Assembly: GCA_022647575.1 (NCBI GenBank)
Contig: JALCKY010000001.1
Span: 434,001 to 498,000, forward strand
DNA: 64,000 bases
DNA from: Lachnospiraceae bacterium
Lineage (GTDB): Bacteria; Bacillota; Clostridia; Lachnospirales; Lachnospiraceae
Direction: 5' to 3'
Numbering within the stretch: the first letter of the stretch is position 1; each line of letters opens with the position of its first letter. This document shows, piece after piece, positions 1 through 64,000 of the stretch. The position numbers and the translations under genes are program-made. The notes beneath the pieces are model-generated. The model was not told the DNA's origin and ran no database searches. It saw nothing but the letters and a program-made list of their open reading frames with translations.

Positions 1-1467
1 GCCCTGCTTCTTGCATCCTACTGGATCATCCTGCTGATTTCCCGGAAAGAATCACGGAGACGTTTTCTTCCGGTCATGCTTACCGCTGTTCTGTGCGCCG
101 AAATGCTGCTCATGAACAATGCCACGGTCAGCAGCCGCATTTATCTGACCCGCGAAGAATTTGAAAATGATTATTACAACGACGGGACTTCCGCAGCGGT
201 TTCCGATGTCTGTTCTGCGGATTCCTCCCTGTACCGGATACAGACCGAGCGTCAGATGGGAACCGGCTATGTCCTTCCGGCGACGCCCGACAAGATTTAT
301 GCAAATGAAGGAATGGTGGACGGCTATGCCTCCACGAACCTCTATTCCAGTTCCATTTCCGGAACGCTTTCCGGATACGGACGCACCTACGGCGTCACGC
401 AGTATTCCAACAACTTCTTTATTCTGGACAGCCTGAAGCAGTATATCCTCTCCACCCTGCTTTCCGGGAAATATGTGGTTGCCGATTCTTCGGACGGTTT
501 CTTCACCGGCGCGGACAGTTCGCTCTTTTCGCAGGCGGAGACCGGCGTCTCCGGCAAGACTGTTCTGGAAAATAAGAATGCCCTTCCGTTCGGATACCTT
601 TACACTAAAGAGATTCCGTCGGATACGCTCTCCGGCATGGACAGCAATGAACTTCTTCATGCCGTGACTTCCGCCTTCTTCTACACGGACGGCGGAACAG
701 GGAATGAGACGTCTCTGCCTGAAGCACAGGCTTCCGAAAATGACTCCGTCCGGCTTTCGCAGCTGCTTGCCGGAACGAATGACTGCACGGTCCAGGCGGA
801 CGGCGATACGCTGACGATCACCCCGACAGGCTCCGATCCCTATGCTGTCTTCACGGCGCCTTCCGCTTCCGAAAGCAGCGCTTATTTCCTGGAGCTGTCC
901 GGTGAGATTCCGGAAGGGACTTCATCCCTTTACCTTGCGTTCTTCGCAGCCGACTCTGCATATCCGGATTTCGGTCCCGGCTGTTTCCGCGACTGCACGC
1001 TGACACAGGCCTCAAAGGATCTCATGCTGCCTCTGCCGGAAGGGCTTACTTCTTTCCGGATTGACATTCCGGACAATGCCGGAAGCATCACGCTGAAAAA
1101 TGCCTGTCTCAGGTTACTGACTTCCGATGATTTTTCAGAACTTGCCTCGACCGATATTTCAGATATCTCTTTTGAAAAAAGCACTTACCGCGCATCCGTC
1201 GTCAGTACGGCGGATGAAGCGATGCTCTGCATCCCGCTTCCCTACTGTTCCGGCTGGAGCGCGACGGTCAACGGTGCCGCTGCCGATGTCCGGAACATCA
1301 ACGGAGGTCTCTGCGGAATCCTTCTCACCTCAGGCACTTCGGAAGTGACGATGACCTATCACGTGCCGCATCTCAAGACCGGTCTGGCGGTCAGCCTGAT
1401 TTCCCTGCTTGCTTTCGCGGTCCTGTATGCGGGATCTTTCCGGCGGAAGAAAACACCGGGTGTCTGA
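1..1467 (+). CDS. YfhO-family membrane protein, C-terminal part (5' end outside window)
   Basis: The reading frame is open from base 1, so only the last ~488 residues are present. What remains is a long extracytoplasmic region rich in Ser, Thr and Gly, then one hydrophobic helix just before a basic tail (RRKK), which is the layout of the YfhO C-terminus. YfhO proteins are multi-membrane GT-C-type glycosyltransferases; in Bacillus and Listeria they work with a CsbB/GtcA-type pair to glycosylate lipoteichoic acid. The gene converges with the GT2 glycosyltransferase at 1473-2450, separated by 5 bases. Such a partner is expected to supply the polyprenyl-phosphate sugar. Family assignment rests on the C-terminal half only; the membrane-rich N-terminus cannot be checked here. 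Confidence 0.65.
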   Translation, partial: ALLLASYWIILLISRKESRRRFLPVMLTAVLCAEMLLMNNATVSSRIYLTREEFENDYYNDGTSAAVSDVCSADSSLYRIQTERQMGTGYVLPATPDKIYANEGMVDGYASTNLYSSSISGTLSGYGRTYGVTQYSNNFFILDSLKQYILSTLLSGKYVVADSSDGFFTGADSSLFSQAETGVSGKTVLENKNALPFGYLYTKEIPSDTLSGMDSNELLHAVTSAFFYTDGGTGNETSLPEAQASENDSVRLSQLLAGTNDCTVQADGDTLTITPTGSDPYAVFTAPSASESSAYFLELSGEIPEGTSSLYLAFFAADSAYPDFGPGCFRDCTLTQASKDLMLPLPEGLTSFRIDIPDNAGSITLKNACLRLLTSDDFSELASTDISDISFEKSTYRASVVSTADEAMLCIPLPYCSGWSATVNGAAADVRNINGGLCGILLTSGTSEVTMTYHVPHLKTGLAVSLISLLAFAVLYAGSFRRKKTPGV

Positions 1468-1472
1468 TCCGC

Positions 1473-2450
1473 CTATTCATTGACAGGGGTATTGTCCTCG
1501 AAATTGATGCGCTCCTCTTCCACGACCAGAGGCCGGTCCAGGACGCGCGCATTGATGGAAAGGATGTATTCTCCCAGAAGTCCGATGAAGAAAATCTGCA
1601 CCGCCCCGAGGAAAAACATGCCGATCAGCACCGGAGCCATTCCGGCCCGGAACCAGTCCCAGAAAATCAGCTTCAGGATCAGATAGACGAGCCCGATCAG
1701 AAGACTGACCGCCCCGATCCCGAATCCGATGAACGTCGCGACACGCAGCACCACTTTCGAATAGGAGGTGATGCCGACCATCGCCACGTCATAGAGGCTG
1801 TAGAAATTGTTCTTGCTCTTTCCGGCCTTCCTCTGCGGACGTTCGTACGGGATTGCTGCATAATCGTATCCCAGTTCGGCGATCATTCCGCGCAGGTACG
1901 GCTGCGGATCATGGATCTTGCGCACGATGTCGACAAAATCCTTATCATAGAGTCCGAAGCCGGTGAAGTTTTCAATGTGTCCGATGTCGGTGATTTTCCG
2001 CAGGATCCGGTAATACTGTCTTCTGACCCAGGCCATGAATCTTCCTTCATCGGTCTTTGATTTCACGCCGATGACGATTTTCGAACCCTTTTCCCATTCC
2101 CGGACGAACCGGGGAATCAGTTCCGGAGGATCCTGAAAGTCCGCGTTCAGACGGATGACGCAGTCGCCGTACGCCTGCTTGAGCCCGTGGACCGGAGAAC
2201 GGAGCTGGCCGAAATTCCTCGCGTTGAAAATCGCCTTGACGTTCGGGTTCTGCGCGCAGATTTCCCGCAGTTCCTTTCTCGTCATGTCCTTGGAATGATT
2301 GTCGATGTAGATGATCTCATAATCATACTGCGGAAGCTGCTGCGTCATGATTTTCGTGACCGCTTCCGTCATCGGCCCTACATTTTCCTGCTCATTGTAA
2401 GTCGGAATGACGACTGAGATTTTCTTTCTCCGAACGGAATCGTCTTTCAT
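1473..2450 (-). CDS. Family 2 glycosyltransferase with C-terminal membrane helices (CsbB/GtrB/DPM1-like)
   Basis: A 325-residue protein. The GT-A start (VVIPTYNEQENV) lies near residue 12 and the DxD-type LNADFQDPPEL near residues 101-110. Two hydrophobic helices follow in the last ~100 residues, then the end motif GEYILSINARVLDRP. Enzymes of this build transfer a sugar from a nucleotide donor to undecaprenyl phosphate at the inner face of the membrane. The start at 2450 is chosen because its ATG overlaps the stop of the upstream TPP-enzyme gene (ATGA), the same coupling used elsewhere in this cluster; a longer frame to 2627 would run deep into that gene. It is the last gene of the minus-strand sugar cluster and converges with a YfhO-type transferase, a known functional partner. 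The sugar is not readable from sequence. Confidence 0.85.
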   Translation of the reverse strand: MKDDSVRRKKISVVIPTYNEQENVGPMTEAVTKIMTQQLPQYDYEIIYIDNHSKDMTRKELREICAQNPNVKAIFNARNFGQLRSPVHGLKQAYGDCVIRLNADFQDPPELIPRFVREWEKGSKIVIGVKSKTDEGRFMAWVRRQYYRILRKITDIGHIENFTGFGLYDKDFVDIVRKIHDPQPYLRGMIAELGYDYAAIPYERPQRKAGKSKNNFYSLYDVAMVGITSYSKVVLRVATFIGFGIGAVSLLIGLVYLILKLIFWDWFRAGMAPVLIGMFFLGAVQIFFIGLLGEYILSINARVLDRPLVVEEERINFEDNTPVNE

Positions 2451-4291
2451 CTGGTTTCCTCTTCCCCGGTAAGCTCGATTTTCATATTGGCTTTCAGCTC
2501 TTCCCTTGACAGGAACGGCGACATGTCCTCCAGCGGAGACGAAACCATGGTTCCGTCCATGAGTCTTCTGGACGAAGCCTTCGGCTCGGTCATCTGGAGA
2601 GGCGAGACGTGCACCCCGATCAGGCAAGGCGTCGCTATGGCTGCTGCCTTTTCCACATCTGCCTTCATTGTAGCATTCGAGGTACAGCTTGTATAGTTCA
2701 GTCCGAACGCATCCGCGATCCGTGACAGGTCCGGGAAACTCAGGTCTCCGCTTTCCGGGCCGATGCCGGCATAATGTCCGCCGAAGAAATTCTTCTGCGT
2801 CTGGCGGATGGAATGATAGCCTCCGTTTTCAATCACGAAAATGCGGACCGGGAGTTTTCCTCCCGCGATGGTCTGCAGCTCCTGCAGGTTCATCATGAGA
2901 CTTCCCTCGCCGGTCACCAGCGTCACCGGACGTCTTCCTTCGGAAATGCAGATGCCGATGGAAGCCGGCAGTCCGTATCCCATCGAAGCCGTCTGCGAAT
3001 TCGTGAAGAAGCGCTGTCCCTCCTTCACGCGGAACGCCTGCGTCCCGGCGACGCGCGACGTGCCGCAGCTGACGACCAGATCTTCATCCGCCGGCAGTAC
3101 CTCCGAAAGGGCATCATAGAAAGCGTAGAGATTTCCTCTTCCGTCCTGCTGCTCCGCTTTTTCTTTTTCCGTCACCGCAGGATATTTCTTCTTCCACTTC
3201 GCGCAGCAGGCATTCCACGAAGCATCCGTGAACAGGGGATGCTCTTCGGACACGCCCGACCGGAGCAGGGCATCATTCATTTTCCGGATCAGCTCCGCCG
3301 CATCGCCGATGACCGGCAGGCTGACATGCAGATTCGGTTTTCTCAGTTCCGCCGGATCCAGATCGTTCAGGATCGTGTAGGCCTCCCGTGCCCAGTCCTT
3401 ATAATCGAAGCCCGTCTGCGAAAGGGACTGGCGGCTCCCGAGCGACAGATAGACATCGGAATTCTGCAGGGCAAAATTTCCCGCCCGTCCGGCAGCCACC
3501 CCGCTGACGCCTGCATAATGAGGGTCCGCGTACGGAAGCAGGTCGACGCTCGAAGACCCGACTGTAACGGGTATGTTCAGAAGACGCACCAAACGGCGGA
3601 AGTCTTCATAAGCACCGGAAGCCCGGACGCCGAAGCCTGCAAATAAGACCGGCCGTTTCGCCTCTTTGATTTTCGCAAGAATCTTCTGCACGGTTTCATC
3701 GGGAACCGGCTGCGGAACTTCAAAAATATCCTCTTTCGGATCATAGGCAGGAAGGGACTCCGGATCGATCTGCGCAGACTGGATATCCAGCGGAATGTCC
3801 AGCCATACCGGACCCCGGCGTCCCGTCACGGCAAGATAAAGAGCCCTTTCCAGCTCGTGCCGGATCTCCTCTTTCCTTTCCACCATCTTCGCGTATTTCG
3901 TCATCGCCTGCGAAGCCTTCGTGATGTCATATTCCTGGATTCCCATCGTGCGGATCGGCAGATGCGTGCTGCGCACCGTGACCGCCGTCCTCACCTGACC
4001 GGAAACCACGATCATCGGAATCGACTCCATCCAGGCACACAGAACACCGGTCAGCGCGTTGACCGCTCCCGGTCCGCTCGTCACGCAGACCGCTGCGGGG
4101 CGGTTCTCCACGCGGGCATAGGCTTCCGCCGCCATGGCGCAGGCCTGTTCATGATGCTGGTAGAGGCAGTGCATTCTGCTGCGTGCGAAGGAATCATTGA
4201 GATACATCGCGCCGCCGCCCGTCACGGTAAAGACATCCGTGATGCCGCTGTCCGCCAGCTTCTCCGCTATGTAATCCGATACACGAATCAT
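2447..4291 (-). CDS. Thiamine-diphosphate enzyme of the acetolactate-synthase type (possible YerE-like branched-sugar enzyme)
   Basis: A 614-residue, three-domain TPP enzyme. The catalytic glutamate sits in HHEQA near residue 48, a central FAD/nucleotide-type domain spans about 200-350, and the TPP/metal motif is near 460-488 (GEGSLMMN ... IENGGYHSIRQTQ). The motif has GEG where most relatives have GDG. An anabolic acetolactate synthase is unlikely because no ilvN, ilvC or ilvD is nearby and the gene lies in a deoxysugar cluster with rfbF, rfbG and rfbH. The known enzyme of this type in that context is YerE of Yersinia, which uses pyruvate to add a two-carbon branch to CDP-3,6-dideoxy-4-keto-hexose. 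That role is an inference; a sugar or keto-acid decarboxylating role is also possible. It starts 2 bases after the CapK-like gene ends and overlaps the next gene by 4 bases. Confidence 0.8.
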   Translation of the reverse strand: MIRVSDYIAEKLADSGITDVFTVTGGGAMYLNDSFARSRMHCLYQHHEQACAMAAEAYARVENRPAAVCVTSGPGAVNALTGVLCAWMESIPMIVVSGQVRTAVTVRSTHLPIRTMGIQEYDITKASQAMTKYAKMVERKEEIRHELERALYLAVTGRRGPVWLDIPLDIQSAQIDPESLPAYDPKEDIFEVPQPVPDETVQKILAKIKEAKRPVLFAGFGVRASGAYEDFRRLVRLLNIPVTVGSSSVDLLPYADPHYAGVSGVAAGRAGNFALQNSDVYLSLGSRQSLSQTGFDYKDWAREAYTILNDLDPAELRKPNLHVSLPVIGDAAELIRKMNDALLRSGVSEEHPLFTDASWNACCAKWKKKYPAVTEKEKAEQQDGRGNLYAFYDALSEVLPADEDLVVSCGTSRVAGTQAFRVKEGQRFFTNSQTASMGYGLPASIGICISEGRRPVTLVTGEGSLMMNLQELQTIAGGKLPVRIFVIENGGYHSIRQTQKNFFGGHYAGIGPESGDLSFPDLSRIADAFGLNYTSCTSNATMKADVEKAAAIATPCLIGVHVSPLQMTEPKASSRRLMDGTMVSSPLEDMSPFLSREELKANMKIELTGEEETR

Positions 4292-4293
4292 TT

Positions 4294-5625
4294 TCAGCCT
4301 CCGGCCTGTCCCACATATTTTTCGCAGCGGTTCTCACAGACCATCGTCTTTCCCGACTGCTGGATGGGGAGCTCGTCCGCATAATCCACGCTGACTTCAG
4401 CGTCCTCTCCCAGATATTTCTTATAGGCGGCAACGACTTCCTCTTCATGAAAATCCTTGCCCGGATTGATGGTCAGCGTATATTTCTTCAGATCGGTCTG
4501 CACGCATTTTGCCTGCAGGACTTTCCCTTCAAAATTGAGAAGCGTATTCATGAAGACGTGAATGGAAAGCGGTTCGCCCTTCGTGTTGTAGAGAAGAGAG
4601 CCTCTCCGCCCGTAAATCTCCGTCAGCTTCGCGTGGCTGCGTCTCCGGGCATCCTTCCACGTTTTCATCTTCCCGGTATCTCCCGTGTCATAGCGGATCA
4701 TCGGAAAAGCCTTGTTATAATAATCGGTGACGACGATGCGTCCGAGTTCTCCCTCCGCCGCCGGTTCATCCGAATCCATTTTCAGGATTTCCACGAAATA
4801 ATTATACAGGTCGACCGTATAGTCCTCTTCTCCCGGAAGGCTTACGGCAATAAAACCGTTTTCATTGTTTCCGTAGGAAAGCACCGGCGTGATGCCGAGG
4901 ACCTCCTGCGCCAGGGCACGCGTTGCCGCCGGACAAGCCTCGCCCATCGTAAAGATCATCTCGACCTGCCATTTCGAGGTGTCGGCCGGTTCCCTTTTCA
5001 GGTACTGCGTCAGGGCAGTCAGGGCGCTCGAATACATGACGAGCACCTGGATTCCGTCCTTTTCTATGCGGCTGCAGATATCCTTCAGGGCGGCATCGCC
5101 CATATTGGAAATGTCGTACATCTTCAGGTTGTTTTTAAAGGAATGCCATCCCGTGATCGTGTTCTTCCCTTTGATCCATGCACGGAATTCAGCTCTCTTC
5201 ATGCCGAGGCGGAATCCGTTGAGCTCCATGACCGACATGAAGTTCATGAAGACATGGTTCATTTTCTCGGGGTCGGCAAGCACGGTGAACGGCGTCCCCG
5301 TCGAGCCGCTGGTCGACAGCTTCGTCAGCTGTTCCCGCCAGGGGCGGAACTCATCCGACAGGACCGTCTCGTAATGGGAAATGAAATCGCTTTTATTCTG
5401 AACCGGGAAATCCTTCAGTTCTTTCGATTTTTTCAGTCCTCGGTAGAACGGGCACTCCCGCGCCGCGTAATCGAGGATCAGGGACAGACGTCTTTCCGCA
5501 TACTCCTCCGTCACGCCTTCGACGATTTCCCTCTTGTTGACTTCCAGAAGCTTATTCAGTTTTCCGCCGCGTACGGCATCCAGCGCATTGAAGGCGCTTC
5601 TTCTTACGATTTCTCCGAACTGCAT
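4294..5625 (-). CDS. CapK-like adenylate-forming enzyme (phenylacetate-CoA ligase family)
   Basis: A 443-residue ANL-superfamily protein. The AMP-binding P-loop TSGSTGTPF is near residues 103-111 and the Y/R-rich acceptor region (RIVVTDYYNKAFPMIRYDTGD) near 305-325, which are standard for CapK/PaaK relatives found in capsule loci. These enzymes activate a carboxylic acid as acyl-AMP; the acid and acceptor are unknown. The start at 5625 (MQFGEIVRR) matches the N-terminus of the paralogous domain at 6817-8229 and overlaps the flippase 3' end by 22 bases. A longer frame to 5793 lies inside the flippase and is rejected. Together with the fused copy it gives the cluster two such enzymes, which suggests acylation or amidation of the sugar. 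Confidence 0.85.
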   Translation of the reverse strand: MQFGEIVRRSAFNALDAVRGGKLNKLLEVNKREIVEGVTEEYAERRLSLILDYAARECPFYRGLKKSKELKDFPVQNKSDFISHYETVLSDEFRPWREQLTKLSTSGSTGTPFTVLADPEKMNHVFMNFMSVMELNGFRLGMKRAEFRAWIKGKNTITGWHSFKNNLKMYDISNMGDAALKDICSRIEKDGIQVLVMYSSALTALTQYLKREPADTSKWQVEMIFTMGEACPAATRALAQEVLGITPVLSYGNNENGFIAVSLPGEEDYTVDLYNYFVEILKMDSDEPAAEGELGRIVVTDYYNKAFPMIRYDTGDTGKMKTWKDARRRSHAKLTEIYGRRGSLLYNTKGEPLSIHVFMNTLLNFEGKVLQAKCVQTDLKKYTLTINPGKDFHEEEVVAAYKKYLGEDAEVSVDYADELPIQQSGKTMVCENRCEKYVGQAGG

Positions 5626-6816
5626 ATTTTCTTCCTTCCGGCATTGATCATGCCAAGCAGCAGCACGGCGGCGACGCGGGCTGCATTTGCGATCAGGACA
5701 GCTGATGCAAACGCCGTGATGCCTCCGCCGAGCATTGCAAAGATCAGGATCATCAGCAGTGCCAGATGCGCGCACTGCAGGATCAGCTGCCATTTCTCAT
5801 CCGTGAACGTCAGCACGATGATAAAAAGATAGGCCGAGAGCATGGCCAGAATCTGCGTGATGTTGACAACGGTAATCAGCGGTCTGACCGCATCCGCCAG
5901 ATCCGGATAAAAAATACGGATGAACCACGGCGTCACGATTTCACAGAACAGAAAGAACACGGCACTGACGCCCAGTCCGATTCCGGAATACAGCATGAAT
6001 TTCTTCCGGGTCAGATACACCTTTTCTTTCGTCAGGTACGAAATAATGATCGTGTTGACCGGCGCAATGAACAGCACCAGCGTCTTGCCGATGAGCGAGA
6101 CGACATAGTACTGCGTGACCGCCGTGCCGCCCAGGGTATTCTTGAGAATCAGGCGGTCGATGTTGAGCGTCAGATTCGTGACCGTATAGGACATGACCAG
6201 AAGGAACCCCTTGCTGAGCACGATCCGGAAATCGGGCGAGGTCCGGAAGAAATTCCGGAAAATGCTTCCCGTTGCCGTCACGTAAACGAGGGCTGCCGCT
6301 TCCCCCGATCAGGAAAATAAAGAACCAGTTTCCCGTCACCCGGTAGAGGAAATAACCCGCCAGGTATCCCAAACCGATCAGCAGATAATAAATAAAATAC
6401 CGCCGGTAGTTCAGGGAAAGACGGTATTCCACATCTCCGTAATACCGGAAAATCGTAATCAGCAGAAGAACCGCCGTCAGGAGATAGGACCAGAACCCAA
6501 AAATGGAAGACGTCGAAATCAGCAGCGCGGCCGCAATGCCGACCGCCGAAAACAGCAGGATCGTCCTGTCGTAATCCCCGTTGCTGACGTCATGCTCCCT
6601 GCGTACGACCAGACGGCTGGTATTCAGTGCCTGTCCGACCGAAGGTCCCAGGATGCTGACCAGTCCCGTGATGTACAGAACCGTGCCGATGGCCTCGGTA
6701 CCCATTTCCGCATTGAGCCTGGGATAGATAAAAAGCTGGAGAACTCCGTTCAGCACCAGCGCTCCGGCAATGGTCCAGGCTGTATTTCCTAAGATTTTCT
6801 TTTTCTTTGCATTCAT
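5604..6816 (-). pseudogene. Polysaccharide flippase (Wzx/MurJ-like), frameshifted, fused to upstream ligase
   Basis: The first half begins at ATG 6816 (MNAKKKKILGNTAWTIAG) and the second half ends at 5604. Together they give about 403 residues with some ten hydrophobic helices, as in Wzx-type lipid-linked oligosaccharide flippases. The frame breaks at a run of five C on the plus strand (6302-6306). Removing one base restores FLIGEAAALVYVTATG, so a single-base insertion is evident. There is no stop codon between the upstream ligase and ATG 6816, so the flippase is either the C-terminal domain of an ~870-residue fusion or is translated from an internal start with a weak AGGCAGG site. The break may be a sequencing error, since three neighbouring genes have similar breaks, or a real inactivation. 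Confidence 0.75.
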
Positions 6817-8229
6817 GGCCTGCCTGCTGCCTGCCGGTCTTTCATCCGTCCGCTCTGCCTGTCCTTTTTCTTCCGCAGCCTTTCCGGATGCCGCGGAATT
6901 TTTCTTCTGATACTCCGGGCAGAGGTTCTCGATATATTTTCGCTTTCCGGAAGCCAGCACGGGAATCTCGTCGACATAGGAAACGCGGATCTCCGCATCC
7001 TTTCCCAGGGTGGGGCGGATGCGCCCGATCATATCCTCCGCATCCATTTTCCCGCGGTCTCCGTTCAGCCGGAGCTCATATTCCTTCCGGCCAAGCTGCA
7101 GGAAACGGAACTGTTTCACGCCTTCGACATTCCACAGATTATTCGTAATCAGATACGGAGTGACCGCATTTCCTTCCGTATCATAGATCAGGTCGGAACG
7201 GCGCCCGTAGAGTTCCTTCAGGATCAGGCGCGTCCTGCCGTTCTTCTCCTGATGGCGTGCCACTGCCATATCGCCGTTGTCGTACCGCAGGATCGGAAAA
7301 GCATAATTCGTCAGATCCGTGATGACGATTCTGCCGAGCTCCCCGTCCGGTGCCGGTTCATCCGAATCTGTCCGCAGGATCTCATAATAATAGCTTTCGG
7401 AATTGATGTAATATTCCTCGCTGTCATCACGGATCTGGATGCCCATGATTCCGTTTTCTTCATTGGAGTACCAGGAGCGGACCGGACAGTCAAACTGTTC
7501 GGATATCCTTTTCCTCACGCCCTGCGGCATCGTTTCCGAAATCGGGATCACGGAACAGACCGTGAATTTTTTCAGGTCATAGCCGCTCCGGTCCAGATAG
7601 GCGCTCAGCTCCCCGAGTGCGGAAGAATAGCCGACCAGGCTTTTGACTTTCTGATCTGCGATGGTATCCGCCATCTTCTTCAGCGATTCATCGCTCAGGG
7701 AAGAACTGTCCATCATGATGCTGTTTTCCATCAGAAGGCGGAGGGAGCTTTTCTTCACGTTCGAAACCCAGACGCGGATAAAAGCCTGCTTCTGTCCGAT
7801 CCGGTAATTTCCCAGAGTCCCCATGAAAATAGAATCCGCCGTGTTGCAGCGGATTTTTCCGGGGTCCTGAATCATGGCAAACGGAGTTCCCGTGGAGCCG
7901 GAGGTTGTCATGGTGCGGCAGCCTTTTCCGTCGAGGTAATCCGAAGAAAGGAATTCCCGGTAATGTTCCCGGAAGGTATCCTTGTTGACGACCGGCAGTT
8001 CCGAAAGCGGGACTTCCGGATCATAGTTCTTATAGTACGGTGCTGTCGAAACCGCATGGCGGATCAGCGCCCGGATTCTTTTCTCCGTCTCTTCTGCCGG
8101 GGTACCGTGCCGGAAGGCATCCTCATCGCTTCGAAAGCGTGCGGCAGCTTTTCCGCCCCGCAGGCCGTCCAGTGCAAAATAGACATCCCATCTGAGTTTT
8201 TCTCCGAAAGAACGGCTGCTTTCCCTCAT
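6817..8229 (-). CDS. CapK-like adenylate-forming domain at N-terminus of fused reading frame
   Basis: This is the N-terminal ~471 residues of a reading frame that stays open to 5941. P-loop MTTSGSTGTPF lies near residues 105-115, and EELGRIV-type and FPILRYDNGDM motifs lie near 315-335. It is a paralogue of the protein at 4294-5625 with the same layout. After about residue 445 comes a hydrophilic Ala/Glu/Arg-rich linker (AASGKAAEEKGQ...) and then, with no stop, the flippase. The start ATG at 8229 overlaps the stop of rfbH (ATGA). The presumed chemistry is acyl-adenylate formation for a sugar modification; substrate unknown. The fusion to a flippase would couple a modifying enzyme to export, which I do not recognise as a standard architecture. 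Confidence 0.85.
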
Positions 8230-9569
8230 TGTTTTTTACTGCATGCCTCTCTGATTTTCTCTGCCATAAAGGCCAGCATCTCCTGCGTCATTCCCGGATA
8301 TACGCCGATCCAGAAAGCCCGGTTCATGATGGCATCCGTATGATCAAGGCTGCCGACGGTCCGGCACAGCTTCTGTGCCTGCGGATCTCCGACGAAGCAC
8401 GGATGCTTCGTCAGGTTTCCGGCAAACAGCATGCGCGTCTGGACTCCGGCTTCCTCCAATGTCCTGACAATCGTGCCCCTGTCTGTTCCCTCCCTGCAGA
8501 AAATCAGGAAGCCGAACCAGCAGGGATCGGAATCCGGACAGGCTTCCGGCAGAACGAAGCAGTCCTCCGTTCCTTCAAGCGCTTTCTTCAGAAAGGCAAA
8601 ATTTTCCCGCCTCCGCGACGCGAAAGCCGGAAACTTCTCAATCTGCGCGCAGCCGACAGCCGCCTGCATATCCGTTGCCTTCAGATTGTACCCGAAATGG
8701 CTGTAAACATATTTATGGTCGTACCCAAGAGGAAGTTCCCCGTACTGCCTGTCGAAGCGGTGTCCGCAGAAATTATCGTGTCCCGGAGGGCAGATGCAGT
8801 CGCGTCCCCAGTCGCGCAGGGAACGGATGATTTTATGCAGGAGCGGATCATTCGTATAGACGGCTCCTCCTTCTCCCATGGTCATGTGATGCGGCGGATA
8901 AAAACTGGAAGTCCCGATATCGCCGAACGTTCCCGTGAAGCGTGTCTCTCCGTCCAGCGTATAGGTGCTTCCCAGTGCATCGCAGTTGTCTTCGATGAGC
9001 CACAGTCCGTGCTTTCTGCAGAAGTCCCGGACCTTCTTCAGGTCAAACGGGTTTCCGAGCGTGTGCGCCATCATGACGGCACGCGTCCTGTCCGATAAAG
9101 CTTCCTCCAGCATCGAACAGTCTGCATTTCCCTGAGGGATCGTGACGTCGATAAAAACCGGACGGGCTCCGTACTGAAGAATCGGCGCGACCGTCGTCGG
9201 AAAACCGCAGGCGACTGTAATGACCTCATCCCCCGGCAGGATCCTCTTCTCTTTCAGCAGGGGGGAAGTCAGTGCAGAAAATGCAAGAAGGTTCGCGCTC
9301 GACCCCGAATTGACAAGGGAAACGAAGCGGACCTTCAGGTATTCGCCGAATTTCTTTTCGAATTCTTCCGTATATCTTCCGGCAGTCAGCCAGAATTCCA
9401 GAGAGGAATCCACCAGATTCATCATTTCCGCACGGTCATAGACCCTCGAAGCATAGGGGATGCGGTCGCCTGCCTGAAACGGCTTCCGTACATGGAAACG
9501 GTCGCAGTACTCTCCCGCTGCCTCCAGGATCTTCTTCCTTGCCTCTTCTTCCGACATTCCCTCAAACAT
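8226..9569 (-). CDS. rfbH: CDP-4-keto-6-deoxy-D-glucose 3-dehydrase (E1), iron-sulfur PMP enzyme
   Basis: A 447-residue DegT/StrS-fold protein. The usual PLP-binding lysine is replaced by histidine in SFYPPHHMTMGEGG (His near residues 226-228), which marks the dehydrase rather than an aminotransferase. The [2Fe-2S] ligand region GRDCICPPGHDNFCG is at about 253-267. The enzyme removes the 3-hydroxyl of CDP-4-keto-6-deoxyglucose, with electrons from a partner reductase (E3: RfbI/AscD/YerD). No E3 gene is visible here. Start 9569 is preferred: GGAGA lies 8 bases upstream and the gene overlaps the rfbG stop by 8 bases. A frame to 9611 would run further into rfbG. Coupled by ATGA to the next gene. 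Confidence 0.93.
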   Translation of the reverse strand: MFEGMSEEEARKKILEAAGEYCDRFHVRKPFQAGDRIPYASRVYDRAEMMNLVDSSLEFWLTAGRYTEEFEKKFGEYLKVRFVSLVNSGSSANLLAFSALTSPLLKEKRILPGDEVITVACGFPTTVAPILQYGARPVFIDVTIPQGNADCSMLEEALSDRTRAVMMAHTLGNPFDLKKVRDFCRKHGLWLIEDNCDALGSTYTLDGETRFTGTFGDIGTSSFYPPHHMTMGEGGAVYTNDPLLHKIIRSLRDWGRDCICPPGHDNFCGHRFDRQYGELPLGYDHKYVYSHFGYNLKATDMQAAVGCAQIEKFPAFASRRRENFAFLKKALEGTEDCFVLPEACPDSDPCWFGFLIFCREGTDRGTIVRTLEEAGVQTRMLFAGNLTKHPCFVGDPQAQKLCRTVGSLDHTDAIMNRAFWIGVYPGMTQEMLAFMAEKIREACSKKQ

Positions 9570-10631
9570 CAAAGTATTCTCCGATCTGACGGTCCAGACA
9601 TTCCCGGACATCTCCGCCGCCTATGCGCACCTTTTCCCACTCGCAGGTCTTTTCGACCGCCCTGCGGATATTCCACTCCGGCTTCCAGCCGAGCTCTTTC
9701 CGGATTTTGGTGCTGTCCAGCAAAAGGAACGCTGCCTCATGAGGCCCGGCATCTCCCTCCGTCCTCCAGGTCAGGGCTTCCGCTTCCGGCACATCCCTGT
9801 TCCAGAACTCGCAGAAATAATCCGCAAGGGTTCCCGTCGTCACGCAGTCGCCGCGTCCGGGACCGATGTTGTATTCTCCGCCAGCTTTCTGTCTTCTGCC
9901 TGCTTCTCACCCAGAAGCAGATAGGCGGAAAGAGGTTCCATCACGTGCTGGAACGGACGGATGGAATACGGGTTCCGCAGGATGATCGTTTTTTCTGCCT
10001 CGGCAGCGCGCACGCAGTCCGGCACCAGACGGTCTTCGGCAAAATCGCCTCCGCCGATGACATTGCCTGCACGGGCTGTCGAAACCGCACATCCGGAATT
10101 CAGGAAAAATGATTTCCGGTAGCTCTGCGTGATGAGATCGGAACAGGACTTGCTGTTGGAATAGGGATCATATCCGTTGAGCGGCCTGTCTTCCGTGAAA
10201 GCCTCCTTCGTCTCTTCATTCAGATAGACCTTGTCGGTCGTCACGTTCACGAAGGAGGAGACGCATTCCGTTTTCCGGATTGCTTCCAGCACATTGACCG
10301 TTCCCATGATATTTGTTTCAAATGTAAGACGCGGCTCCATATAGGAATAGCGCACCAGCGGCTGCGCTGCCAGATGGAAAATGACATCCGGCCGCACCTG
10401 GGCGATCAGCTCATTCAGATGCCCTTCATCCCGGACATCCCCGTAGATGGAATCCATGCCGTCCTCAATGGACGCCAGATTGAACAGGTTCGGTTCCGTC
10501 GGCGGCATGAGGGAATAGCCGACCACTTCCGCGCCGGCCTTTTCCAGGATCCGGCAGAGCCATGACCCTTTGAACCCGGTGTGCCCGGTAACCAGAACTC
10601 TCCTGCCTTTATAGAAAGATAAATCTGCCAT
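9562..10631 (-). CDS. rfbG: CDP-glucose 4,6-dehydratase, interrupted by a frameshift
   Basis: An extended short-chain dehydrogenase. The N-terminus has the NAD-binding VLVTGHTGFKGSWL (residues 11-24), and the N-terminal part carries the Tyr-x3-Lys equivalent (PYSNSKSCSD near residue 157). The N-terminal frame covers 10631-9840 and the C-terminal frame continues to 9562. Around 9877-9883 one base is missing: the sequence ends as KLAENTTS in one frame while the next frame reads GEYNIGPGRGDCVTTG, the family's conserved segment. The complete protein would be about 355 residues, the normal length. It makes CDP-4-keto-6-deoxy-D-glucose, the substrate of RfbH. It starts one base after the rfbF stop. 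The break is likely a sequence error because flanking pathway genes are intact. Confidence 0.9.
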
Positions 10632-10632
10632 T

Positions 10633-11409
10633 TCACCAGACCTTCCAGGGAGCTTCTCCGCTGTCCCACATTTTTTCCAGAGCTTCTTTTTCCCGCATGG
10701 TATCCATGCACTGCCAGAACCCGTGATGCCTGTAGGCGTTCAGTTCATTCCTGCGTGCACACTCCTCGAGCGGATACTGCTCGAACACGGTGTCATCATC
10801 TTCAATCAGATCCATAATTCCCGGTTCGGCCGCCATGAACCCGGCATTGACCCATCCGGAATTTTCACGGGTCTTTTCACGGAAATTCGTGACGATGCCT
10901 TCTTCATTGATCTCAACGGCACCGAATCTCCCACGCGGCTGGGCGCAGGTAACGGTAATCATCTGCTGATGCTTCCGGTGGAAATCCAGCAGGTCATCGA
11001 TATTCACATCCGCAACCCCGTCGCCGTAAGTCAGGAAAAACGGCTCGTTCCCGATGTAGGGAGCAATCCTTTTGATTCTCCCGCCGGTCATTGTATGAAG
11101 CCCGGTGTCCACGACCGATACTTTCCACGGTTCCAGTTTTTCCGTATGGATGATCGTCTCTTTTTTCCCGTCTGTAAAGTCAAAAGTAATATCGCTGTTA
11201 TAGAGATAATAATCCGCAAACCACTGCTTGATCACATCCTGCTTGTAGCCGCAGCAGATGATGAATTCGTTATATCCGTACTTTGAGAAAATCTTCATGA
11301 TATGCCAGAGAATCGGCTTTCCGCCGATTTCAATCATCGGCTTCGGACGGAAAAAACTCTCCTCGCTGATTCTCGTACCCAGGCCGCCGGCCAGTATCAC
11401 GACTTTCAT
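10633..11409 (-). CDS. rfbF: Glucose-1-phosphate cytidylyltransferase
   Basis: A 258-residue nucleotidyltransferase of normal length. The N-terminal signature VVILAGGLGTRISEES (residues 3-18) and FRPKPMIEIGGKPILWHIMK are typical of RfbF rather than RfbA/GalU. YGDGVADVNIDDLL near 129-142 contributes the metal-binding Asp, and the end GFWQCMDTMREKEALEKMW fits the family. It joins CTP and glucose-1-phosphate to give CDP-glucose, the first committed step for CDP-dideoxyhexoses. The ATG at 11409 overlaps the stop of the upstream carboxypeptidase gene by 4 bases, so translation of the sugar cluster seems coupled to it. Confidence 0.95.
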   Translation of the reverse strand: MKVVILAGGLGTRISEESFFRPKPMIEIGGKPILWHIMKIFSKYGYNEFIICCGYKQDVIKQWFADYYLYNSDITFDFTDGKKETIIHTEKLEPWKVSVVDTGLHTMTGGRIKRIAPYIGNEPFFLTYGDGVADVNIDDLLDFHRKHQQMITVTCAQPRGRFGAVEINEEGIVTNFREKTRENSGWVNAGFMAAEPGIMDLIEDDDTVFEQYPLEECARRNELNAYRHHGFWQCMDTMREKEALEKMWDSGEAPWKVW

Positions 11410-12840
11410 TTCCCATCCCTCCTCTTGTTCCTCATCGCCAGAATGATCAGGATCAGGCCGGCCGCAACGAATACCGCAAGAACGGCAATCGCAATCATGC
11501 CGGCAGAAATGCCGGAGACATTCTGCGAAGTCCCGCTTCCGGAATCAGCCGAAGCTGACGGATCTGCTGCTGAATCCTTCCCGGAATCCTGCGCCGCTTT
11601 GGAAGCCGCGGCATCGGAAGCAGCTTTGGACGCGGCAGCATCGGAAGCCGCCTTGGAAGCGGCAGCCTCGGAAGCCGCCACTTCATCCGCATACTTCTTT
11701 GCATTCTCCTGCGTCATGGTAAACCCGCCGACCGCCGTCTGGTCTCCGAAAATGTAGGTTGTCTGCAGGAGTTCGCCCAGGGAGGCATCCTTTTTCTCAT
11801 CCTGCTTTACGCCGCAGTCGTCAAGGGACGCATTCTGCGGAAGGATGACCGAGCCTCCGGAAACATTGTATTCCGTCTTTCCGACTGCCACTTTCTGGAA
11901 ATTGCAGAAGCCGTAATCCAGAAGCGCCACGTTGTCTTTCGCTGCATAGGAACCGTCCGTCGCATAAAGCGACACGGCAATCAGCGTCATTCCGTTTCTC
12001 TCCGCAAAGGTCGTCAGCGTGCTCTGCGCCAGATCCGTATAGCCGTTCTTTCCGCCGATGATGCCCGGATAGAAATAGTCCGGACTGACCAGCAGGGGAT
12101 CGTGGCTTGTCATGGACCGCTCCGTCGCCGTCATGTTCGTCGCCGGTATCGTATAAGTCGGCGTATTGACGATCGTGCGGAATTCATCGATTTTCAGTGC
12201 TGCCTGTGCAATCAGCGCAATGTCGTGCGCGGAAGAATAATGGTTCGGATCCGGCATGCCGCAGGCATTCGCAAAATGGGTGGACGTGCATCCGAGCTCT
12301 GCCGCCCTGTCGTTCATCATCTGGACAAAATGATCGATGGAACCGCCGCCGATGTATTCTCCGACCTGCGTCGCCATGTCATTCGCCGACTTCAGCATCA
12401 TTCCGTAAAGCATCTGCTCCAGGGTAAAGACCTCGCCGACCTGCGTGGAAAGATTCGAACTTCCGACTCCCACATAGGCGACTCCGGTCTGCGTCATGGT
12501 TACCTGATCGGTCAGCTTTCCGTTCTCAAGCGCCAAAAGACAGGTCATGATCTTCGTGATCGAAGCCGGGAACATCTGGGTATCCATCCCTTTGTTGTAA
12601 AGGGACCGTACCCGTATCCGCATCCATCAGGCAGGCGCATTTGGAATAAACATCTGCGGCCTGAGGCCATCCGGAAATGGCATTTGTCGTCACCGTCGCG
12701 GAATCTGCCGCCACAGAAGAAGTGCCCGACGCATCAGAGGTGTCCGCCGCTGCCGGAGAAGCGGCAGTGAGGACCATGCAGAATCCCGTGACCAGAGCAA
12801 GGAAAGCGGAAAGTAACTTTTTCGGCAGAAACTTTCCCAT
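11406..12840 (-). CDS. D-alanyl-D-alanine carboxypeptidase (DacF/PBP5-like), frameshifted
   Basis: A serine-type low-molecular-mass penicillin-binding protein. A signal peptide occupies residues 1-32. The motifs are SITK near 90-93, SAND near 152 and KNG (variant of KTG) in GGKNGYT near 263. The C-terminus has an Ala/Ser/Lys linker of repeated AAASKAASD units and a final membrane helix with a basic end, so it should be anchored outside the membrane. The N-terminal frame (from 12840) breaks near 12602-12604, a CCC run on the coding strand: one extra C turns TVLYNKGMDTQMF into a wrong frame, and the rest reads correctly to 11406. It trims pentapeptides in peptidoglycan. It starts directly after the HPr stop and overlaps rfbF by 4 bases. 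Confidence 0.88.
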
Positions 12841-13104
12841 TTACTCCCCCAGTCCTTCTTCCACCGCATTGCAGAGGGCGTCCAGGGCTTCCTGTTCATC
12901 CACCCCTTCGCAGACGATGTCGATCTCATCTCCGCACTTTACGCAGGCACCGAGAACAGACATGACGCTTTTTGCATTGGCCGTCACATTCTCAAACGTA
13001 AAGGTAATCAGGGACTTGTACTTCATTGCTTCCTTGCAGAAATAGGCTGTAGGTTTCAGATGCAGTCCTGTGCGGTTCTTGATAACAACTCTTTTACTGA
13101 CCAT
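12841..13104 (-). CDS. HPr family phosphocarrier protein
   Basis: An 87-residue protein of HPr size. The phospho-accepting histidine is in NRTGLHLKPTA (His15), with Lys in the position usually held by Arg17. The regulatory serine site is in NAKSVMSVLGACV (Ser46 region), as in Gram-positive HPr that HPr kinase modifies. Both sites present argue for HPr rather than Crh, which lacks the histidine. It would carry phosphate from PtsI to sugar permeases, or act with CcpA. It sits 53 bases after ybbR and its stop touches the start of the carboxypeptidase. The LKP variation and the unusual neighbours leave open a specialised paralogue. Confidence 0.85.
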   Translation of the reverse strand: MVSKRVVIKNRTGLHLKPTAYFCKEAMKYKSLITFTFENVTANAKSVMSVLGACVKCGDEIDIVCEGVDEQEALDALCNAVEEGLGE

Positions 13105-13157
13105 AATCCCTCCCTGTAGCTTTATGAAGTAGCTCCTGATAACCGAAAAGCCATGTT

Positions 13158-14490
13158 TTACGATGCAGTCGATACAGCGGCAGAAATCGACGCAGGTCCG
13201 GCAGCTGCCGTGCCGATTTCAGAAAGCGTCGCATTCACGGTAACATCCTCGACCTGTTCATATCCGGAAGGCAGCGTAATGGCAACCGGCAGGGTATAGG
13301 TTCCCGCTTCCAGTCCGTTCAGGTCGACCGATGCCTTGATCTGATCCGTGCTCAGCGACTCCAGCTGCTCATCCGTACCCTTGACCCCGACGTCGATATT
13401 GGCAGTCGAGAAGACGCAGGTCAGGCCGGCACCCAGGTTCAGCTTCTGGATGGAAGTCGTCGCGATTTCATAGGATTTGCTGTTCAGCGGCAGGATCTCC
13501 ACGGAAATGACGACTGTATTGCTGATGCCGTTTGCCAGGAATACATTATCCGGAAGCATTGCCGAAACATCATCGACCTTGACGTCAAAGCTGCTGCTCT
13601 TGCCGCTGACATCGATGAGGCCCGAATCGATCGTAATCGTGTTGCCTTTATCCGCCAGGTTCTTCAGTCCTTCCGCCGTTCCGGCAACGGACAGCGAAGC
13701 CGGGGTTGCCGTCATCGAGGAGACCTGATAGCCTGCTGCCGGCTTTCCGGTATATTTCGGCACGTCAATGACCACATCGCTTACGACGGTATAAAGCGTT
13801 ACCGAAACCTGGATGTTCTTTGAATCGATGTCAAACTTCAGGTAATTCATCTCGGCATCCGTCAGTGCTTCCCCGTTCTTATCGTAAATGACCAGGCTTG
13901 TCGTGAAATTCGAATTCATGCTGATTCCCGTCACGTCGACCGGAGCAACCACCCTGTCGATCTTGTTGATGATCGAAGCCGGTCCGTAAATCGTCACCTT
14001 TTTCAGGCGAAGCCGTGACATTGCCGACCTGGTAGCCTTCCGCCGGCACCGTTGTGCCGCTGCTGCCCGTGATGACGAAATCCGAACTGATCATTTCTTC
14101 CAGCTCGATTTCGATCGTCGCCGGATTGGCTGTGATATTTCCCGCAGAGATTCCGTTTGCGGAGACACGGACCGGAACCGTAATCGGGTCGGAATTCATA
14201 TCGACGATTTCCGTCAGGTCCGCCGTGGCCGTAATGCTGTCCGCCGTCAGAGGCTCGACAACAGAACGGTTCCCGTGAACCGTCACGCTGACCGTCTCAT
14301 CGCCTTCCTTGACCTGATAGGACTGTCCCATGCTTTCGATGTAGGAAGCACTCGTAACCGTAACCGGCACATTGAAAATCGTCTTGGTAATGACCGGGTC
14401 GTTCACATTCACGATGATCAGCCAGACGAGAACCGCCAGAAGCAGCGAAGCGATCTTCAGTCCGGGATTACTCAGCAGTGTTTTTTTCAC
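13158..14490 (-). CDS. YbbR-domain protein (CdaR), regulator of diadenylate cyclase, frameshifted
   Basis: A membrane-anchored protein with one N-terminal helix (ASLLLAVLVWLIIVNV) followed by several YbbR repeats (VTVTSASYIE..., IYGPASIINKID...) outside the membrane. Two overlapping frames (14490-13879 and 14021-13158) together give ~443 residues. They join at 13999-14003, where a run of five T on the plus strand appears to carry one extra base: with four, TASPEKVTIYGPASII reads through. The start overlaps the cdaA stop by 23 bases, the conserved cdaA-cdaR arrangement of Firmicutes, where CdaR modulates CdaA. The C-terminus is Ala/Ser-rich. As a widely conserved gene it is more likely interrupted by a sequencing error than truly broken. 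Confidence 0.85.
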
Positions 14491-15355
14491 CTTCGTCCCG
14501 TCCTTTCCAGATCTTCAGCTTGGTCTTGCGTTCATGCATCTGCTTTTTCTGAAGCCGGTGCAGTTTCTCGCGGAGGTCGCTGGTCGTGACTCCCGTTGTC
14601 ATGATTCCCTCATACGTATACGAAATACGTCCCGTCTCTTCCGAAACGATGATGGTAAAAGCATCGCTGACTTCACTGATGCCGAGTCCGGCACGGTGCC
14701 GGGTCCCCAGCTTCTTGCTGATGGTCACGTTCTCGGAAAGAGGCAGATAGCAGGTTGCCGCAACGATGCGGTCTCCGCGCAGGATGACGGCGCCGTCATG
14801 CAGGGGTGTATTTTTCTCAAAGATATTCACCAGCAGCTGAGAGGAAATTTCGGAATCCAGCCGGATCCCGGTTTCGATATACTCGTTCAGCATGATTTTC
14901 TGTTCTATGACGAGGAGGGCGCCGGTCTTGACTTCGCTCATTTCGACGACTCCCCTGACGATTTCATTGATGGATTTGTCTGTAAAAAGGGTCCCTTTGT
15001 CCTGGTTGGTAACTGCAGGGAACAGGGTGGAAAGGAAATTCTTGTTTCCGAGGGATTCCAGCGCCTTGCGGAGCTCAGGCTGGAAAATGACCACGAGGGC
15101 CAGCAGTGCGACCGATGCCATCTTGGAAACGATCCACAGGATGGTCGACATCTGGAAAATAACGGCAATCAGGATAAAGACAATGACGATCAGAATTCCC
15201 TTCAGGAGCGTATAAGCGCGCGTGCGCTTGATCCAGTTCATGAAAAGGTAAAGAAGAAAAGCAATGATCAGGATCTCAATGACATCGATGACCCGGACCT
15301 GCGGGATATAGATTCCGGTCAGATAGTTTCGGATCATGTCCCATATTGCCCGCAT
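14468..15355 (-). CDS. cdaA: Diadenylate cyclase CdaA
   Basis: A 295-residue protein with three N-terminal membrane helices (roughly 20-100) and a DAC (DisA_N) domain. The catalytic motifs are LHDGAVI near residue 187 and GTRHRAGLG near 220. The cyclase condenses two ATP into c-di-AMP, which controls potassium and osmolyte uptake and wall homeostasis. The C-terminal tail (KLKIWKGRDEGEKN) is short and charged. It overlaps ybbR by 23 bases. Upstream, 60 bases away, is an unknown membrane protein. The Trk-type potassium system at 34.7-37.1 kb in the same window has RCK domains, the usual c-di-AMP receptors, so a regulatory link is plausible but not shown. Confidence 0.95.
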   Translation of the reverse strand: MRAIWDMIRNYLTGIYIPQVRVIDVIEILIIAFLLYLFMNWIKRTRAYTLLKGILIVIVFILIAVIFQMSTILWIVSKMASVALLALVVIFQPELRKALESLGNKNFLSTLFPAVTNQDKGTLFTDKSINEIVRGVVEMSEVKTGALLVIEQKIMLNEYIETGIRLDSEISSQLLVNIFEKNTPLHDGAVILRGDRIVAATCYLPLSENVTISKKLGTRHRAGLGISEVSDAFTIIVSEETGRISYTYEGIMTTGVTTSDLREKLHRLQKKQMHERKTKLKIWKGRDEGEKNTAE

Positions 15356-15415
15356 CGCCTTTCCTCCTTTCTTTTACTCTGCAAATGATCTGATGAAGCC
15401 CTCTCCCCTTCCGGA

Positions 15416-16435
15416 TCAGGAGAGATGATTCAGCGAATCTTCCAGTTTCTTTTCAAGATCCGTCTGATTGACCGGAGGCTTCTCCACCATCGGAGGAAGT
15501 TCATCCTGCTCCGGTCTTTCTGTCTGCTTCCGCTTCCGGTCATAGTTTCTCACGGAAATTTTCGGAATTGCTTTGACATAATAGTAATAGCCGTCGTCTT
15601 CAAACTGAAGGTACTCGCTCTTCCTGTAGTCCACATTGAAAATGAAAAACATCAGGATCAGGGCAGCTGCCACCGAAACTCCCGCGCCGGCTGCCAGCAC
15701 GATCAGCGAATGGTTCATACCGAGCGCCATGTCTCCGAGAAGGATCAGTGCCGGATAGAATAAAGAACCGATGATCACGGCTGCAAGCCAGGAGCCGTTG
15801 AAGGAAAGCTTCCGGACTGCATAGACAAGGATCAGGACGCCCGCCAGCGTAAGCAGGTTCAGCACCATTTCCGAATTTCCGAAGACACCGCCGGCCAGGG
15901 CCTGCAGACGCTTCGCATAATCGGAAGCTCCGTATGCCTTCAGGGTATCCGGTGCCCGGTGAAGCATGTCCAGCAGATAATACACGGCCACTCCGGATCC
16001 GACCGAAAGGACGGTCAGAGGCTTTTTCTTCAGCCCGAAGCATACCGGGACGACTTCCGGTGCACCGCAGTAAAGAGCCATCGGCAGGAAAATCAGAATC
16101 AGGGAATCCTCCGGCACAAAGCGCAGGAAAAGAATCAGCAGAAGAAGCATGACCATGAAGGCAATCGCACCCGCATCATAGCCCAGGGCAAAAGCCTGTA
16201 CCGTAATCAGGGCCGCGCTGAAAAGCGGAATTGCCCGGACCGGCAGGATGGAGCTCAGAAGCGCCATGATGAGGACCGCGAAGATATTCGTGAAAACGGA
16301 ACTGTATCCGATTTCCATGTTGATGAACAGATAGGTTCCCAGGGCCAGGGCAAATTTCAGGATAATCGAAAGGACGGACGTATAGCGCCCGTAGAAAGCC
16401 TTCAGCCTTTCACGCAGCTCCAGCAGGGCTCTCAT
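15416..16435 (-). CDS. Unknown multi-pass membrane protein with charged C-terminal tail
   Basis: 339 residues. About eight to ten hydrophobic helices fill residues 20-265, then a cytoplasmic-looking tail rich in Arg, Lys, Glu and Pro (KRKQTERPEQDELPPMVEKP) ends the protein. I do not recognise a catalytic motif. The sequence FNVDYRKSEYLQFEDDGYYYYVKAIPKISV marks the membrane-tail junction. It overlaps the upstream small membrane gene by 4 bases and precedes cdaA by 60 bases, all on one strand. The position suggests a wall or c-di-AMP related role, but no function can be read from the sequence. Confidence 0.75.
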   Translation of the reverse strand: MRALLELRERLKAFYGRYTSVLSIILKFALALGTYLFINMEIGYSSVFTNIFAVLIMALLSSILPVRAIPLFSAALITVQAFALGYDAGAIAFMVMLLLLILFLRFVPEDSLILIFLPMALYCGAPEVVPVCFGLKKKPLTVLSVGSGVAVYYLLDMLHRAPDTLKAYGASDYAKRLQALAGGVFGNSEMVLNLLTLAGVLILVYAVRKLSFNGSWLAAVIIGSLFYPALILLGDMALGMNHSLIVLAAGAGVSVAAALILMFFIFNVDYRKSEYLQFEDDGYYYYVKAIPKISVRNYDRKRKQTERPEQDELPPMVEKPPVNQTDLEKKLEDSLNHLS

Positions 16436-16827
16436 CCTTTTTTCCTCCTGTAAAGATCATCCAGTGCTTCCAGATTCTCTTCATATTCCTTTACGCTCTT
16501 CCTGGCATTCTTATACCTTGCAGAGGAACGGAAATAGGAAATGGCAAGATAGACCCCCAGCATGACCACATAGATCAGGATCAGCCAGGTCAGCAGTACC
16601 CGAATATCCATCTGGTCGATCTGATCGAGCAGATAGTCCATATTCGCTGCGGCAGTCAGTCCCAAAAGAAGAACATAGGCGACTGTCGTCAGAAAGAAGG
16701 TTTTTATCATATCCATGGCGATGTAGTCGCTGCGGTAGTACTTCCGGATTTCAAGAGCCTTTTTGCCTTCTCCGTTTTCGTACTCCGCCAGACGGATCAT
16801 CACTTTCAAACGTGCCTGATTGACCAT
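16432..16827 (-). CDS. Small two-helix membrane protein of unknown function
   Basis: 131 residues. The basic N-terminal segment (residues 1-38, including YRSDYIAMDMIKTFF) leads into two hydrophobic helices at about 42-62 and 78-97, and the C-terminal 35 residues are charged and helical (YKNARKSVKEYEENLEALDDLYRRKKG), possibly a short coiled coil. No known domain is evident. It overlaps the next membrane gene by 4 bases, so the two products are probably made together and may interact. ComF lies 30 bases upstream. Confidence 0.72.
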   Translation of the reverse strand: MVNQARLKVMIRLAEYENGEGKKALEIRKYYRSDYIAMDMIKTFFLTTVAYVLLLGLTAAANMDYLLDQIDQMDIRVLLTWLILIYVVMLGVYLAISYFRSSARYKNARKSVKEYEENLEALDDLYRRKKG

Positions 16828-16857
16828 GAAACCCCCTGTTTACGGCAATGCATGCCT

Positions 16858-17595
16858 TTAATATTCTATCATAAAGCCTTTTCCAATGCAAACCGTGAGA
16901 AAAGCAATCAGGAGCGCTCCGTCGCTTCTCAGGACTTTGGACACGGCATCCACGGTACTCCCGGTCGTATAGATATCATCAATGATCAGGATCCTCCTGC
17001 CGCGGACGGAATCCGTTCCCTGCCGGAAAGCCTCCTCCAGGTTTTCCTGACGTTCTTCCGCCCCCAGATTCTTCATCGCCCTGGTTCTGCCGGCACGGAC
17101 CACGGCATTTTTCTCCACGGGTATGCCGGTGATCCGGGAGATTGAACAGGCCAGCTTCTCCGCCTGATTGTACCCTCTCGTCCGGAGCTTTTCTTTATGA
17201 AGCGGCACCGGAACGAGCAGGTCCGGTTTCCAGAGTGCCAGCTTGTCCCTGCTGTTCTCAGCCATCAGAAAGCCCAGGGAATCCCCGTATTCCGCCCTCC
17301 CCTTGAACTTGAAAGCCGCCATCGTTCTCTTCATGGTTTCGTCATAGAGAAAAATCCCCATTCCTTCATCGAAAAGATGCTCCGTCTTCCGGCAGTCTTC
17401 GCACAGTTCGTCTTCCTCCTCGACCGGCTTTCCGCACTTTGCGCAGCGCCGCGTCCGGATATATGGCAGCTTTCCTTCACACTCCGGGCACACGAAACAG
17501 TCTGCCGGCAGGATGCCGTCGCAGACCGGGCAGTGCCGCGGATAGAGAAGATCCAGAATCCTCTCCTCCAGGTTCCGCTTTCTATCATTCATCAA
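16858..17595 (-). CDS. comF: ComF-family phosphoribosyltransferase-like protein
   Basis: 245 residues. The N-terminus carries paired cysteine knuckles (CPVCDG, CPEC, CAKCGKP, CEDC within residues 22-68), the zinc-binding part of ComF. A type I phosphoribosyltransferase domain follows with the PRPP loop RILIIDDIYTTGST near 203-216 and the family motif LVPVPLHKEKLRTRGYNQAE near 125-144. ComF proteins act in DNA uptake during competence, and comEC and comEA also occur in this window. ATG at 17595 or 17592 are both possible. It is 24 bases downstream of recD2. Confidence 0.88.
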   Translation of the reverse strand: MMNDRKRNLEERILDLLYPRHCPVCDGILPADCFVCPECEGKLPYIRTRRCAKCGKPVEEEDELCEDCRKTEHLFDEGMGIFLYDETMKRTMAAFKFKGRAEYGDSLGFLMAENSRDKLALWKPDLLVPVPLHKEKLRTRGYNQAEKLACSISRITGIPVEKNAVVRAGRTRAMKNLGAEERQENLEEAFRQGTDSVRGRRILIIDDIYTTGSTVDAVSKVLRSDGALLIAFLTVCIGKGFMIEY

Positions 17596-17619
17596 GGCCT
17601 CTTTCCCCGAAGCCTCTTT

Positions 17620-19872
17620 TCAGATCTTCATTTCACGGATGCGAAGGTCAAGAGATGTGTAGCGGCTCTTCTCCGAGCGGTTGCCGATCATTTCACGGAC
17701 CGTCTCTTCGGAGCCGAGAATCGTGACGCAGCTTTTTGCGCGCGTCACGGCTGTATACAGCAGATTTCTGGTGAGCAGCATTTTTGAGCCGCCCAGCAGG
17801 GGAATCAGCACGGCGGCATACTCGCTGCCCTGTGATTTATGGATCGTGATCGCGTAGGAAAGCTCCAGCTGCTCCATTTCCGAAAACGGATAGTCCACGA
17901 AACGGCCGCCGTCGAATTCGATTTCCATCGAGGAGGCAAACGGACTGATGCTGCGGATGATGCCCATGTCGCCGTTGAAAATGCCGACGCCCCTGTCCGC
18001 CGCAATGCCGTATTTCCCGCGGATTTCCCATTCGAGCTGATAATTGTTCCGGATCTGCATGACCTTGTCCCCGACCCGGAAGATCCGTTCCCCATAGGAT
18101 TTCTCCGCTTTTTTCGGCGAAGGCGGATTGAGGTACTGCTGCAGGATTCCGTTCAGCCTTTCCACGCCGAGAAGCCCCTTATGCATCGGCGTCAGAACCT
18201 GGATGTCAAACGGCCGGGCATGCACGTAGGCCGGAAGCTTGTCGCGGATCAGTTCGATCATGTTGCTGATGATGAGATTGGCGTCGCTGCGCTTCAGGAA
18301 AAAGAAATCCCGGCTTTGGTTCGTCAGGGCGATCTGCTCCCCGTGATTGATGCGGTGGGCATTCACAACGATATCCGAGCCTTCCGCCTGACGGAAGATT
18401 TTCGTCAGCCGCACGGTTGGAAATGCTTCCGACCGGATCATGTCCGCCAAAACGTCTCCCGGCCCTACCGACGGAAGCTGATCGACATCTCCTGCCAGGA
18501 TCAGCCGCGTGCCGACGGGAATGGCGCTGAGGAGCGCATGCATCAGGAAGATGTCGACCATCGACATCTCATCGATGATGACGACATCCGCCGTCAGCGG
18601 ATTCTGTTCATTTCTTGAAAAACGGAGGGAGCCTTCCAGATTTCCGGAAGTCGGCGCAATCTCCAGAAGCTTGTGGATTGTCGAAGCCTCGTAGCCGGTC
18701 GCTTCGGTCATTCTCCTGGCCGCGCGCCCGGTCGGAGCCGCCAGGACGAAATCCATCTTTTCGGATTCGAAGTACCGGATCATTTCATTGATGGTCGTCG
18801 TCTTGCCCGTGCCGGGGCCGCCCGTCATGATCAGCAGGCCATGCCTCACCGCATCCCGCACCGCCTCTTCCTGTTCCTTTTCCAGGACGATGCCGTCATG
18901 CTTTCCGAGATGCCGGATCTTCTTTTCGATTTTTTCCTCATCGTCTTCGCAGACGACATTCAGCGCATTAAGCATGCGCGCGCAGTTGAGCTCCAGATAA
19001 TAATAAGTGCCGGCATAGACGATGCGCCGGAGACCGGAAGGCGACTTTCCGTCTGTCTCGTCCTTGAGGACGACCTTGTGCTCGATGGCCAGGTCGCCGA
19101 TGCATTTTTCAATCGCCTCCTCCGGGACTCCCAGTATTTCCTCTGTCCGGGAAATAAGGATGTCCTGGGGAAGATAGACGCTTCCTTCGGCCGCCGCCGC
19201 ATTCAGCACATAGAGCAGGCCGCTGCGGATACGGTATTCCGAATCTGATTCGATGCCGATTTTCGAGGCGATCTCATCCGCCATCCGGAAGCCGACGCCG
19301 TCGATGTCCTCTGCCATCCGGTAGGGATTCTGCTGAAGGATATCGTAAAGTTCCTGTCCGTACGCCTGATAGATCTTAACCGCCAGGGAAAGGGAAATCC
19401 CGTACTGCTGCAGGAAGATCATCGCCGAACGCATCTCCTCCTGTTCAGAGACCTGCACCGCGATTTCCTGTGCCCGTCTTTCGCTGATGCCCCGGACTTC
19501 CGCAAGACGCTCGGGTTCTTCCCTGAGGATCCGGAGCGTGTCCTCGCCGAATTCTTTCACGATTCTCGCCGCCAGGGCCGCGCCGATTCCCTTAATGGCA
19601 CCCGACCCCAGATAGCGCTCCATGGCTTCGGCATTTTCCGGAGTCTTCACCCGGAAGCTGTCCACCTTGAACTGACGGCCGTAGGCGGAATGCTCCGTGT
19701 ACCTTCCGAAAGCCTCGATGGTCTCCCCCGCGTTCAGAAACTGAAAAAAGCCGACGCAGGTCAGCTCTTCTCCGTCCGCAACCAGAGAGAAAACGGTATA
19801 TCCGTTTTCTTCGTTGCGGAAAATGATATGGTCGATATAGCCCTCGGCCTTTTCGCCGGAAAAATCCGTCAT
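17620..19872 (-). CDS. recD2: RecD2-type ATP-dependent DNA helicase
   Basis: 750 residues, the normal length for RecD2. An OB-like N-terminal domain and helix-hairpin-helix repeats (GIKGIGAALAARIVKEFG region near 95-145) precede the SF1B motor: Walker A MTGGPGTGKTTT at about 347-358, Walker B VVIIDEMSMVD near 430, and the C-terminal motif LSYAITIHKSQGSEY with LLYTAVTRAK. RecD2 is a 5'-3' helicase that acts in replication-associated repair without RecBC. It begins one base after the mreB stop and is followed by comF. Confidence 0.93.
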   Translation of the reverse strand: MTDFSGEKAEGYIDHIIFRNEENGYTVFSLVADGEELTCVGFFQFLNAGETIEAFGRYTEHSAYGRQFKVDSFRVKTPENAEAMERYLGSGAIKGIGAALAARIVKEFGEDTLRILREEPERLAEVRGISERRAQEIAVQVSEQEEMRSAMIFLQQYGISLSLAVKIYQAYGQELYDILQQNPYRMAEDIDGVGFRMADEIASKIGIESDSEYRIRSGLLYVLNAAAAEGSVYLPQDILISRTEEILGVPEEAIEKCIGDLAIEHKVVLKDETDGKSPSGLRRIVYAGTYYYLELNCARMLNALNVVCEDDEEKIEKKIRHLGKHDGIVLEKEQEEAVRDAVRHGLLIMTGGPGTGKTTTINEMIRYFESEKMDFVLAAPTGRAARRMTEATGYEASTIHKLLEIAPTSGNLEGSLRFSRNEQNPLTADVVIIDEMSMVDIFLMHALLSAIPVGTRLILAGDVDQLPSVGPGDVLADMIRSEAFPTVRLTKIFRQAEGSDIVVNAHRINHGEQIALTNQSRDFFFLKRSDANLIISNMIELIRDKLPAYVHARPFDIQVLTPMHKGLLGVERLNGILQQYLNPPSPKKAEKSYGERIFRVGDKVMQIRNNYQLEWEIRGKYGIAADRGVGIFNGDMGIIRSISPFASSMEIEFDGGRFVDYPFSEMEQLELSYAITIHKSQGSEYAAVLIPLLGGSKMLLTRNLLYTAVTRAKSCVTILGSEETVREMIGNRSEKSRYTSLDLRIREMKI

Positions 19873-19873
19873 C

Positions 19874-20863
19874 CTATTTTCCCAGCTCCTCCATTTTCTC
19901 TGTATAGAGTCCCGTGCCGATGGCGACCGCCAGGCCGGGATTTTCCGCCGTCATGACATTGATGCCGGTGCGTTCCCCGATCACTTCCTCCATGCCCGAA
20001 AGCAGGGAGCCGCCGCCGGTCAGCACGATTCCGCGTTCCGCAATGTCCGCTGCCAGTTCCGGAGGCGTTTTCTCCAGAACGACATGAATGGCTTCCGTGA
20101 TCTTCGTCGTCGAATCGAGGATCGCCAGACGCACTTCCTCCGAAGTGACGCTGATGGTCTCCGGAAGTCCCGTCACGACGTTCCGCCCGGTGACTTCCAT
20201 CGTTTCCGGATTCGGTCTCTTGTAGGCCGTCCCGATTTTTATCTTGATGTCCTCAGCCTGACCCTCATCGATGAAAAGGCTGTGGTTCCGCCGGATGTAG
20301 CGGGAAATCGCTTCATCGAAGGATCCCCCCGCCGACTTGATCGTATCCTGGATGACCGGCGATCCGAGGGAAATGACCGCAATGTCCGTCGTCCCGCCGC
20401 CGATATCCACTACCATATTGCCGACCGGCTTGGTGATGTCGATGCCGGCTCCGATGGCTGCCGCGACCGCCTCATCCACCATCGTGACTTCCCGGGCGCC
20501 TGCCTGGTAAGCCGCTTCCTCAACCGCCTTCTTCTCAATCGCCGTCACACCGCCGGGCACGCAGATGCTGGTATACGGCTTCCGGAAAGATTTCCTTCCC
20601 ATGGCCTTGGTAATGAAATGCTTCAGCATCGTCTCCGTGACCGAATAGTCGAAAATGACCCCCTGCCGGAGAGGCCGGATCGCTACGATATTCCCCGACG
20701 TATGCAGGACGGTTTGTCTTGCCTCTTCGCCGAATGCCACGATCCGGTCGCTGTCCTTGTCATAGGCAGCCAGCGACGGTTCTTTGATCGTAATGCCCTT
20801 CCCCTTCTGATAGACGAGAAAGTTCGTCGACCCCATATCGATTCCGATATCCGCAGTGGGCAT
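19874..20863 (-). CDS. mreB: MreB-family cell-shape actin
   Basis: 329 residues with the actin-fold phosphate loops: IGIDMGSTNFLVY (residues 5-17), NMVVDIGGGTTDIAVI (about 150-165) and the adenosine motif GIVLTGGGSLL near 280. The protein polymerises under the membrane and guides elongation-phase wall synthesis; it could be MreB or the Mbl paralogue. Start 20863 is fixed by a perfect AGGAGG at 20871-20876; a frame to 20896 would begin inside the promoter. No mreC/mreD follow; recD2 comes next instead, which is typical of isolated mreB-like genes in Firmicutes. Transcription starts from the promoter at 20897-20925. Confidence 0.92.
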   Translation of the reverse strand: MPTADIGIDMGSTNFLVYQKGKGITIKEPSLAAYDKDSDRIVAFGEEARQTVLHTSGNIVAIRPLRQGVIFDYSVTETMLKHFITKAMGRKSFRKPYTSICVPGGVTAIEKKAVEEAAYQAGAREVTMVDEAVAAAIGAGIDITKPVGNMVVDIGGGTTDIAVISLGSPVIQDTIKSAGGSFDEAISRYIRRNHSLFIDEGQAEDIKIKIGTAYKRPNPETMEVTGRNVVTGLPETISVTSEEVRLAILDSTTKITEAIHVVLEKTPPELAADIAERGIVLTGGGSLLSGMEEVIGERTGINVMTAENPGLAVAIGTGLYTEKMEELGK

Positions 20864-20896
20864 GGCAATTCCTCCTTGAATGTTCCTGTGTGTCAC

Positions 20897-20925
20897 ATTA
20901 TAGCGAATAAAGAATTTGAATTCAA
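20897..20925 (-). promoter_or_regulatory. Sigma-A promoter of mreB and the long downstream run
   Basis: On the minus strand TTGAAT (20920-20925) and a consensus TATAAT (20897-20902) are separated by exactly 17 bases. The start of transcription would be near 20890, about 27 bases before the mreB ATG. It lies between the uvrA stop and mreB. Downstream minus-strand genes to 1473 have gaps of at most 60 bases and I see no strong terminator, so this promoter may serve much of the run. Confidence 0.85.
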
Positions 20926-20941
20926 CGGAAACGGAGAAGCC

Positions 20942-23776
20942 TCATTTCACCTGCAGAAGCTTCTTCATGTACTGTCCGGTATAGGACTCCGGCACAGTTG
21001 CCACTTCTTCCGGCGTACCTTTGGCAACGACCGTTCCTCCCTTGTCTCCGCCTTCCGGACCCAGGTCGATCAGATAATCCGCCGTCTTGATGACATCCAG
21101 GTTGTGCTCGATGACCAGGACCGTATTGCCGCCTTCCGTCAGCCGCTGCAGGATCTGGATCAGCTTGCTCACGTCGTCGAAATGAAGACCGGTCGTCGGC
21201 TCATCGAGAATGTAGATCGTCTTTCCCGTGTCTCTCTTGGAGAGTTCCGTGGCCAGCTTGACCCTCTGCGCCTCGCCGCCGGAAAGTTCCGTCGACGGCT
21301 GGCCGAGCCGGATATAGGACAGTCCGACATCGTAGAGCGTCTGGATCTTTCTCCGGATGCTCGGGACATGCTCAAAGAAATGAATCGCTTCCTCGACGGT
21401 CATGTTCAGGACATCGTAGATGCTCTTCCCCTTGTATTTCACATCCAGCGTCTCACGGTTGTACCGCTTCCCGCCGCAGACTTCGCAGGGGACATAGACG
21501 TCCGGCAGAAAATGCATCTCGATCTTGATGATGCCGTCGCCCTGGCAGGCTTCGCAGCGTCCGCCGCGCACGTTGAAGGAGAACCTCCCCTTCTTGTAGC
21601 CTTTCGCCTTCGCATCCGGCGTGCCGGCAAAGAGGTCCCTGATCATGTCAAAGACGCCGGTATAGGTTGCCGGATTGGAACGCGGCGTGCGTCCGATCGG
21701 ACTCTGGTCGATGTCGATGACCTTGTCCAGCTTATTGATGCCGTAGATTTCCTTGTGCTTTCCCGGCACTTCATGGGCACGGTTGAGATCCCGGGCCAGT
21801 CTCTTGTACAGGATTTCATTGACCAGGGAGCTCTTCCCGGAACCCGAAACCCCGGTTACGCAGCAGAAGACTCCGAGAGGAATGTCCACGTCGAGATTCT
21901 TCAGGTTGTGCACATAGGCGCCGCGGACCTTGAGCCATCCGTTCGGCTGCCGGCGGCTTTCGGGAACCGGGATCGATTTCCTGCCGCTCAGGTACTGTCC
22001 CGTGATCGACTCCGGAATCTTCATGATTTCTTCGGCTGTCCCGATTCCGACCAGATGACCGCCGTGTTCCCCGGCTCCCGGACCGATGTCCACGATGCAG
22101 TCCGCCGCACGCATGGTCTCTTCGTCGTGTTCGACGACAATCACGGAATTGCCCAGGTCCCGCAGATGCTTCAGGGTATTCAGAAGCTTCTCGTTATCCT
22201 TCTGATGGAGTCCGATGCTCGGTTCGTCAAGGATATACGCCACACCCACCAGTCCCGATCCGATCTGCGTCGCCAGGCGGATCCGTTGGGCTTCGCCGCC
22301 TGAAAGCGTGGCCGTCATGCGCGACAGCGTCAGGTATTCCAGTCCGACGTCCTGCAGGAACTTCACGCGGGCGCGGATCTCTTTCAGGATCGGTCCGCCG
22401 ATCATTTCCTGATTCTTCGTCAGCTTCAGTTTGTCCAGGAACGGAAGGAAATGGGAAACCGGCATATCGGTCATCTGGATGATGTTCTTCCCGCCCACCG
22501 TGACCGCCAGGGAGGAAGGCTTCAGCCTCTGCCCGTGGCAGACGGGACACGGAGTGATCTGCATGAATTTCTCATATTCCTGCTTGCTCCAGTCGGAGGA
22601 AGTCTCACGGTATCTCCGGTTTACATTTTCAATCAGTCCTTCAAAGGCGACATCGTAAACACCGACGCCTCTCTGTCCGCGGTAATGGACCTTGACTTCT
22701 TTTCCGTTCGTTCCTTCGATCAGGATTTTCTTGATGCGCGGGGGATATTTCCACCACGGGGTATCGAGGCTGAAATCATATTCCTTTGCCAGGGCGACCA
22801 GAATGGCATTCGTAAAGCTGGACGGGTCGCTGGCACTCTGCCAGCCCATGACCTGGATGGCTCCCTGATTGATGGAAAGCGTATGGTCCGGAATCATCAG
22901 CTCCGGATCGAATTCCATTTTGTATCCGAGGCCTGCGCATTCCGGGCAGGCTCCGAAAGGATTATTGAAAGAAAAGCTGCGCGGCTCGATTTCATCGATA
23001 CTGATGCCGCAGTCCGGACAGGCAAAATTCTGGCTGAAGTTCAGGAAATGACCGTCCATCGTATCTACCGTCAGCAGTCCTCCGGTCAGCGCAAGAGCCG
23101 TCTCGATGGAATCTGTCAGGCGTTTCCCGATTCCTTCCTTTACGACCAGACGGTCGACCACGACTTCGATGTTATGCTTGATGTTTTTATCAAGCTGGAT
23201 TTCTTCCGTCAGTTCATACATGTTCCCGTCGACCATGACGCGGACATAGCCGCTTCTCCTGGCCTGATCCAGAACCTTTTCATGACGTCCCTTGCGGCCC
23301 CGTACCACCGGTGCCAGCAGCTGGATCTTCGAGTTTTCCGGAAGCTGCAGAATCTGATCGACCATCTGGTCAACGGTCTGCCGGCGGATTTCCCGTCCGC
23401 AGTTCGGGCAGTGCACGATTCCGATCCGCGCATAGAGAAGGCGCAGATAATCATAAATCTCCGTGACGGTTCCGACCGTCGAGCGCGGGTTCCTGTTCGT
23501 GGTCTTCTGATCGATGGAAATCGCCGGCGGCAGACCTTCGATGCTCTCGACATTCGGTTTTTCCATCTGCCCGAGGAACTGCCGGGCATAGGAGGACAGC
23601 GATTCCATGTAGCGTCTCTGGCCTTCGGCATAGATCGTATCGAAAGCCAGCGAACTTTTCCCCGAGCCGGAAAGACCGGTCAGGACGACCAGCTCATTCC
23701 GGGGAATGTCGACGCTGAGATCTTTCAGATTGTTTTCGTTGGCGCCTCTGATTTTGATGTACTGTTTCTCTTCCAT
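20942..23776 (-). CDS. uvrA: Excinuclease ABC subunit A
   Basis: 944 residues, the usual size. There are two ABC ATPase modules: the first Walker A is [14 protein letters not shown] near residues 34-47, the second [15 protein letters not shown] near 640-655. Signature LSGGEAQR occurs in each half, and zinc-finger cysteines appear as CPNCGRE, CPDCG...CPEC and CEAC...CEVC. UvrA dimers find bulky lesions and load UvrB for nucleotide-excision repair. It is the last gene of the unit lepA-hemW-uvrA, 37 bases after hemW. No uvrB is present. Confidence 0.97.
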
Positions 23777-23813
23777 TTTTCACCGTTTCCTTGTCATTCC
23801 GATGCCGTCCGCT

Positions 23814-24953
23814 TCAGTCCAGAAGGAACTCCGCGAGCACCCTGTTGCTGACGTCGACTCCGCGTCCGGTCAGCTTCACCCGTCCGCCTTCGTCCGTAAT
23901 CATTTCTTCGTATTCCAGTTTTTCCAGAACGTCTCCGTAAAGACTGTTCATATCCATGTCGAAGCGCTTCCGGAATTCCGTCTCCGTGACTCCCTCCGTC
24001 ATCCGAAGCCCCAGAAACATGAATTCCTCGATCTGGCTTTTCAGGGACAGGCTTTCCATGTCCCTCAGAAGCTCCTGCGGATTGGCGCTGGACCTGAGAT
24101 ATTCATCGGGATCTGAGGTATTTTTCCAGCGCACATGATTCATCAGGGAAGAAGACCCGAGGCCCAGTCCGAGGTAGTCTCCCCCGGTCCAGTACCGGAC
24201 ATTGTGCCTGCATTCACAACCGGGAAGCGAATAATTGGAAATCTCATAGCGGTGATAGCCGCGCAGGGCAAGAGTCTCTTCCGTATCCGCATACATCCGG
24301 CGCTCCAGATCCTCATCCGGCAGTTTCAGGCTGCCTTCCGCCTTTCTCTTTCCGAAGGGCGTCCCCTCTTCCACGATCAGGCTGTAGGCGCTGATGTGCT
24401 CCGGCTTCAGATCCGCCGCACAGTTCAGCGTCCTCAGCCAGCTTTCGCCGGTCTGGTTCGGAATCGCGGAAATCAGATCCACATTGATATTCTTCATTCC
24501 GGCATCGCGGAGCATCCGGTAGGCCGAAAGAAAATCCTGCCAGGTATGGATGCGTCCGAGCTCCTGCAGTTCGGCATCATCTGCCGACTGAAGGCCGATG
24601 CTGACGCGGTTTACATAACTAAACAGGAAATTGAGAAGACCTTCGCCGCCGGTGCCAGGATTCATTTCCATCGTGATCTCCGCATCCGGCCGCACATCGA
24701 AGGTCGACGTGACTGCCTTCATGATATCCGCAAGGCAGTCTGCCGGCATGACGCTCGGCGTCCCTCCTCCGATAAAGACCGTTTCCACTTCACGGTCCGC
24801 AACTGTCTCTCCGTAGGCCCGGATTTCACGGACCAGCGCGCGCGCATAGGCGCGCTTCGCATCGTCGTCCGCAGGGAATGAAAGGAAATCGCAGTAATTG
24901 CATTTCCGCACGCAGAACGGGATATGGATATAAATTCCCAGATTATTCTTCAT
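23814..24953 (-). CDS. hemW: HemW-type radical SAM protein (coproporphyrinogen III oxidase-like)
   Basis: 379 residues. The radical-SAM cluster motif is C14-x3-C18-x2-C21 in [12 protein letters not shown], the HemW version. GGGTPSVM near 64-73 and the C-terminal HemN domain are present. HemW proteins act as heme chaperones and lack the extra residues of oxygen-independent coproporphyrinogen oxidase HemN; they were long mis-named as such. The start overlaps the lepA stop by 11 bases, the common lepA-hemW pairing of Firmicutes. Confidence 0.93.
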
Positions 24954-26748
24954 CCAGCTTCAGTACATTGAGGAAGGCTTCCTTCGGAATATCGACGTTG
25001 CCGATCTGGCGCATCTTCTTCTTGCCTTCCTTCTGCTTCTCCAGCAGTTTCCTCTTTCTCGAAATATCTCCGCCGTAGCATTTCGCAAGGACGTCCTTGC
25101 GCACTTCGCGGACCGTTTCCCTGGCGATGATCTTGGAACCGATGGCCGCCTGGATCGGAATGTCGAAAAGCTGCCTCGGGATCTCGTCCCTGAGCTTCTG
25201 GCACATTTTGCTGCCGCGGTCATATGCGGAGGGTGCGAACACGATAAAGCTCAGCGCATCGACCGGTTCGTGATTGACCAGGATATCCAGCCGCACCAGT
25301 TCCGATTTCTCGTAGCCGGACAGTTCATAATCAAAGGAAGCATATCCTCTGGAACGGGATTTCAGCGCATCGAAGAAATCATAGATAATCTCGTTCAGGG
25401 GCAGGCGGTATTTCAGCATGGCCCGGCTCGCATCCAGATACTCCGTGCTCTCATAAATGCCGCGCCGTTCCTGGCACAGCGTCATGATCGGACCGATGTA
25501 ATCCTTCGTGACCATGACCTCCGCCTCCGTGATCGGCTCCTCCATGAAATCAATCTCCGAAGCATCCGGGAGGTTGGACGGATTCGTCAGTTCAATCACT
25601 TCGCCGTTCGTCTTATGGACCTTGTAAATGACGCTGGGCGCCGTCGTGACAAGATCGAGATCATACTCCCGCTCCAGCCTCTGCGTGACCACGTCAAGAT
25701 GCAGGAGCCCGAGAAACCCGCAGCGGAAGCCGAAGCCCAGCGCCGCAGACGTCTCCGGTTCATACTGGAGGGCGGCATCGTTGAGCTGCAGTTTTTCCAG
25801 GGCATCCCTCAGTTCCGGATAGCGCTTGGAATCCTCCGGATAGATGCCGCAGTAGACCATCGGCTGAGGTTCCTTGTATCCGGGCATGGCCTTTTCACAG
25901 GGATTCTCCGCCTCCGTAATCGTATCGCCGACGCGGGACTCCTTCAGGTCCTTGATGCTGGCCGTCAGATATCCGACGGAACCGGCCGAAAGCTCTTCGC
26001 AGGGAATGAATCTGCCGGGTCCGAAATAGCCGACCTCGACAGTCTCGAATTCCGCACCGGTCGCCATCATCCGGATCTTCGTTCCCTTCCGGACCGTCCC
26101 GTCCATGACGCGGCAGAACACGATGACGCCCCGGTAGGAATCGTAGAGCGAATCAAAGATCAGGGCCTTCAGCGGCTGATCAGGATCCCCGGACGGTGCC
26201 GGGAGCTTATGTACGATGGCTTCCAGGACCGCGTGGACATTTTCCCCGGTCTTGGCGGAAATCAGCGGCGCCTCCGAGCAGTCGAGCCCGATCACGTCCT
26301 CGATTTCCCTGACAGTCTCTTCCGGACGTGCCGAAGGAAGATCGATCTTGTTGATGACCGGAAGGATTTCCAGGTCATGGTCCAGTGCCAGATAGACATT
26401 GCCGAGCGTCTGCGCTTCGACCCCCTGCGTCGCATCGACGACCAGGATGGCGCCGTCGCAGGCAGCCAGAGACCTGGAGACTTCATAATTGAAATCGACA
26501 TGCCCCGGCGTGTCGATCAGGTTGAAAATGTATTCTTCTCCGTCATCCGCCTTGTAAATGGTGCGGACCGTCTGTGCCTTGATCGTGATTCCCCTCTCCC
26601 GCTCCAGATCCATGTTGTCCAGGACCTGGTCCTGCATTTCGCGTGCAGTCAGAAGACCGGTCATCTCGATGATGCGGTCCGCCAGAGTGGATTTACCGTG
26701 ATCAATATGGGCAATAATGCAGAAGTTTCTGATATGATCCTGATTCAT
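24943..26748 (-). CDS. lepA: Elongation factor 4 (LepA)
   Basis: 601 residues, normal for EF-4. GTPase motifs: G1 [13 protein letters not shown] near residue 13, G3 DTPGHVDF near 77, G4 NKID near 131. The protein carries domains II, III and V like EF-G and the unique C-terminal domain ([32 protein letters not shown] region). It is a ribosome-associated GTPase that affects translation under ionic stress and in ribosome assembly. The ATG overlaps the stop of the upstream membrane protein gene by 4 bases. Confidence 0.97.
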
Positions 26749-27614
26749 GCGACCCCCGTACCTGTTTCATTTTGCTGGCCGTCCGAAGGAACGGCATACA
26801 CATAGCTTTCTGATGTTTCCGCGCTGACAGCCAGTCCTGCATCAGCAAGGTACCCGTTGGCCGCCGCCTGTTTATTCAAAACAATGAAGTCGGTTCCTGT
26901 TGTCCGGAGACTCTGCAGAAATACTTCCGGCGATTCATCGAATTTCTGTCCGATCAGGACATCTGCTGCCTGATACTGTGCCTTGGTTCCTTCGTCAGCA
27001 TCCTCGTCGGCCGCCGTCCCGTTGCCGTTGCCGATCTCGTATAAAATGACGGTCCGGTCGATGGACAGGCCGATGGAAGGATCGTACTGGCGCATCAGCA
27101 TCTCATAATTATTTTCCAGGGCTGCTTTTGGATTTTTCTCATCCGAAAGCTCATGAATCCTGCTGCAGACTTCAATCAGGTCATCCGGTACCTTCCAGAC
27201 ATTCTGCGGAAGCGCCAGCGATGAGGCACTTGTGATCTCCGCCTTTCCGGTCAGCACGATGATTCCCAGGCAGGCTGCAAAAACTGCCGCGCGCAGAATG
27301 CGGTTTCCGATCTTCTGCGTAAAACCGGTCACCGCTGTCCCGATCACGAAAGCTGCCGGTAGCAGCCAGAAGCAGCGGTAGTACATTTTCGTGATGTTCA
27401 GTCTGGAAAAGATGAAATACAGCACAAGCGGGTTGAAAACCGTAAAAAGAAGCAGAAGTGCCGGCCAGAAAAAGAGCACTCTTCTTTCTTTATGTCCGGA
27501 CAGCAGGAGCAGGCAGATGACAAAAAGCGCCATGACAATCGTGCCTTCCTGATAAACGGTAAGGCATGCCCATGGGAAAAGAAGTCCTGTCTGACTGTAA
27601 TCAACCTGTGTCAT
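26745..27614 (-). CDS. Membrane protein, probable C-terminal half of a split DUF6077-like protein
   Basis: 289 residues. The first ~130 hold four hydrophobic helices, and the remainder is a soluble domain. It starts at ATG 27614 with AAGGACAGGA a few bases upstream. The frame is the same as the gene just upstream (27639-28697), from which it is separated only by one TAA codon and 24 further bases. Read through that stop, the two make one continuous ~650-residue protein with membrane helices and then a globular end, the size and layout of uncharacterised Lachnospiraceae membrane proteins. So this is either the second of two coupled genes or the remainder of a gene cut by a nonsense change. Function unknown. 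Confidence 0.6.
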
Positions 27615-27638
27615 TTTCCTGTCCTTTTCAAAATTGTC

Positions 27639-28697
27639 TTATCTGACGGCCGACGGAAGGATTCCCTTCGACAGAAGCAGATAAACGGCCAGCATCAGTA
27701 CGCACGGAAGCAGAATAAGAAGGTACTGAGGTATCTTGTTCCATTTCCGCTTTGCGGCAATCACCGGCAGAACCCCCGCACCGATGGCCACCGGCAGGAG
27801 GAAGAGAGAAGACATTGAAATACATACACCAGCCGGTCCTAAAATAAAAAGCGTAATCCACGTCTGCCGGTCATCCGGATCCTCATACAGTTTTTCACAT
27901 AGATAAAGGACGCACGGAATCAGTACATTTCCGACAACAGCCTTGCCTTCGTAGCTGCGGTTCAGAAGGAACGTCGCATTGGTGAAAATCGTATTGAAAA
28001 AAAGATTGACGACAGAGATCACGATCAGGGTAAGGGCGGCCTTAATGCTGTCCCTTTTAAAAAGCCGGAAAGCCGTCCGCCAGTAAATAAAATAAGAAGC
28101 AATGAGCGTCAGCAGGGAGATGACCACCCTGGCCTGCACAATAGCCGGAATTCCCGTTACCCGTGAGACATAGGCATTGTGTTCGGCAAATGCGGACAGT
28201 ACGTAGCGGACATTGAACTTTTCATACCGGATCCCCGTATAGGGGTCAAACAGAGCCATCGAATCGGTATAGACATCTGTCGAAGCCTGACCGATATAGA
28301 ATGCGGAATCCGGATTCGCGTCCTGATGAACCAGAACAACATAGCACTGGAATACCAGCAGGATAAGCAGGACCGCCAGAATGATTTTCCCCTCAAGTCC
28401 CGGGAATTCCGGCCATTCCTGGGATGTCTTCCGACGCATCCGGTTCCATACGGAAACGGCTATCAGCACGGCCAGGATCACACTCCAAAGGACAGAAAAA
28501 GCCGTCAGGGAAACTTGGGTAAAAATGCAGACCAGCGAAACGATTTCAAAGAAAAAGAAATAAAGAAGGCCCCCGAGGATGAACTCCTCTCCTTCTATCC
28601 GGCAATTTGTTTTCCGCTTCGGAATCAGCCATCCGAGCATATAAAAAACCGCGAGATGTGCAAGAAAAACCAGCGCGGCTTTCAGCAGTATCAGCAT
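27639..28697 (-). CDS. Multi-pass membrane protein, probable N-terminal half of a split DUF6077-like protein
   Basis: 352 residues with about nine hydrophobic helices and a Asn/Asp-rich loop (VHQDANPDSAFYIGQASTDVYTDS) near 105-130. Start 28697 is chosen because AGGGTGG lies just upstream; a longer frame to 28775 would begin inside the promoter. It ends at TAA 27639, after which the same frame continues as the next gene. The family resembles GT-C-like membrane proteins in shape, but I see no definite catalytic motif. It leads the unit that continues with lepA, hemW and uvrA. Confidence 0.62.
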   Translation of the reverse strand: MLILLKAALVFLAHLAVFYMLGWLIPKRKTNCRIEGEEFILGGLLYFFFFEIVSLVCIFTQVSLTAFSVLWSVILAVLIAVSVWNRMRRKTSQEWPEFPGLEGKIILAVLLILLVFQCYVVLVHQDANPDSAFYIGQASTDVYTDSMALFDPYTGIRYEKFNVRYVLSAFAEHNAYVSRVTGIPAIVQARVVISLLTLIASYFIYWRTAFRLFKRDSIKAALTLIVISVVNLFFNTIFTNATFLLNRSYEGKAVVGNVLIPCVLYLCEKLYEDPDDRQTWITLFILGPAGVCISMSSLFLLPVAIGAGVLPVIAAKRKWNKIPQYLLILLPCVLMLAVYLLLSKGILPSAVR

Positions 28698-28719
28698 AAT
28701 CCACCCTTTCGATTTCTTA

Positions 28720-28748
28720 ATCATACGACAAGTAAAAAGAAATGACAA
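28720..28748 (-). promoter_or_regulatory. Sigma-A promoter for the membrane protein-lepA-hemW-uvrA unit
   Basis: Minus strand TTGTCA (28743-28748) and TATGAT (28720-28725) with a 17-base spacer, 23 bases before the ATG at 28697. It is divergent from the rpsT promoter, whose -35 is only 20 bases away. Confidence 0.75.
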
Positions 28749-28768
28749 GGCTTGTAAACAAAAGAGTA

Positions 28769-28797
28769 TTGACAAGGTTTTTCATTTAGCATAGAAT
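28769..28797 (+). promoter_or_regulatory. Sigma-A promoter of rpsT
   Basis: Consensus TTGACA (28769-28774), a 17-base spacer and TAGAAT (28792-28797), about 90 bases before rpsT. This strength fits a ribosomal-protein gene. The leader between 28805 and 28891 holds no obvious stable hairpin. Confidence 0.85.
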
Positions 28798-28891
28798 GGT
28801 TTAGTGTTCCGGCCATGCCGATCAGGACGTGTCTCAATGGCTAAAGCCGAAACGGGGAAAAAGTGATCTGTACTGAACGGAGGTAAGTATT

Positions 28892-29182
28892 TTGGCTAAT
28901 ATCAAATCTGCCAAGAAGAGAATTCTTGTCAATGAAAAGAAAGCCCTGCGCAATAAAGCTGCAAAATCCGCAGTCAAAACACAGGTTAAGAAAGTCGACA
29001 GCGCTATCGCCGCAGGCGATAAGGATGCTGCTGAAAAAGCACTGACGGAACTGAAGGGTGAAATGGGACGTGCTGCCGCAAAAGGCATCTACAAGAAAAA
29101 CACCAATTCCCGCAAGATCTCCCGTATGTCCAAAGCCGTCGACAAGATCGGCAAGGAAGTCAAGGAAGAAGAACAGGCTTAA
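28892..29182 (+). CDS. rpsT: 30S ribosomal protein S20
   Basis: 96 residues, highly basic and helical, starting ANIKSAKKRILVNEKKALRN, which is the S20 N-terminus. The start codon is TTG at 28892 with GGAGG at 28879-28883. S20 binds 16S rRNA early in 30S assembly. It is a single-gene unit from its own promoter. Its TAA overlaps the TAA of the convergent holA gene by two bases, so there is no room for a dedicated terminator between the two genes. Confidence 0.96.
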   Translation: MANIKSAKKRILVNEKKALRNKAAKSAVKTQVKKVDSAIAAGDKDAAEKALTELKGEMGRAAAKGIYKKNTNSRKISRMSKAVDKIGKEVKEEEQA

Positions 29183-30153
29183 GTCAGCGAAATCAAAAGA
29201 AGCTCAATGGAAAGGCGGTCGGACAACCGGCCGCTTTTTACGTCCTCTTCTGTCTGAATGCAGTTCTCCAGAATGTCCTCCACCTGTTTCTTCGTGTAGC
29301 GCGGAAGCAGGCTGAGATACTTCCGGACGACAAAAGTCTGAATGCCCATCTTCTGGGCAATGGAAGCCACGCCTTCCCCGTTTCCGGAAAGCTCTCCGGC
29401 TGCCAGCATCTGGTTGTACTGTCTGCCGATCAGGTAGAGGATCCGCATCGGTGCCTCTTTCAGAGCGAGCAGGTCCGCATAAAGTTCAAAAGCCCTCTTA
29501 CGGTCCTTCATCGATACCGCCGTCACAAGGTCAAAGATCTTATTTTCCGCTTCCATGCCGGTCACTGCATCGATGTCTTCTCTGGTGACAGCTTCTTTTC
29601 CGACTGTATAGAAAATCAGCTTGTCGGTCTCATTATAGATTCTCCCCATGTCCGCGCCTGTCCTCGACAGGAAATAAGCCATGTCTTCCGCCGTGATCCG
29701 CCGTCCGGCATCGCCGAGCATCTTCAGAACCCATTTCTGGAGGATGGCCTCACTCTGCGGCACGAATTCAGCGGCATGCCCGAACTCTTTTACGGCTTTC
29801 AGCATCCTGCCTCTTTTATCGACTTCGCTTTCCGAGAAGACAATGGTCAGATAGTCCGGGATATTCTTCAGGTAATCCGGAAGCAGTTCCGGAGCACTCC
29901 GGAAGAATCCCGAATCCTTCAGGATGATCAGGCGGCGCTCTGAAAACAGGGGCATCGTCTCGGCCAGGTCGATGACTTCCCCTTCGCTGATGTCGCTCCC
30001 CTCGAACAGCGTGCGGTTCATGGAATCATCAGGCGGGACAATCGCATCGCAGAGCTTTTTCCGATACTGCACCAGCAGGTAGGTCTCCTGTCCGTACAGC
30101 AGATATACCCTGCGGAAAATTCCTTTTTTAATGTCGTCGTTCAGTTCTTTCAT
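29179..30153 (-). CDS. holA: DNA polymerase III subunit delta
   Basis: 324 residues, matching HolA in length and start (ELNDDIKKGIFRRVYLLYGQETYLL). The AAA+-like domain lacks a working Walker A, as expected for delta, which opens the sliding clamp within the clamp loader. The C-terminal collar region includes ALKEAPMRILYLIGRQYNQML. It converges with rpsT with overlapping stops. There is no good ribosome site in front of the ATG; an extended -10 (TGCTATAAT) ends 7 bases upstream. Confidence 0.9.
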   Translation of the reverse strand: MKELNDDIKKGIFRRVYLLYGQETYLLVQYRKKLCDAIVPPDDSMNRTLFEGSDISEGEVIDLAETMPLFSERRLIILKDSGFFRSAPELLPDYLKNIPDYLTIVFSESEVDKRGRMLKAVKEFGHAAEFVPQSEAILQKWVLKMLGDAGRRITAEDMAYFLSRTGADMGRIYNETDKLIFYTVGKEAVTREDIDAVTGMEAENKIFDLVTAVSMKDRKRAFELYADLLALKEAPMRILYLIGRQYNQMLAAGELSGNGEGVASIAQKMGIQTFVVRKYLSLLPRYTKKQVEDILENCIQTEEDVKSGRLSDRLSIELLLISLT

Positions 30154-30160
30154 GCTAATG

Positions 30161-30169
30161 ATTATAGCA
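30161..30169 (-). promoter_or_regulatory. Extended -10 element in front of holA
   Basis: Minus strand TGCTATAAT: consensus TATAAT (30161-30166) with a TGn extension. No recognisable -35 is present. The element ends 7 bases before the holA ATG, so a transcript from it would be leaderless or nearly so. Readthrough from comEC is the alternative. Confidence 0.5.
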
Positions 30170-30229
30170 TATCTTTCCTGGCGGGGAAGCTGAAAAAAGA
30201 AGAGACAGGTACCGGCTCTCCGCCGGGAC

Positions 30230-32425
30230 TCAGTCCGTGCAGGTGTACCACTCCGTCTTTTCTGTCTGACTGCTGAGAAAAGGCGTTACGGAAAAAGATA
30301 CGCCGTCCGTCACGATCTCCGTCTCTCCTCCGTACTCTGTCTGAAAAATATCCGTCCCGCAGGAACGGAGACGCCTAAGCAGTTCCGCATGCGGATGTCC
30401 GTAGCGGTTGCCCGCTCCCGCGGAAAGAATGCTGACCTTCGGCCGCACGATCTTCAGGAATTCTGCCGGCGTTGAAAACCGCGAGCCGTGATGGGCGACC
30501 TTGAGGACCTCATATTCTTTCGGTTTCTCCTGCAGGCCGGAAACGAGGCTCTCCTCTCCCAGTCCGGAGACATCTCCCGTCAGCAGTGCGTCAAACCTGC
30601 CGAAGGAGACGGACAGCACGAGACACTGTCCGTTCTCGTCGCTATCCTCCTGCCCTTCATTTTCAACGAGCGGATTCAGGACGCGGATCCGGACCTGCCC
30701 GAATGCGAGCGCATCTCCTTCCGACAGATACAGGATACGGACCTTCGCCTCCCGGGCGAGCCTCTCCATTTTCCGGTAGGCCTCGCTTTTCGTCTTCATC
30801 TTCGGCAGTGCCAGCGTCCCGAGGGAAATGGAGCAGCTCCCGTCCCGCACGGCCGTCAGGATTTCCCGGACGCCTCCCGCATGGTCATCGTCCATGTGCG
30901 TCACGAAGAGATAATCGAGCCTGCGCACGCCGCAGTATTTCAGATAAGGCAGCACCCGCCAGGTCCCGACATCGCTTACTGTGGAACTTCCGCTGTCGAC
31001 CAGCGCCGTCACTCCCGAAGGAGTCTGCAGGACGATTCCGTCACCCTGTCCCGTATCCAGAAAAGAAAGCTTCAGGTCCGACGGAAAACGCAGCGTGAAC
31101 AGTCCGATCAGGACGGGGATGCCGAGAAACAGGAACAGCCGTCTTTTCAGATGGATCTGCATTTTAAAGAGAAGGATTCCCGAAATCAGCAGCAGGACGT
31201 AGCAGACAGTCATCCACGCCTCCGGCTTGCCGAGGATGAACGTCATGGCCGGCATCTTCTTCACCAGTGAAAGAGTTCCTTCATAGAAGCGTACCAGGAG
31301 AACGGCCGGAAAGGCGGCGATGCCTCCGACTGTCATGCCGGCGATTCCCGCAGCGAGCACGGCCGGCAGAAGCGGCACCAGAAGAAAATTCAGGAAGATA
31401 CCGAAAACCGGTATTTCATAAAAGGTATAGAGCAGAATCGGAATCGTCGTCAGATACAGCATGACGCCCAGAAGGAAACGGCTGCATTTCCGGAAAACCG
31501 CACAGGTGATCACCGCCGAATAAGAAAGCTGGAAGCCGCTGTAGAAAAGATACCAGGGATTGTCAGCCAGGATCAGGAGGGCGGAAAGCGCAATGGCATT
31601 TGCGGAATCGTATGTGCGTCCGGTCATTTTTGCCGTGATCAGGAAAAGGAACATGAGGAAGGCGCGGATCGTCGAGATCGATGCCCCGGTAAAAATCGCA
31701 TAAAAGAAAAGGAACAGCAGGGAAATCATCCCGGCCGGACGGATGCCCATCTTCATTTTCCGGAGCAGGGAAAAAAGACCCATTCCCAGAAGAGTGAGAT
31801 GCATGCCGCTGATGCTCAGCATATGCACGATGCCGCCTGCCTGCCACGCTTCCTTCTGCCCGTCCATCAGCAGCGTCTTGTCCCCGATCACCATCGCGGA
31901 AATGATTCCGCGGACATCTTCCGGAAAGTTTTCGCAGATGCGTTCATACAGAAAGTCATGCAGCTGCGCCAGCCCCTGTCCGATGACGTCGACGGAAGCA
32001 TCCGTCACTTCAATCTTTGGTTTCTTCATCCGGTACCCGATTCCGCTGATGCGGCTGTAGAGCCTGGAATCAAACTGGCCGGGATTGGACGGACCCGGCA
32101 TTTCCGAAAGAAGGCCGGCAGCGCGGATCCGGACTCCGACCTCATATTTCTGCTTCCCGTCGCAGGTAATGCGCAGCTTTCCCAGACGGAAGCTTTTGCC
32201 TTCCGCAGTAAAAACAGCCTGTGACAGAACCAGCACGGAATAATCGTCCCTGATTTCGGACTTTGCGACTTTGCCGGATACCGTAATTTCGTATGAAGTC
32301 TCAAGACAGGATGCAATGAGCTTCTCTTCCTTTTCGCCCGGCAGAAGGGGCAGGCCGAGGAAACGGATCATCAGGATGGCAAGCGCAAACAGAAGGGACA
32401 CCGCACACAGCGGACGTTTCTTCAT
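30230..32425 (-). CDS. comEC: ComEC/Rec2-type DNA uptake channel protein
   Basis: About 731 residues from the ATG at 32425, which has GTGAGGC upstream; a frame to 32494 would start within a terminator hairpin. Layout: N-terminal helices and an OB-like DUF4131 domain, the competence membrane domain (helices between ~190 and 440, with MLSISGMHLTLLGMGLFSLL), and a C-terminal metallo-beta-lactamase-like domain from ~470 (LDTGQGDGIVLQTPSG, VTHMDDDHAGG, KVAHHGSR). ComEC moves single-stranded DNA across the membrane. ComEA and ComF are also encoded in this window, so the uptake machinery is partly represented. Confidence 0.92.
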   Translation of the reverse strand: MKKRPLCAVSLLFALAILMIRFLGLPLLPGEKEEKLIASCLETSYEITVSGKVAKSEIRDDYSVLVLSQAVFTAEGKSFRLGKLRITCDGKQKYEVGVRIRAAGLLSEMPGPSNPGQFDSRLYSRISGIGYRMKKPKIEVTDASVDVIGQGLAQLHDFLYERICENFPEDVRGIISAMVIGDKTLLMDGQKEAWQAGGIVHMLSISGMHLTLLGMGLFSLLRKMKMGIRPAGMISLLFLFFYAIFTGASISTIRAFLMFLFLITAKMTGRTYDSANAIALSALLILADNPWYLFYSGFQLSYSAVITCAVFRKCSRFLLGVMLYLTTIPILLYTFYEIPVFGIFLNFLLVPLLPAVLAAGIAGMTVGGIAAFPAVLLVRFYEGTLSLVKKMPAMTFILGKPEAWMTVCYVLLLISGILLFKMQIHLKRRLFLFLGIPVLIGLFTLRFPSDLKLSFLDTGQGDGIVLQTPSGVTALVDSGSSTVSDVGTWRVLPYLKYCGVRRLDYLFVTHMDDDHAGGVREILTAVRDGSCSISLGTLALPKMKTKSEAYRKMERLAREAKVRILYLSEGDALAFGQVRIRVLNPLVENEGQEDSDENGQCLVLSVSFGRFDALLTGDVSGLGEESLVSGLQEKPKEYEVLKVAHHGSRFSTPAEFLKIVRPKVSILSAGAGNRYGHPHAELLRRLRSCGTDIFQTEYGGETEIVTDGVSFSVTPFLSSQTEKTEWYTCTD

Positions 32426-32444
32426 CGGTGCCTCACGGATATGG

Positions 32445-32484
32445 GGAAAGGAAACAGGAAATCTGGAAAGGAAACGGGAAATGA
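32445..32484. repeat. Two tandem 20-base repeats upstream of comEC
   Basis: The purine-rich unit beginning GGAAAGGAAAC occurs twice in a row (32445-32464 and 32465-32484) with three differences. It lies between the kdpE-side terminator and the comEC start, so it forms the comEC leader. Confidence 0.7.
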
Positions 32485-32485
32485 A

Positions 32486-32513
32486 AAACCGCACGGTCTC
32501 TGCCGTGCGGTTT
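32486..32513 (-). terminator. Rho-independent terminator after the kdpE-like gene
   Basis: Perfect 11-base stem AAACCGCACGG / CCGTGCGGTTT with a 6-base loop. On the minus strand it is followed by a T-run. It lies 40 bases beyond the kdpE-like stop and separates the potassium unit from comEC. Confidence 0.85.
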
Positions 32514-32552
32514 CATTATAGCGATAAAGCCTTTGGATTTGAAAGAGGAAAT

Positions 32553-33248
32553 TCATTCACTGTCTGCAAAGCGGTAGCCGACGCCGACTTCCGTAAGGAT
32601 GAAGCGCGGATGCGCGGTATCCTTTTCGATCTTCCTCCGCAGGTTTGCCATGAAGACGCGCACGCTCTTGCTGTCGCCTCCTCCGACTCCCCAGATCTTA
32701 TCGATAATGAACTGATGCGTCAGGACTTTTCCGCGGTTGGCAATCAGAAGCAGCAGCGTCCGGTATTCCGTCGGCGTCAGATGGACTTCTTCCCCGTCGA
32801 TGCTGACCCTGTGCTTTTCGTAATCGACTACCAGATAGTCCTGACGGAAAACACTGTTCTCCGCGGGAGCGGCAGTCTTCTCCTGCATGCGTTCCGCCAC
32901 GCGGATCCTGGCCATCAGCTCTCCCATATGGAAAGGCTTCGTGATGTAATCGTTCGCTCCCAGATCAAGCGCATTGATCTTTTCTTTTTCCTGACCGCGC
33001 GCGGAAACAATCAGGATCGGCGCTTCCGAAACCTTTCTCATTTCCCGCAGGAGAAGGATGCCGTCCTTGTCCGGAAGCCCCAGATCAAGAAGAACGAGAT
33101 CCGGCTTATAAGAGGTAAATAAAAACATGCCTTCGTCGGCCGTTTCTCCGATCAGGACTTTATAGCCTTCCTTTGTCAGGGAAATATCGATGAAGTGGGA
33201 AATGTACTTGTCATCCTCGATCACGAGAATGCATCCTTTTTCACTCAT
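32553..33248 (-). CDS. KdpE-like response regulator (OmpR type)
   Basis: 231 residues. The receiver domain has acidic residues E11/D12 and phospho-acceptor Asp55 (LVLLDLGLPDKDG), and a winged-helix DNA-binding domain occupies the C-terminal half (LTPTEYRTLLLLIANRGKVL, VRVFMANLRRKIEKD). Similarity is to KdpE. The gene overlaps the kinase gene by 4 bases. No kdpFABC pump genes are present; the upstream Trk genes in the same unit are the likely target. Confidence 0.88.
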   Translation of the reverse strand: MSEKGCILVIEDDKYISHFIDISLTKEGYKVLIGETADEGMFLFTSYKPDLVLLDLGLPDKDGILLLREMRKVSEAPILIVSARGQEKEKINALDLGANDYITKPFHMGELMARIRVAERMQEKTAAPAENSVFRQDYLVVDYEKHRVSIDGEEVHLTPTEYRTLLLLIANRGKVLTHQFIIDKIWGVGGGDSKSVRVFMANLRRKIEKDTAHPRFILTEVGVGYRFADSE

Positions 33249-34627
33249 TCGCTGTCCTCCATGGGAATCGTGAAGGTAAAGACAGAACCTTTCGGTACAT
33301 TGTCATCGTAGCGGATCGTACCGCCGTGCGCTTCAACGATGGCACGGCAGATGGCAAGTCCCAGACCCAGTCCTTTTCTGCCGTCCGCAATGCCGGTATC
33401 CTGCGTCACGTATTTCTGGAACAGCCTGCCGCGGATTTCCTTCGGCACGCCGGTGCCGCTATCCAGCACCGAAACGGCAATATTCTGATCTTCTTTCCTG
33501 ACCTGGATCCGGATGCTGCTGTCCGCCGGTGCATGACGCGCCGCATTTTCCAGCAGGTTCACGATGACCTGGGCAATCAGTTTTCCGTCCATTTCGGCAG
33601 CCAGGACTTCCTCCGGCAGATCGACCTGGATGCTCCGCCCCTGGAACAGTCTCTCCGTATGCTTGACGGCTTCGGCCACCACGTCGTCAATGACTTCATA
33701 TTCCTTGTTCAGCAGCAGATGGCTCTCATTGATCCGCGTCATGTTCATGATGTTTTCGACAAGATCCGTCAGCCAGACGCTTTCTTCGCTGACGTCTTTG
33801 GCCAGCTTCTGCCGCTCCGCATCCGTCAGCCGGTCATAATTATCGGAAAGAAGGCTGCCGGCTCCCGAAAGCGCCGTGAGCGGACTGCGGAGATCGTGCC
33901 CGATGGAACGAAGCAGCATCGAGCGCTGTCTTTCTTTTTCCATTGCCAGACGGATCTCTTCCCGCTCGGTCACGAGTTTTTCTCTTTCGAGAGCGGTTCC
34001 CATCTGCGAGCAGACGGCCCGGATGATCAGATCCTGCAGTTCATCCGGCTGGCCGCCGCTGACCTGGACCCGTCCGATCCTGCCGGACGTGCTTCCGATG
34101 TCATAGACTGCGGTTCCTTCTTCTGTTTTCGGCTCCTGATCTCCGAGAAATACCTTTGCCTTCAGCCCGGTGTTTTCCGCCAGGAGCTTCTCTCCGCTGC
34201 TGATGATTCCCTGCTCATCGCTCTCCGCAAGGAACGCGGAAGACACTTTGTAAAGCGTGACGGCAGTATGTTCATTTTTCTCGGAAAGCTCAATCTCCGA
34301 CTGCAGCCGGGAAGTAATCGTGCCGGCAACAATGGCCGTCACAAGGTAAAACACAAGAAGGGTAAAATCGCTCGGCTTATAAACCAGGAACGTATAAAGG
34401 GGCACGGTGAAAAAAAAGTTGAAAAGCATGACGGAAAGGACGGCGACAAAGATCGCCCATCCGCGGCTGCTCGTAAGCACCGCCGTAAAAAGGACTCCCA
34501 GAAGGAAAACCATGATGACGCTTTCATTTCCGACCTTCAGGAAATCCATCAGAAGCGCAAGTCCCGTTGCTGCCGCCAGCACGCCGAGCGTCTTCCCCGT
34601 GTTCCGGATCATGATTTTCTTTTTCAA
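33245..34627 (-). CDS. KdpD-like sensor histidine kinase lacking the N-terminal KdpD/USP domains
   Basis: 460 residues. There are four N-terminal membrane helices (DUF4118, ~15-105), a GAF-like segment (~130-215), a HisKA domain with the phospho-acceptor in SIGHDLRSPLTA near residue 243, and an ATPase with the N box (VNLLENAARHAP) and G boxes (DSGTGVP, GLGLAIC). Full KdpD is nearly twice as long because of its KdpD and universal-stress domains; this short form has lost both. It is cotranscribed with trkH and trkA, which argues for sensing potassium or turgor. Confidence 0.87.
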   Translation of the reverse strand: MKKKIMIRNTGKTLGVLAAATGLALLMDFLKVGNESVIMVFLLGVLFTAVLTSSRGWAIFVAVLSVMLFNFFFTVPLYTFLVYKPSDFTLLVFYLVTAIVAGTITSRLQSEIELSEKNEHTAVTLYKVSSAFLAESDEQGIISSGEKLLAENTGLKAKVFLGDQEPKTEEGTAVYDIGSTSGRIGRVQVSGGQPDELQDLIIRAVCSQMGTALEREKLVTEREEIRLAMEKERQRSMLLRSIGHDLRSPLTALSGAGSLLSDNYDRLTDAERQKLAKDVSEESVWLTDLVENIMNMTRINESHLLLNKEYEVIDDVVAEAVKHTERLFQGRSIQVDLPEEVLAAEMDGKLIAQVIVNLLENAARHAPADSSIRIQVRKEDQNIAVSVLDSGTGVPKEIRGRLFQKYVTQDTGIADGRKGLGLGLAICRAIVEAHGGTIRYDDNVPKGSVFTFTIPMEDSE

Positions 34628-34695
34628 CTGCCCTGCCTTCCCCGTCCCGCCCGGTCTGCAGGCAGGAACTTCACGCTGTTCAGAATTTCATTATA

Positions 34696-35343
34696 TTACT
34701 TATCCAATAATTTTGAAATGTCATCTTTCTCCCCGGAAATGATGATCCGGTCGCCCTTTGCGAAAAGATGGTCAGCCGTGATCACCGGATCGATGTGACG
34801 TTCATTCCGCAGACCCAGAATATTGACCCGGTGCTTGAGCCGGACGTTCAGTTCACGGATCGACTGTCCGGTCCACTCCGACGGCACCGCCGCTTCCACG
34901 ATGGCATACTCCGGAGAGAGCTCGATGTAGTCAAATGCACCGTGCATCGAATACCGCATTGCCGTCCTGTCTGCCATGTCCTTCTCCGGATAGACCACTT
35001 CATCCGCTCCGACTTTCTTCAGCAGATATGTCTGGTTCTCACTGTCGGACTTGGCCACGATATGGGCTGCCCCCTGTTCCTTCAGCAGGGAGGTGATTTC
35101 CAGGGACGACTGGAAATTCTGGCTGATGCAGACGAAACAGATATCAAAATTTCTTACTCCCAGTTCGGAAAGAACGCCTTTATCCATGCAGTCTCCGACC
35201 TGTGCACGCGTGACTTCCGGTGCAATCTTATTGATTTCCTCTTCATTGACGTCGATGATCAGGACTTCATTTCCGACGCTCATCAGCTTTCTGGCAAGAT
35301 TCTTCCCGAACTCACCCGCACCGATGATCAGCATTGATTTCAT
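34696..35343 (-). CDS. trkA: Trk/Ktr potassium uptake regulatory subunit (RCK domain)
   Basis: 215 residues. The RCK_N dinucleotide fold starts MLIIGAGEFGKNLARKL with acidic D31 in IIDVNEEE, and RCK_C occupies ~135-215 (SEWTGQSIRELNVRLKHRVNILGLRN). The single RCK pair is the KtrA size. It forms the cytoplasmic gating ring of the TrkH-type channel; RCK_C of this family is a known c-di-AMP site in Firmicutes. AGGAGG precedes the ATG. It is 47 bases after trkH and 68 before the kinase gene. Confidence 0.93.
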   Translation of the reverse strand: MKSMLIIGAGEFGKNLARKLMSVGNEVLIIDVNEEEINKIAPEVTRAQVGDCMDKGVLSELGVRNFDICFVCISQNFQSSLEITSLLKEQGAAHIVAKSDSENQTYLLKKVGADEVVYPEKDMADRTAMRYSMHGAFDYIELSPEYAIVEAAVPSEWTGQSIRELNVRLKHRVNILGLRNERHIDPVITADHLFAKGDRIIISGEKDDISKLLDK

Positions 35344-35390
35344 AACAAAACCTCCTATGCAGCTTTTCTTTTTTTTATTTGAAATAAACC

Positions 35391-36719
35391 TTAAGCAACA
35401 ATGATTTTTCCGATCGGATCCCGCAGCTTCGGTGCCGTCGTTTTATTCCTGACCGCAAGGAAGATGCTCATGCTGCCGATTCTTCCGATGTACATCAGCA
35501 GGATCAGAACAACCCGGGAAATGGCCGGAAGCCCTGAAGTAATGCCGACCGTCAGGCCGACCGTGCCGATTGCCGAAAGACACTCGAAGCAGGCATCCGT
35601 AAAATGCGTTCCCTGCAGGCAGAGGATTGCAACCCCGATCATGGTCTGCACGCAGTACACGGACGTACTGTTCAGCGCGCGCATCACCGTATCCGATCCG
35701 ATGCGGAAATGACCCAGCGACGGCTCTCCGTTCCGGAAGGCCGACACGGCGGATGCCCCGATGACCGCTGCCGTGGTTACCTTGATTCCGCCTCCGGTTC
35801 CGCCGGGCGCTGCTCCGATGAACATCAGGAACATCGTGCAGGCCTTGCCGGCTTCCGACAGCTTTGCGATGTCGATTGAATTGTAACCGGCTGTTCTCGG
35901 CGTCACGGCCTGGAAAAATGCAGACAGAACCCGGTCCCCGACCGTCATCCCGGAAAACAGTCCGTTCCGTTCCGAGAACAGGAAGAACACGGTCCCGCCC
36001 ACGATCAGAATGGCTGTGGATAGTAACGCAACTCTGGAATGAAGACTGAGTTTTCTTCCGCTGCTTGTGCATTCCACAATATCGTTCCAGACGACAAAGC
36101 CGATGCCGCCGATGATGATCAGCATGGCGATCGTGATGATTACGACCGGATTGTCATAAAAGAGCGTCAGCGAAGAACTCTTTTTGACAATGCCCATCAG
36201 ATCGAATCCTGCATTGCAGAAAGACGATACCGCATGAAAAACAGCAAACCAGATTCCGTGCGCCGTTCCGAATTTCGGAATAAACTGCGTTGCAAGACAT
36301 ACGGCGCCTGTTCCTTCGATTATGGCAGTTCCCAGAAGAATTCTCTTCATGATCCGGACGATGCCGGCAAGCTGCGTCGCTCCGATGGATTCCGCAAGGA
36401 TTGCCCTCTCTCCCAGTCCGATCCGGCGGTGCGCTGCCAGGAAAAACCCGACCATGGCCGTCAGGAATCCGAGACCCCCGATCTGAATCAGAAGCAGGAT
36501 CACCGCCTGCCCGAAAAAGGAAAACTGGGTCCAGGTATCATAGACAACCAGCCCGGTTACGCACACAGCGGAAGTCGCTGTAAAGATTGCATTAAGAAAC
36601 GGGGTCGGGAGGCCGTCACGGGCTGCAATCGGAAGGCTGAGCAGCAATCCTCCTGCCAGGATGATCAGCGCGAATCCGACTGCCAGGATCCGTACCGGTG
36701 TCCATCTGTTTTTAATCAC
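35391..36719 (-). CDS. trkH: TrkH/KtrB-type potassium channel subunit
   Basis: 442 residues, KtrB-sized. It has four M1-P-M2 repeats with selectivity-filter glycines in TSAVCVTGLV, SSFCNAGFDL, PRTAGYNSID and SAIGTVGLTVG. It conducts K+ (possibly with Na+ coupling) when assembled with the RCK protein. The 5' end overlaps the upstream small RCK-like gene by 8 bases. Confidence 0.93.
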   Translation of the reverse strand: MIKNRWTPVRILAVGFALIILAGGLLLSLPIAARDGLPTPFLNAIFTATSAVCVTGLVVYDTWTQFSFFGQAVILLLIQIGGLGFLTAMVGFFLAAHRRIGLGERAILAESIGATQLAGIVRIMKRILLGTAIIEGTGAVCLATQFIPKFGTAHGIWFAVFHAVSSFCNAGFDLMGIVKKSSSLTLFYDNPVVIITIAMLIIIGGIGFVVWNDIVECTSSGRKLSLHSRVALLSTAILIVGGTVFFLFSERNGLFSGMTVGDRVLSAFFQAVTPRTAGYNSIDIAKLSEAGKACTMFLMFIGAAPGGTGGGIKVTTAAVIGASAVSAFRNGEPSLGHFRIGSDTVMRALNSTSVYCVQTMIGVAILCLQGTHFTDACFECLSAIGTVGLTVGITSGLPAISRVVLILLMYIGRIGSMSIFLAVRNKTTAPKLRDPIGKIIVA

Positions 36720-37113
36720 GTTTCAGCCTCCTGTAATCACTCAAGACTTCTGAAAGATGTTCCCCCGCCGTCAGAATCCGTCCGACGCCGGCTTCTTCGA
36801 AATTATCGATCAGATCAGGGTCGCCGCATCTGGCAATAATGGGTATTTCCCCGTTCAGCAGTCTCATTTTCCTGCAAAGCATTAGATTGCCCGTCGTATT
36901 TCCTGAAACGGCAAACAGCGCTGAATATCCGGATGCGCCGATGACGGATGCCGGGCTCGTCAGAACGCAGTTCATTCCCAGTTTTCTCAGTATTTCCGCA
37001 TCTTCGCTCCGGCCGTAGAAAAGGACTCCGTGATTTCCGTCCCTCGGCTGGAATTCCAGCATGGAATTGTGATAGGAAAGGCGGCCGTGCCGTCGAAATA
37101 AATGCAGCTTCAT
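36712..37113 (-). CDS. Small degenerate RCK_N-like (TrkA-N) protein
   Basis: 133 residues. The segment YGRSEDAEILRKLGMNCVLT ... SALFAVSGNTTGNLMLCRKM ... IPIIARCGDPDLIDNFEEAGVGRIL follows the order of a TrkA-N fold, but the GxGxxG nucleotide loop is missing and there is no RCK_C. The N-terminus is basic. It heads the potassium unit and overlaps trkH by 8 bases. It could be a decayed second TrkA or an accessory subunit that no longer binds nucleotide. Confidence 0.65.
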   Translation of the reverse strand: MKLHLFRRHGRLSYHNSMLEFQPRDGNHGVLFYGRSEDAEILRKLGMNCVLTSPASVIGASGYSALFAVSGNTTGNLMLCRKMRLLNGEIPIIARCGDPDLIDNFEEAGVGRILTAGEHLSEVLSDYRRLKRD

Positions 37114-37248
37114 AAAAAATAGTCCCGTCCTTGCTTCAGTTTACGAAACAGAGTTCTTTCCTGTTTCCACTGATGCAATATAAACGGGATTTTATAAATA
37201 ACATGTCCGAAAAAAGCTTTTCGTATAAAGTTTCTGTTAAGATGCCTT

Positions 37249-38196
37249 TCAGGAAGATGAATCCGCTGACTGGATCAGATCGGTATTGCTTTCATACAGT
37301 TTGTTGAGATTCATATGCTCTCCGAACGTGACGTCCGTTTTTCCGTCAACAGAGAACTGCACCTGACGTACATCGCAGTTGGCTGTCAGGGAATCGACGA
37401 TTGCGTAGATGGGAAGAGCTTCATTGATGTTCAGAGACGTATTCAGGAACTCGCTGCTGAGGTTTACATAACAGATCCCATCGGAGGTGGAAACGCCGAT
37501 GATCTGCGTATCCGAAGAAATCACGGCACCGTTTCCCTCGACCTTCGGTCCCGCAATCAGGCGTTCCATGATGGCCCATTCGAGCGGTTTGTTGCTGCTG
37601 TAATAAATGGATCTGGTTTCCCTGACGAGCATGTCTCCTGCCGAATCGGCGAAATACAGATCGATATCGGCATGCTGGTAGGAATTAATCTGGCGTCCGG
37701 TATTCTCGATAAAGGAATCCGCATTCATGAGGCCGACCTTTTCATCCTTCTCATCAAGAAGCGGCGAGCCTTCCACGGTAAATTCCACATAGCTGATTCC
37801 CTCGATCTGTACCATCGTCCGTACGATTCCGGCTCTGGCAAGCACTTCGCGGGTCTTGCCCATGTTTTTGTAGGAAGCGGAAAAATCAAGATGCAGGACT
37901 CCTTTTTCGATGGCGGAAGAATTCACCTTCACATCATCGGGAAGCAGCTTCTCGAGGGAACTGTTGGCCGGTGCTTCCTGAAGCTTTGCAAGCAGCTCCG
38001 CTTCAATCTCTGACTGTTCCTGCTTCTGCGGCGTATACTGTACGGAGGTAATCCCCAGTTCATCTTTGTCCATATAATAGAGAACCGTCGCGGTGCTGAC
38101 GGTCTTTTCATCCGTACTTCCGCAGCCTGCCGCTGACAGTGCAAGGACAGCCGAAAGAAGGATTGCAAAGGCAGCATGAATTTTATGCATTTTCAT
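37249..38196 (-). CDS. GerMN-domain lipoprotein
   Basis: 315 residues. The signal peptide ends in the lipobox LSAAGCGS, so it should be lipid-anchored outside the membrane. Two GerMN repeats follow (about 50-160 and 190-300), with VLHLDFSASYKNM and ICYVNLSSEFLNT as the matching core strands. GerM-type proteins are known from sporulation and wall biology; downstream of walK in Clostridia such a lipoprotein takes the place of YycH/YycI. It overlaps the walK stop by 4 bases. Starts at 38196 and 38190 are both possible. Confidence 0.85.
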   Translation of the reverse strand: MKMHKIHAAFAILLSAVLALSAAGCGSTDEKTVSTATVLYYMDKDELGITSVQYTPQKQEQSEIEAELLAKLQEAPANSSLEKLLPDDVKVNSSAIEKGVLHLDFSASYKNMGKTREVLARAGIVRTMVQIEGISYVEFTVEGSPLLDEKDEKVGLMNADSFIENTGRQINSYQHADIDLYFADSAGDMLVRETRSIYYSSNKPLEWAIMERLIAGPKVEGNGAVISSDTQIIGVSTSDGICYVNLSSEFLNTSLNINEALPIYAIVDSLTANCDVRQVQFSVDGKTDVTFGEHMNLNKLYESNTDLIQSADSSS

Positions 38197-39704
38197 TGTC
38201 CGCCTCCTACGCTCTGATGCGCCAGCGGAATCCTGACGGCAAAAGTCGTACCCTCTTTGAGCTTGCTTGTGACTTTAATGGAACCCCTGTGCAGAAGAAC
38301 GGCACGGCGCGTAATCGCCAGGCCCAGTCCGGTGCCTTCGATTTCAGTTGAATGCGACTTGTCAACCCGGTAGAATCTTTCAAAAATATGCTCCTGCTCA
38401 TCTTCCGGTATGCCGATGCCGGAATCCGAAACCGAAACATAGAAGAATTTATGGTCGGCCTTCAGGGTCACGCGCACCCAGCCGCCGTCCAGATTATACT
38501 TGATGGCATTTTCAATCAGGTTGGAAAAAGCAAGAGAAAGCTTGATCTCATCCACTTCCGCCGTAACCGTGCTGTTGCTGTCCAGCAGAAGCTCAATGTT
38601 GCGCTTGGCGGCAATCGGCTGCAGGCGCTTGATCGTCTGTTCAAGCATCGCACCGATATCGACTTTTGCGATTTCCAGCGTCGAGGCTTTCCGGTCCATC
38701 CTGACCATGGACAGCAGGTCCTGGATGATCTTGTTCTCGCGGTCGATTTCTGCCGACAGATCCTGCATGAATTCGCGGTAAACTTCGACCGGTACATTTT
38801 CCTGACTGTTCAGGGAATCCGCCAAGACCTTCATGGAGGTCATCGGGGTCTTCAGTTCATGGGAAACGTTGGAAACAAATTCGTTCCGGGAATTGTCGAC
38901 CGTCTTGACGCGCGTCAGCATCTTGTTGAAGGCATCCGTGATCTGTTCCGTCTCCGTATAATCCGGGACGGAAATCCTCTCCTCCTCGTATCCGTCCGTC
39001 ACGTCCTCAATGGCTCTCGTGACCGTGCGGAAAGGCTTGACAAGAATGCCCGCCAGGAAATACCCGATGATAAAGACCAGAAGGCTGATGATGATAATGA
39101 CCAGCAGTCCTTCATTTTCAAGGATGCGGACATTCTGATCGATTTCATTCGTCGACACCGAAGCCAACATGACGCCTTCGATGACCTTGGTATCCGGATC
39201 CTGGATCGGCACGACAATCTGGATGTAATTGTTGTCGCTGTCATAGAGCGTCGTTCCGCCGTTGCCGTTCGCGCAGGAAATGATGTCCCGTGAAACGGAA
39301 GTCTTTCCCGTGTCGAGATCATAGGTGTCCTTGACGACCTTGTAGTCGGAATCGACAATCACGATCCTGCCGCTGTAGATATTGGAGAGCAGTGCAAGTT
39401 CGCTGTTGATGACATCGTTATTGGTATTGCTGACATATTTTTCCGTGACAAGCGTATTGCAGAGGATATCGCACTGGTTTTTTACATTGATGCTGCGCAG
39501 AGAAACTGCACGGTCAACGTAGCCCCTGACAACGACCGTTGCCGCAATGACGCTCGGAACAATTCCGATCAGGATCAGGATGATCATGATCCGGAATCGG
39601 AGGCTTCGGAAAAATTTTAATTTGCTTTTCAGCTTTTCTCTGGAAATAATCGCTCTTCCCCTGACATTTCTGCGGCCGCCGGCCGCCTTTTTAGAATCTG
39701 CCAA
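38193..39704 (-). CDS. walK: WalK-like sensor histidine kinase
   Basis: About 503 residues. A basic N-terminus, helix 1 (~38-60), an extracytoplasmic sensor of Cache/PDC type (~65-195), helix 2 (~200-222), a HAMP linker, HisKA with the phospho-His in NVSHELKTPMTS near residue 281, and an ATPase (NAIKYN, DSGIGIPEDEQEHIFERFYR, GTGLGLAI). No PAS domain is visible after HAMP. The first in-frame start is TTG at 39704 without a good ribosome site, so the exact start is uncertain. It normally pairs with WalR to control wall hydrolases. Here the regulator gene lies upstream on the same strand, but a plus-strand gene intervenes. Confidence 0.85.
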   Translation of the reverse strand: MADSKKAAGGRRNVRGRAIISREKLKSKLKFFRSLRFRIMIILILIGIVPSVIAATVVVRGYVDRAVSLRSINVKNQCDILCNTLVTEKYVSNTNNDVINSELALLSNIYSGRIVIVDSDYKVVKDTYDLDTGKTSVSRDIISCANGNGGTTLYDSDNNYIQIVVPIQDPDTKVIEGVMLASVSTNEIDQNVRILENEGLLVIIIISLLVFIIGYFLAGILVKPFRTVTRAIEDVTDGYEEERISVPDYTETEQITDAFNKMLTRVKTVDNSRNEFVSNVSHELKTPMTSMKVLADSLNSQENVPVEVYREFMQDLSAEIDRENKIIQDLLSMVRMDRKASTLEIAKVDIGAMLEQTIKRLQPIAAKRNIELLLDSNSTVTAEVDEIKLSLAFSNLIENAIKYNLDGGWVRVTLKADHKFFYVSVSDSGIGIPEDEQEHIFERFYRVDKSHSTEIEGTGLGLAITRRAVLLHRGSIKVTSKLKEGTTFAVRIPLAHQSVGGGQ

Positions 39705-39877
39705 AATGCAGCACGCGTTTCCGGTGTCTGCACTGTTTTATTTTACACTATTTTCATATTATTTGTTGTTAATTTGTTGCAGATTTTATGTTATGCTTTA
39801 CGCGTATCCCAAATCGAACAGCAGAGCGCATCCCGGTCATCGGGAAAGCTGCCTGAAAAATAGGACGGAGGCAAAAA

Positions 39878-40144
39878 ATGGAAAAAAAGGATCAGCTTCA
39901 GAACCATAAAATCAGCGACGATGAGCTGGAAGACATCGCCGGCGGACAGTGCAGCATTTCCGATACGGTGTACCGTCCCGGATCCTCAAGTCCGAAGCTG
40001 AGTACGGCTCTTTATCACGGCGAAGACATTTCTACCAGCGACCTGGTCGGCCGGAATCGCGGAACCGCCGGCTACGTTTCAACAAAGACTGCAGCCAAGA
40101 AAAAGAAAATCGTTTTGAACGGAGACAATTCAACCAGCCTCTGA
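39878..40144 (+). CDS. Small secreted-peptide precursor with double-glycine leader (putative RiPP/bacteriocin-like)
   Basis: 88 residues. The N-terminus has an acidic leader ending in a double glycine: SDDELEDIAGG (Gly22-Gly23), then Gln24-Cys25. This ELxxIxGG form is the recognition and cleavage site of C39-peptidase ABC exporters. The remaining 65 residues are rich in Ser and Thr, have a single Cys, no long hydrophobic stretch, and a KKKK patch near the end. GGAGG lies 6 bases before the ATG and a strong terminator follows, so this is a real single-gene unit. A weak promoter (TTGTTG-18-TATGTT, 39763-39792) precedes it. It lies antisense between walR and walK. No transporter or modifying enzyme is in the window, so the product type is inferred from the leader only. 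Confidence 0.7.
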   Translation: MEKKDQLQNHKISDDELEDIAGGQCSISDTVYRPGSSSPKLSTALYHGEDISTSDLVGRNRGTAGYVSTKTAAKKKKIVLNGDNSTSL

Positions 40145-40173
40145 TGCATCTGATTCTTTTGCGCTGAACACAG

Positions 40174-40207
40174 GAAGAAGCATCCCGCAGGATGCTTCTT
40201 CTTTTTT
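40174..40207 (+). terminator. Rho-independent terminator of the double-glycine peptide gene
   Basis: Perfect 12-base stem GAAGAAGCATCC / GGATGCTTCTTC with a 4-base loop, followed by six T on the plus strand. It ends 26 bases short of the walR stop. On the minus strand no T-run follows the stem, so it should not stop walR transcripts efficiently. Confidence 0.9.
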
Positions 40208-40233
40208 CAGGCATTTTTGATGTCAGGCAGATC

Positions 40234-40923
40234 TTATCCCTGGAAGTAGTACCCCACGCCCCACTTCGTGTGGACATATCTCGGCTCGGAAGGATTCTCC
40301 TCGATCTTCTCTCTCAGGCGGCGGATGTGGACATCGACCGTGCGGACATCGCCCGGATATTCATATCCCCAGATGAGATTGAGCAGGTTCTCCCTGCTGT
40401 AGACTTTGTTCGGGTTGAACACCAGAAGCTCCAGCACATCGAACTCCTTGGCCGTCAGGTTGATTTCCTTTCCGTTCACATAGACGCGGCGGCTTTCGCA
40501 GTCCAGCTTGAGCCCGTCGATCTCAACGACTTTTGCATTCTGCTTGTCTGCCGAAGGCTGCTTTGCCCGGCGGAGAATCGCCTTGATCCTGGCCTTGACT
40601 TCCAGAATGTTGAACGGCTTGGTGATATAGTCATCCGCTCCGTATTCCAGTCCCATGATCTTGTCCATGTCCTCGCCCTTGGCCGTCAGCATGATGATCG
40701 GCACGTTGGAAAATTCGCGGATCTGCTGGCAGACTTCCAGTCCGGACATCTTCGGAAGCATCAGGTCCAGAAGGATGATATCGTATTCCGTTTCCTTGGC
40801 GAGCTGAAGCGCTTCCTCTCCGTCATAAGCGCAGGTGACTTCCATGTCATCCTGCTCCAGGCTGAAGCGGATTCCCTTAACGATCAGTTTCTCATCATCG
40901 ACTACCAGGACCTTATTTGCCAT
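40234..40923 (-). CDS. walR: WalR-like response regulator (OmpR type)
   Basis: 229 residues. The receiver domain has D9/D10 and phospho-acceptor Asp53 (IILLDLMLPKMSG), and the winged helix carries LTAKEFDVLELLVFNPNKVYSRENLL and VDVHIRRLREKIEENPSEPRYVHTKWGVGYYF, which is very close to WalR/VicR. It controls wall-turnover genes. It starts 40 bases after comEA, with AAGGAG upstream. walK follows only after 529 bases that contain the opposite-strand peptide gene. Confidence 0.9.
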   Translation of the reverse strand: MANKVLVVDDEKLIVKGIRFSLEQDDMEVTCAYDGEEALQLAKETEYDIILLDLMLPKMSGLEVCQQIREFSNVPIIMLTAKGEDMDKIMGLEYGADDYITKPFNILEVKARIKAILRRAKQPSADKQNAKVVEIDGLKLDCESRRVYVNGKEINLTAKEFDVLELLVFNPNKVYSRENLLNLIWGYEYPGDVRTVDVHIRRLREKIEENPSEPRYVHTKWGVGYYFQG

Positions 40924-40963
40924 CTTTTTCTCCTTGACGGACTTGCCTGCCCTGCTGTCAGGC

Positions 40964-41599
40964 TCAGCCTACCGTTATCTGATCTTTAATCTTTTCGAAA
41001 GTTCCCTGTCCGATTCCGGCCACCTTCGTAATTTCCTCAATGGTACGGAACGCTCCGTTCGTGTCACGATAATCGACAATGGCCGCAGCCTTCGTCGCCC
41101 CGATTCCCGAAAGAGTCTGAAGGACCGTTTCATCCGCAGTATTGATATTGACCTGGGTTCCTGCCCCGCCTGCGGAAATGCTGCTTCCTGCCGGCACCGC
41201 TTCTGCTTCCTCTTTTGTCAGGACCGTAATCTGTTCCCCGTCGGCCAGCAGCTTTGCCTGGTTCGTCGTCGTCAGATCCGCGTCCGCCGTCAGGCCGCCT
41301 GCTTTTTCAATCGCATCGCAGACCCTGGAATTTCCCGGGAGCTCATAGACGCCCGGTACATTCACGGCACCGCACACATAGACGTAGATTTTCTCCGGTG
41401 CCGCAGCCGGGCTGTCCGGATTCTCTGCAGAATCCCGTTCCGCTGCCGCAGAAGTATCTGACGGAAAGGAATCCTCCGTCCCGGCAGATTCTTCCTCCTG
41501 ACCGGTCAGAACCGATTCCGTCACAGACGGCGTACAGCCGCCTAAAAACAGGAAAGCCATGGCCAGGAGAGCCATGGTTCCGATAACCCTCTTTTTCAT
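40964..41599 (-). CDS. comEA: ComEA-like DNA-binding lipoprotein
   Basis: 211 residues. A signal peptide with lipobox LFLGGCTP suggests lipid anchoring, unlike the transmembrane anchor of Bacillus ComEA. An acidic Ser/Ala-rich linker leads to an SLBB domain (YVCGAVNVPGVYELPGNSRV near 70-90) and a C-terminal double helix-hairpin-helix (VNINTADETVLQTLSGIGATKAAAIVDYR near 150-178). It binds incoming DNA and passes it to ComEC. It has its own promoter at 41670-41698 and reads into walR. Confidence 0.9.
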   Translation of the reverse strand: MKKRVIGTMALLAMAFLFLGGCTPSVTESVLTGQEEESAGTEDSFPSDTSAAAERDSAENPDSPAAAPEKIYVYVCGAVNVPGVYELPGNSRVCDAIEKAGGLTADADLTTTNQAKLLADGEQITVLTKEEAEAVPAGSSISAGGAGTQVNINTADETVLQTLSGIGATKAAAIVDYRDTNGAFRTIEEITKVAGIGQGTFEKIKDQITVG

Positions 41600-41669
41600 C
41601 GTGCACTTCCCTTCCGAAAGAAATCAAAGGGACTCTCCGGGCATAAAAACCCCGTCTGTGCACAGTTCT

Positions 41670-41698
41670 ATTCTAGCGAATCCTCTGCGGATTTACAA
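41670..41698 (-). promoter_or_regulatory. Sigma-A promoter of comEA (and possibly walR)
   Basis: Minus strand TTGTAA (41693-41698), 17 bases, TAGAAT (41670-41675). It lies directly downstream of the argD stop, so it separates the arginine unit from comEA-walR. Confidence 0.75.
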
Positions 41699-41705
41699 GC
41701 CCCAT

Positions 41706-42902
41706 TTAGGCTTCGAAGCACGCATCCAGGATTCCGGCCGCCAGATCGATCTCCTCTTTTTTGATGACGAGCGGCGGTACAAGACGGACCACATTGGAGC
41801 CCGCGGAAAGGATCAGCAGTCCCCTCTCTCTGGCTTTTGCGATGATGTCCCCGACCCTGACGCTCTCATCCAGCTCCAGTCCGCGGATCAGGCCGAGACC
41901 CCGGTGCTCTTTGATGCAGGAATGCTTTTCCGCCAGCGCATCCAGCTTCTCCTTCAGGTATTCTCCGCTCTCCTTCGCCCTGTCCACGATCTTTTCCGAT
42001 TCATAGAGTTTAAAGACTTCTGAAACCGCCGCGCAGGCAAACGGATTGCCGCCGTAGGTCGAGCCATGGTCTCCCGGCACCAGAGAATGGGCCGCCGCCT
42101 TTTCATTGAGGAGGAATGCCCCGACCGGCACTCCGCAGCCGAGGGCTTTCGCCGCCGTCATGATGTCCGGCTTCACGCCGTACTGCTGCCATGCCCAGAA
42201 GCTTCCGGTGCGCCCCATGCCGCACTGGATCTCATCGAGGATCAGAAGCATGTCGTGTTCGTCGCACAGGGCGCGCACGCCCTCCAGGAATTCCTTCTCC
42301 GCCGGGTAGATGCCTCCTTCTCCCTGGACGGTCTCCATGATGACGGCGCATGTTTTGTCGCTGATCTGCGACTTCACGCTTTCCAGATCATTGAAATCCG
42401 CAAACTTCACGCCGCCCATCAGGGGACGGAACGCTGCCTGATAATGATCATTCCCGGTCACGGAAAGAGCTCCGATGGTCCTCCCGTGGAAGCTGTTCTT
42501 CATCGCGATGATTTCGTGATCCGCCGTGCCGTCCCGGTCGTAGGCATATTTCCGGGCTGCCTTCAGAGCCCCTTCAATTGCTTCCGTTCCGCTGTTCGTA
42601 AAGAAGATTTTTGACATCTCCGCCGATGTGACAGCGGCTTTGGCCGCTTCGGCAAGCGGGACATGATAATAAAGGTTCGAAGTGTGGATGACCCTGTCGA
42701 TCTGTGCCTTCAGCGCTTCATCGAAGCCCGGGAAATGATAGCCGAGCGCGAACACCGCGATGCCGGCACCGAAATCGAGGTACTTCTTCCCGTCGGTATC
42801 GTAGACGAAATCTCCTTCCCCTTTTTCAATCACGATCGGAAAGCGGTTATACGTATGCAGGACATACTGTTCCGTCTGCTGCTTGATTTCTTCTGTCGTC
42901 AT
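41706..42902 (-). CDS. argD: Acetylornithine aminotransferase
   Basis: 398 residues, class III PLP aminotransferase. Conserved segments: [18 protein letters not shown] near 103, [20 protein letters not shown] near 218, and the PLP lysine in [16 protein letters not shown] near 250. It converts N-acetylglutamate semialdehyde to N-acetylornithine. It is the last gene of argCJBD and overlaps argB by 4 bases. Confidence 0.95.
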
Positions 42903-43792
42903 GCCTGTTCCTCCCCGTCGGAAACGATCTCGGTTCCGATTCCCCTGTTCGTGAAAAATTCCAGAAGCAGGCAGTGTGCGATTCTGCCGTCCAGAATATG
43001 TACTTTTGATACGCCCGTCTTCAGGGCGGAAATGCAGTTCTGAAGCTTCGGCAGCATGCCGCCGCCTGCATTTCCCTCCGCGATGAAGTTCTCGGCTTCC
43101 GTCACGGTCAGTCTGGAAATCAGCGTCGTCGGATCAAGCGGATCCCGGTAGACGCCTTCGATATCCGAAAGGAACGCCAGCTTTTCCGCGCCGACGGCTG
43201 TCGCGATGGCGCAGGCCGCGTCATCTGCATTGATGTTGTAGGATTTAAAATCCGTCTTTCCCAGGCCGATCGGGCAGATGACCGGAACGAAGTCACGGTC
43301 AATCAGCGTATCAATGAGTTCCGTCCCGACCTCCCGGACTTCGCCGACGTAGCCCAGATCTTTCCCGTCGCCGAACTCTTTCTTCTCGACCAGCATCGTG
43401 CCTCCGTCTTTCCCGGAAATGCCGGCGGCCTTGACGCCGTTGCTTTCCATGTACTGAACAAGACCTTTGTTGACTTTATTGAGGACCATCTCGGCGATCT
43501 CCATCGTCTTGTCATCCGTCACGCGCATGCCGTTGACGAACTCCGGCGTCTCGCCCGACATCCTGACCCATTTGCTGATTTCCTTTCCTCCGCCGTGCAC
43601 GATGATCGGCTTCATGCCGATCAGCTTCAGGAGCGCGACATCCTGGATGACGCTCTTCTTCAGTTCCGAATCCGTCATCGCGGAACCGCCGTATTTGACG
43701 ACGATCTTCTTGCCGTTGAACTCGCGGATATAAGGAAGCGCCTCAATCAGCACATTCGCTTTTTCGATCCAGAGGTCCATGTTCTCGTTCAT
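42899..43792 (-). CDS. argB: N-acetylglutamate kinase
   Basis: 297 residues, amino-acid kinase fold. [13 protein letters not shown] near residue 25-37 binds ATP phosphates, and [15 protein letters not shown] near 58-72 binds substrate. The N-terminal helix of ~20 residues before the kinase core is the feature found in arginine-sensitive hexameric kinases, so feedback control by arginine is plausible. It lies between argJ and argD; the 89-base gap before it contains duplicated argJ 3' sequence. Confidence 0.95.
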
Positions 43793-43821
43793 TTTATTCT
43801 TCTCCTGTTCTTCTGTTTCCT

Positions 43822-43909
43822 GTCGGAAACGGCAGCCGCTGATTTCCCAATTAAAAGCGGCAGTCTCCGCTGATTTCCAAATCAGGAACGGTAGTCCCCG
43901 TTGATTTCC
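43822..43909. repeat. Degenerate tandem copies of the argJ 3' end
   Basis: The last codons and stop of argJ (43881-43909) are followed by an imperfect copy at 43850-43878 (period 31) and a shorter one at about 43822-43847. Each contains GAAATCA-CGG-GACT-CCG read on the minus strand. In translation the repeated core is [23 protein letters not shown]. They fill most of the argJ-argB gap. Confidence 0.75.
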
Positions 43910-45168
43910 ACATATTTATGCGTCAGGTCGCATCCCCAAGCTGTCGCCGAGGCATCTCCCTCTTTCATGTCGCACGTTACCGTAACCGCACTTTCCGAAA
44001 GGATTTTCGTGGCCTCTTCCTCGCTGTAGTCCGTCGCGACTTCGTTCTTCACCAGGACCAGCCTGCCGGCTGCGCTCTCAATCGTCACATCGACTTTCTC
44101 CGGATCAAAATCAACGCCGGCATAGCCGAGGGCACAGAGAATCCGTCCCCAGTTGGCATCATGTCCGTACAGCGCCGCTTTCGTCAGGTTGGATGAGACA
44201 ACCGAACGCGCCAGGATCTTGGCATCCCCGTGGGTCCTTGCACCTGTCACTTTCACTTCCAGCATCGCCGTCGCGCCTTCCCCGTCGGCGGCCATTTTTT
44301 TGGCCAGCGCTTCGTTGACCGCATGCAGCGCCTCGCAGAAGGTCTCGTAATCGGCGCCCTTTTCCGTAATGGTTTTATTTCCCGCAAGCCCGTTGGCCAA
44401 AAGCAGGCAGGTATCGTTGGTCGATGTATCTCCGTCAACGGAAATCATGTTATAGGTTTCCTGAATATCCTCGGAAAGCGCTTCCTGCAGAAGTTCACGC
44501 GAAATGGAAATGTCCGTCGTGACAAAAGCCAGCATCGTGCACATATTCGGATGGATCATTCCCGAGCCCTTGGACATTCCGCCGATGGTCGCTTCCGTTC
44601 CGTCGGAAAGAGTGAAGGAAAAGGCCTTCTCCTTGCATTTGGTATCCGTCGTCATGATGGCACAGGCTGCCTGCATGCCGGATTCCGGAGAACCTTCGGC
44701 ATGGCGGCTCATGACTTCCGCGCCCCTGGCGATTTTATCGATCGGCAGCTGATAGCCGATGACGCCCGTCGAACAGACCAGGATGGATTCCGCCGGCACC
44801 GGCTTTCCGTCTGCATTGATGGCCGGCTTTCCGTCCTGCTCCGTCATGCGGAATTTCTCCAGACCCTTTGACGCAGCCTCGGCTGTCCTTAAGCAGGCGT
44901 CCAGGCCTTCTTTTCCGGTACAGGCATTGGCGATTCCCGAATTGATGACGACTGCCTGCGCGATGCCGTTCTTCTGAATCATTTCCCGGTCATAGATGAC
45001 CGGTGCCGCTTTGACGACGTTCGTGGTGAAAGTACCCGCCGCCGTGCAGGGGACGGTGCTCACCACCATTGCCATGTCCATGCTGCCGTCCTTCTTGATT
45101 CCGGCTGCGATGCCCGTCGCCAGAAAACCTTTTGCGGCTGTAACGCCGCCTTCAATTTCCTTTATCAT
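43882..45168 (-). CDS. argJ: Bifunctional ornithine acetyltransferase / N-acetylglutamate synthase
   Basis: 428 residues from the ATG at 45168 with GGAGG 8 bases upstream; a longer frame to 45237 would overlap argC. The autoprocessing site is in [16 protein letters not shown]: cleavage normally falls between Ala and the nucleophilic Thr, and here Cys precedes Thr. The oxyanion pair is in [11 protein letters not shown]. It recycles the acetyl group from acetylornithine to glutamate and may also use acetyl-CoA. It starts 25 bases after argC. Confidence 0.94.
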
Positions 45169-45193
45169 AGGAAATGCCTCCGTCTCTTTTTTT

Positions 45194-46234
45194 TCAGAAT
45201 GCCATCGGGACTCCGAGAAGTCCTTCGGTCTCTTCAAAGCCGAACATCAGGTTCATGTTCTGAACCGCCTGGCCGGCTGCACCTTTTACAAGATTGTCAA
45301 TTGCCCCCATCATAATGACGCGGTTCGTACGGCTGTCCGTCACGGCATTCACATCCGCATAATTGCTGCCCTTGACCCAGCGCGTTTCGGGTACCTTTCC
45401 CTCCGGAAGAACCCGTACGAATTTTTCCGACGAATAGGCTTTTTCATAGGCGACGCGGATCATGTCCTTCGTCACGTTTTCCTTCAGGGATGCATAAGCG
45501 GTCACCAGGATGCCCCGGTTCATCGGGACCAGATGCGGAGTGAACGTCAGAGTCAGTTCATGTCCCGCCGCATAGCCGAGCTGATCCTCGATTTCCGGCG
45601 TATGGCGGTGCGTCGTCACGCCGTAGGCCTTGATGGTCTCATTGACTTCGCAGTAAAGGTTCTGTACTTTCGCTCCCCTGCCCGCGCCCGTCGTTCCGGA
45701 CTTGGCATCAATGATCACCGTGTTCTCATCGATCAGTTTTTCCCGGATCAGCGGATAGATGCTCAGGATGGAACAGGTCGGGAAGCATCCGGGATTGGCG
45801 ATCAGCCTTGCTTTCCTGATCAGGCTCCGGTTGATTTCCGGCAGGCCGTAGACCGCCTCCGGAAGGAACTGCAGCGTCGGATGGTGGATGCCATACCATT
45901 TCTCATAGCGTTCCGCATCCTTGATCCGGAAGTCTGCTGAAAGATCAATGACCTTCGTTTTGGAAAGCAGGCTCTCCGTCATGGCGGAAGCGCAGAAGCC
46001 TTGCGGTGTCGCCGTGAAAATAACGTCCACGCTGTCTGCCAGTTTCTCCATATCTTCTCCCAGGCAGGTGTCTTTCACGATTTCAAACATGCTTCCGTAA
46101 AGATCCGCATACGGCTGTTCAATGTAGCTTTTGGAACCATACCACTTTATTTCTGTTTCCGGATGGTTCTGCAGAAGGCGGACGATTTCCGCGCCTGCAT
46201 ATCCCGTTGCTCCGATAATACCGGCTTTTATCAT
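45194..46234 (-). CDS. argC: N-acetyl-gamma-glutamyl-phosphate reductase
   Basis: 346 residues. NADP fold IIGATGYAGAEIVRLL at the N-terminus, catalytic Cys in IANPGCFPTCSIL near 150, and HRHTPEIEDQL near 208. It reduces N-acetylglutamyl phosphate in arginine synthesis. First gene of argCJBD, transcribed from a promoter embedded in ARG boxes and divergent from argG. AAAGGAGAG lies before the ATG. Confidence 0.95.
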   Translation of the reverse strand: MIKAGIIGATGYAGAEIVRLLQNHPETEIKWYGSKSYIEQPYADLYGSMFEIVKDTCLGEDMEKLADSVDVIFTATPQGFCASAMTESLLSKTKVIDLSADFRIKDAERYEKWYGIHHPTLQFLPEAVYGLPEINRSLIRKARLIANPGCFPTCSILSIYPLIREKLIDENTVIIDAKSGTTGAGRGAKVQNLYCEVNETIKAYGVTTHRHTPEIEDQLGYAAGHELTLTFTPHLVPMNRGILVTAYASLKENVTKDMIRVAYEKAYSSEKFVRVLPEGKVPETRWVKGSNYADVNAVTDSRTNRVIMMGAIDNLVKGAAGQAVQNMNLMFGFEETEGLLGVPMAF

Positions 46235-46251
46235 GGTTTCTCTCCTTTGAT

Positions 46252-46285
46252 TGCATAATTATACATATGTCGTGCATATTATGCA
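46252..46285 (-). promoter_or_regulatory. argC promoter overlapped by two ARG boxes
   Basis: Minus strand TTGCAT (46281-46286), 17 bases, consensus TATAAT (46258-46263). ARG-box palindromes TGCATAATTATACA (46252-46265) and TGCATATTATGCA (46273-46285) cover the -10 and -35. A bound ArgR/AhrC hexamer would block polymerase, the classical arginine repression mode. Confidence 0.8.
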
Positions 46286-46327
46286 AGGGCCATTTTCCAT
46301 TTTATCGCATATTTTCAAAAATAATGC

Positions 46328-46356
46328 TTGCATATTTTATGCATATGATGTATATT
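46328..46356 (+). promoter_or_regulatory. argG promoter overlapped by ARG boxes
   Basis: Plus strand TTGCAT (46328-46333), 17 bases, TATATT (46351-46356). It is overlapped by TGCATATTTTATGCA (46329-46343) and a weaker half-matched copy TGCATATGATGTATA (46340-46354). This gives argG and argC mirrored, equally blocked promoters. Confidence 0.78.
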
Positions 46357-46389
46357 AGTCCGCAGAAAACAGTTCAGGAGGATATCAGA

Positions 46390-47760
46390 ATGAAAAAAGA
46401 AAAAGTCATCCTCGCCTATTCCGGCGGTCTGGATACAACGGCTATTATCCCATGGTTAAAAGAGAATTTCAACTACGACGTCATCTGCTGCTGCGTGGAC
46501 TGCGGCCAGGGAAGCGAGCTGGACGGTCTTGAGAAACGCGCCAAGCTCTCCGGTGCCTCCAAGCTTTATATTGAAGACATCACCGACGACTTCGCGGAAA
46601 ACTACATCATGCCGTGCGTCGAAGCAGGTGCTGTCTATGAAAATAAATATCTCCTCGGCACGTCGATGGCACGTCCTGCCATCGCCAAGAAGCTGGTCGA
46701 AATTGCCCGCAAGGAACACGCGACCGCGATCTGCCACGGCGCAACCGGCAAGGGAAATGACCAGATCCGTTTCGAGCTCGGCATCAAGGCCCTGGCTCCG
46801 GACATCCGCATCATCGCTCCGTGGCGCATGACCGACGTCTGGAAGTTCCAGTCCCGTGAAGATGAAATCGAATACTGCAAGAGCAAGGGCATCGATCTTC
46901 CCTTCGACCATTCCAACAGCTACAGCCGCGACCGCAACCTGTGGCACATCAGTCACGAAGGCCTTGAGCTGGAAGATCCGGCAAATGAACCCAACTACGA
47001 TCACATGCTCGTGCTCGGCGTCACTCCGGAAAAAGCTCCGGACAAAGAAACGTCCGTCACGATGGATTTTGAAAAAGGCGTCCCGGTTTCCGTCAACGGC
47101 AAGAAAATGAAGCCGGCAGACATTATCCGGAAGCTCAATGAACTGGGCGGCGCAAACGGCATCGGCATCGTCGACATCGTCGAGAACCGTGTCGTCGGCA
47201 TGAAGTCCCGAGGCGTTTACGAGACGCCGGGCGGAACCATTCTGATGGAAGCCCACAAGCAGCTCGAGGAACTTGTCCTCGACCGTGCAACCATTGAATT
47301 CAAAAAGGGCGTTGCCGAAAAACTGGCCCAGGTCGTTTACGAAGGAAAATGGTTCACTCCTCTGTGCGAGGCCCTGATTGCCTTTACCGAATCGACCCAG
47401 AAGTATGTCACCGGCACTGTCAGCTTCAAGCTCTACAAGGGGAACATCATCAAAGCCGGCACGACTTCTCCGTTCAGCCTCTACAGCGCATCACTGGCCA
47501 GCTTCACGACCGGAGATCTTTATGACCATCATGATGCATCCGGTTTCATTACCCTCTTCGGCCTTCCGCTCAAGGTCCGGGCAATGAAGATGCAGGAATA
47601 CGAAGCATCGAAAAAAGGCGCCGGCAAAAAAGCTTCCGCCAAGGCTGCCGCAAAGAAAGTCCCGGCCAAGGCTGCCGGCAAAACAGTATTGAAGCCGGTC
47701 ATGCGTCATAATTTTGAAGCGGAAGCCGCCGTCATCAAGAAGAACGGAAAGAAAAAATAA
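46390..47760 (+). CDS. argG: Argininosuccinate synthase with Lys/Ala-rich C-terminal tail
   Basis: 456 residues from the ATG at 46390, which has AGGAGG upstream; a frame to 46267 runs through the promoter. The ATP loop AYSGGLDTT is at residues 9-17, and GATGKGNDQIRFE near 118 and SYSRDRNLWHIS near 177 are synthase signatures. It joins citrulline and aspartate. The enzyme core ends near residue 405; about 50 extra residues follow (SKKGAGKKASAKAAAKK...), rich in Lys and Ala like a histone H1 tail, and absent from ordinary ArgG (~400 residues). argH is not adjacent. Confidence 0.95.
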   Translation: MKKEKVILAYSGGLDTTAIIPWLKENFNYDVICCCVDCGQGSELDGLEKRAKLSGASKLYIEDITDDFAENYIMPCVEAGAVYENKYLLGTSMARPAIAKKLVEIARKEHATAICHGATGKGNDQIRFELGIKALAPDIRIIAPWRMTDVWKFQSREDEIEYCKSKGIDLPFDHSNSYSRDRNLWHISHEGLELEDPANEPNYDHMLVLGVTPEKAPDKETSVTMDFEKGVPVSVNGKKMKPADIIRKLNELGGANGIGIVDIVENRVVGMKSRGVYETPGGTILMEAHKQLEELVLDRATIEFKKGVAEKLAQVVYEGKWFTPLCEALIAFTESTQKYVTGTVSFKLYKGNIIKAGTTSPFSLYSASLASFTTGDLYDHHDASGFITLFGLPLKVRAMKMQEYEASKKGAGKKASAKAAAKKVPAKAAGKTVLKPVMRHNFEAEAAVIKKNGKKK

Positions 47761-47810
47761 GATTCATGACAGGATTTTTAAACAGGCTTCAAGAAATGTT
47801 TCCTCCCTCT

Positions 47811-47839
47811 CTGCCCGGTGCCGCCCGGGCAGATTTTTT
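47811..47839 (+). terminator. Rho-independent terminator after argG
   Basis: Stem CTGCCCGG / CCGGGCAG (8 bases, 6-base loop), followed by A and six T. It lies 50 bases beyond the argG stop and just before the pyrG promoter. Confidence 0.85.
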
Positions 47840-47858
47840 GATTTCCGGCGAAAACTTC

Positions 47859-47887
47859 TTGCAAGGATAATTAAACGGGTTTATACT
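47859..47887 (+). promoter_or_regulatory. Sigma-A promoter of pyrG
   Basis: TTGCAA (47859-47864), 17 bases, TATACT (47882-47887). Transcription would start near 47894 in a T-rich stretch, about 70 bases before the ATG and upstream of the leader hairpin. Confidence 0.8.
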
Positions 47888-47916
47888 TTTTATGTTTTTT
47901 GATTGTTACCTGAGAG

Positions 47917-47951
47917 GACAGGTGCCAAGGGGCGCCTGTCTCACTTTTTTT
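47917..47951 (+). terminator. Terminator-like hairpin in the pyrG leader (candidate attenuator)
   Basis: Stem GACAGGTGCC / GGCGCCTGTC (10 bases with one G-T pair, loop AAGG), then TCAC and seven T, ending 14 bases before the pyrG ATG. It lies between the pyrG promoter and ATG, so it must be bypassed for expression. Attenuation of pyrG by CTP is known in Bacillus, where extra G residues are added at the transcript 5' end. The start region here is not G-rich, so the mechanism may differ. Confidence 0.75.
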
Positions 47952-47965
47952 GAGGAGGAGGATTT

Positions 47966-49630
47966 ATGTCGGTCAAATACGTATTTGTTGTCGGCGGTGT
48001 TGTTTCCGGTCTCGGGAAGGGCATTACGGCCGCTTCTCTCGGAAGGCTTCTGAAAGCCAGAGGCTATGATATCACGATGCAGAAATTCGATCCCTATATC
48101 AATGTCGATCCGGGAACCATGAATCCCGTACAGCACGGGGAAGTCTTCGTAACGGACGACGGCATTGAAACCGATCTTGACCTGGGACATTACGAGCGCT
48201 TCATCGACGAGAGCCTTCTGAAGGACTCCAATGTCACGACCGGAAAGATCTACTCTTCCGTCCTGGCAAAAGAACGCCGCGGCGATTACGGCGGCGGCAC
48301 CGTCCAGGTCATTCCCCACATCACCAACGAAATCAAGTCCCGTTTCCATCGCGACAGTTCCAAGGGCACTCACATTGCCATCATTGAAGTCGGCGGCACC
48401 GTCGGCGATATCGAGAGCCAGCCCTTCCTGGAAGCAATCCGTCAGTTCCAGCAGGAAGTCGGAAGGGAAAATGCCATCATCCTTCTCGTCACGCTCATTC
48501 CGTATCTGAAAGCTTCGCAGGAACTGAAAACGAAGCCGACGCAGATGGCTGTCAAGGAGCTTCAGAGCATGGGAATGCAGCCGGACATTCTGGTCTGCCG
48601 TTCCGATTATCCGATCAGCAAAGAGATGCGTGAGAAGATCTCCCTCTTCTGCAACGTTCCTGTGACAAATGTCCTGCAGAACCTGGATGTCGAATATCTG
48701 TATGAACTCCCCCTGGTCATGGAAAAAGAGCATCTGGCGGATGCCGCCTGCAGCTGCCTCCATATCAAGGATCCGAAGCCGGATCTTGCCGAATGGTCGC
48801 ACATGATCGATGCCCTGAAGCATCCGACCAAGGAAGTCACGGTAGCGCTCGTCGGAAAATACACCTCCCTGCACGATGCCTATATTTCCGTCGTCGAGTC
48901 CCTCAAGCACGGCGGCATTGCCAGCCACGCCGTTGTAAACATCAAATGGGTGAATTCCGAAAAGGTAAATGATGCCAATGTCGGAGAAGTCTTCAAGGAT
49001 GTCGATGGTATCATCGTGCCGGGCGGCTTCGGAACAAGAGGAATCAACGGCATGCTCTGCTCGATCCGCTTTGCGCGTGAAAACAAAGTGCCGTACCTCG
49101 GTCTCTGCCTCGGCATGCAGCTGGCGATCGTGGAATTTGCACGCGATGTCATCGGCTGGAAGGACGCCCATTCTTCCGAACTGGATCCGAAGACGAAACA
49201 TCCGGTCATCGACCTGATGCCCGAGCAGAAAAGCGTTACAGACCTCGGCGGCACGATGAGGCTCGGTGCTTATCCCTGCGTACTGGCTGACGGCACGAAA
49301 GCCATCAAGCTCTACGGAACAGACCGCATTTCCGAACGTCACAGACACCGCTATGAAGTCAACAACGAGTACCGTCACGATCTGACGAAAAACGGGATGA
49401 TCTTTTCCGGCACTTCACCGGACGGAAGGATCATCGAAATGATCGAGCTCAAGGGTCATCCTTTCTTCCTCGGCACGCAGGCCCATCCGGAATTCAAGAG
49501 CCGGCCGAACCGTCCGCATCCTCTCTTCCGCGGATTCATTGCTGCTGCCCTTCGCCATAAGAGCAAGGAAAAAAGCGGCCCCGTTTCCGGAACCGCCTCT
49601 TCTGGAGTAAAAAAGAGAAGGAAGAAGTAA
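47966..49630 (+). CDS. pyrG: CTP synthase
   Basis: 554 residues. The N-terminal synthetase domain has [23 protein letters not shown] (residues 6-28 region) and the metal site in [17 protein letters not shown]. The C-terminal class I glutamine amidotransferase has PGGFGTRG and the nucleophile Cys in [13 protein letters not shown] near 385-397, with HPEF near the end. It makes CTP from UTP, ATP and glutamine. The C-terminus has a short extra basic tail ([10 protein letters not shown]...KKRRKK). AGGAGGAG precedes the ATG. Confidence 0.97.
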
Positions 49631-49677
49631 AGAGTCTGGCAATTTCAGCATAACTGAAAAAATCGAGTAGGAAAGCA

Positions 49678-49710
49678 GGCAGGTCCTTCAGCGGACCTGC
49701 CGCTTTTTTT
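49678..49710 (+). terminator. Rho-independent terminator after pyrG
   Basis: Stem GGCAGGTCC / GGACCTGCC (9 bases, 6-base loop), then GC and seven T. The T-run ends exactly at the stop of the convergent permease gene. Confidence 0.9.
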
Positions 49711-50584
49711 ATCCTTTGACCGAACCTACCGCCACGCCGCGGATGATGAACTTGGAGAGGCAGAGGTAAACGACGGCAACCGGCACGACCGCGATCACGA
49801 TCAGCATGTACACCTGGCCCATATCAAACTTCAGGTAATCGGCTGAACGCAGCTGGGCAATCAGGATCGGGAGCGTCTTCTTCTCCGCCGAAGAAATAAC
49901 CAGGGACGGAACGAAGTAATTATTCCACGAAGCAACGAAGGCAAAGATTGCCTGGACCGCCAGGGCCGGTTTCAGAATCGGCATGACGATGCGGTTGAAG
50001 GTCGCGAATTCCGCACACCCGTCAATGCGTGCCGCCTCGACGATTTCCATCGGCAGCGAGCTCTGCATGTAGCAGGTCATGAAATAGTAAGTCGACGGAG
50101 CCGCAATGGACGGAAGGATCAGGGCCAGCAGGTTATTCATCATCCCGATCTTGCTGATTAAGTTCAGGAAGCCGAGCGTCATGACCTGCGTCGGGATCAT
50201 CATGATCATCATGATGAACATATTGACGAATTTCTTGGCCTTGAAATCGTAAGCATAAACGGCGTACGCCGTCAGCGCTGAAAAATAAACCGCCAGTGCC
50301 GCCGAAGTGAAGGCCACGACCAGTGAATTGACGATGCCGTGCGCAACCGGCAGATCCGCATTGTTCATGACGGCGGTCAGGTTCTTCAGGAAATAGTTCC
50401 CGATGACCAGCCGGAATCCTTTTGAAATATCCGCATGTGCACGGGTGGAGTTGACGATCAGGCATACAAAGAAGAACAGGCACAGGATCGTCAGAAGGAC
50501 CAGGATGATGTAGACAATTGTCCGGTGGATGTAGAGCCCGGCCTTCGTGCCTTTTTTTATCGTATAGGAATTGCTTCCGCTCAT
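49709..50584 (-). CDS. Carbohydrate ABC transporter permease (CUT1, MalG-like)
   Basis: 291 residues with six hydrophobic helices and the EAA loop in EIVEAARIDGCAEFATFNRIVMPILKPAL near 190-218, which docks to the ATPase. It pairs with the MalF-like permease, overlapping it by 4 bases. No ATPase gene is nearby; Gram-positive CUT1 systems often share one MsmK/UgpC ATPase encoded elsewhere. Linked GH94 phosphorylase suggests cellobiose or short cello-oligosaccharides as cargo. Confidence 0.92.
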   Translation of the reverse strand: MSGSNSYTIKKGTKAGLYIHRTIVYIILVLLTILCLFFFVCLIVNSTRAHADISKGFRLVIGNYFLKNLTAVMNNADLPVAHGIVNSLVVAFTSAALAVYFSALTAYAVYAYDFKAKKFVNMFIMMIMMIPTQVMTLGFLNLISKIGMMNNLLALILPSIAAPSTYYFMTCYMQSSLPMEIVEAARIDGCAEFATFNRIVMPILKPALAVQAIFAFVASWNNYFVPSLVISSAEKKTLPILIAQLRSADYLKFDMGQVYMLIVIAVVPVAVVYLCLSKFIIRGVAVGSVKG

Positions 50585-51591
50585 GCTGCCGCCCTCCTTG
50601 CCTTTTCTTTTGCAAGTGCCTTCTCACGTCTGGCTTTTCGCTTCTCGAATTCCTTTTCGTCATTCGGATCCTTGGTCAGCGTAAAGAAAACCGCCAGGGA
50701 AAGCGCCGCCGTGATAATAAAGAGCAGGACGGAAAGTGCACCGGCCATACCGTAATTCTTGCTGTACAGATGATAATTGAGGTACATGATCAGGGTGGTC
50801 GATGTACGGTTCGGTCCGCCCTGTCCCGATGTCAGGACCTGCGGAACATCGAACATCTGCAGGCCGCCGATCAGGGAAGTGATCAGGACGAAAATGAAAA
50901 TCGGCTTGATGGAAGGCACGGTGATGTAGCGGAAAACCTGCCGCGAAGTCGCACCGTCCACTTCGGCCGCCTCAAAAAGCGAAGTGTCGACACCCATGAT
51001 GGCCGCCATCAGGAGAATGGTCGTATTGCCGAACCACATCATGAAGTTCATCAGGGCGATAAGGCCTCTCGTTCCCCAGATGCTGGAGAAGAACCGGAAC
51101 GGCTCGCCGAAGATTCCCATGCTGACCAGAATATCGTTGATCGGTCCGTTGTCGGAGAACAGAGTGAAGAACAGCATGGCGAAGGAAGCTGCCATAATGA
51201 CGTTCGGAAGATAGAAAATCGTTTTGAAAAAACCGGTGCATCTCAGGCGGAGTCTCAGATCCGTAAACCATACTGCCAGAAGCAGGGAAATAACGATCTG
51301 CGGAATGAAGCCCATGACCCAGAGAAGCAGCGTATTGCCGAAGTATTTCATCAGATCGCCCTGCGTGAAAATGGCGGAATAATTGGCCAGTCCCACGAAG
51401 TTCGGACCCACCTGTTTCAGTCCGGATCTGTAGTTTTCAAAGAAAGAATTGTAAATTGTATTGATCAGCGGAATCAGCTGGAAAAAGATGTAAGTCGCGA
51501 AGAAAGGAATCAGGAAAATGTATCCCCATTTTGCATAGCTGACGCTCTTATGCCTGCTGCCGGTCTTGATGCCGGATCCGGAATCTGCCAT
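50581..51591 (-). CDS. Carbohydrate ABC transporter permease (CUT1, MalF-like)
   Basis: 336 residues with about six helices. The EAA loop is in LFEAAEVDGATSRQVFRYITVPSIKPIFIF near 202-230, and a basic C-terminal extension (KARREKALAKEKARRAAA) is odd for the family. It forms the membrane channel with the downstream permease. A hairpin at 51633-51666 separates it from the binding-protein gene. Confidence 0.92.
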   Translation of the reverse strand: MADSGSGIKTGSRHKSVSYAKWGYIFLIPFFATYIFFQLIPLINTIYNSFFENYRSGLKQVGPNFVGLANYSAIFTQGDLMKYFGNTLLLWVMGFIPQIVISLLLAVWFTDLRLRLRCTGFFKTIFYLPNVIMAASFAMLFFTLFSDNGPINDILVSMGIFGEPFRFFSSIWGTRGLIALMNFMMWFGNTTILLMAAIMGVDTSLFEAAEVDGATSRQVFRYITVPSIKPIFIFVLITSLIGGLQMFDVPQVLTSGQGGPNRTSTTLIMYLNYHLYSKNYGMAGALSVLLFIITAALSLAVFFTLTKDPNDEKEFEKRKARREKALAKEKARRAAA

Positions 51592-51632
51592 AAGAAAATC
51601 CTCCTCTTACGGGTAACGAATTTTTTCCATAA

Positions 51633-51666
51633 AACAGGATGGGACGCGGTTGAATCCCATCCTGTT
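51633..51666 (-). terminator. Intra-operon hairpin between binding protein and permeases
   Basis: 12-base perfect stem AACAGGATGGGA / TCCCATCCTGTT with a 10-base loop; on the minus strand a short T-run (TTTT) follows. Such partial terminators commonly keep binding-protein mRNA above permease mRNA. Confidence 0.75.
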
Positions 51667-51710
51667 CAGTCCTGTATAAACGGTTACCGGTTCATTTTCC
51701 GAAGAAGGAA

Positions 51711-53228
51711 TCAGCCCTTCTGAAGATCCGGGTATTTCTCGATGGCTGCCTTGTAGAAGTTTGCAAGAGCCGTATCCTTGTCGACATTGCCGTCGAAGTA
51801 ATCATGATATGCATTCTGGAATGCTTCATTCAGACCCTGGTCATCCGGTCCTGCATTGCTCATGTCGATCTTCGGAGCTGCTTCAGCAAAGAGTTTGATG
51901 TGGTTCTGGCCGCCGAGGAATGCCGATCCGAATGTCGGGTCATCAGCAAGTTCTTTCATGGCTGCCTGGTTGTTCGTATAGTCCTGTGTATCGACTGTGA
52001 TCTGTTTCATGATGGTCTGATCGCAGGTAAGTTTTTCCATGATGTCTTTTGTGATGGCTACGTTGTCAGATCCTTCTGCGCCGCAGATCCATGTGCCGCC
52101 CCAGTACCAGGAAGCCGGGCCCTGGCAGACTGCCCAGTCACCGAAGATGCCGTTGCCGACTGCTGCTGACTGATCTGCATTTGCAAGAGAGTTGCCCAGA
52201 AGCGTGAAGTTGATGCCCCATGTTGAATAGAAGAAGCCGAAGACCTTGCCTTCCGGACCCTGGTCTGCTGCCCATCCGTCGGACCACAGAGCTGTCTTGT
52301 TGTTGTATCCCTTGTCTGTATAATCCTTGGTCTGATCAACCCATTTGTTCAGGTTGTCATCGATCTGGATGGTCTTTCCGTCATCGGCGATCCATTTCTT
52401 GGAAACGTTGTTGGAGAAGACACGATAGGAATCATCATAGCCGGAAAGCATCTTGTAGCCTTTTGCAGAAGCTTCTGCTGCCACTTTGTCGAAGTCGTCC
52501 CAGGATGAAAGAGCTTTCTGGACTTCATCCGGATCATCTGTTCCGAGAACGTCTTTCGCAATCGAACGTCTGTAAGCGAAAAGTCCCGGTGTAGCCTGCC
52601 AGGAAGTACCTCTCTGCACTCCGTCGGATCCTGTCACGATGTCTCTCGTGTACTGATACTGCTGTGCCATATCGGAATCCGTAAGGCCGATATCCTTAAC
52701 ATCCATAGCGACGCCTGCGTCTGCATCTGTATACTTCAGAGCGTAGTCTGCTTCAACCAGGAAGAGGTCGACCTTGTCGTCTGCGGAAGCGCTGCCCTGT
52801 GCAAGAAGTGCTTCATCCAGCTTGTTCTGATAAGCATTGTCTTTGGAAGGAGTGATGATCCAGTTCACGGTCACATCACCGATCTTGCCGGAAGCGGAAG
52901 TAACGGTTCCGGATTCGTCTTTCTTCTCATCGCCCTTTGTATATCCCGGATAGTAAGCTTCAACGCGGCTCTTGAATTCATCGTTCCAGCAGTAGATATT
53001 GTAGACTTTTCCCTGATCGGACGTCGTCGCTGTGGAAGCTGCTGTCGATGCTGCCGTGGAGGCTGCTGTCGAAGCCGCCGTGGAAGCTGCCGTCGATGCT
53101 GCTGTGGATGCTGCTTTTGAAGCTGCTGTGGAAGCTGCTGTCGATGCGGTTGTTGAACCGCCGCAGCCTGCGAGCATTGTGCCTGCCATGGCAATACTCA
53201 GTGCAAGAGCTAATACCTTTTTCTTCAT
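51711..53228 (-). CDS. Sugar-binding lipoprotein of the ABC transporter (family 1)
   Basis: 505 residues. The signal peptide ends in lipobox MLAGCGGS (Cys22). Residues ~26-70 are a low-complexity tether of repeated AAST units, then the ligand-binding domain begins (VYNIYCWNDEFKSRVEAYYP). It captures the sugar outside the membrane and delivers it to the two permeases. AAGGAGG lies before the ATG. The promoter region is covered by a LacI-type operator at 53291-53303. Confidence 0.93.
   Translation of the reverse strand: MKKKVLALALSIAMAGTMLAGCGGSTTASTAASTAASKAASTAASTAASTAASTAASTAASTAASTATTSDQGKVYNIYCWNDEFKSRVEAYYPGYTKGDEKKDESGTVTSASGKIGDVTVNWIITPSKDNAYQNKLDEALLAQGSASADDKVDLFLVEADYALKYTDADAGVAMDVKDIGLTDSDMAQQYQYTRDIVTGSDGVQRGTSWQATPGLFAYRRSIAKDVLGTDDPDEVQKALSSWDDFDKVAAEASAKGYKMLSGYDDSYRVFSNNVSKKWIADDGKTIQIDDNLNKWVDQTKDYTDKGYNNKTALWSDGWAADQGPEGKVFGFFYSTWGINFTLLGNSLANADQSAAVGNGIFGDWAVCQGPASWYWGGTWICGAEGSDNVAITKDIMEKLTCDQTIMKQITVDTQDYTNNQAAMKELADDPTFGSAFLGGQNHIKLFAEAAPKIDMSNAGPDDQGLNEAFQNAYHDYFDGNVDKDTALANFYKAAIEKYPDLQKG
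53024..53153. repeat. Degenerate 12-base tandem repeat coding the Ala-Ala-Ser-Thr tether
   Basis: About ten copies of a 12-base unit (GAAGCTGCTGTC-like on the plus strand) code for AAST/AASK repeats between the lipobox and the folded domain of the binding protein. Synonymous variation between copies shows it is not a recent pure expansion. Confidence 0.8.
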
Positions 53229-53290
53229 TTCTGATTTCCTCCTTAAGATTTGAGAATCTCGTTTTGAATCATCTTTTGGTTTATATGAAT

Positions 53291-53303
53291 TTAATCATAT
53301 ACG
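53291..53303. promoter_or_regulatory. LacI-type operator in front of the binding-protein gene
   Basis: TTAATCATATACG matches 11 of 13 positions of the sequence found twice around the phosphorylase promoter region (TTAATCGTTTACG). It overlaps the lacI 3' end and lies just upstream of a possible -10 (TATAAA, minus strand, 53280-53285) of the transporter unit. Confidence 0.65.
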
Positions 53304-54329
53304 TTTTTCATCTGACTCCGGGGATTTCCCAACCGATTCCCCTTCAATCAGTCTGCCTTTGACCATGATGCGTTCAATCACATAAGTCTTAGGCTGTTCA
53401 ATGGCCTCCACCAGTTTCTCCGCTGCCAGCACTCCCATCCGGAGCGAATCCTGCTTGATGGTCGTCAGGGCCGGACGAAGGATCTGGGAAACTCTGCTGC
53501 CGTCGTATCCGGCTACGGAAATGTCTTCCGGGATCCGGAGTCCCGCTTTGTTGATCTCATTCAGTCCGCCGATCAGTGAAGTATCGTCCGGATAAAGAAT
53601 GCAGGTCGGTCTCTCCTTCATGGAAAGAAGTTCAACGGTCTGTGCGGCTGCCAGTTTCGAATCGAGGAAAGCTCCTTCTTTCACGTAATCTTCCGGAACA
53701 TCGATTCCGTAGCTTTCCATCGTGCGGTGGAATCCCGACAGTCTCGATTTCGTAACCGGCAGATGGCTCTGTCCGTGAATGTAGGCGATCTTCCGGTGGC
53801 CCAGGCTGCAGACATAAGCGGTAAGCTCTTCCATGCCTTTGACATTGTCTGACAGGATTGCCGTGCAGTTGTTGTCGACATGGTCGATGGTGACGACCGG
53901 TATTTCCGAATTCATCAGATCGACGACTTCCGGTTTGGTGAAGTCCACGCAGGCGATGATGACGCCGTCCAGGTTTCTTGACCTGCAGTGATCCAGATAA
54001 GTGACGGATGTATTTCCCAGATTATTATTGATGAAAGTCAGGTCGTATCCCTGTCCCTCCGCCTGTGTCTTGAAGCCTTCGAGGACGGATGAAAAGAATT
54101 CATGAGTCAGCCCGCTGTTTGCTTCATCAACGAATAAGACTCCGATGTTGAATGTCCGGTTTGTCTTGAGCGACCTGGCTGCCGCATTCGGAAAATAACC
54201 CATCTCCTTGGCTGTCTTCCGGATTGTCGACTTGGTTGCTTCGCCGATATCATGATGATCGTTCAGCGCCTTGCTGACCGTCGCAATGGATACATGGCAT
54301 GCAGCTGCTACTTCCTTCATCGATACCAT
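53295..54329 (-). CDS. LacI-family transcriptional regulator
   Basis: 344 residues. The N-terminal helix-turn-helix is SMKEVAAACHVSIATVSKALN and the hinge contains AAARSLKTNRTFNIGVLF; a periplasmic-binding-type effector domain follows. It sits between the transporter and the GH94 phosphorylase, and its own promoter and both flanking units have matching operators, so it is probably the local repressor, released by cellobiose or a related sugar. The effector is inferred from neighbours. Confidence 0.93.
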   Translation of the reverse strand: MVSMKEVAAACHVSIATVSKALNDHHDIGEATKSTIRKTAKEMGYFPNAAARSLKTNRTFNIGVLFVDEANSGLTHEFFSSVLEGFKTQAEGQGYDLTFINNNLGNTSVTYLDHCRSRNLDGVIIACVDFTKPEVVDLMNSEIPVVTIDHVDNNCTAILSDNVKGMEELTAYVCSLGHRKIAYIHGQSHLPVTKSRLSGFHRTMESYGIDVPEDYVKEGAFLDSKLAAAQTVELLSMKERPTCILYPDDTSLIGGLNEINKAGLRIPEDISVAGYDGSRVSQILRPALTTIKQDSLRMGVLAAEKLVEAIEQPKTYVIERIMVKGRLIEGESVGKSPESDEKRI

Positions 54330-54389
54330 CTTCGTTTCTCCGTTTCTTTCTGGAGTACTTCCGCAAAGATCCTTTTCGCGTTTGCGTAT

Positions 54390-54403
54390 CTTAATCGTTT
54401 ACG
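54390..54403. promoter_or_regulatory. LacI-type operator at the lacI promoter
   Basis: CTTAATCGTTTACG, a near-palindrome around CG typical for LacI-family sites. It begins at the predicted lacI transcription start, which suggests autoregulation. Confidence 0.75.
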
Positions 54404-54601
54404 CAATTTCAATATAGCTCCTATGTCTGTTAAATGCAAGTATTTATTGCATTTTTGGCAGTTTGAAACATTTTTGCTGTGATAATTTGTATATTTTGTC
54501 CATTTAACGTTTTCATACCCCGCTTCTGTTGTAATTTGTTACGAAAACCTATAAGTATTTTATACAGAATTACCAAATAGAGGGAAAATGTGCATTTTTC
54601 C

Positions 54602-54631
54602 TTGACTTTACGCGCTTTTTGGATGTATTCT
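54602..54631 (+). promoter_or_regulatory. Promoter of the GH94 phosphorylase gene
   Basis: TTGACT (54602-54607), 18-base spacer, TATTCT (54626-54631). The operator at 54670-54683 lies ~35 bases beyond the expected start, where a bound repressor would act as a roadblock. Confidence 0.7.
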
Positions 54632-54669
54632 CCTTATGATGCAGGCACAAAGTATGCATTTTATCACGG

Positions 54670-54683
54670 CTTAATCGTTTACG
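54670..54683. promoter_or_regulatory. LacI-type operator downstream of the GH94 promoter
   Basis: CTTAATCGTTTACG, identical over 14 bases to the site at 54390-54403, 280 bases apart. The spacing would permit looping between the two sites. Confidence 0.75.
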
Positions 54684-54809
54684 GCAAACAACCGAAAAAC
54701 GCCTGCAATCCGGCTCATTTATCTGAAAGCAGCCCGCTTTTTTACGAAAAACAGCACTTTTACTTAACAGAGACTGAGGGCGCATCTGTTTTGAAAGGAG
54801 ATCCCGATT

Positions 54810-57245
54810 ATGAAATACGGCTATTTCGACGACGCAGCCAGGGAGTATGTCATTACTTCCCCGCGTACGCCTCTCCCCTGGATCAATTATCTGGGCAGTG
54901 AAGATTTCTTTTCCCTGATTTCAAATACATGCGGAGGCTACAGCTTCTACAAGGATGCCAAGCTTCTCAGGCTTACCCGCTATCGCTACAATAATGTCCC
55001 GTCCGACAGCAACGGCCGCTACTACTATATCAAGGACGGCAGCACAGTCTGGAATCCGGGCTGGCAGCCGACGCAGACAGAGCTTGACTCCTACTCCTGC
55101 CGGCACGGGCTCGGCTATTCCGTCATCCGGGGCGAAAAGAATTCTCTTTCGGCAGAAGTAACTGCTTTCGTTCCCCTCGGCTACAGCTGCGAAGTGAACA
55201 AGCTGGTCCTGAAGAATACGGGAAATGAACCCAAATCCTTCTCGCTCTATTCTTACGTGGAATTCTGTTTCTGGAATGCGATGGACGACATGACGAACTT
55301 CCAGCGCAACTTCAGTCTTGCGGAAGTCGAGGTGGACGGTTCGGACATTTATCATAAAACAGAGTACCGCGAGCGCCGGAACCATTACGCCGTCTGGTCC
55401 GTCAATGTTCCGGTTGACGGTTTTGACACGGACCGCGAAGTTTTCATGGGGCCCTACGGCTCCAATGCAAAGCCGCAGACGGTCTGCGAAGATTCCCCCA
55501 AAAACTCCATGGTATGCAGCTGGGCTGCCGTAGGCTCGCACTGCATCCGCCTGACTCTGCAGCCGGGTGAAGAAAAAGCACTGGTCTTCGTCCTGGCCTA
55601 TATTGAAAATGACAAAGACCATAAATGGGAATCGCAGAATGTCATCGATAAAACGAAAGCAAGAGAACTGCTGTCCCATTTCCGTACGGCGCAGCAGTGC
55701 GATGCAGCACTTAAAAAGCTGCGCGCAAACTGGAGTTCCCTTCTTTCAAATTACTCCGTGGACATCGCCGACGACCGCGTCGGACGGATGGTCAATATCT
55801 GGAACCAGTATCAATGCATGGTTACCTTCAACATGTCGCGCTCCGCTTCCTACTATGAATCCGGAACCGGACGGGGCATGGGCTTCCGCGACTCAAGCCA
55901 GGATCTTCTCGGCTTTGTGCATATGATTCCGGAACGGGCGCGCCAGAGGATTCTGGATATTGCCGCAACACAGTTCCCGGACGGGTCCGCCTATCATCAG
56001 TATCAGCCCCTGACAAAAACCGGCAACCTGGATATCGGTTCCGGCTTCAATGACGATCCTCTCTGGCTGATTGCAGGCGTCGATGCCTATCTCCGCGAGA
56101 CAGGCGATTTCTCGATCCTTGAGGAAAGCGTACCCTTCGATAACGACGAAAGCCAGGCGGCTCCCCTGATGGAGCATCTTCGCCGCTCCTTCAATTACAC
56201 CGCGGCTCATCTCGGACCGCATCATCTTCCCCTGATCGGAAGGGCGGACTGGAATGACTGCCTGAACCTGAACTGCTTCTCCGACACGCCGGGCGAATCT
56301 TTCCAGACGGTCGAAAACAACGATACGGGCATGGCTGAATCCGTCTTCATTGCCGGAATGTTCGGCGCTTACGGATCCGCCTATGCGGACATCTGCCGTC
56401 ACACAGGTCTTGCGGACGAAGGTGAAAAAGCTGACCGGCTTGTTTCCGATATGAGGGCGGCCGTCCTGAAGGACGGCTGGGACGGGGCGTGGTTCCTCCG
56501 CGCTTATGATGCCTTCGGCAGGAAAGTCGGATCGTCCGAATGCAGCGAGGGCAGCATTTTCATTGAACCGCAGGGCTTCTGCGTGATCGGCGGCATCGGG
56601 ATCAAAACCGGTGAGGCAGAAAAAGCGCTTGCTTCCGTGAAGGAGAAACTGGATACCCGGTACGGCATCGTCCTTCTGCAGCCTGCCTACCAGACCTATC
56701 ATATCGAGCTCGGTGAGATTTCTTCCTATCCGCCGGGATACAAGGAAAATGCCGGAATCTTCTGCCACAACAATCCATGGATTTCCATCGCGGAAACCTG
56801 CATCGGTCACGGCACCAGGGCTTTTGAGATCTACAGCCGCATCTCTCCTGCTTTCCTTCAGGACATATCCGAAATCCACCGGACGGAGCCGTATGTCTAT
56901 TCCCAGATGATTGCCGGAAAAGACGCGGTGCGCTTCGGGGAATCCAAGAACAGCTGGCTCACCGGAACCGCCGCCTGGAATTTCGTTGATATTTCGCAGG
57001 CAATCCTGGGCGTTCATCCGACCCTTGACGGCCTTTCCATCGATCCCTGCATTCCGAAGGACTGGAAGGGCTATACCGTCACGCGTAAATACCGCGGCGT
57101 GACGTATGTGATCCGGATCAGCAATCCGGACGGCGTCGAGCACGGGATCCGCTCCATGACGGCAGACGGACAGCCGGTCAGCGGGAATCTGGTTCCGATC
57201 CCTCAGGGAAAGGATACCTGCAGCGTAGACGTCGTCATGGGCTGA
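54810..57245 (+). CDS. Cellobiose phosphorylase (glycoside hydrolase family 94)
   Basis: 811 residues, the same length class as clostridial cellobiose phosphorylases. The N-terminal beta-sandwich ([24 protein letters not shown]) precedes the (alpha/alpha)6 barrel with the general acid Asp in [10 protein letters not shown] near residue 480, and [20 protein letters not shown] near 350 is a family signature. The enzyme splits cellobiose with phosphate to glucose-1-phosphate and glucose in the cytoplasm. Glucose-1-phosphate is also the substrate of RfbF in this window, though the genes are far apart. A cellodextrin-specific relative cannot be excluded. Confidence 0.9.
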
Positions 57246-57307
57246 TTCTTTTCCTTTTCCTTCTCTTTCCCCGCATCATAAAAAACGTGCCTTCGGCACT
57301 TCAGCTC

Positions 57308-57345
57308 CCCTGCCCCTCATTCATGAGGGGTAGGGATTTCTTTTT
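57308..57345 (+). terminator. Terminator hairpin after the GH94 gene, at the left side of the IS91-like element
   Basis: A 12-base stem with one G-T pair (57308-57319 with 57324-57335, loop TTCA), followed by ATTTCTTTTT. The final GGGATTTCTTTTT (57333-57345) recurs exactly at 58881-58893 on the other side of the transposase, so this may be the element's left end rather than a host terminator. Confidence 0.7.
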
Positions 57346-57371
57346 GTATCGGTTTGATTCATAATAGCTGC

Positions 57372-58559
57372 ATGAACATACTCCAGAGAATCTTCAGGGA
57401 TCATTACGAGGAGATCATCTATACGATGCATCCCCGCCCATCGGTCGTCGAGAACATCGACAAGATGATCAACTGCGGCGATCCCTCTTTCGGCGGTGCC
57501 ATGTATGGCTGTCCTGTCTGCGGGAAAATGAAGTTCGTCCCTTTCCGCTGCCACAGCCGTTTCTGCCCTACATGCGGGAATAAGTATTCCATCGACCGTA
57601 CCCTCGCCATGTCCTTCAAGATCGTCAATGTCCGGCACCGCCACTGCGTCTTCACCATTGCGGAAGAGCTGCGGCCTTTCTTCCTCGCCGACCGCTCCCT
57701 CCTGAACTGTCTTTTCTCTGCCGTAAGGAGCGTCATCCTGCGCATGTTCCTTAAGATGAACAAATCCCAGTCCTTCACTCCCGGATTCATCTGCGTCCTC
57801 CACACCTTCGGCCGCGACCTGAAGTGGAACCCCCATATCCACTGCCTGATCTCCGAAGGCGGCCTGGGGAACAGCGGCCTGTGGCGGAACGTCAGATATT
57901 TCAATTACACGCTCCTCCGCGATTCCTTCCAGACAGCCCTCCTCAATGAACTGGAGCAAAGGCTCGGGCCGTCCTTCAAACGGGTGAAGTCCTCCGTCTA
58001 CCGTGACCATAAGAACGGCTTCTATGTCTACGCCAAGCCAAGAAAATGCGACCCGGGCACCGTTATCAAATATATCGGCCGTTATCTCGGACGCCCCGTG
58101 ATCGCCACGTCACGGATCGACAGCTATGACGGCGATCATGTCACCTTCCATTACAACCGCCACGAGGATGAACGGCTCGTCACCGAGACCATCCCCGTCC
58201 TGGAGTTCATCGAACGGCTGATCCGCCACATCCCGGAAAAACATTTCAAGATGATCCGCTATTACGGCCTTTACGCCCGCCATCGTGAGTCCGACAAAAA
58301 ACTCAACCGGGCCATCTCTCTGGAAAAGCACAAGGTGTTCCTGTCCTTCAACCGCTGGCGCGAGTGCATCCTCTTCTCCTTCGGATACGACCCGCTGAAA
58401 TGCCCGGCCTGCGGAACCACCATGCTCTTCCTGGAGCTCTACCATAACCACCATCGCGTCCCTCTGGATGAAATGTACCGAAAGGCAATGGCTAAGGCCC
58501 ATGGGTGCCGTTCCCCTGCATCCTCCCGTTATTCTGACAGATGCCTCCATCTGTGCTAA
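57372..58559 (+). CDS. IS91-family transposase (HUH, Y-type)
   Basis: 395 residues from the ATG at 57372; a TTG at 57354 in frame is an alternative and neither has a clear ribosome site. The N-terminal zinc-binding domain has CPVCGK and CHSRFCPTCGNKYS. The HUH metal motif is WNPHIHCLISEGG, and the tyrosine motif is IKYIGRYLGRPVIATSRI. A C-terminal CPACG knuckle follows. The protein nicks one strand and drives rolling-circle transposition. All motifs are intact, so the copy may be active. Confidence 0.92.
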   Translation: MNILQRIFRDHYEEIIYTMHPRPSVVENIDKMINCGDPSFGGAMYGCPVCGKMKFVPFRCHSRFCPTCGNKYSIDRTLAMSFKIVNVRHRHCVFTIAEELRPFFLADRSLLNCLFSAVRSVILRMFLKMNKSQSFTPGFICVLHTFGRDLKWNPHIHCLISEGGLGNSGLWRNVRYFNYTLLRDSFQTALLNELEQRLGPSFKRVKSSVYRDHKNGFYVYAKPRKCDPGTVIKYIGRYLGRPVIATSRIDSYDGDHVTFHYNRHEDERLVTETIPVLEFIERLIRHIPEKHFKMIRYYGLYARHRESDKKLNRAISLEKHKVFLSFNRWRECILFSFGYDPLKCPACGTTMLFLELYHNHHRVPLDEMYRKAMAKAHGCRSPASSRYSDRCLHLC

Positions 58560-58587
58560 TATAGATTCAGGAATGGAGGAACCCGCT

Positions 58588-58767
58588 ATGGCCGATCATA
58601 CAGAGGAACTCAGGAAACAATATATGCAGTCCCCGCCGGAAGGAATGACATCGGAAGATGTCCGTACGATGAGTGACGACGACCTCCTGGACATGGACTA
58701 CTTCTTACACGAAGACGATGACCTTGATGAAGACGGTGAAGGTGAGGAAGGCTTCTATATCTTCTGA
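58588..58767 (+). CDS. Small acidic protein accompanying the IS91 transposase
   Basis: 59 residues with GGAGGA 7 bases before the ATG. Sequence features: MTSEDVRTMSDDDLLDMDYFLHED followed by an Asp/Glu/Gly run and an aromatic end (GFYIF). Strongly acidic, no membrane helix, no cysteine. It starts 28 bases after the transposase stop, inside the repeats that bound the element, so it is probably a passenger or accessory gene. Function unknown; a DNA-mimic or transposase-modulating role is speculation. Confidence 0.7.
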   Translation: MADHTEELRKQYMQSPPEGMTSEDVRTMSDDDLLDMDYFLHEDDDLDEDGEGEEGFYIF

Positions 58768-58854
58768 TCCCCAACGGTCTGTTTGCTGACCCCTTCTTTC
58801 ACCACCTTCTTTTTTTCTGCTTTTTTCCAAAAAGAGGAATTTCCTATAATGTAA

Positions 58855-58894
58855 AAAAAAGAAATCCCGTTCCGGAGAATGGGATTTCTTTTTT
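58855..58894. terminator. Bidirectional terminator hairpin at the right side of the IS91-like element
   Basis: 14-base perfect stem AAAAAAGAAATCCC / GGGATTTCTTTTTT with a 12-base loop, with T-runs in both directions. It can end both the IS transcript and, on the minus strand, the rplQ transcript whose stop is at 58929. Confidence 0.85.
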
Positions 58895-58928
58895 GATTTC
58901 TGTTCAGCTGTAAAAACAATCTGACGGA

Positions 58929-59465
58929 TTATACCAGTTCCAGGAGAACCTTCATTGCTGCATCGCCCGGACGCTGTTCGATCTTCACGATTCTAGTGTA
59001 GCCGCCGTTGCGGTTCGCATATTTCGGAGCGATCTCATCAAACATCTTCTGCGGCATATCAACGCTCTTGGTTCCGGCTTTGCGGCCTTTTCCGGCCTTC
59101 GGAACTTCCGTTACCGGATAGAACACGCTGGCCATCTTCCGTCTTGCATGAAGTCTGGACGGGGAATCCTTCTGGATATCCTTCTCGACTTCGTCATAAA
59201 CGGTAACCTTCTTGCCGTCCTTTACTTCCTTGACTCTCTTGCCGTCTTTATCCTTCTTTGCAACTTTCGCCTTGACCTTGACGGTTTCATAATTGTCTTT
59301 TTCCCTGACTGCCATGGCAATCAGTCCTTCGGCAATTTTAGCCGTTTCTTTTGCTTTGGCTTCCGTTGTAATGATTCTTCCGTGATAAAGAAGGTTTGTT
59401 ACCTGATTCCTCAGCAGTGCTTTCCTCTGAGAGGATGTCCTGCTCAGTTTTCTGTATCCAGCCAT
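58929..59465 (-). CDS. rplQ: 50S ribosomal protein L17 with lysine-rich insertion
   Basis: 178 residues against ~120 in most bacteria. The N-terminus (YRKLSRTSSQRKALLRNQVTNLLYHGRI) and C-terminus (YANRNGGYTRIVKIEQRPGDAAMKVLLELV) are standard L17. Between about residues 60 and 105 a charged insert (KVAKKDKDGKRVKEVKDGKK...) is added, with a second short one near 118-135. Long L17 forms are known in Clostridia. Last gene of the rpoA unit. Confidence 0.95.
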   Translation of the reverse strand: MAGYRKLSRTSSQRKALLRNQVTNLLYHGRIITTEAKAKETAKIAEGLIAMAVREKDNYETVKVKAKVAKKDKDGKRVKEVKDGKKVTVYDEVEKDIQKDSPSRLHARRKMASVFYPVTEVPKAGKGRKAGTKSVDMPQKMFDEIAPKYANRNGGYTRIVKIEQRPGDAAMKVLLELV

Positions 59466-59559
59466 TTCCTAATCCTCCATCTGCGGTACATAGTCCGTCA
59501 TGCTCTTTCGGTCTTACTGACGGTATGCTGTAAAACCGCTGTTGTCGCCTTTTGCAGGC

Positions 59560-60525
59560 TTACTCGTCGCTTGGTTTCAGCTGCAGCCCCAGCTCTTTCA
59601 ACTTGGCAAGCACTTCTTCCAGTGACTTGCGGCCGAGATTGCGGACCTTCATCATATCTTCCGAGGTCTTGTTGCACAGTTCCTCGACCGTATTAATGCC
59701 GGCTCTCTTGAGGCAGTTGTAAGAACGGACGGAAAGTTCAAGTTCGTCAATGTTCATTTCCAGAACTTTTTCCTTCTCGTTGTCTTCTTTCTCGATCATG
59801 ACTTCGGCCGACTTAGCCGTCTCCGTCAGATCCACGAACAGTTTCAGATGTTCGCTCAGTACTTTTGCGGCAAGGCTGACAGCTTCTTCAGGAGTCATCG
59901 TGCCTTTTGTCCACACGTCGAGCGTCAGCTTGTCAAAATCCGTCTGCTGTCCGACACGTGTATTCTCGACATTCATGTTCACACGTTCGACCGGAGTGTA
60001 GATGGAGTCGACCGCAATGACACCGATTGGCATATCCTCGGTCTTGCCTCTGTCCGCGCTGATGTAGCCGCGGCCCTTCGTGATGGTCAGCTCCATATAG
60101 AGCTTGGCATCTTTACGCCCGGAAACGGTAGCGATCACAAGGTCGGGATTCATGATCTCGATATCGGAATCAACCTGGATATCCGATGCATGGACGACGC
60201 CTTCGCCTTCATACTCGATATAGGCCGTCTTCGGTTCATCCGTTGAGGAATTGTTGCGGATTGCAAGGCTCTTGATGTTCATGATGATTTCAGTGACATC
60301 TTCCTTAACGCCCGGAATCGTGCTGAATTCATGAAGGACACCGTCAATCTTGACCTGGCTAACCGCTGCGCCCGGAAGGGAGGAAAGCATGATTCTTCTC
60401 AGAGAATTTCCGAGAGTCGTACCATAACCCCTTTCCAGAGGCTCCACGACGAATTTCCCGTATTTTTTATCCTCCGAAACATCCTCAATCGTGATCTTCG
60501 GTTTGTTAAAGTCAAACACAGGCAA
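59560..60525 (-). CDS. rpoA: RNA polymerase alpha subunit
   Basis: 321 residues. The N-terminal dimerisation domain begins [41 protein letters not shown], and the C-terminal DNA-binding domain has [43 protein letters not shown] in full over ~245-290. A flexible acidic linker joins them. It nucleates polymerase assembly. 18 bases after rpsD; 94 bases before rplQ. Confidence 0.98.
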
Positions 60526-60543
60526 TTTCCTCCTTTACGGTGA

Positions 60544-61164
60544 TTACTTGGAATACAACTCGACGATCAGCATTTCGTTTACCGGAACTTCGATCGCATC
60601 CCTTGCCGGAGCTTCCTTCACGACGCCCGAAAGGTTCGCCGGATCGGCTTCCAGCCATGCCGGAACAAGTCTTCCTGCCGTTGCAGCGAGGATTCCTTCG
60701 TGTCCCTTGTCTTCACCGTTGCCCTTGTATCTTGCTGAAGAACGTTTATTTTCTCTGATCTCGACCTTATCGCCCGGCTTTACCTGGTAGGACGGAATGT
60801 TGACAATCTGTCCGTTGACCAGTACGTGACGATGATCCACGATCTGTCTTGCTTCGCGTCTCGTTCTTGCATAGCCGAGACGGAACAGAACGTTATCAAG
60901 CCTCAGCTCCAGCATGACCATCAGGTTTTCGCCTGTCATGCCTTTCATCTGATCGGCTTTTTCATAATAATTGCGGAACGGCTTTTCAAGAACGCCGTAA
61001 ATGAACTTCGCTTTCTGTTTCTCGCGAAGCTGCTGGCCGTACTCGGAAACTTTCCTTCCGCTTCTCTTCAATTCCCTGGAAGATTTCTTATCAAGACCGA
61101 GCACAGACGGCTCAAGGCCAAGTGCCCTGCATCTCTTCAGGACAGGTACTCTGTTTACTGCCAT
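60544..61164 (-). CDS. rpsD: 30S ribosomal protein S4
   Basis: 206 residues. The S4 RNA-binding domain is in LELRLDNVLFRLGYARTRREARQIVDHRHVLVNGQIVNIPSY near 85-126. The N-terminal segment has only one cysteine (KRCRALG), so it is the zinc-free form. S4 starts 30S assembly and in many bacteria regulates its own unit. It lies between rpsK and rpoA. Confidence 0.97.
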   Translation of the reverse strand: MAVNRVPVLKRCRALGLEPSVLGLDKKSSRELKRSGRKVSEYGQQLREKQKAKFIYGVLEKPFRNYYEKADQMKGMTGENLMVMLELRLDNVLFRLGYARTRREARQIVDHRHVLVNGQIVNIPSYQVKPGDKVEIRENKRSSARYKGNGEDKGHEGILAATAGRLVPAWLEADPANLSGVVKEAPARDAIEVPVNEMLIVELYSK

Positions 61165-61187
61165 GTATCATTTCCTCCTTGTGAAAG

Positions 61188-61598
61188 TTACACTCTTCTG
61201 CGTTTCGGCGGGCGGCATCCGTTATGCGGAACCGGTGTGCAGTCTTCGATGGAAAGGACCTGAAGTCCGGATGCTGAAAGGGCGCGGATCGCGGCCTCTC
61301 TTCCGGAACCCGGACCTTTGACGAATACGTCAACGGTCTTCAGTCCGTGCGGCAGGGCTGCCTTTGTAGCGGTCTCTGCTGCCATCTGAGCTGCATAAGG
61401 AGTAGATTTCCTTGAACCGCGGAATCCCAGGCCGCCTGCAGACGCCCATGAAATGGCGTTGCCTTCGCTGTCAGTCAGTGTAATGATCGTGTTATTGAAA
61501 GATGACTGAATATGTGCCTGTCCATGTTCAACGTTTTTTCTGATGCGGCGTTTAGCTGCCGACTTTTTCGCTGATGAAGCGACTTTTTTCTCTGGCAT
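61188..61598 (-). CDS. rpsK: 30S ribosomal protein S11
   Basis: 136 residues. After a Lys/Ala-rich N-terminus comes [47 protein letters not shown], the S11 core, and the end [19 protein letters not shown]11 forms part of the 30S platform near the mRNA exit. 44 bases after rpsM. Confidence 0.98.
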
Positions 61599-61642
61599 AA
61601 AAACTAACCTACTTTCTTATGTTCTGTTAACAGTTCCGTTGC

Positions 61643-62011
61643 TTATTTCTTCTTGTTGGCGACCGTACGCTTCGGTCCCTTGCGGGTACGAGCGTTGTTC
61701 TTGGTATTCTGACCGCGAACCGGAAGCCCTTTTCTGTGACGAATGCCTCTGTAGCAGCCGATTTCCTGAAGCCGTTTGATATTCATGGCAACTTCACGGC
61801 GGAGATCGCCTTCCACGGTAACGGACGCATCCATGACGTCCTTGATCCTGTTCGCTTCCTCATCCGTCAGATCGCGGACGCGGGTGTTGGGATCAACTTT
61901 TGCTTCTTTGAGAATCCTGTTGGACTGGCTTCTGCCGATACCGTAAATATAGGTAAGGCCGATTTCAATCCGTTTGTCTCTCGGTAAATCTACTCCGGCT
62001 AAACGAGCCAT
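61643..62011 (-). CDS. rpsM: 30S ribosomal protein S13
   Basis: 122 residues: [33 protein letters not shown] at the N-terminus and [34 protein letters not shown] at the C-terminus. S13 contacts P-site tRNA and the 50S bridge. GGAGG precedes the ATG. A 218-base structured spacer separates it from rpmJ. Confidence 0.98.
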
Positions 62012-62065
62012 CGCAATTCCTCCATCCTGTTACTCTTTGCTGTATTGTTTACGGTTTCCTAATTG

Positions 62066-62199
62066 GGGTGCGGAAGTACCGTACCCAGCCATGCCGAAAC
62101 ATGGCCTTTCCGGCGAAAGGGACGCGCCGGTATTAAGCACCTTATCGCGATGATTACTCATCAGCCGATAGATAAGATCTGCGCAGCCGCGTGCAGATC
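62066..62199 (-). promoter_or_regulatory. Structured spacer between rpmJ and rpsM (candidate ribosomal-protein leader)
   Basis: The 218-base gap 62012-62229 has no gene. It contains a series of hairpins in the minus-strand transcript: 62066-62073 with 62079-62086 (8 pairs), 62088-62093 with 62100-62105 (6), 62105-62110 with 62115-62120 (6), and 62176-62182 with 62193-62199 (7). No T-run follows any, so they are not terminators. A role in autoregulation of the rpsM-rpsK-rpsD-rpoA genes is possible but unproven. Confidence 0.5.
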
Positions 62200-62229
62200 A
62201 ATGCTTGTTGTACTGCCCGGGCAAATGAA

Positions 62230-62343
62230 TCAGCCCTGTCTCTGTTTGTGCTTCGGGTTCTCACAGATGATGCGGATCGAGCCCTTTCTCTTGATGACTT
62301 TGCACTTCTCACACATTGGTTTTACGGAAGATCTGACCTTCAT
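62230..62343 (-). CDS. rpmJ: 50S ribosomal protein L36
   Basis: 37 residues, [20 protein letters not shown] and onward, with C11, C14, C27 and H32 forming the zinc ribbon, so this is the zinc-binding form. AGGAGG lies before the ATG at 62343; a longer frame to 62418 is not L36-like. 78 bases after infA. Confidence 0.97.
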
Positions 62344-62421
62344 TCTTAAACCTCCTTTCCGTAAATAGCGCACTGTCGCGCAATAAATAAGTATATCATA
62401 GGATTTTTCCTGATTCAAGGG

Positions 62422-62640
62422 TTATTTATCTCTCCAGATAATTCTTCCCTTGTCCAGATCGTACGGGGAAAGCTCGATCGTGACTTTGTCGCCCGGCAGG
62501 ATGCGGATGAAATTCATCCGGAGCTTCCCGCTGATGTGTGCCAGAACCACGTGCTTGTTCTGAAGCTCTACCTTGAACATTGCATTTGGCAGTTTCTCAA
62601 GAACTTTTCCTTCAACTTCAATTGCATCTGCCTTTGGCAT
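62422..62640 (-). CDS. infA: Translation initiation factor IF-1
   Basis: 72 residues, an OB-fold protein of exact family length: [21 protein letters not shown] near the start, and [27 protein letters not shown]. It binds the 30S A-site during initiation. It lies between map and rpmJ, the conserved order. Confidence 0.98.
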
Positions 62641-62688
62641 ATAAAGAAAACCTCCGATTTACACTTCGCTTTTTTGGAAATGAAACAG

Positions 62689-63447
62689 TTATTTTTGCGT
62701 CAGCGTCAGGATTTCCGGATCCCCGTCCGTTATGAGGATGGTGTTCTCATAATGTGCGGAGAGCGATCCGTCCGCCGTCGTGACCGTCCAGTTATCGTCC
62801 GACCATTTGACATCTTTCGTTCCGATGTCGATCATCGGCTCGATTGCCAGGGTCATCCCCGGTTCGAGGAGCAGCCCTCTTCCCTTCTGCCGGAAGTTGG
62901 GGATCTGCGGCTCTTCATGGAGATGAGTCCCGATTCCGTGTCCGACCAGATCTTCAACGACTCCGTATCCGAAGCTTTCGGCATAGTCGCCGATCGCCGC
63001 CGATATCTCGTGAAGATGATGACCGGCTCTTGCGAATTTGATTCCTTCGAAAAAGCTCTGTCTGGTCACATCGATCAGCTGCTGCGCCTCAGGGCTGATT
63101 TTTCCGACCCCCCAGGTTCTTGCTGCATCGGAATGGTATCCCTTCCAAATGAGTCCGGCATCCAGGCTGACGATATCGCCTTCCTTAAGGATGCGCTTCC
63201 TGCTTGGGATTCCGTGCACGACCTCATCGTTCACGGAAACACAGATGGAAGCCGGATAGCCATTGTAATTCAGGAAATTCGGAATTCCGCCTTTTTCACG
63301 GATCAGCTGTTCCCCGTAGCGGTCGATATCCTTGGTGGATATGCCCGGCTTCACGAAATCCCTCAGTGCATTATGGACTTCTTCAAGGAGACGGCACGAT
63401 TCTCTCATCAGCTCGATTTCATGTTCTGTCTTGATCGTTACCGGCAT
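62689..63447 (-). CDS. map: Methionine aminopeptidase, type I
   Basis: 252 residues. Metal ligands: Asp pair in SLDAGLIWKGYHSDAARTW near 95-110, His in GHGIGTHLHEEP near 170, Glu in MTLAIEPM near 203 and the final Glu in HYENTILI near 235. It removes the initiator methionine from new proteins. There is no N-terminal zinc extension. 8 bases after adk; 48 before infA. Confidence 0.97.
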   Translation of the reverse strand: MPVTIKTEHEIELMRESCRLLEEVHNALRDFVKPGISTKDIDRYGEQLIREKGGIPNFLNYNGYPASICVSVNDEVVHGIPSRKRILKEGDIVSLDAGLIWKGYHSDAARTWGVGKISPEAQQLIDVTRQSFFEGIKFARAGHHLHEISAAIGDYAESFGYGVVEDLVGHGIGTHLHEEPQIPNFRQKGRGLLLEPGMTLAIEPMIDIGTKDVKWSDDNWTVTTADGSLSAHYENTILITDGDPEILTLTQK

Positions 63448-63455
63448 TTTATCTT

Positions 63456-64000
63456 CTACTCCTCCAGATTTTCCTGTATCGCTTCAAATACTTCATCCGC
63501 GCTCCTTGTTCCGTCAATCGTAACAAGGATGCCTTCGCCGCTGTAATAATCAATCAGCGGCTGCGTCTGTTCATGATAAACGGAAAGACGCGTCTTCACT
63601 GTTTCCGGCTGATCATCATCACGGAGCACCAGTTCGCTTCCGCAGGTATCGCAGATGCCTTCCTGCTTCGGCTTCAGATACTCGACATGATAAGTCGCGC
63701 CGCATTTCAGGCAGGCTCTCCGTCCGCCCATGCGCCGGATAATGTCTTCATCCGGTACCTCGATGTCGATTGCGCAGTCCAGTCTGGATCCGTTCTCTGA
63801 AAGAAATGAATCAAGAGCCTGGGCCTGGGCGATGGTGCGCGGGAATCCGTCCAGTACATAGCCGTTCATGCAGTCATCCTGCTGAAGACGGTCCGCAACC
63901 AGATCGCAGACCAGCTCATCGGGAACCAGGCCTCCGGCATCCATATAGGACTTGGCCTTCTTTCCCAGTTCCGTGCCGCCTTTGATATTGGCACGGAAAA
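63456..64000 (-). CDS. adk: Adenylate kinase, N-terminus outside window
   Basis: The last ~181 residues are present; the frame is open to the window edge, so about 33 N-terminal residues including the P-loop are missing. Seen: DGFPRTIAQAQALD, the LID with a four-cysteine zinc site (CLKCGATYH...CDTCGSEL), and DDQPETVKTRL. It interconverts AMP, ADP and ATP. The zinc-type LID is usual in Gram-positives. Order adk-map-infA is conserved. Confidence 0.96.
   Translation of the reverse strand, partial: FRANIKGGTELGKKAKSYMDAGGLVPDELVCDLVADRLQQDDCMNGYVLDGFPRTIAQAQALDSFLSENGSRLDCAIDIEVPDEDIIRRMGGRRACLKCGATYHVEYLKPKQEGICDTCGSELVLRDDDQPETVKTRLSVYHEQTQPLIDYYSGEGILVTIDGTRSADEVFEAIQENLEE

Follow-up and report, generated by a model that had tools for sequence, protein, structure and literature searches.

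Yersiniose A, of the Yersinia pseudotuberculosis O-antigen, is made by the CDP-4-keto-3,6-dideoxyglucose route, after which the ThDP enzyme YpYerE adds a two-carbon unit (PMC12247030). JanthE (PDB 8rph), from Janthinobacterium sp. HH01, is a YerE-like ThDP lyase; its natural substrates are reported as not known (PMC12188165), and it accepts ketones in vitro (PMC12188165, PMC12247030). In actinobacterial antibiotics, C-4 acetyl branches are reportedly formed by two-protein systems, AviB1/AviB2 and Pau11/Pau12 (PMC4753412). In the literature covered, the described sources of C-branched dideoxysugars are Gram-negative O-antigens, mycobacteria and actinobacterial antibiotics. Nothing pertinent to Clostridia came from literature searches on RfbH in Lachnospiraceae, YerE in Firmicutes, CapK in polysaccharide loci, the branched dideoxysugars of Eubacterium saburreum and the GEG motif, in a coverage that excludes key YerE-family papers.

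On the side of surface transfer, multi-component transmembrane glycosylation systems such as CsbB-GtcA-YfhO and GacI-GacK-GacL are described as a GT-A polyprenyl-phosphate glycosyltransferase, a GtrA or Wzx flippase and a GT-C enzyme (PMC8035078).

Here we describe an operon at the start of a 64,000-nucleotide stretch (the window) of a Lachnospiraceae genome (GCA_022647575.1, contig JALCKY010000001.1, positions 434,001 to 498,000). Our main reading, with a probability of roughly 0.78, is that this operon makes and exports a C-4-branched 3,6-dideoxyhexose.

Gene content and frame changes

The operon (1473-11409, minus strand) comprises rfbF, rfbG, rfbH, CapK1, a flippase, CapK2, the ThDP enzyme and a GT2. 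A YfhO gene lies convergent to it at the window start, with its own start outside the window (Table 1). Every gene that an earlier note on this DNA, made from the letters alone, had named within 1-11409 is present there. Three of the nine genes (rfbG, the flippase and YfhO) are each split over two frames in this assembly, which the earlier note had missed.

Table 1. Positions of the locus features in the window and the matches behind each assignment.
Feature	Coordinates	Strand	Evidence
rfbF, glucose-1-phosphate cytidylyltransferase	10633..11409	-	TIGR02623 386 bits (cut-off 300); 72% identity to L044 rfbF
rfbG N-terminal piece, CDP-glucose 4,6-dehydratase, frameshifted	9840..10631	-	TIGR02622 357 bits (cut-off 278); L044 ORF residues 32-288
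rfbG C-terminal piece	9562..9843	-	TIGR02622 E 4e-11, profile positions 282-351; L044 ORF residues 293-383
rfbH, CDP-4-keto-6-deoxyglucose 3-dehydrase, E1 type	8226..9611	-	NF011936 700 bits (cut-off 423); PDB 3bcx E 4.5e-153
CapK1, PaaK-like ANL adenylate-forming protein	6904..8229	-	73% identity to L044 CapK1 over 442 aa
Putative Wzx-like MOP flippase, two frames	5604..6816	-	Pieces equal residues 1-189 and 179-394 of intact L044 protein
CapK2, second PaaK-like ANL protein	4294..5625	-	68% identity to L044 CapK2; PF00501 below cut-off; ATG at 5625
YerE/JanthE-like ThDP-dependent carboligase	2447..4291	-	Pfam TPP N, M and C domains; PDB matches; tree
ThDP motif of carboligase, Gly-Glu-Gly for Gly-Asp-Gly, residues 461-463	2903..2911	-	Alignment
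GT2 of GtrB/CsbB/PgfS kind, probable polyprenyl-phosphate sugar synthase	1473..2450	-	PF00535; NF047588 PgfS 178 bits (cut-off 500); phrog_841 GtrB-like E 1e-66
YfhO-type GT-C gene, 3' part, frameshifted	1..1467	+	PF09586 E 5e-31; gene is L001 8692-11467, two frames

The flippase changes frame near 6250-6281, and the two YfhO pieces correspond to 8692-10164 and 9341-11467 of L001. In the syntenic relative L044 the genes follow one another in the same order, and rfbG, flippase and YfhO are each uninterrupted. A single open frame spans CapK1 and the flippase in the window. Since L044 encodes them as two genes, we reject a genuine fusion of the two as characteristic of this operon type. The GT2 most likely starts at 2450, where an ATGA overlaps with the stop of the ThDP gene.

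With three of nine genes in two frames, the locus might be decaying and the pathway dead in this strain. We consider this improbable: the window pieces of rfbG, flippase and YfhO together span nearly all of each L044 counterpart, aligning along their intact relatives as small indel errors of assembly would give. The nearby YbbR (cdaR-like) gene is likewise in two pieces, each matching PF07949, and the same seems to hold for the Peptidase_S11 gene at 11406-12840, whose 104-aa first piece matches no family (we take the Peptidase_S11 and YbbR-domain genes to be dacA and cdaR, respectively).

A JanthE-like enzyme that tracks RfbH

The ThDP enzyme matches 8rph best among PDB chains (E 3.4e-112, near full length), followed by 5ahk (1.8e-64), presumably PpYerE, and by acetolactate synthases (about 1e-58). 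We built a 33-row tree from 30 hand-picked rows of a larger tree, two PDB chains and the matched stretch of L142. The window enzyme, Clostridia and JanthE form one clade (support 100/100), and 5ahk stands with L147 and L148 on the next branch (96/92). Both YerE-like branches are apart from the IlvB-type rows (100/99), which number four and include neither AlsS as such nor, like the rest of the tree, YpYerE. When the window enzyme, JanthE, 5ahk and the clostridial rows are constrained to form a single clade that leaves out L147 and L148, the log-likelihood falls by 6.1 units (p-AU 0.057); therefore the YerE-like enzymes as a whole are not demonstrably one group.

An anabolic IlvB-type identity is rejected by this tree, and the genome has a separate TPP gene (C1:19587), 30% identical to the ThDP enzyme. 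The YerE-like assignment made earlier is thus retained, with JanthE in place of YpYerE as the nearest characterised enzyme.

Glu48, the catalytic Glu, is conserved in 103 of 103 aligned sequences, and Asn489 is invariant in 13 of 13. At the ThDP motif, the Asp-to-Glu change (GEG) is found in 23 of the 103. The larger tree, in which one row (L142) is in the wrong frame, was used only for this spread and for the nearest relatives. GEG is not a unique mark of the CapK-bearing subtype, occurring also in L052, L059, L063, L083 and L090. A plasmid search with the ThDP enzyme gave 99 records, all below 60% identity; the 15 rows listed are ~30% identical and of acetolactate-synthase type where annotated.

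Across 200 genomes of the family, RfbH and the ThDP enzyme are found together in 60, the enzyme alone in 4, RfbH alone in 9 and neither in 127 (Fisher p 4e-36, in a test that takes genera as independent, which they are not). Because the two co-occur in this manner, the acceptor of the ThDP enzyme is very probably the RfbH product, CDP-4-keto-3,6-dideoxyglucose. Of the 200 genomes, 88 had a match with E no higher than 1e-60, and the 64 among them that reached 35% identity were counted as enzyme-positive; this boundary coincides with a jump in E-value from 2e-101 to 5e-78. Two of the four enzyme-bearing genomes without RfbH (G002 and G138) are at least 94% complete. Among the nine genomes with RfbH alone, the loci of G085 and G158 were fetched, and both have a more distant TPP gene beside rfbF, rfbG, rfbH and an SDR; the G085 enzyme sits on the 5ahk branch of the 33-row tree. 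Where the fetched TPP stretch has no rfbH (18 genomes), RfbH is encoded elsewhere in 16.

The gene set also recurs as a neighbourhood, the rfb genes, SDR and GT2 being enriched near the ThDP gene. Among 59 wide-flank loci, the stretch around the ThDP gene, reaching about 10 kb at most, holds rfbH in 39, a GT2 in 48, an SDR in 40, rfbG in 35 and rfbF in 33, compared to 0 of 12 for each in ilvB-type control loci hand-chosen from the genome search. All three rfb genes are present in 29 of the 59. The 100 TPP loci compiled are the best 80 of 569 confirmed and 20 others, and include at least two same-contig pairs (L069/L122 and L071/L121). An SDR is found in 65 of 100 related loci and is absent from the window and from 6 of its 7 nearest tree relatives; an unreduced acyl branch is therefore predicted. 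Cultured relatives with a nearly identical gene set, such as Oliverpabstia intestinalis and Blautia caecimuris DSM 29492 (L036 and L039), do encode the SDR.

An RfbH apparently without a dedicated reductase

In RfbH, His241 and His242 occupy the position of the PLP lysine, and the cysteine motif reads C210-x61-C272-x-C274-x7-C282. Alignment to 3bcx reveals a 4-residue insert relative to the E1 cysteine spacing, to which the motif otherwise presumably conforms. The diagnostic residues read from the sequence before (His for Lys, and the Fe-S cysteines) are thus confirmed in alignment, with NF011936 above its cut-off.

The E3 reductase had already been reported as absent from the window; in the whole genome, too, no E3-type protein (Fer2 plus FAD/NAD reductase) was found, which counts against the main reading. 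The earlier note had taken such a lack, if joined by a wall free of dideoxysugar, as grounds for rejecting its proposal. The genome's sole PF00175 match is a 261-aa DHODB-type protein, and its four Fer2 matches are all located elsewhere. Seven RfbH-bearing relatives likewise yielded no E3-type protein, the only candidates being DHODB-type. Over these eight genomes, PF00970 has no match in the window's own, G026 and G062. The remaining five have a single match apiece, always in a frame of 264-304 aa that carries a DHODB iron-sulphur domain but lacks Fer2.

A pathway broken by the loss of E3 is rejected, as none of the eight RfbH-bearing genomes searched yielded an E3-type protein. We read this as RfbH probably being served by another electron donor than a dedicated E3, because the seven relatives also have none. 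SpnQ, reported as E3-independent, offers a precedent (PMC8987622).

Possible role of the CapK pair

A PDB profile match for the family (6.5e-20) places the CapK proteins among PaaK-like ANL proteins, and neither reaches an NCBIfam cut-off. The CapK1 translation contains the motifs TSGSTGTP, YGRR and SGK, and relatives have the same stretches. CapK1 occurs in 7 of 200 genomes, all of which also have a second copy resembling CapK2, and is a marker of one operon subtype. Our best guess is that these proteins activate an acyl group with which the sugar is then decorated.

Two ANL proteins with intact motifs in one operon could also mean that the sugar, paratose or abequose for example, is acylated and not C-branched, with the CapK proteins supplying the acyl group and the ThDP enzyme acting in central metabolism. 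We regard this as very unlikely. The ThDP enzyme falls outside the IlvB-type rows and tracks RfbH, and its stop overlaps the GT2 start. Furthermore, rfbG is the only SDR in the window operon, the SDR of a relative gives only a partial match in the genome (E 7e-5), and the 7 genomes with CapK1 compare to 64 with the ThDP gene.

Candidate machinery for surface transfer

Neither the window flippase nor the intact L044 copy has a Pfam match, and searching PDB sequences with a profile of the flippase gave no hit. A structural model of the L044 protein matches WzxE best (TM 0.76-0.78), then MATE and MurJ structures, and on this comparison we predict the operon flippase to be of the Wzx/MOP type. For the window GT2, the best NCBIfam model is PgfS, below cut-off, and no NCBIfam equivalog reaches its cut-off.

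The GT2 and YfhO had been proposed as a CsbB/YfhO-type pair. Both genes are there, facing each other, but YfhO ends a neighbouring operon that holds wecE and its own Und-P-type GT2. The pairing with the window GT2 is therefore uncertain, if plausible. Three YfhO loci and two GtrA genes are present in the genome as a whole.

These observations, together with the Wzx-like flippase encoded in the operon, would also suit a scheme in which the branched sugar nucleotide goes to an ordinary cytoplasmic glycosyltransferase and into a Wzx/Wzy repeat unit, while GT2 and YfhO handle a different sugar, for instance the product of WecE. The proteins following GT2 bear on this. Called by length and hydropathy alone, a large multi-helix, GT-C-like protein stands directly after GT2 in only 18 of 52 scored loci; counting the next three genes raises this to 26. 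Among 14 CapK-type loci that extend 4.5 kb or more past GT2, however, 12 have it immediately after GT2. The protein in L117 is YfhO-like, shares the strand of GT2 and overlaps its frame. The GT2 start also overlaps the ThDP stop, and a GT2 is present in 48 of 59 wide-flank loci. Overall, we hold the repeat-unit scheme to be unlikely and favour loading of the branched sugar by GT2 itself.

Predicted pathway

The earlier proposal of a YerE-type branched 3,6-dideoxysugar for a surface glycan is supported by the position of the enzyme outside the IlvB-type rows and by its tracking of RfbH. From the gene content and ancestry found here, we infer the substrates, step order, acceptor and all of the chemistry as follows. 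RfbF and RfbG would convert glucose-1-phosphate to CDP-4-keto-6-deoxyglucose. RfbH would take off the C-3 hydroxyl, drawing its electrons not from a dedicated E3 but from a general donor of the ferredoxin or flavodoxin type. The ThDP enzyme would then decarboxylate a 2-oxo acid, most likely pyruvate, and place the acyl group onto the C-4 ketone, leading to a tertiary alcohol with an acyl branch. In most related loci a nearby-encoded SDR would reduce the branch ketone; in the window, this step is probably skipped or falls to an unlinked enzyme. GT2 would transfer the sugar to undecaprenyl phosphate. A flippase, either the operon's own Wzx-like protein or a GtrA protein from another locus, would bring it to the outer face, where a GT-C enzyme, YfhO or one of its paralogues, would attach it to a surface polymer or protein.

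As a tentative generalisation, which we consider possible, the CDP-3,6-dideoxyhexose route of Lachnospiraceae may nearly always end in a C-branch, work E3-free and be loaded singly on undecaprenyl phosphate. The branch would depend on the module present: reduced by an SDR, longer and hydroxylated with a 4-hydroxy-2-oxo-acid-type aldolase or, in the CapK subtype, an unreduced acyl branch plus an acyl group joined directly by both ANL proteins.

Discussion

The chemistry is known from Gram-negative O-antigens; new here are its recurrence across a large bacterial family and some of the parts. If the main reading is true, C-branched dideoxysugars would be a common Lachnospiraceae surface sugar, with RfbH and the enzyme in 60 of 200 sampled genera, and the locus would provide a tractable case for the role of CapK-type proteins in polysaccharide loci.

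JanthE is the closest solved relative of the window enzyme, in the same 100/100 clade. Its motif is CDG compared to GEG in the window, and only for the window enzyme do RfbF, RfbG and RfbH suggest an acceptor, which would in turn suggest one for the JanthE branch of ThDP enzymes. Like the pathway predicted here, that of YpYerE runs through CDP-4-keto-3,6-dideoxyglucose and then uses a ThDP enzyme. Unlike it, the window belongs to a Firmicute, with no E3 found and no ketoreductase in the operon; it has a polyprenyl-phosphate-type GT2 and a CapK pair, and its enzyme is nearer to JanthE than to 5ahk. With AviB1/AviB2 and Pau11/Pau12, the window enzyme would share a C-4 acetyl branch in a Gram-positive host. 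Going by their descriptions, these pairs from antibiotic clusters are set apart from the window enzyme, which is single-chain and in a surface-glycan operon.

PgfS, PgfM1 and PgfM2 act in the protein glycosylation of streptococci. Pgf models are the best NCBIfam matches for the window GT2 and the L044 YfhO, with scores that fall well short of the curated thresholds (178 against 500 and 70 against 1500 bits, respectively). The locus may resemble CsbB-GtcA-YfhO and GacI-GacK-GacL: proteins of the GT-A, flippase and GT-C kinds are all encoded, but YfhO in a separate operon. The sugars in Table 1 of PMC8035078, within the portion consulted, are Gal, Glc, GlcNAc or unknown, whereas the window donor would be a CDP-branched dideoxysugar and, if so, a new donor class for polyprenyl-phosphate glycosylation systems.

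Organization of the operon

The window spans bases 434001-498000 of contig C1 in a 3.03 Mb genome (11 contigs). It encodes rfbF, rfbG, rfbH, CapK1, a flippase, CapK2, the ThDP enzyme and a GT2 in this order on the minus strand, with a YfhO gene convergent with GT2 whose start lies outside the window. Every gene listed in the earlier note is present. An ATGA is common to the stop of the ThDP enzyme and the start of GT2.

The earlier note missed frame breaks that divide rfbG, the flippase gene and YfhO into two pieces each in the window assembly. We left the frames unmended and searched the pieces separately. L044, a metagenome-assembled Lachnospiraceae contig, has the same gene order with all three genes intact, and the window pieces span nearly all of each intact L044 protein. 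Assembly indel errors explain the split frames best; the neighbouring YbbR gene is split as well, and probably the Peptidase_S11 gene, which points to such errors.

Features with coordinates, and loci encoding the aldolase-like protein
Feature	Location	Orientation	Content
Operon	window 1473-11409	minus	
Shared ATGA	window 2447-2450	minus	ThDP enzyme stop, GT2 start
Peptidase_S11 gene	window 11406-12840		probably split over two frames
YbbR gene	window 13158-14490		split over two frames
Neighbour operon	L001:4298-11467, mostly just outside window	convergent	GT2 (Und-P-type), 353-aa protein, ATP-grasp ligase, WecE-type transaminase, YfhO
Aldolase-like protein	L051, L058, L062, L079, L080, L081, L088, L096, L105, L106, L112, L124, L126-L132		

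Relatives of the ThDP enzyme

Among PDB entries, the ThDP enzyme matches 8rph best (E 3.4e-112), followed by 5ahk (1.8e-64), which we take to be PpYerE, and then by acetolactate synthases (~1e-58). The 8rph entry corresponds to JanthE, a YerE-like enzyme reported to couple 2-oxo acids with ketones, for which the same paper names no physiological substrates (PMC12188165). A tree of 33 rows places the window enzyme, its clostridial relatives and JanthE in one clade (100/100), with four IlvB-type rows outside it (100/99), which bears out the earlier proposal of a YerE-like enzyme. 5ahk groups with L147 and L148, two enzymes of the same family (96/92); a forced clade of JanthE, 5ahk and the clostridial rows without L147 and L148 is neither supported nor clearly rejected (p-AU 0.057).

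Of 103 aligned ThDP enzymes, 23 have GEG in place of GDG; in a larger tree, these are 20 of the 21 rows of the window enzyme's clade and three rows elsewhere. The change appears to have more than one origin, suggesting that GEG is tolerated rather than a loss of function.

A subclass with open frames of 646-704 aa (L171-L182) mostly adjoins GT2 and a short-chain dehydrogenase/reductase (SDR) gene; rfbF, rfbG and rfbH are nearby in only one of these 12 loci, L179, and RfbH was found elsewhere in all ten genomes checked. Two contigs filed as Methanomassiliicoccaceae MAGs (L079 and L088) carry the ThDP enzyme near rfbF, L079 also with rfbH, suggesting transfer or mis-binning.

The ThDP enzyme is linked to RfbH

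We sampled one genome from each of 200 Lachnospiraceae genera. The ThDP enzyme is encoded in 64 of them at a threshold of at least 35% identity, compared with 88 that show any match at E 1e-60, and RfbH is encoded in 69: 60 have both, four the ThDP enzyme only and nine RfbH only. The TPP locus was retrieved for two of these nine, G085 and G158; in both, rfbF, rfbG, rfbH and SDR accompany a TPP gene that is more distantly related. For 18 genomes without rfbH on the retrieved TPP stretch, RfbH is elsewhere in 16; in G002 and G138 it was not found anywhere in the genome.

The association is also local. The 59 wide-flank TPP loci contain rfbH (39), rfbF (33), rfbG (35), GT2 (48) and SDR (40), compared to none of these in 12 ilvB-type control loci; rfbF, rfbG and rfbH occur together in 29 of the 59. 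Given this genome-wide and local co-occurrence, the acceptor of the window enzyme is very probably CDP-4-keto-3,6-dideoxyglucose. The main reading of the earlier note, a branched dideoxysugar, is supported by the JanthE clade and the 60 genomes with both proteins.

RfbH and its electron supply

In RfbH, histidines take the place of the PLP lysine, and four cysteines follow the E1 spacing apart from an insert of 4 residues. Four cysteines around the cofactor are described in the literature (PMC8987622). The expected E3 partner is absent from the window, as previously noted, and a genome search for an E3-type reductase also found none: PF00970 has zero matches in the genome, PF00175 one (261 aa long and carrying a DHODB iron-sulphur domain) and Fer2 four, all at other places. 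No E3-like protein was found in seven RfbH-bearing relatives; five have one PF00970 match each, all DHODB-type without Fer2, and two have none. The missing E3 need not stop the pathway, because SpnQ is described to draw electrons from either ferredoxin or flavodoxin, each with its reductase (PMC8987622).

CapK pair and branch modification

CapK1 and CapK2 are distinct paralogues of a family whose profile matches phenylacetate-CoA ligases (TSGSTG and SGK in 29/29 members, YGRR in 28/29). CapK1 occurs in seven of the 200 genomes, each with a second, CapK2-like copy and all among the 60 with RfbH and the ThDP enzyme. Two copies are found in 12 of 100 TPP loci (80 being the best of 569 confirmed matches, plus 20 further loci), with GEG in all 12; L049 has CapK1 alone and GDG. 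A family-profile search found no evident acyltransferase in the window operon, so direct ester formation by the CapK pair is possible.

The SDR (~307 aa) is encoded in 65 of the 100 loci, often directly downstream; the two representatives searched stay below every curated NCBIfam cut-off. It likely reduces the branch ketone. It is present in 10 of 17 CapK-clade loci and absent in seven (L034, L035, L037, L040, L042, L044, L113). The window operon has none and the genome only a weak partial match; within the set of eight rows that holds the window enzyme in the larger tree, only L033 has it.

An aldolase-like protein (median ~534 aa) is encoded in 19 of the 100 loci, nine of them also with rfbH, and not in the window operon. 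The N-terminal half of the L129 representative resembles 4-hydroxy-2-oxovalerate aldolase; it matches PF00682, with the 4-hydroxy-2-oxovalerate aldolase models below cut-off. Since ErwE is described to favour 4-hydroxy-2-oxo acids as donors (PMC12247030), these loci may make longer branches, the aldolase-like protein being a possible source of the donors.

Export and transfer

The intact L044 flippase model (pLDDT 86.9) matches WzxE best (TM 0.76-0.78), with MATE and MurJ proteins next. GT2 resembles PgfS and GtrB proteins and reaches no curated NCBIfam cut-off. A large multi-helix protein is directly beside GT2 in 18 of all 52 loci scored and within three genes in 26. Where a CapK-type locus extends 4.5 kb or more past GT2, the protein is directly beside it in 12 of 14 cases, and three of the 12 are YfhO-like. 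The YfhO near the window operon is the last gene of a separate operon that also holds wecE, an ATP-grasp gene and a further Und-P-type GT2; elsewhere the genome carries two additional YfhO loci, as well as two GtrA genes. YfhO is one candidate among several for the GT-C enzyme that would take the branched sugar. The neighbour-operon transaminase matches PRK11706 at 611 bits, and this operon likely serves another surface sugar, derived from dTDP-4-amino-4,6-dideoxygalactose.

Comparison with known systems

The kind of pathway is already known. Compared with the open-access literature, the features that make this a new variant are its spread through Lachnospiraceae and the association of a JanthE-type enzyme with RfbH, as well as the E3 that was not found, the lack of an SDR and the paired CapK genes. 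The acceptor predicted for the window enzyme is the one described for YpYerE (PMC12247030). In paulomycin, the step analogous to the reduction proposed for the SDR is attributed to an aldo-keto reductase instead (PMC4753412). Known transmembrane systems are proposed to include flippases of the Wzx type, GacK among them (PMC8035078); the window operon encodes a Wzx-like flippase.
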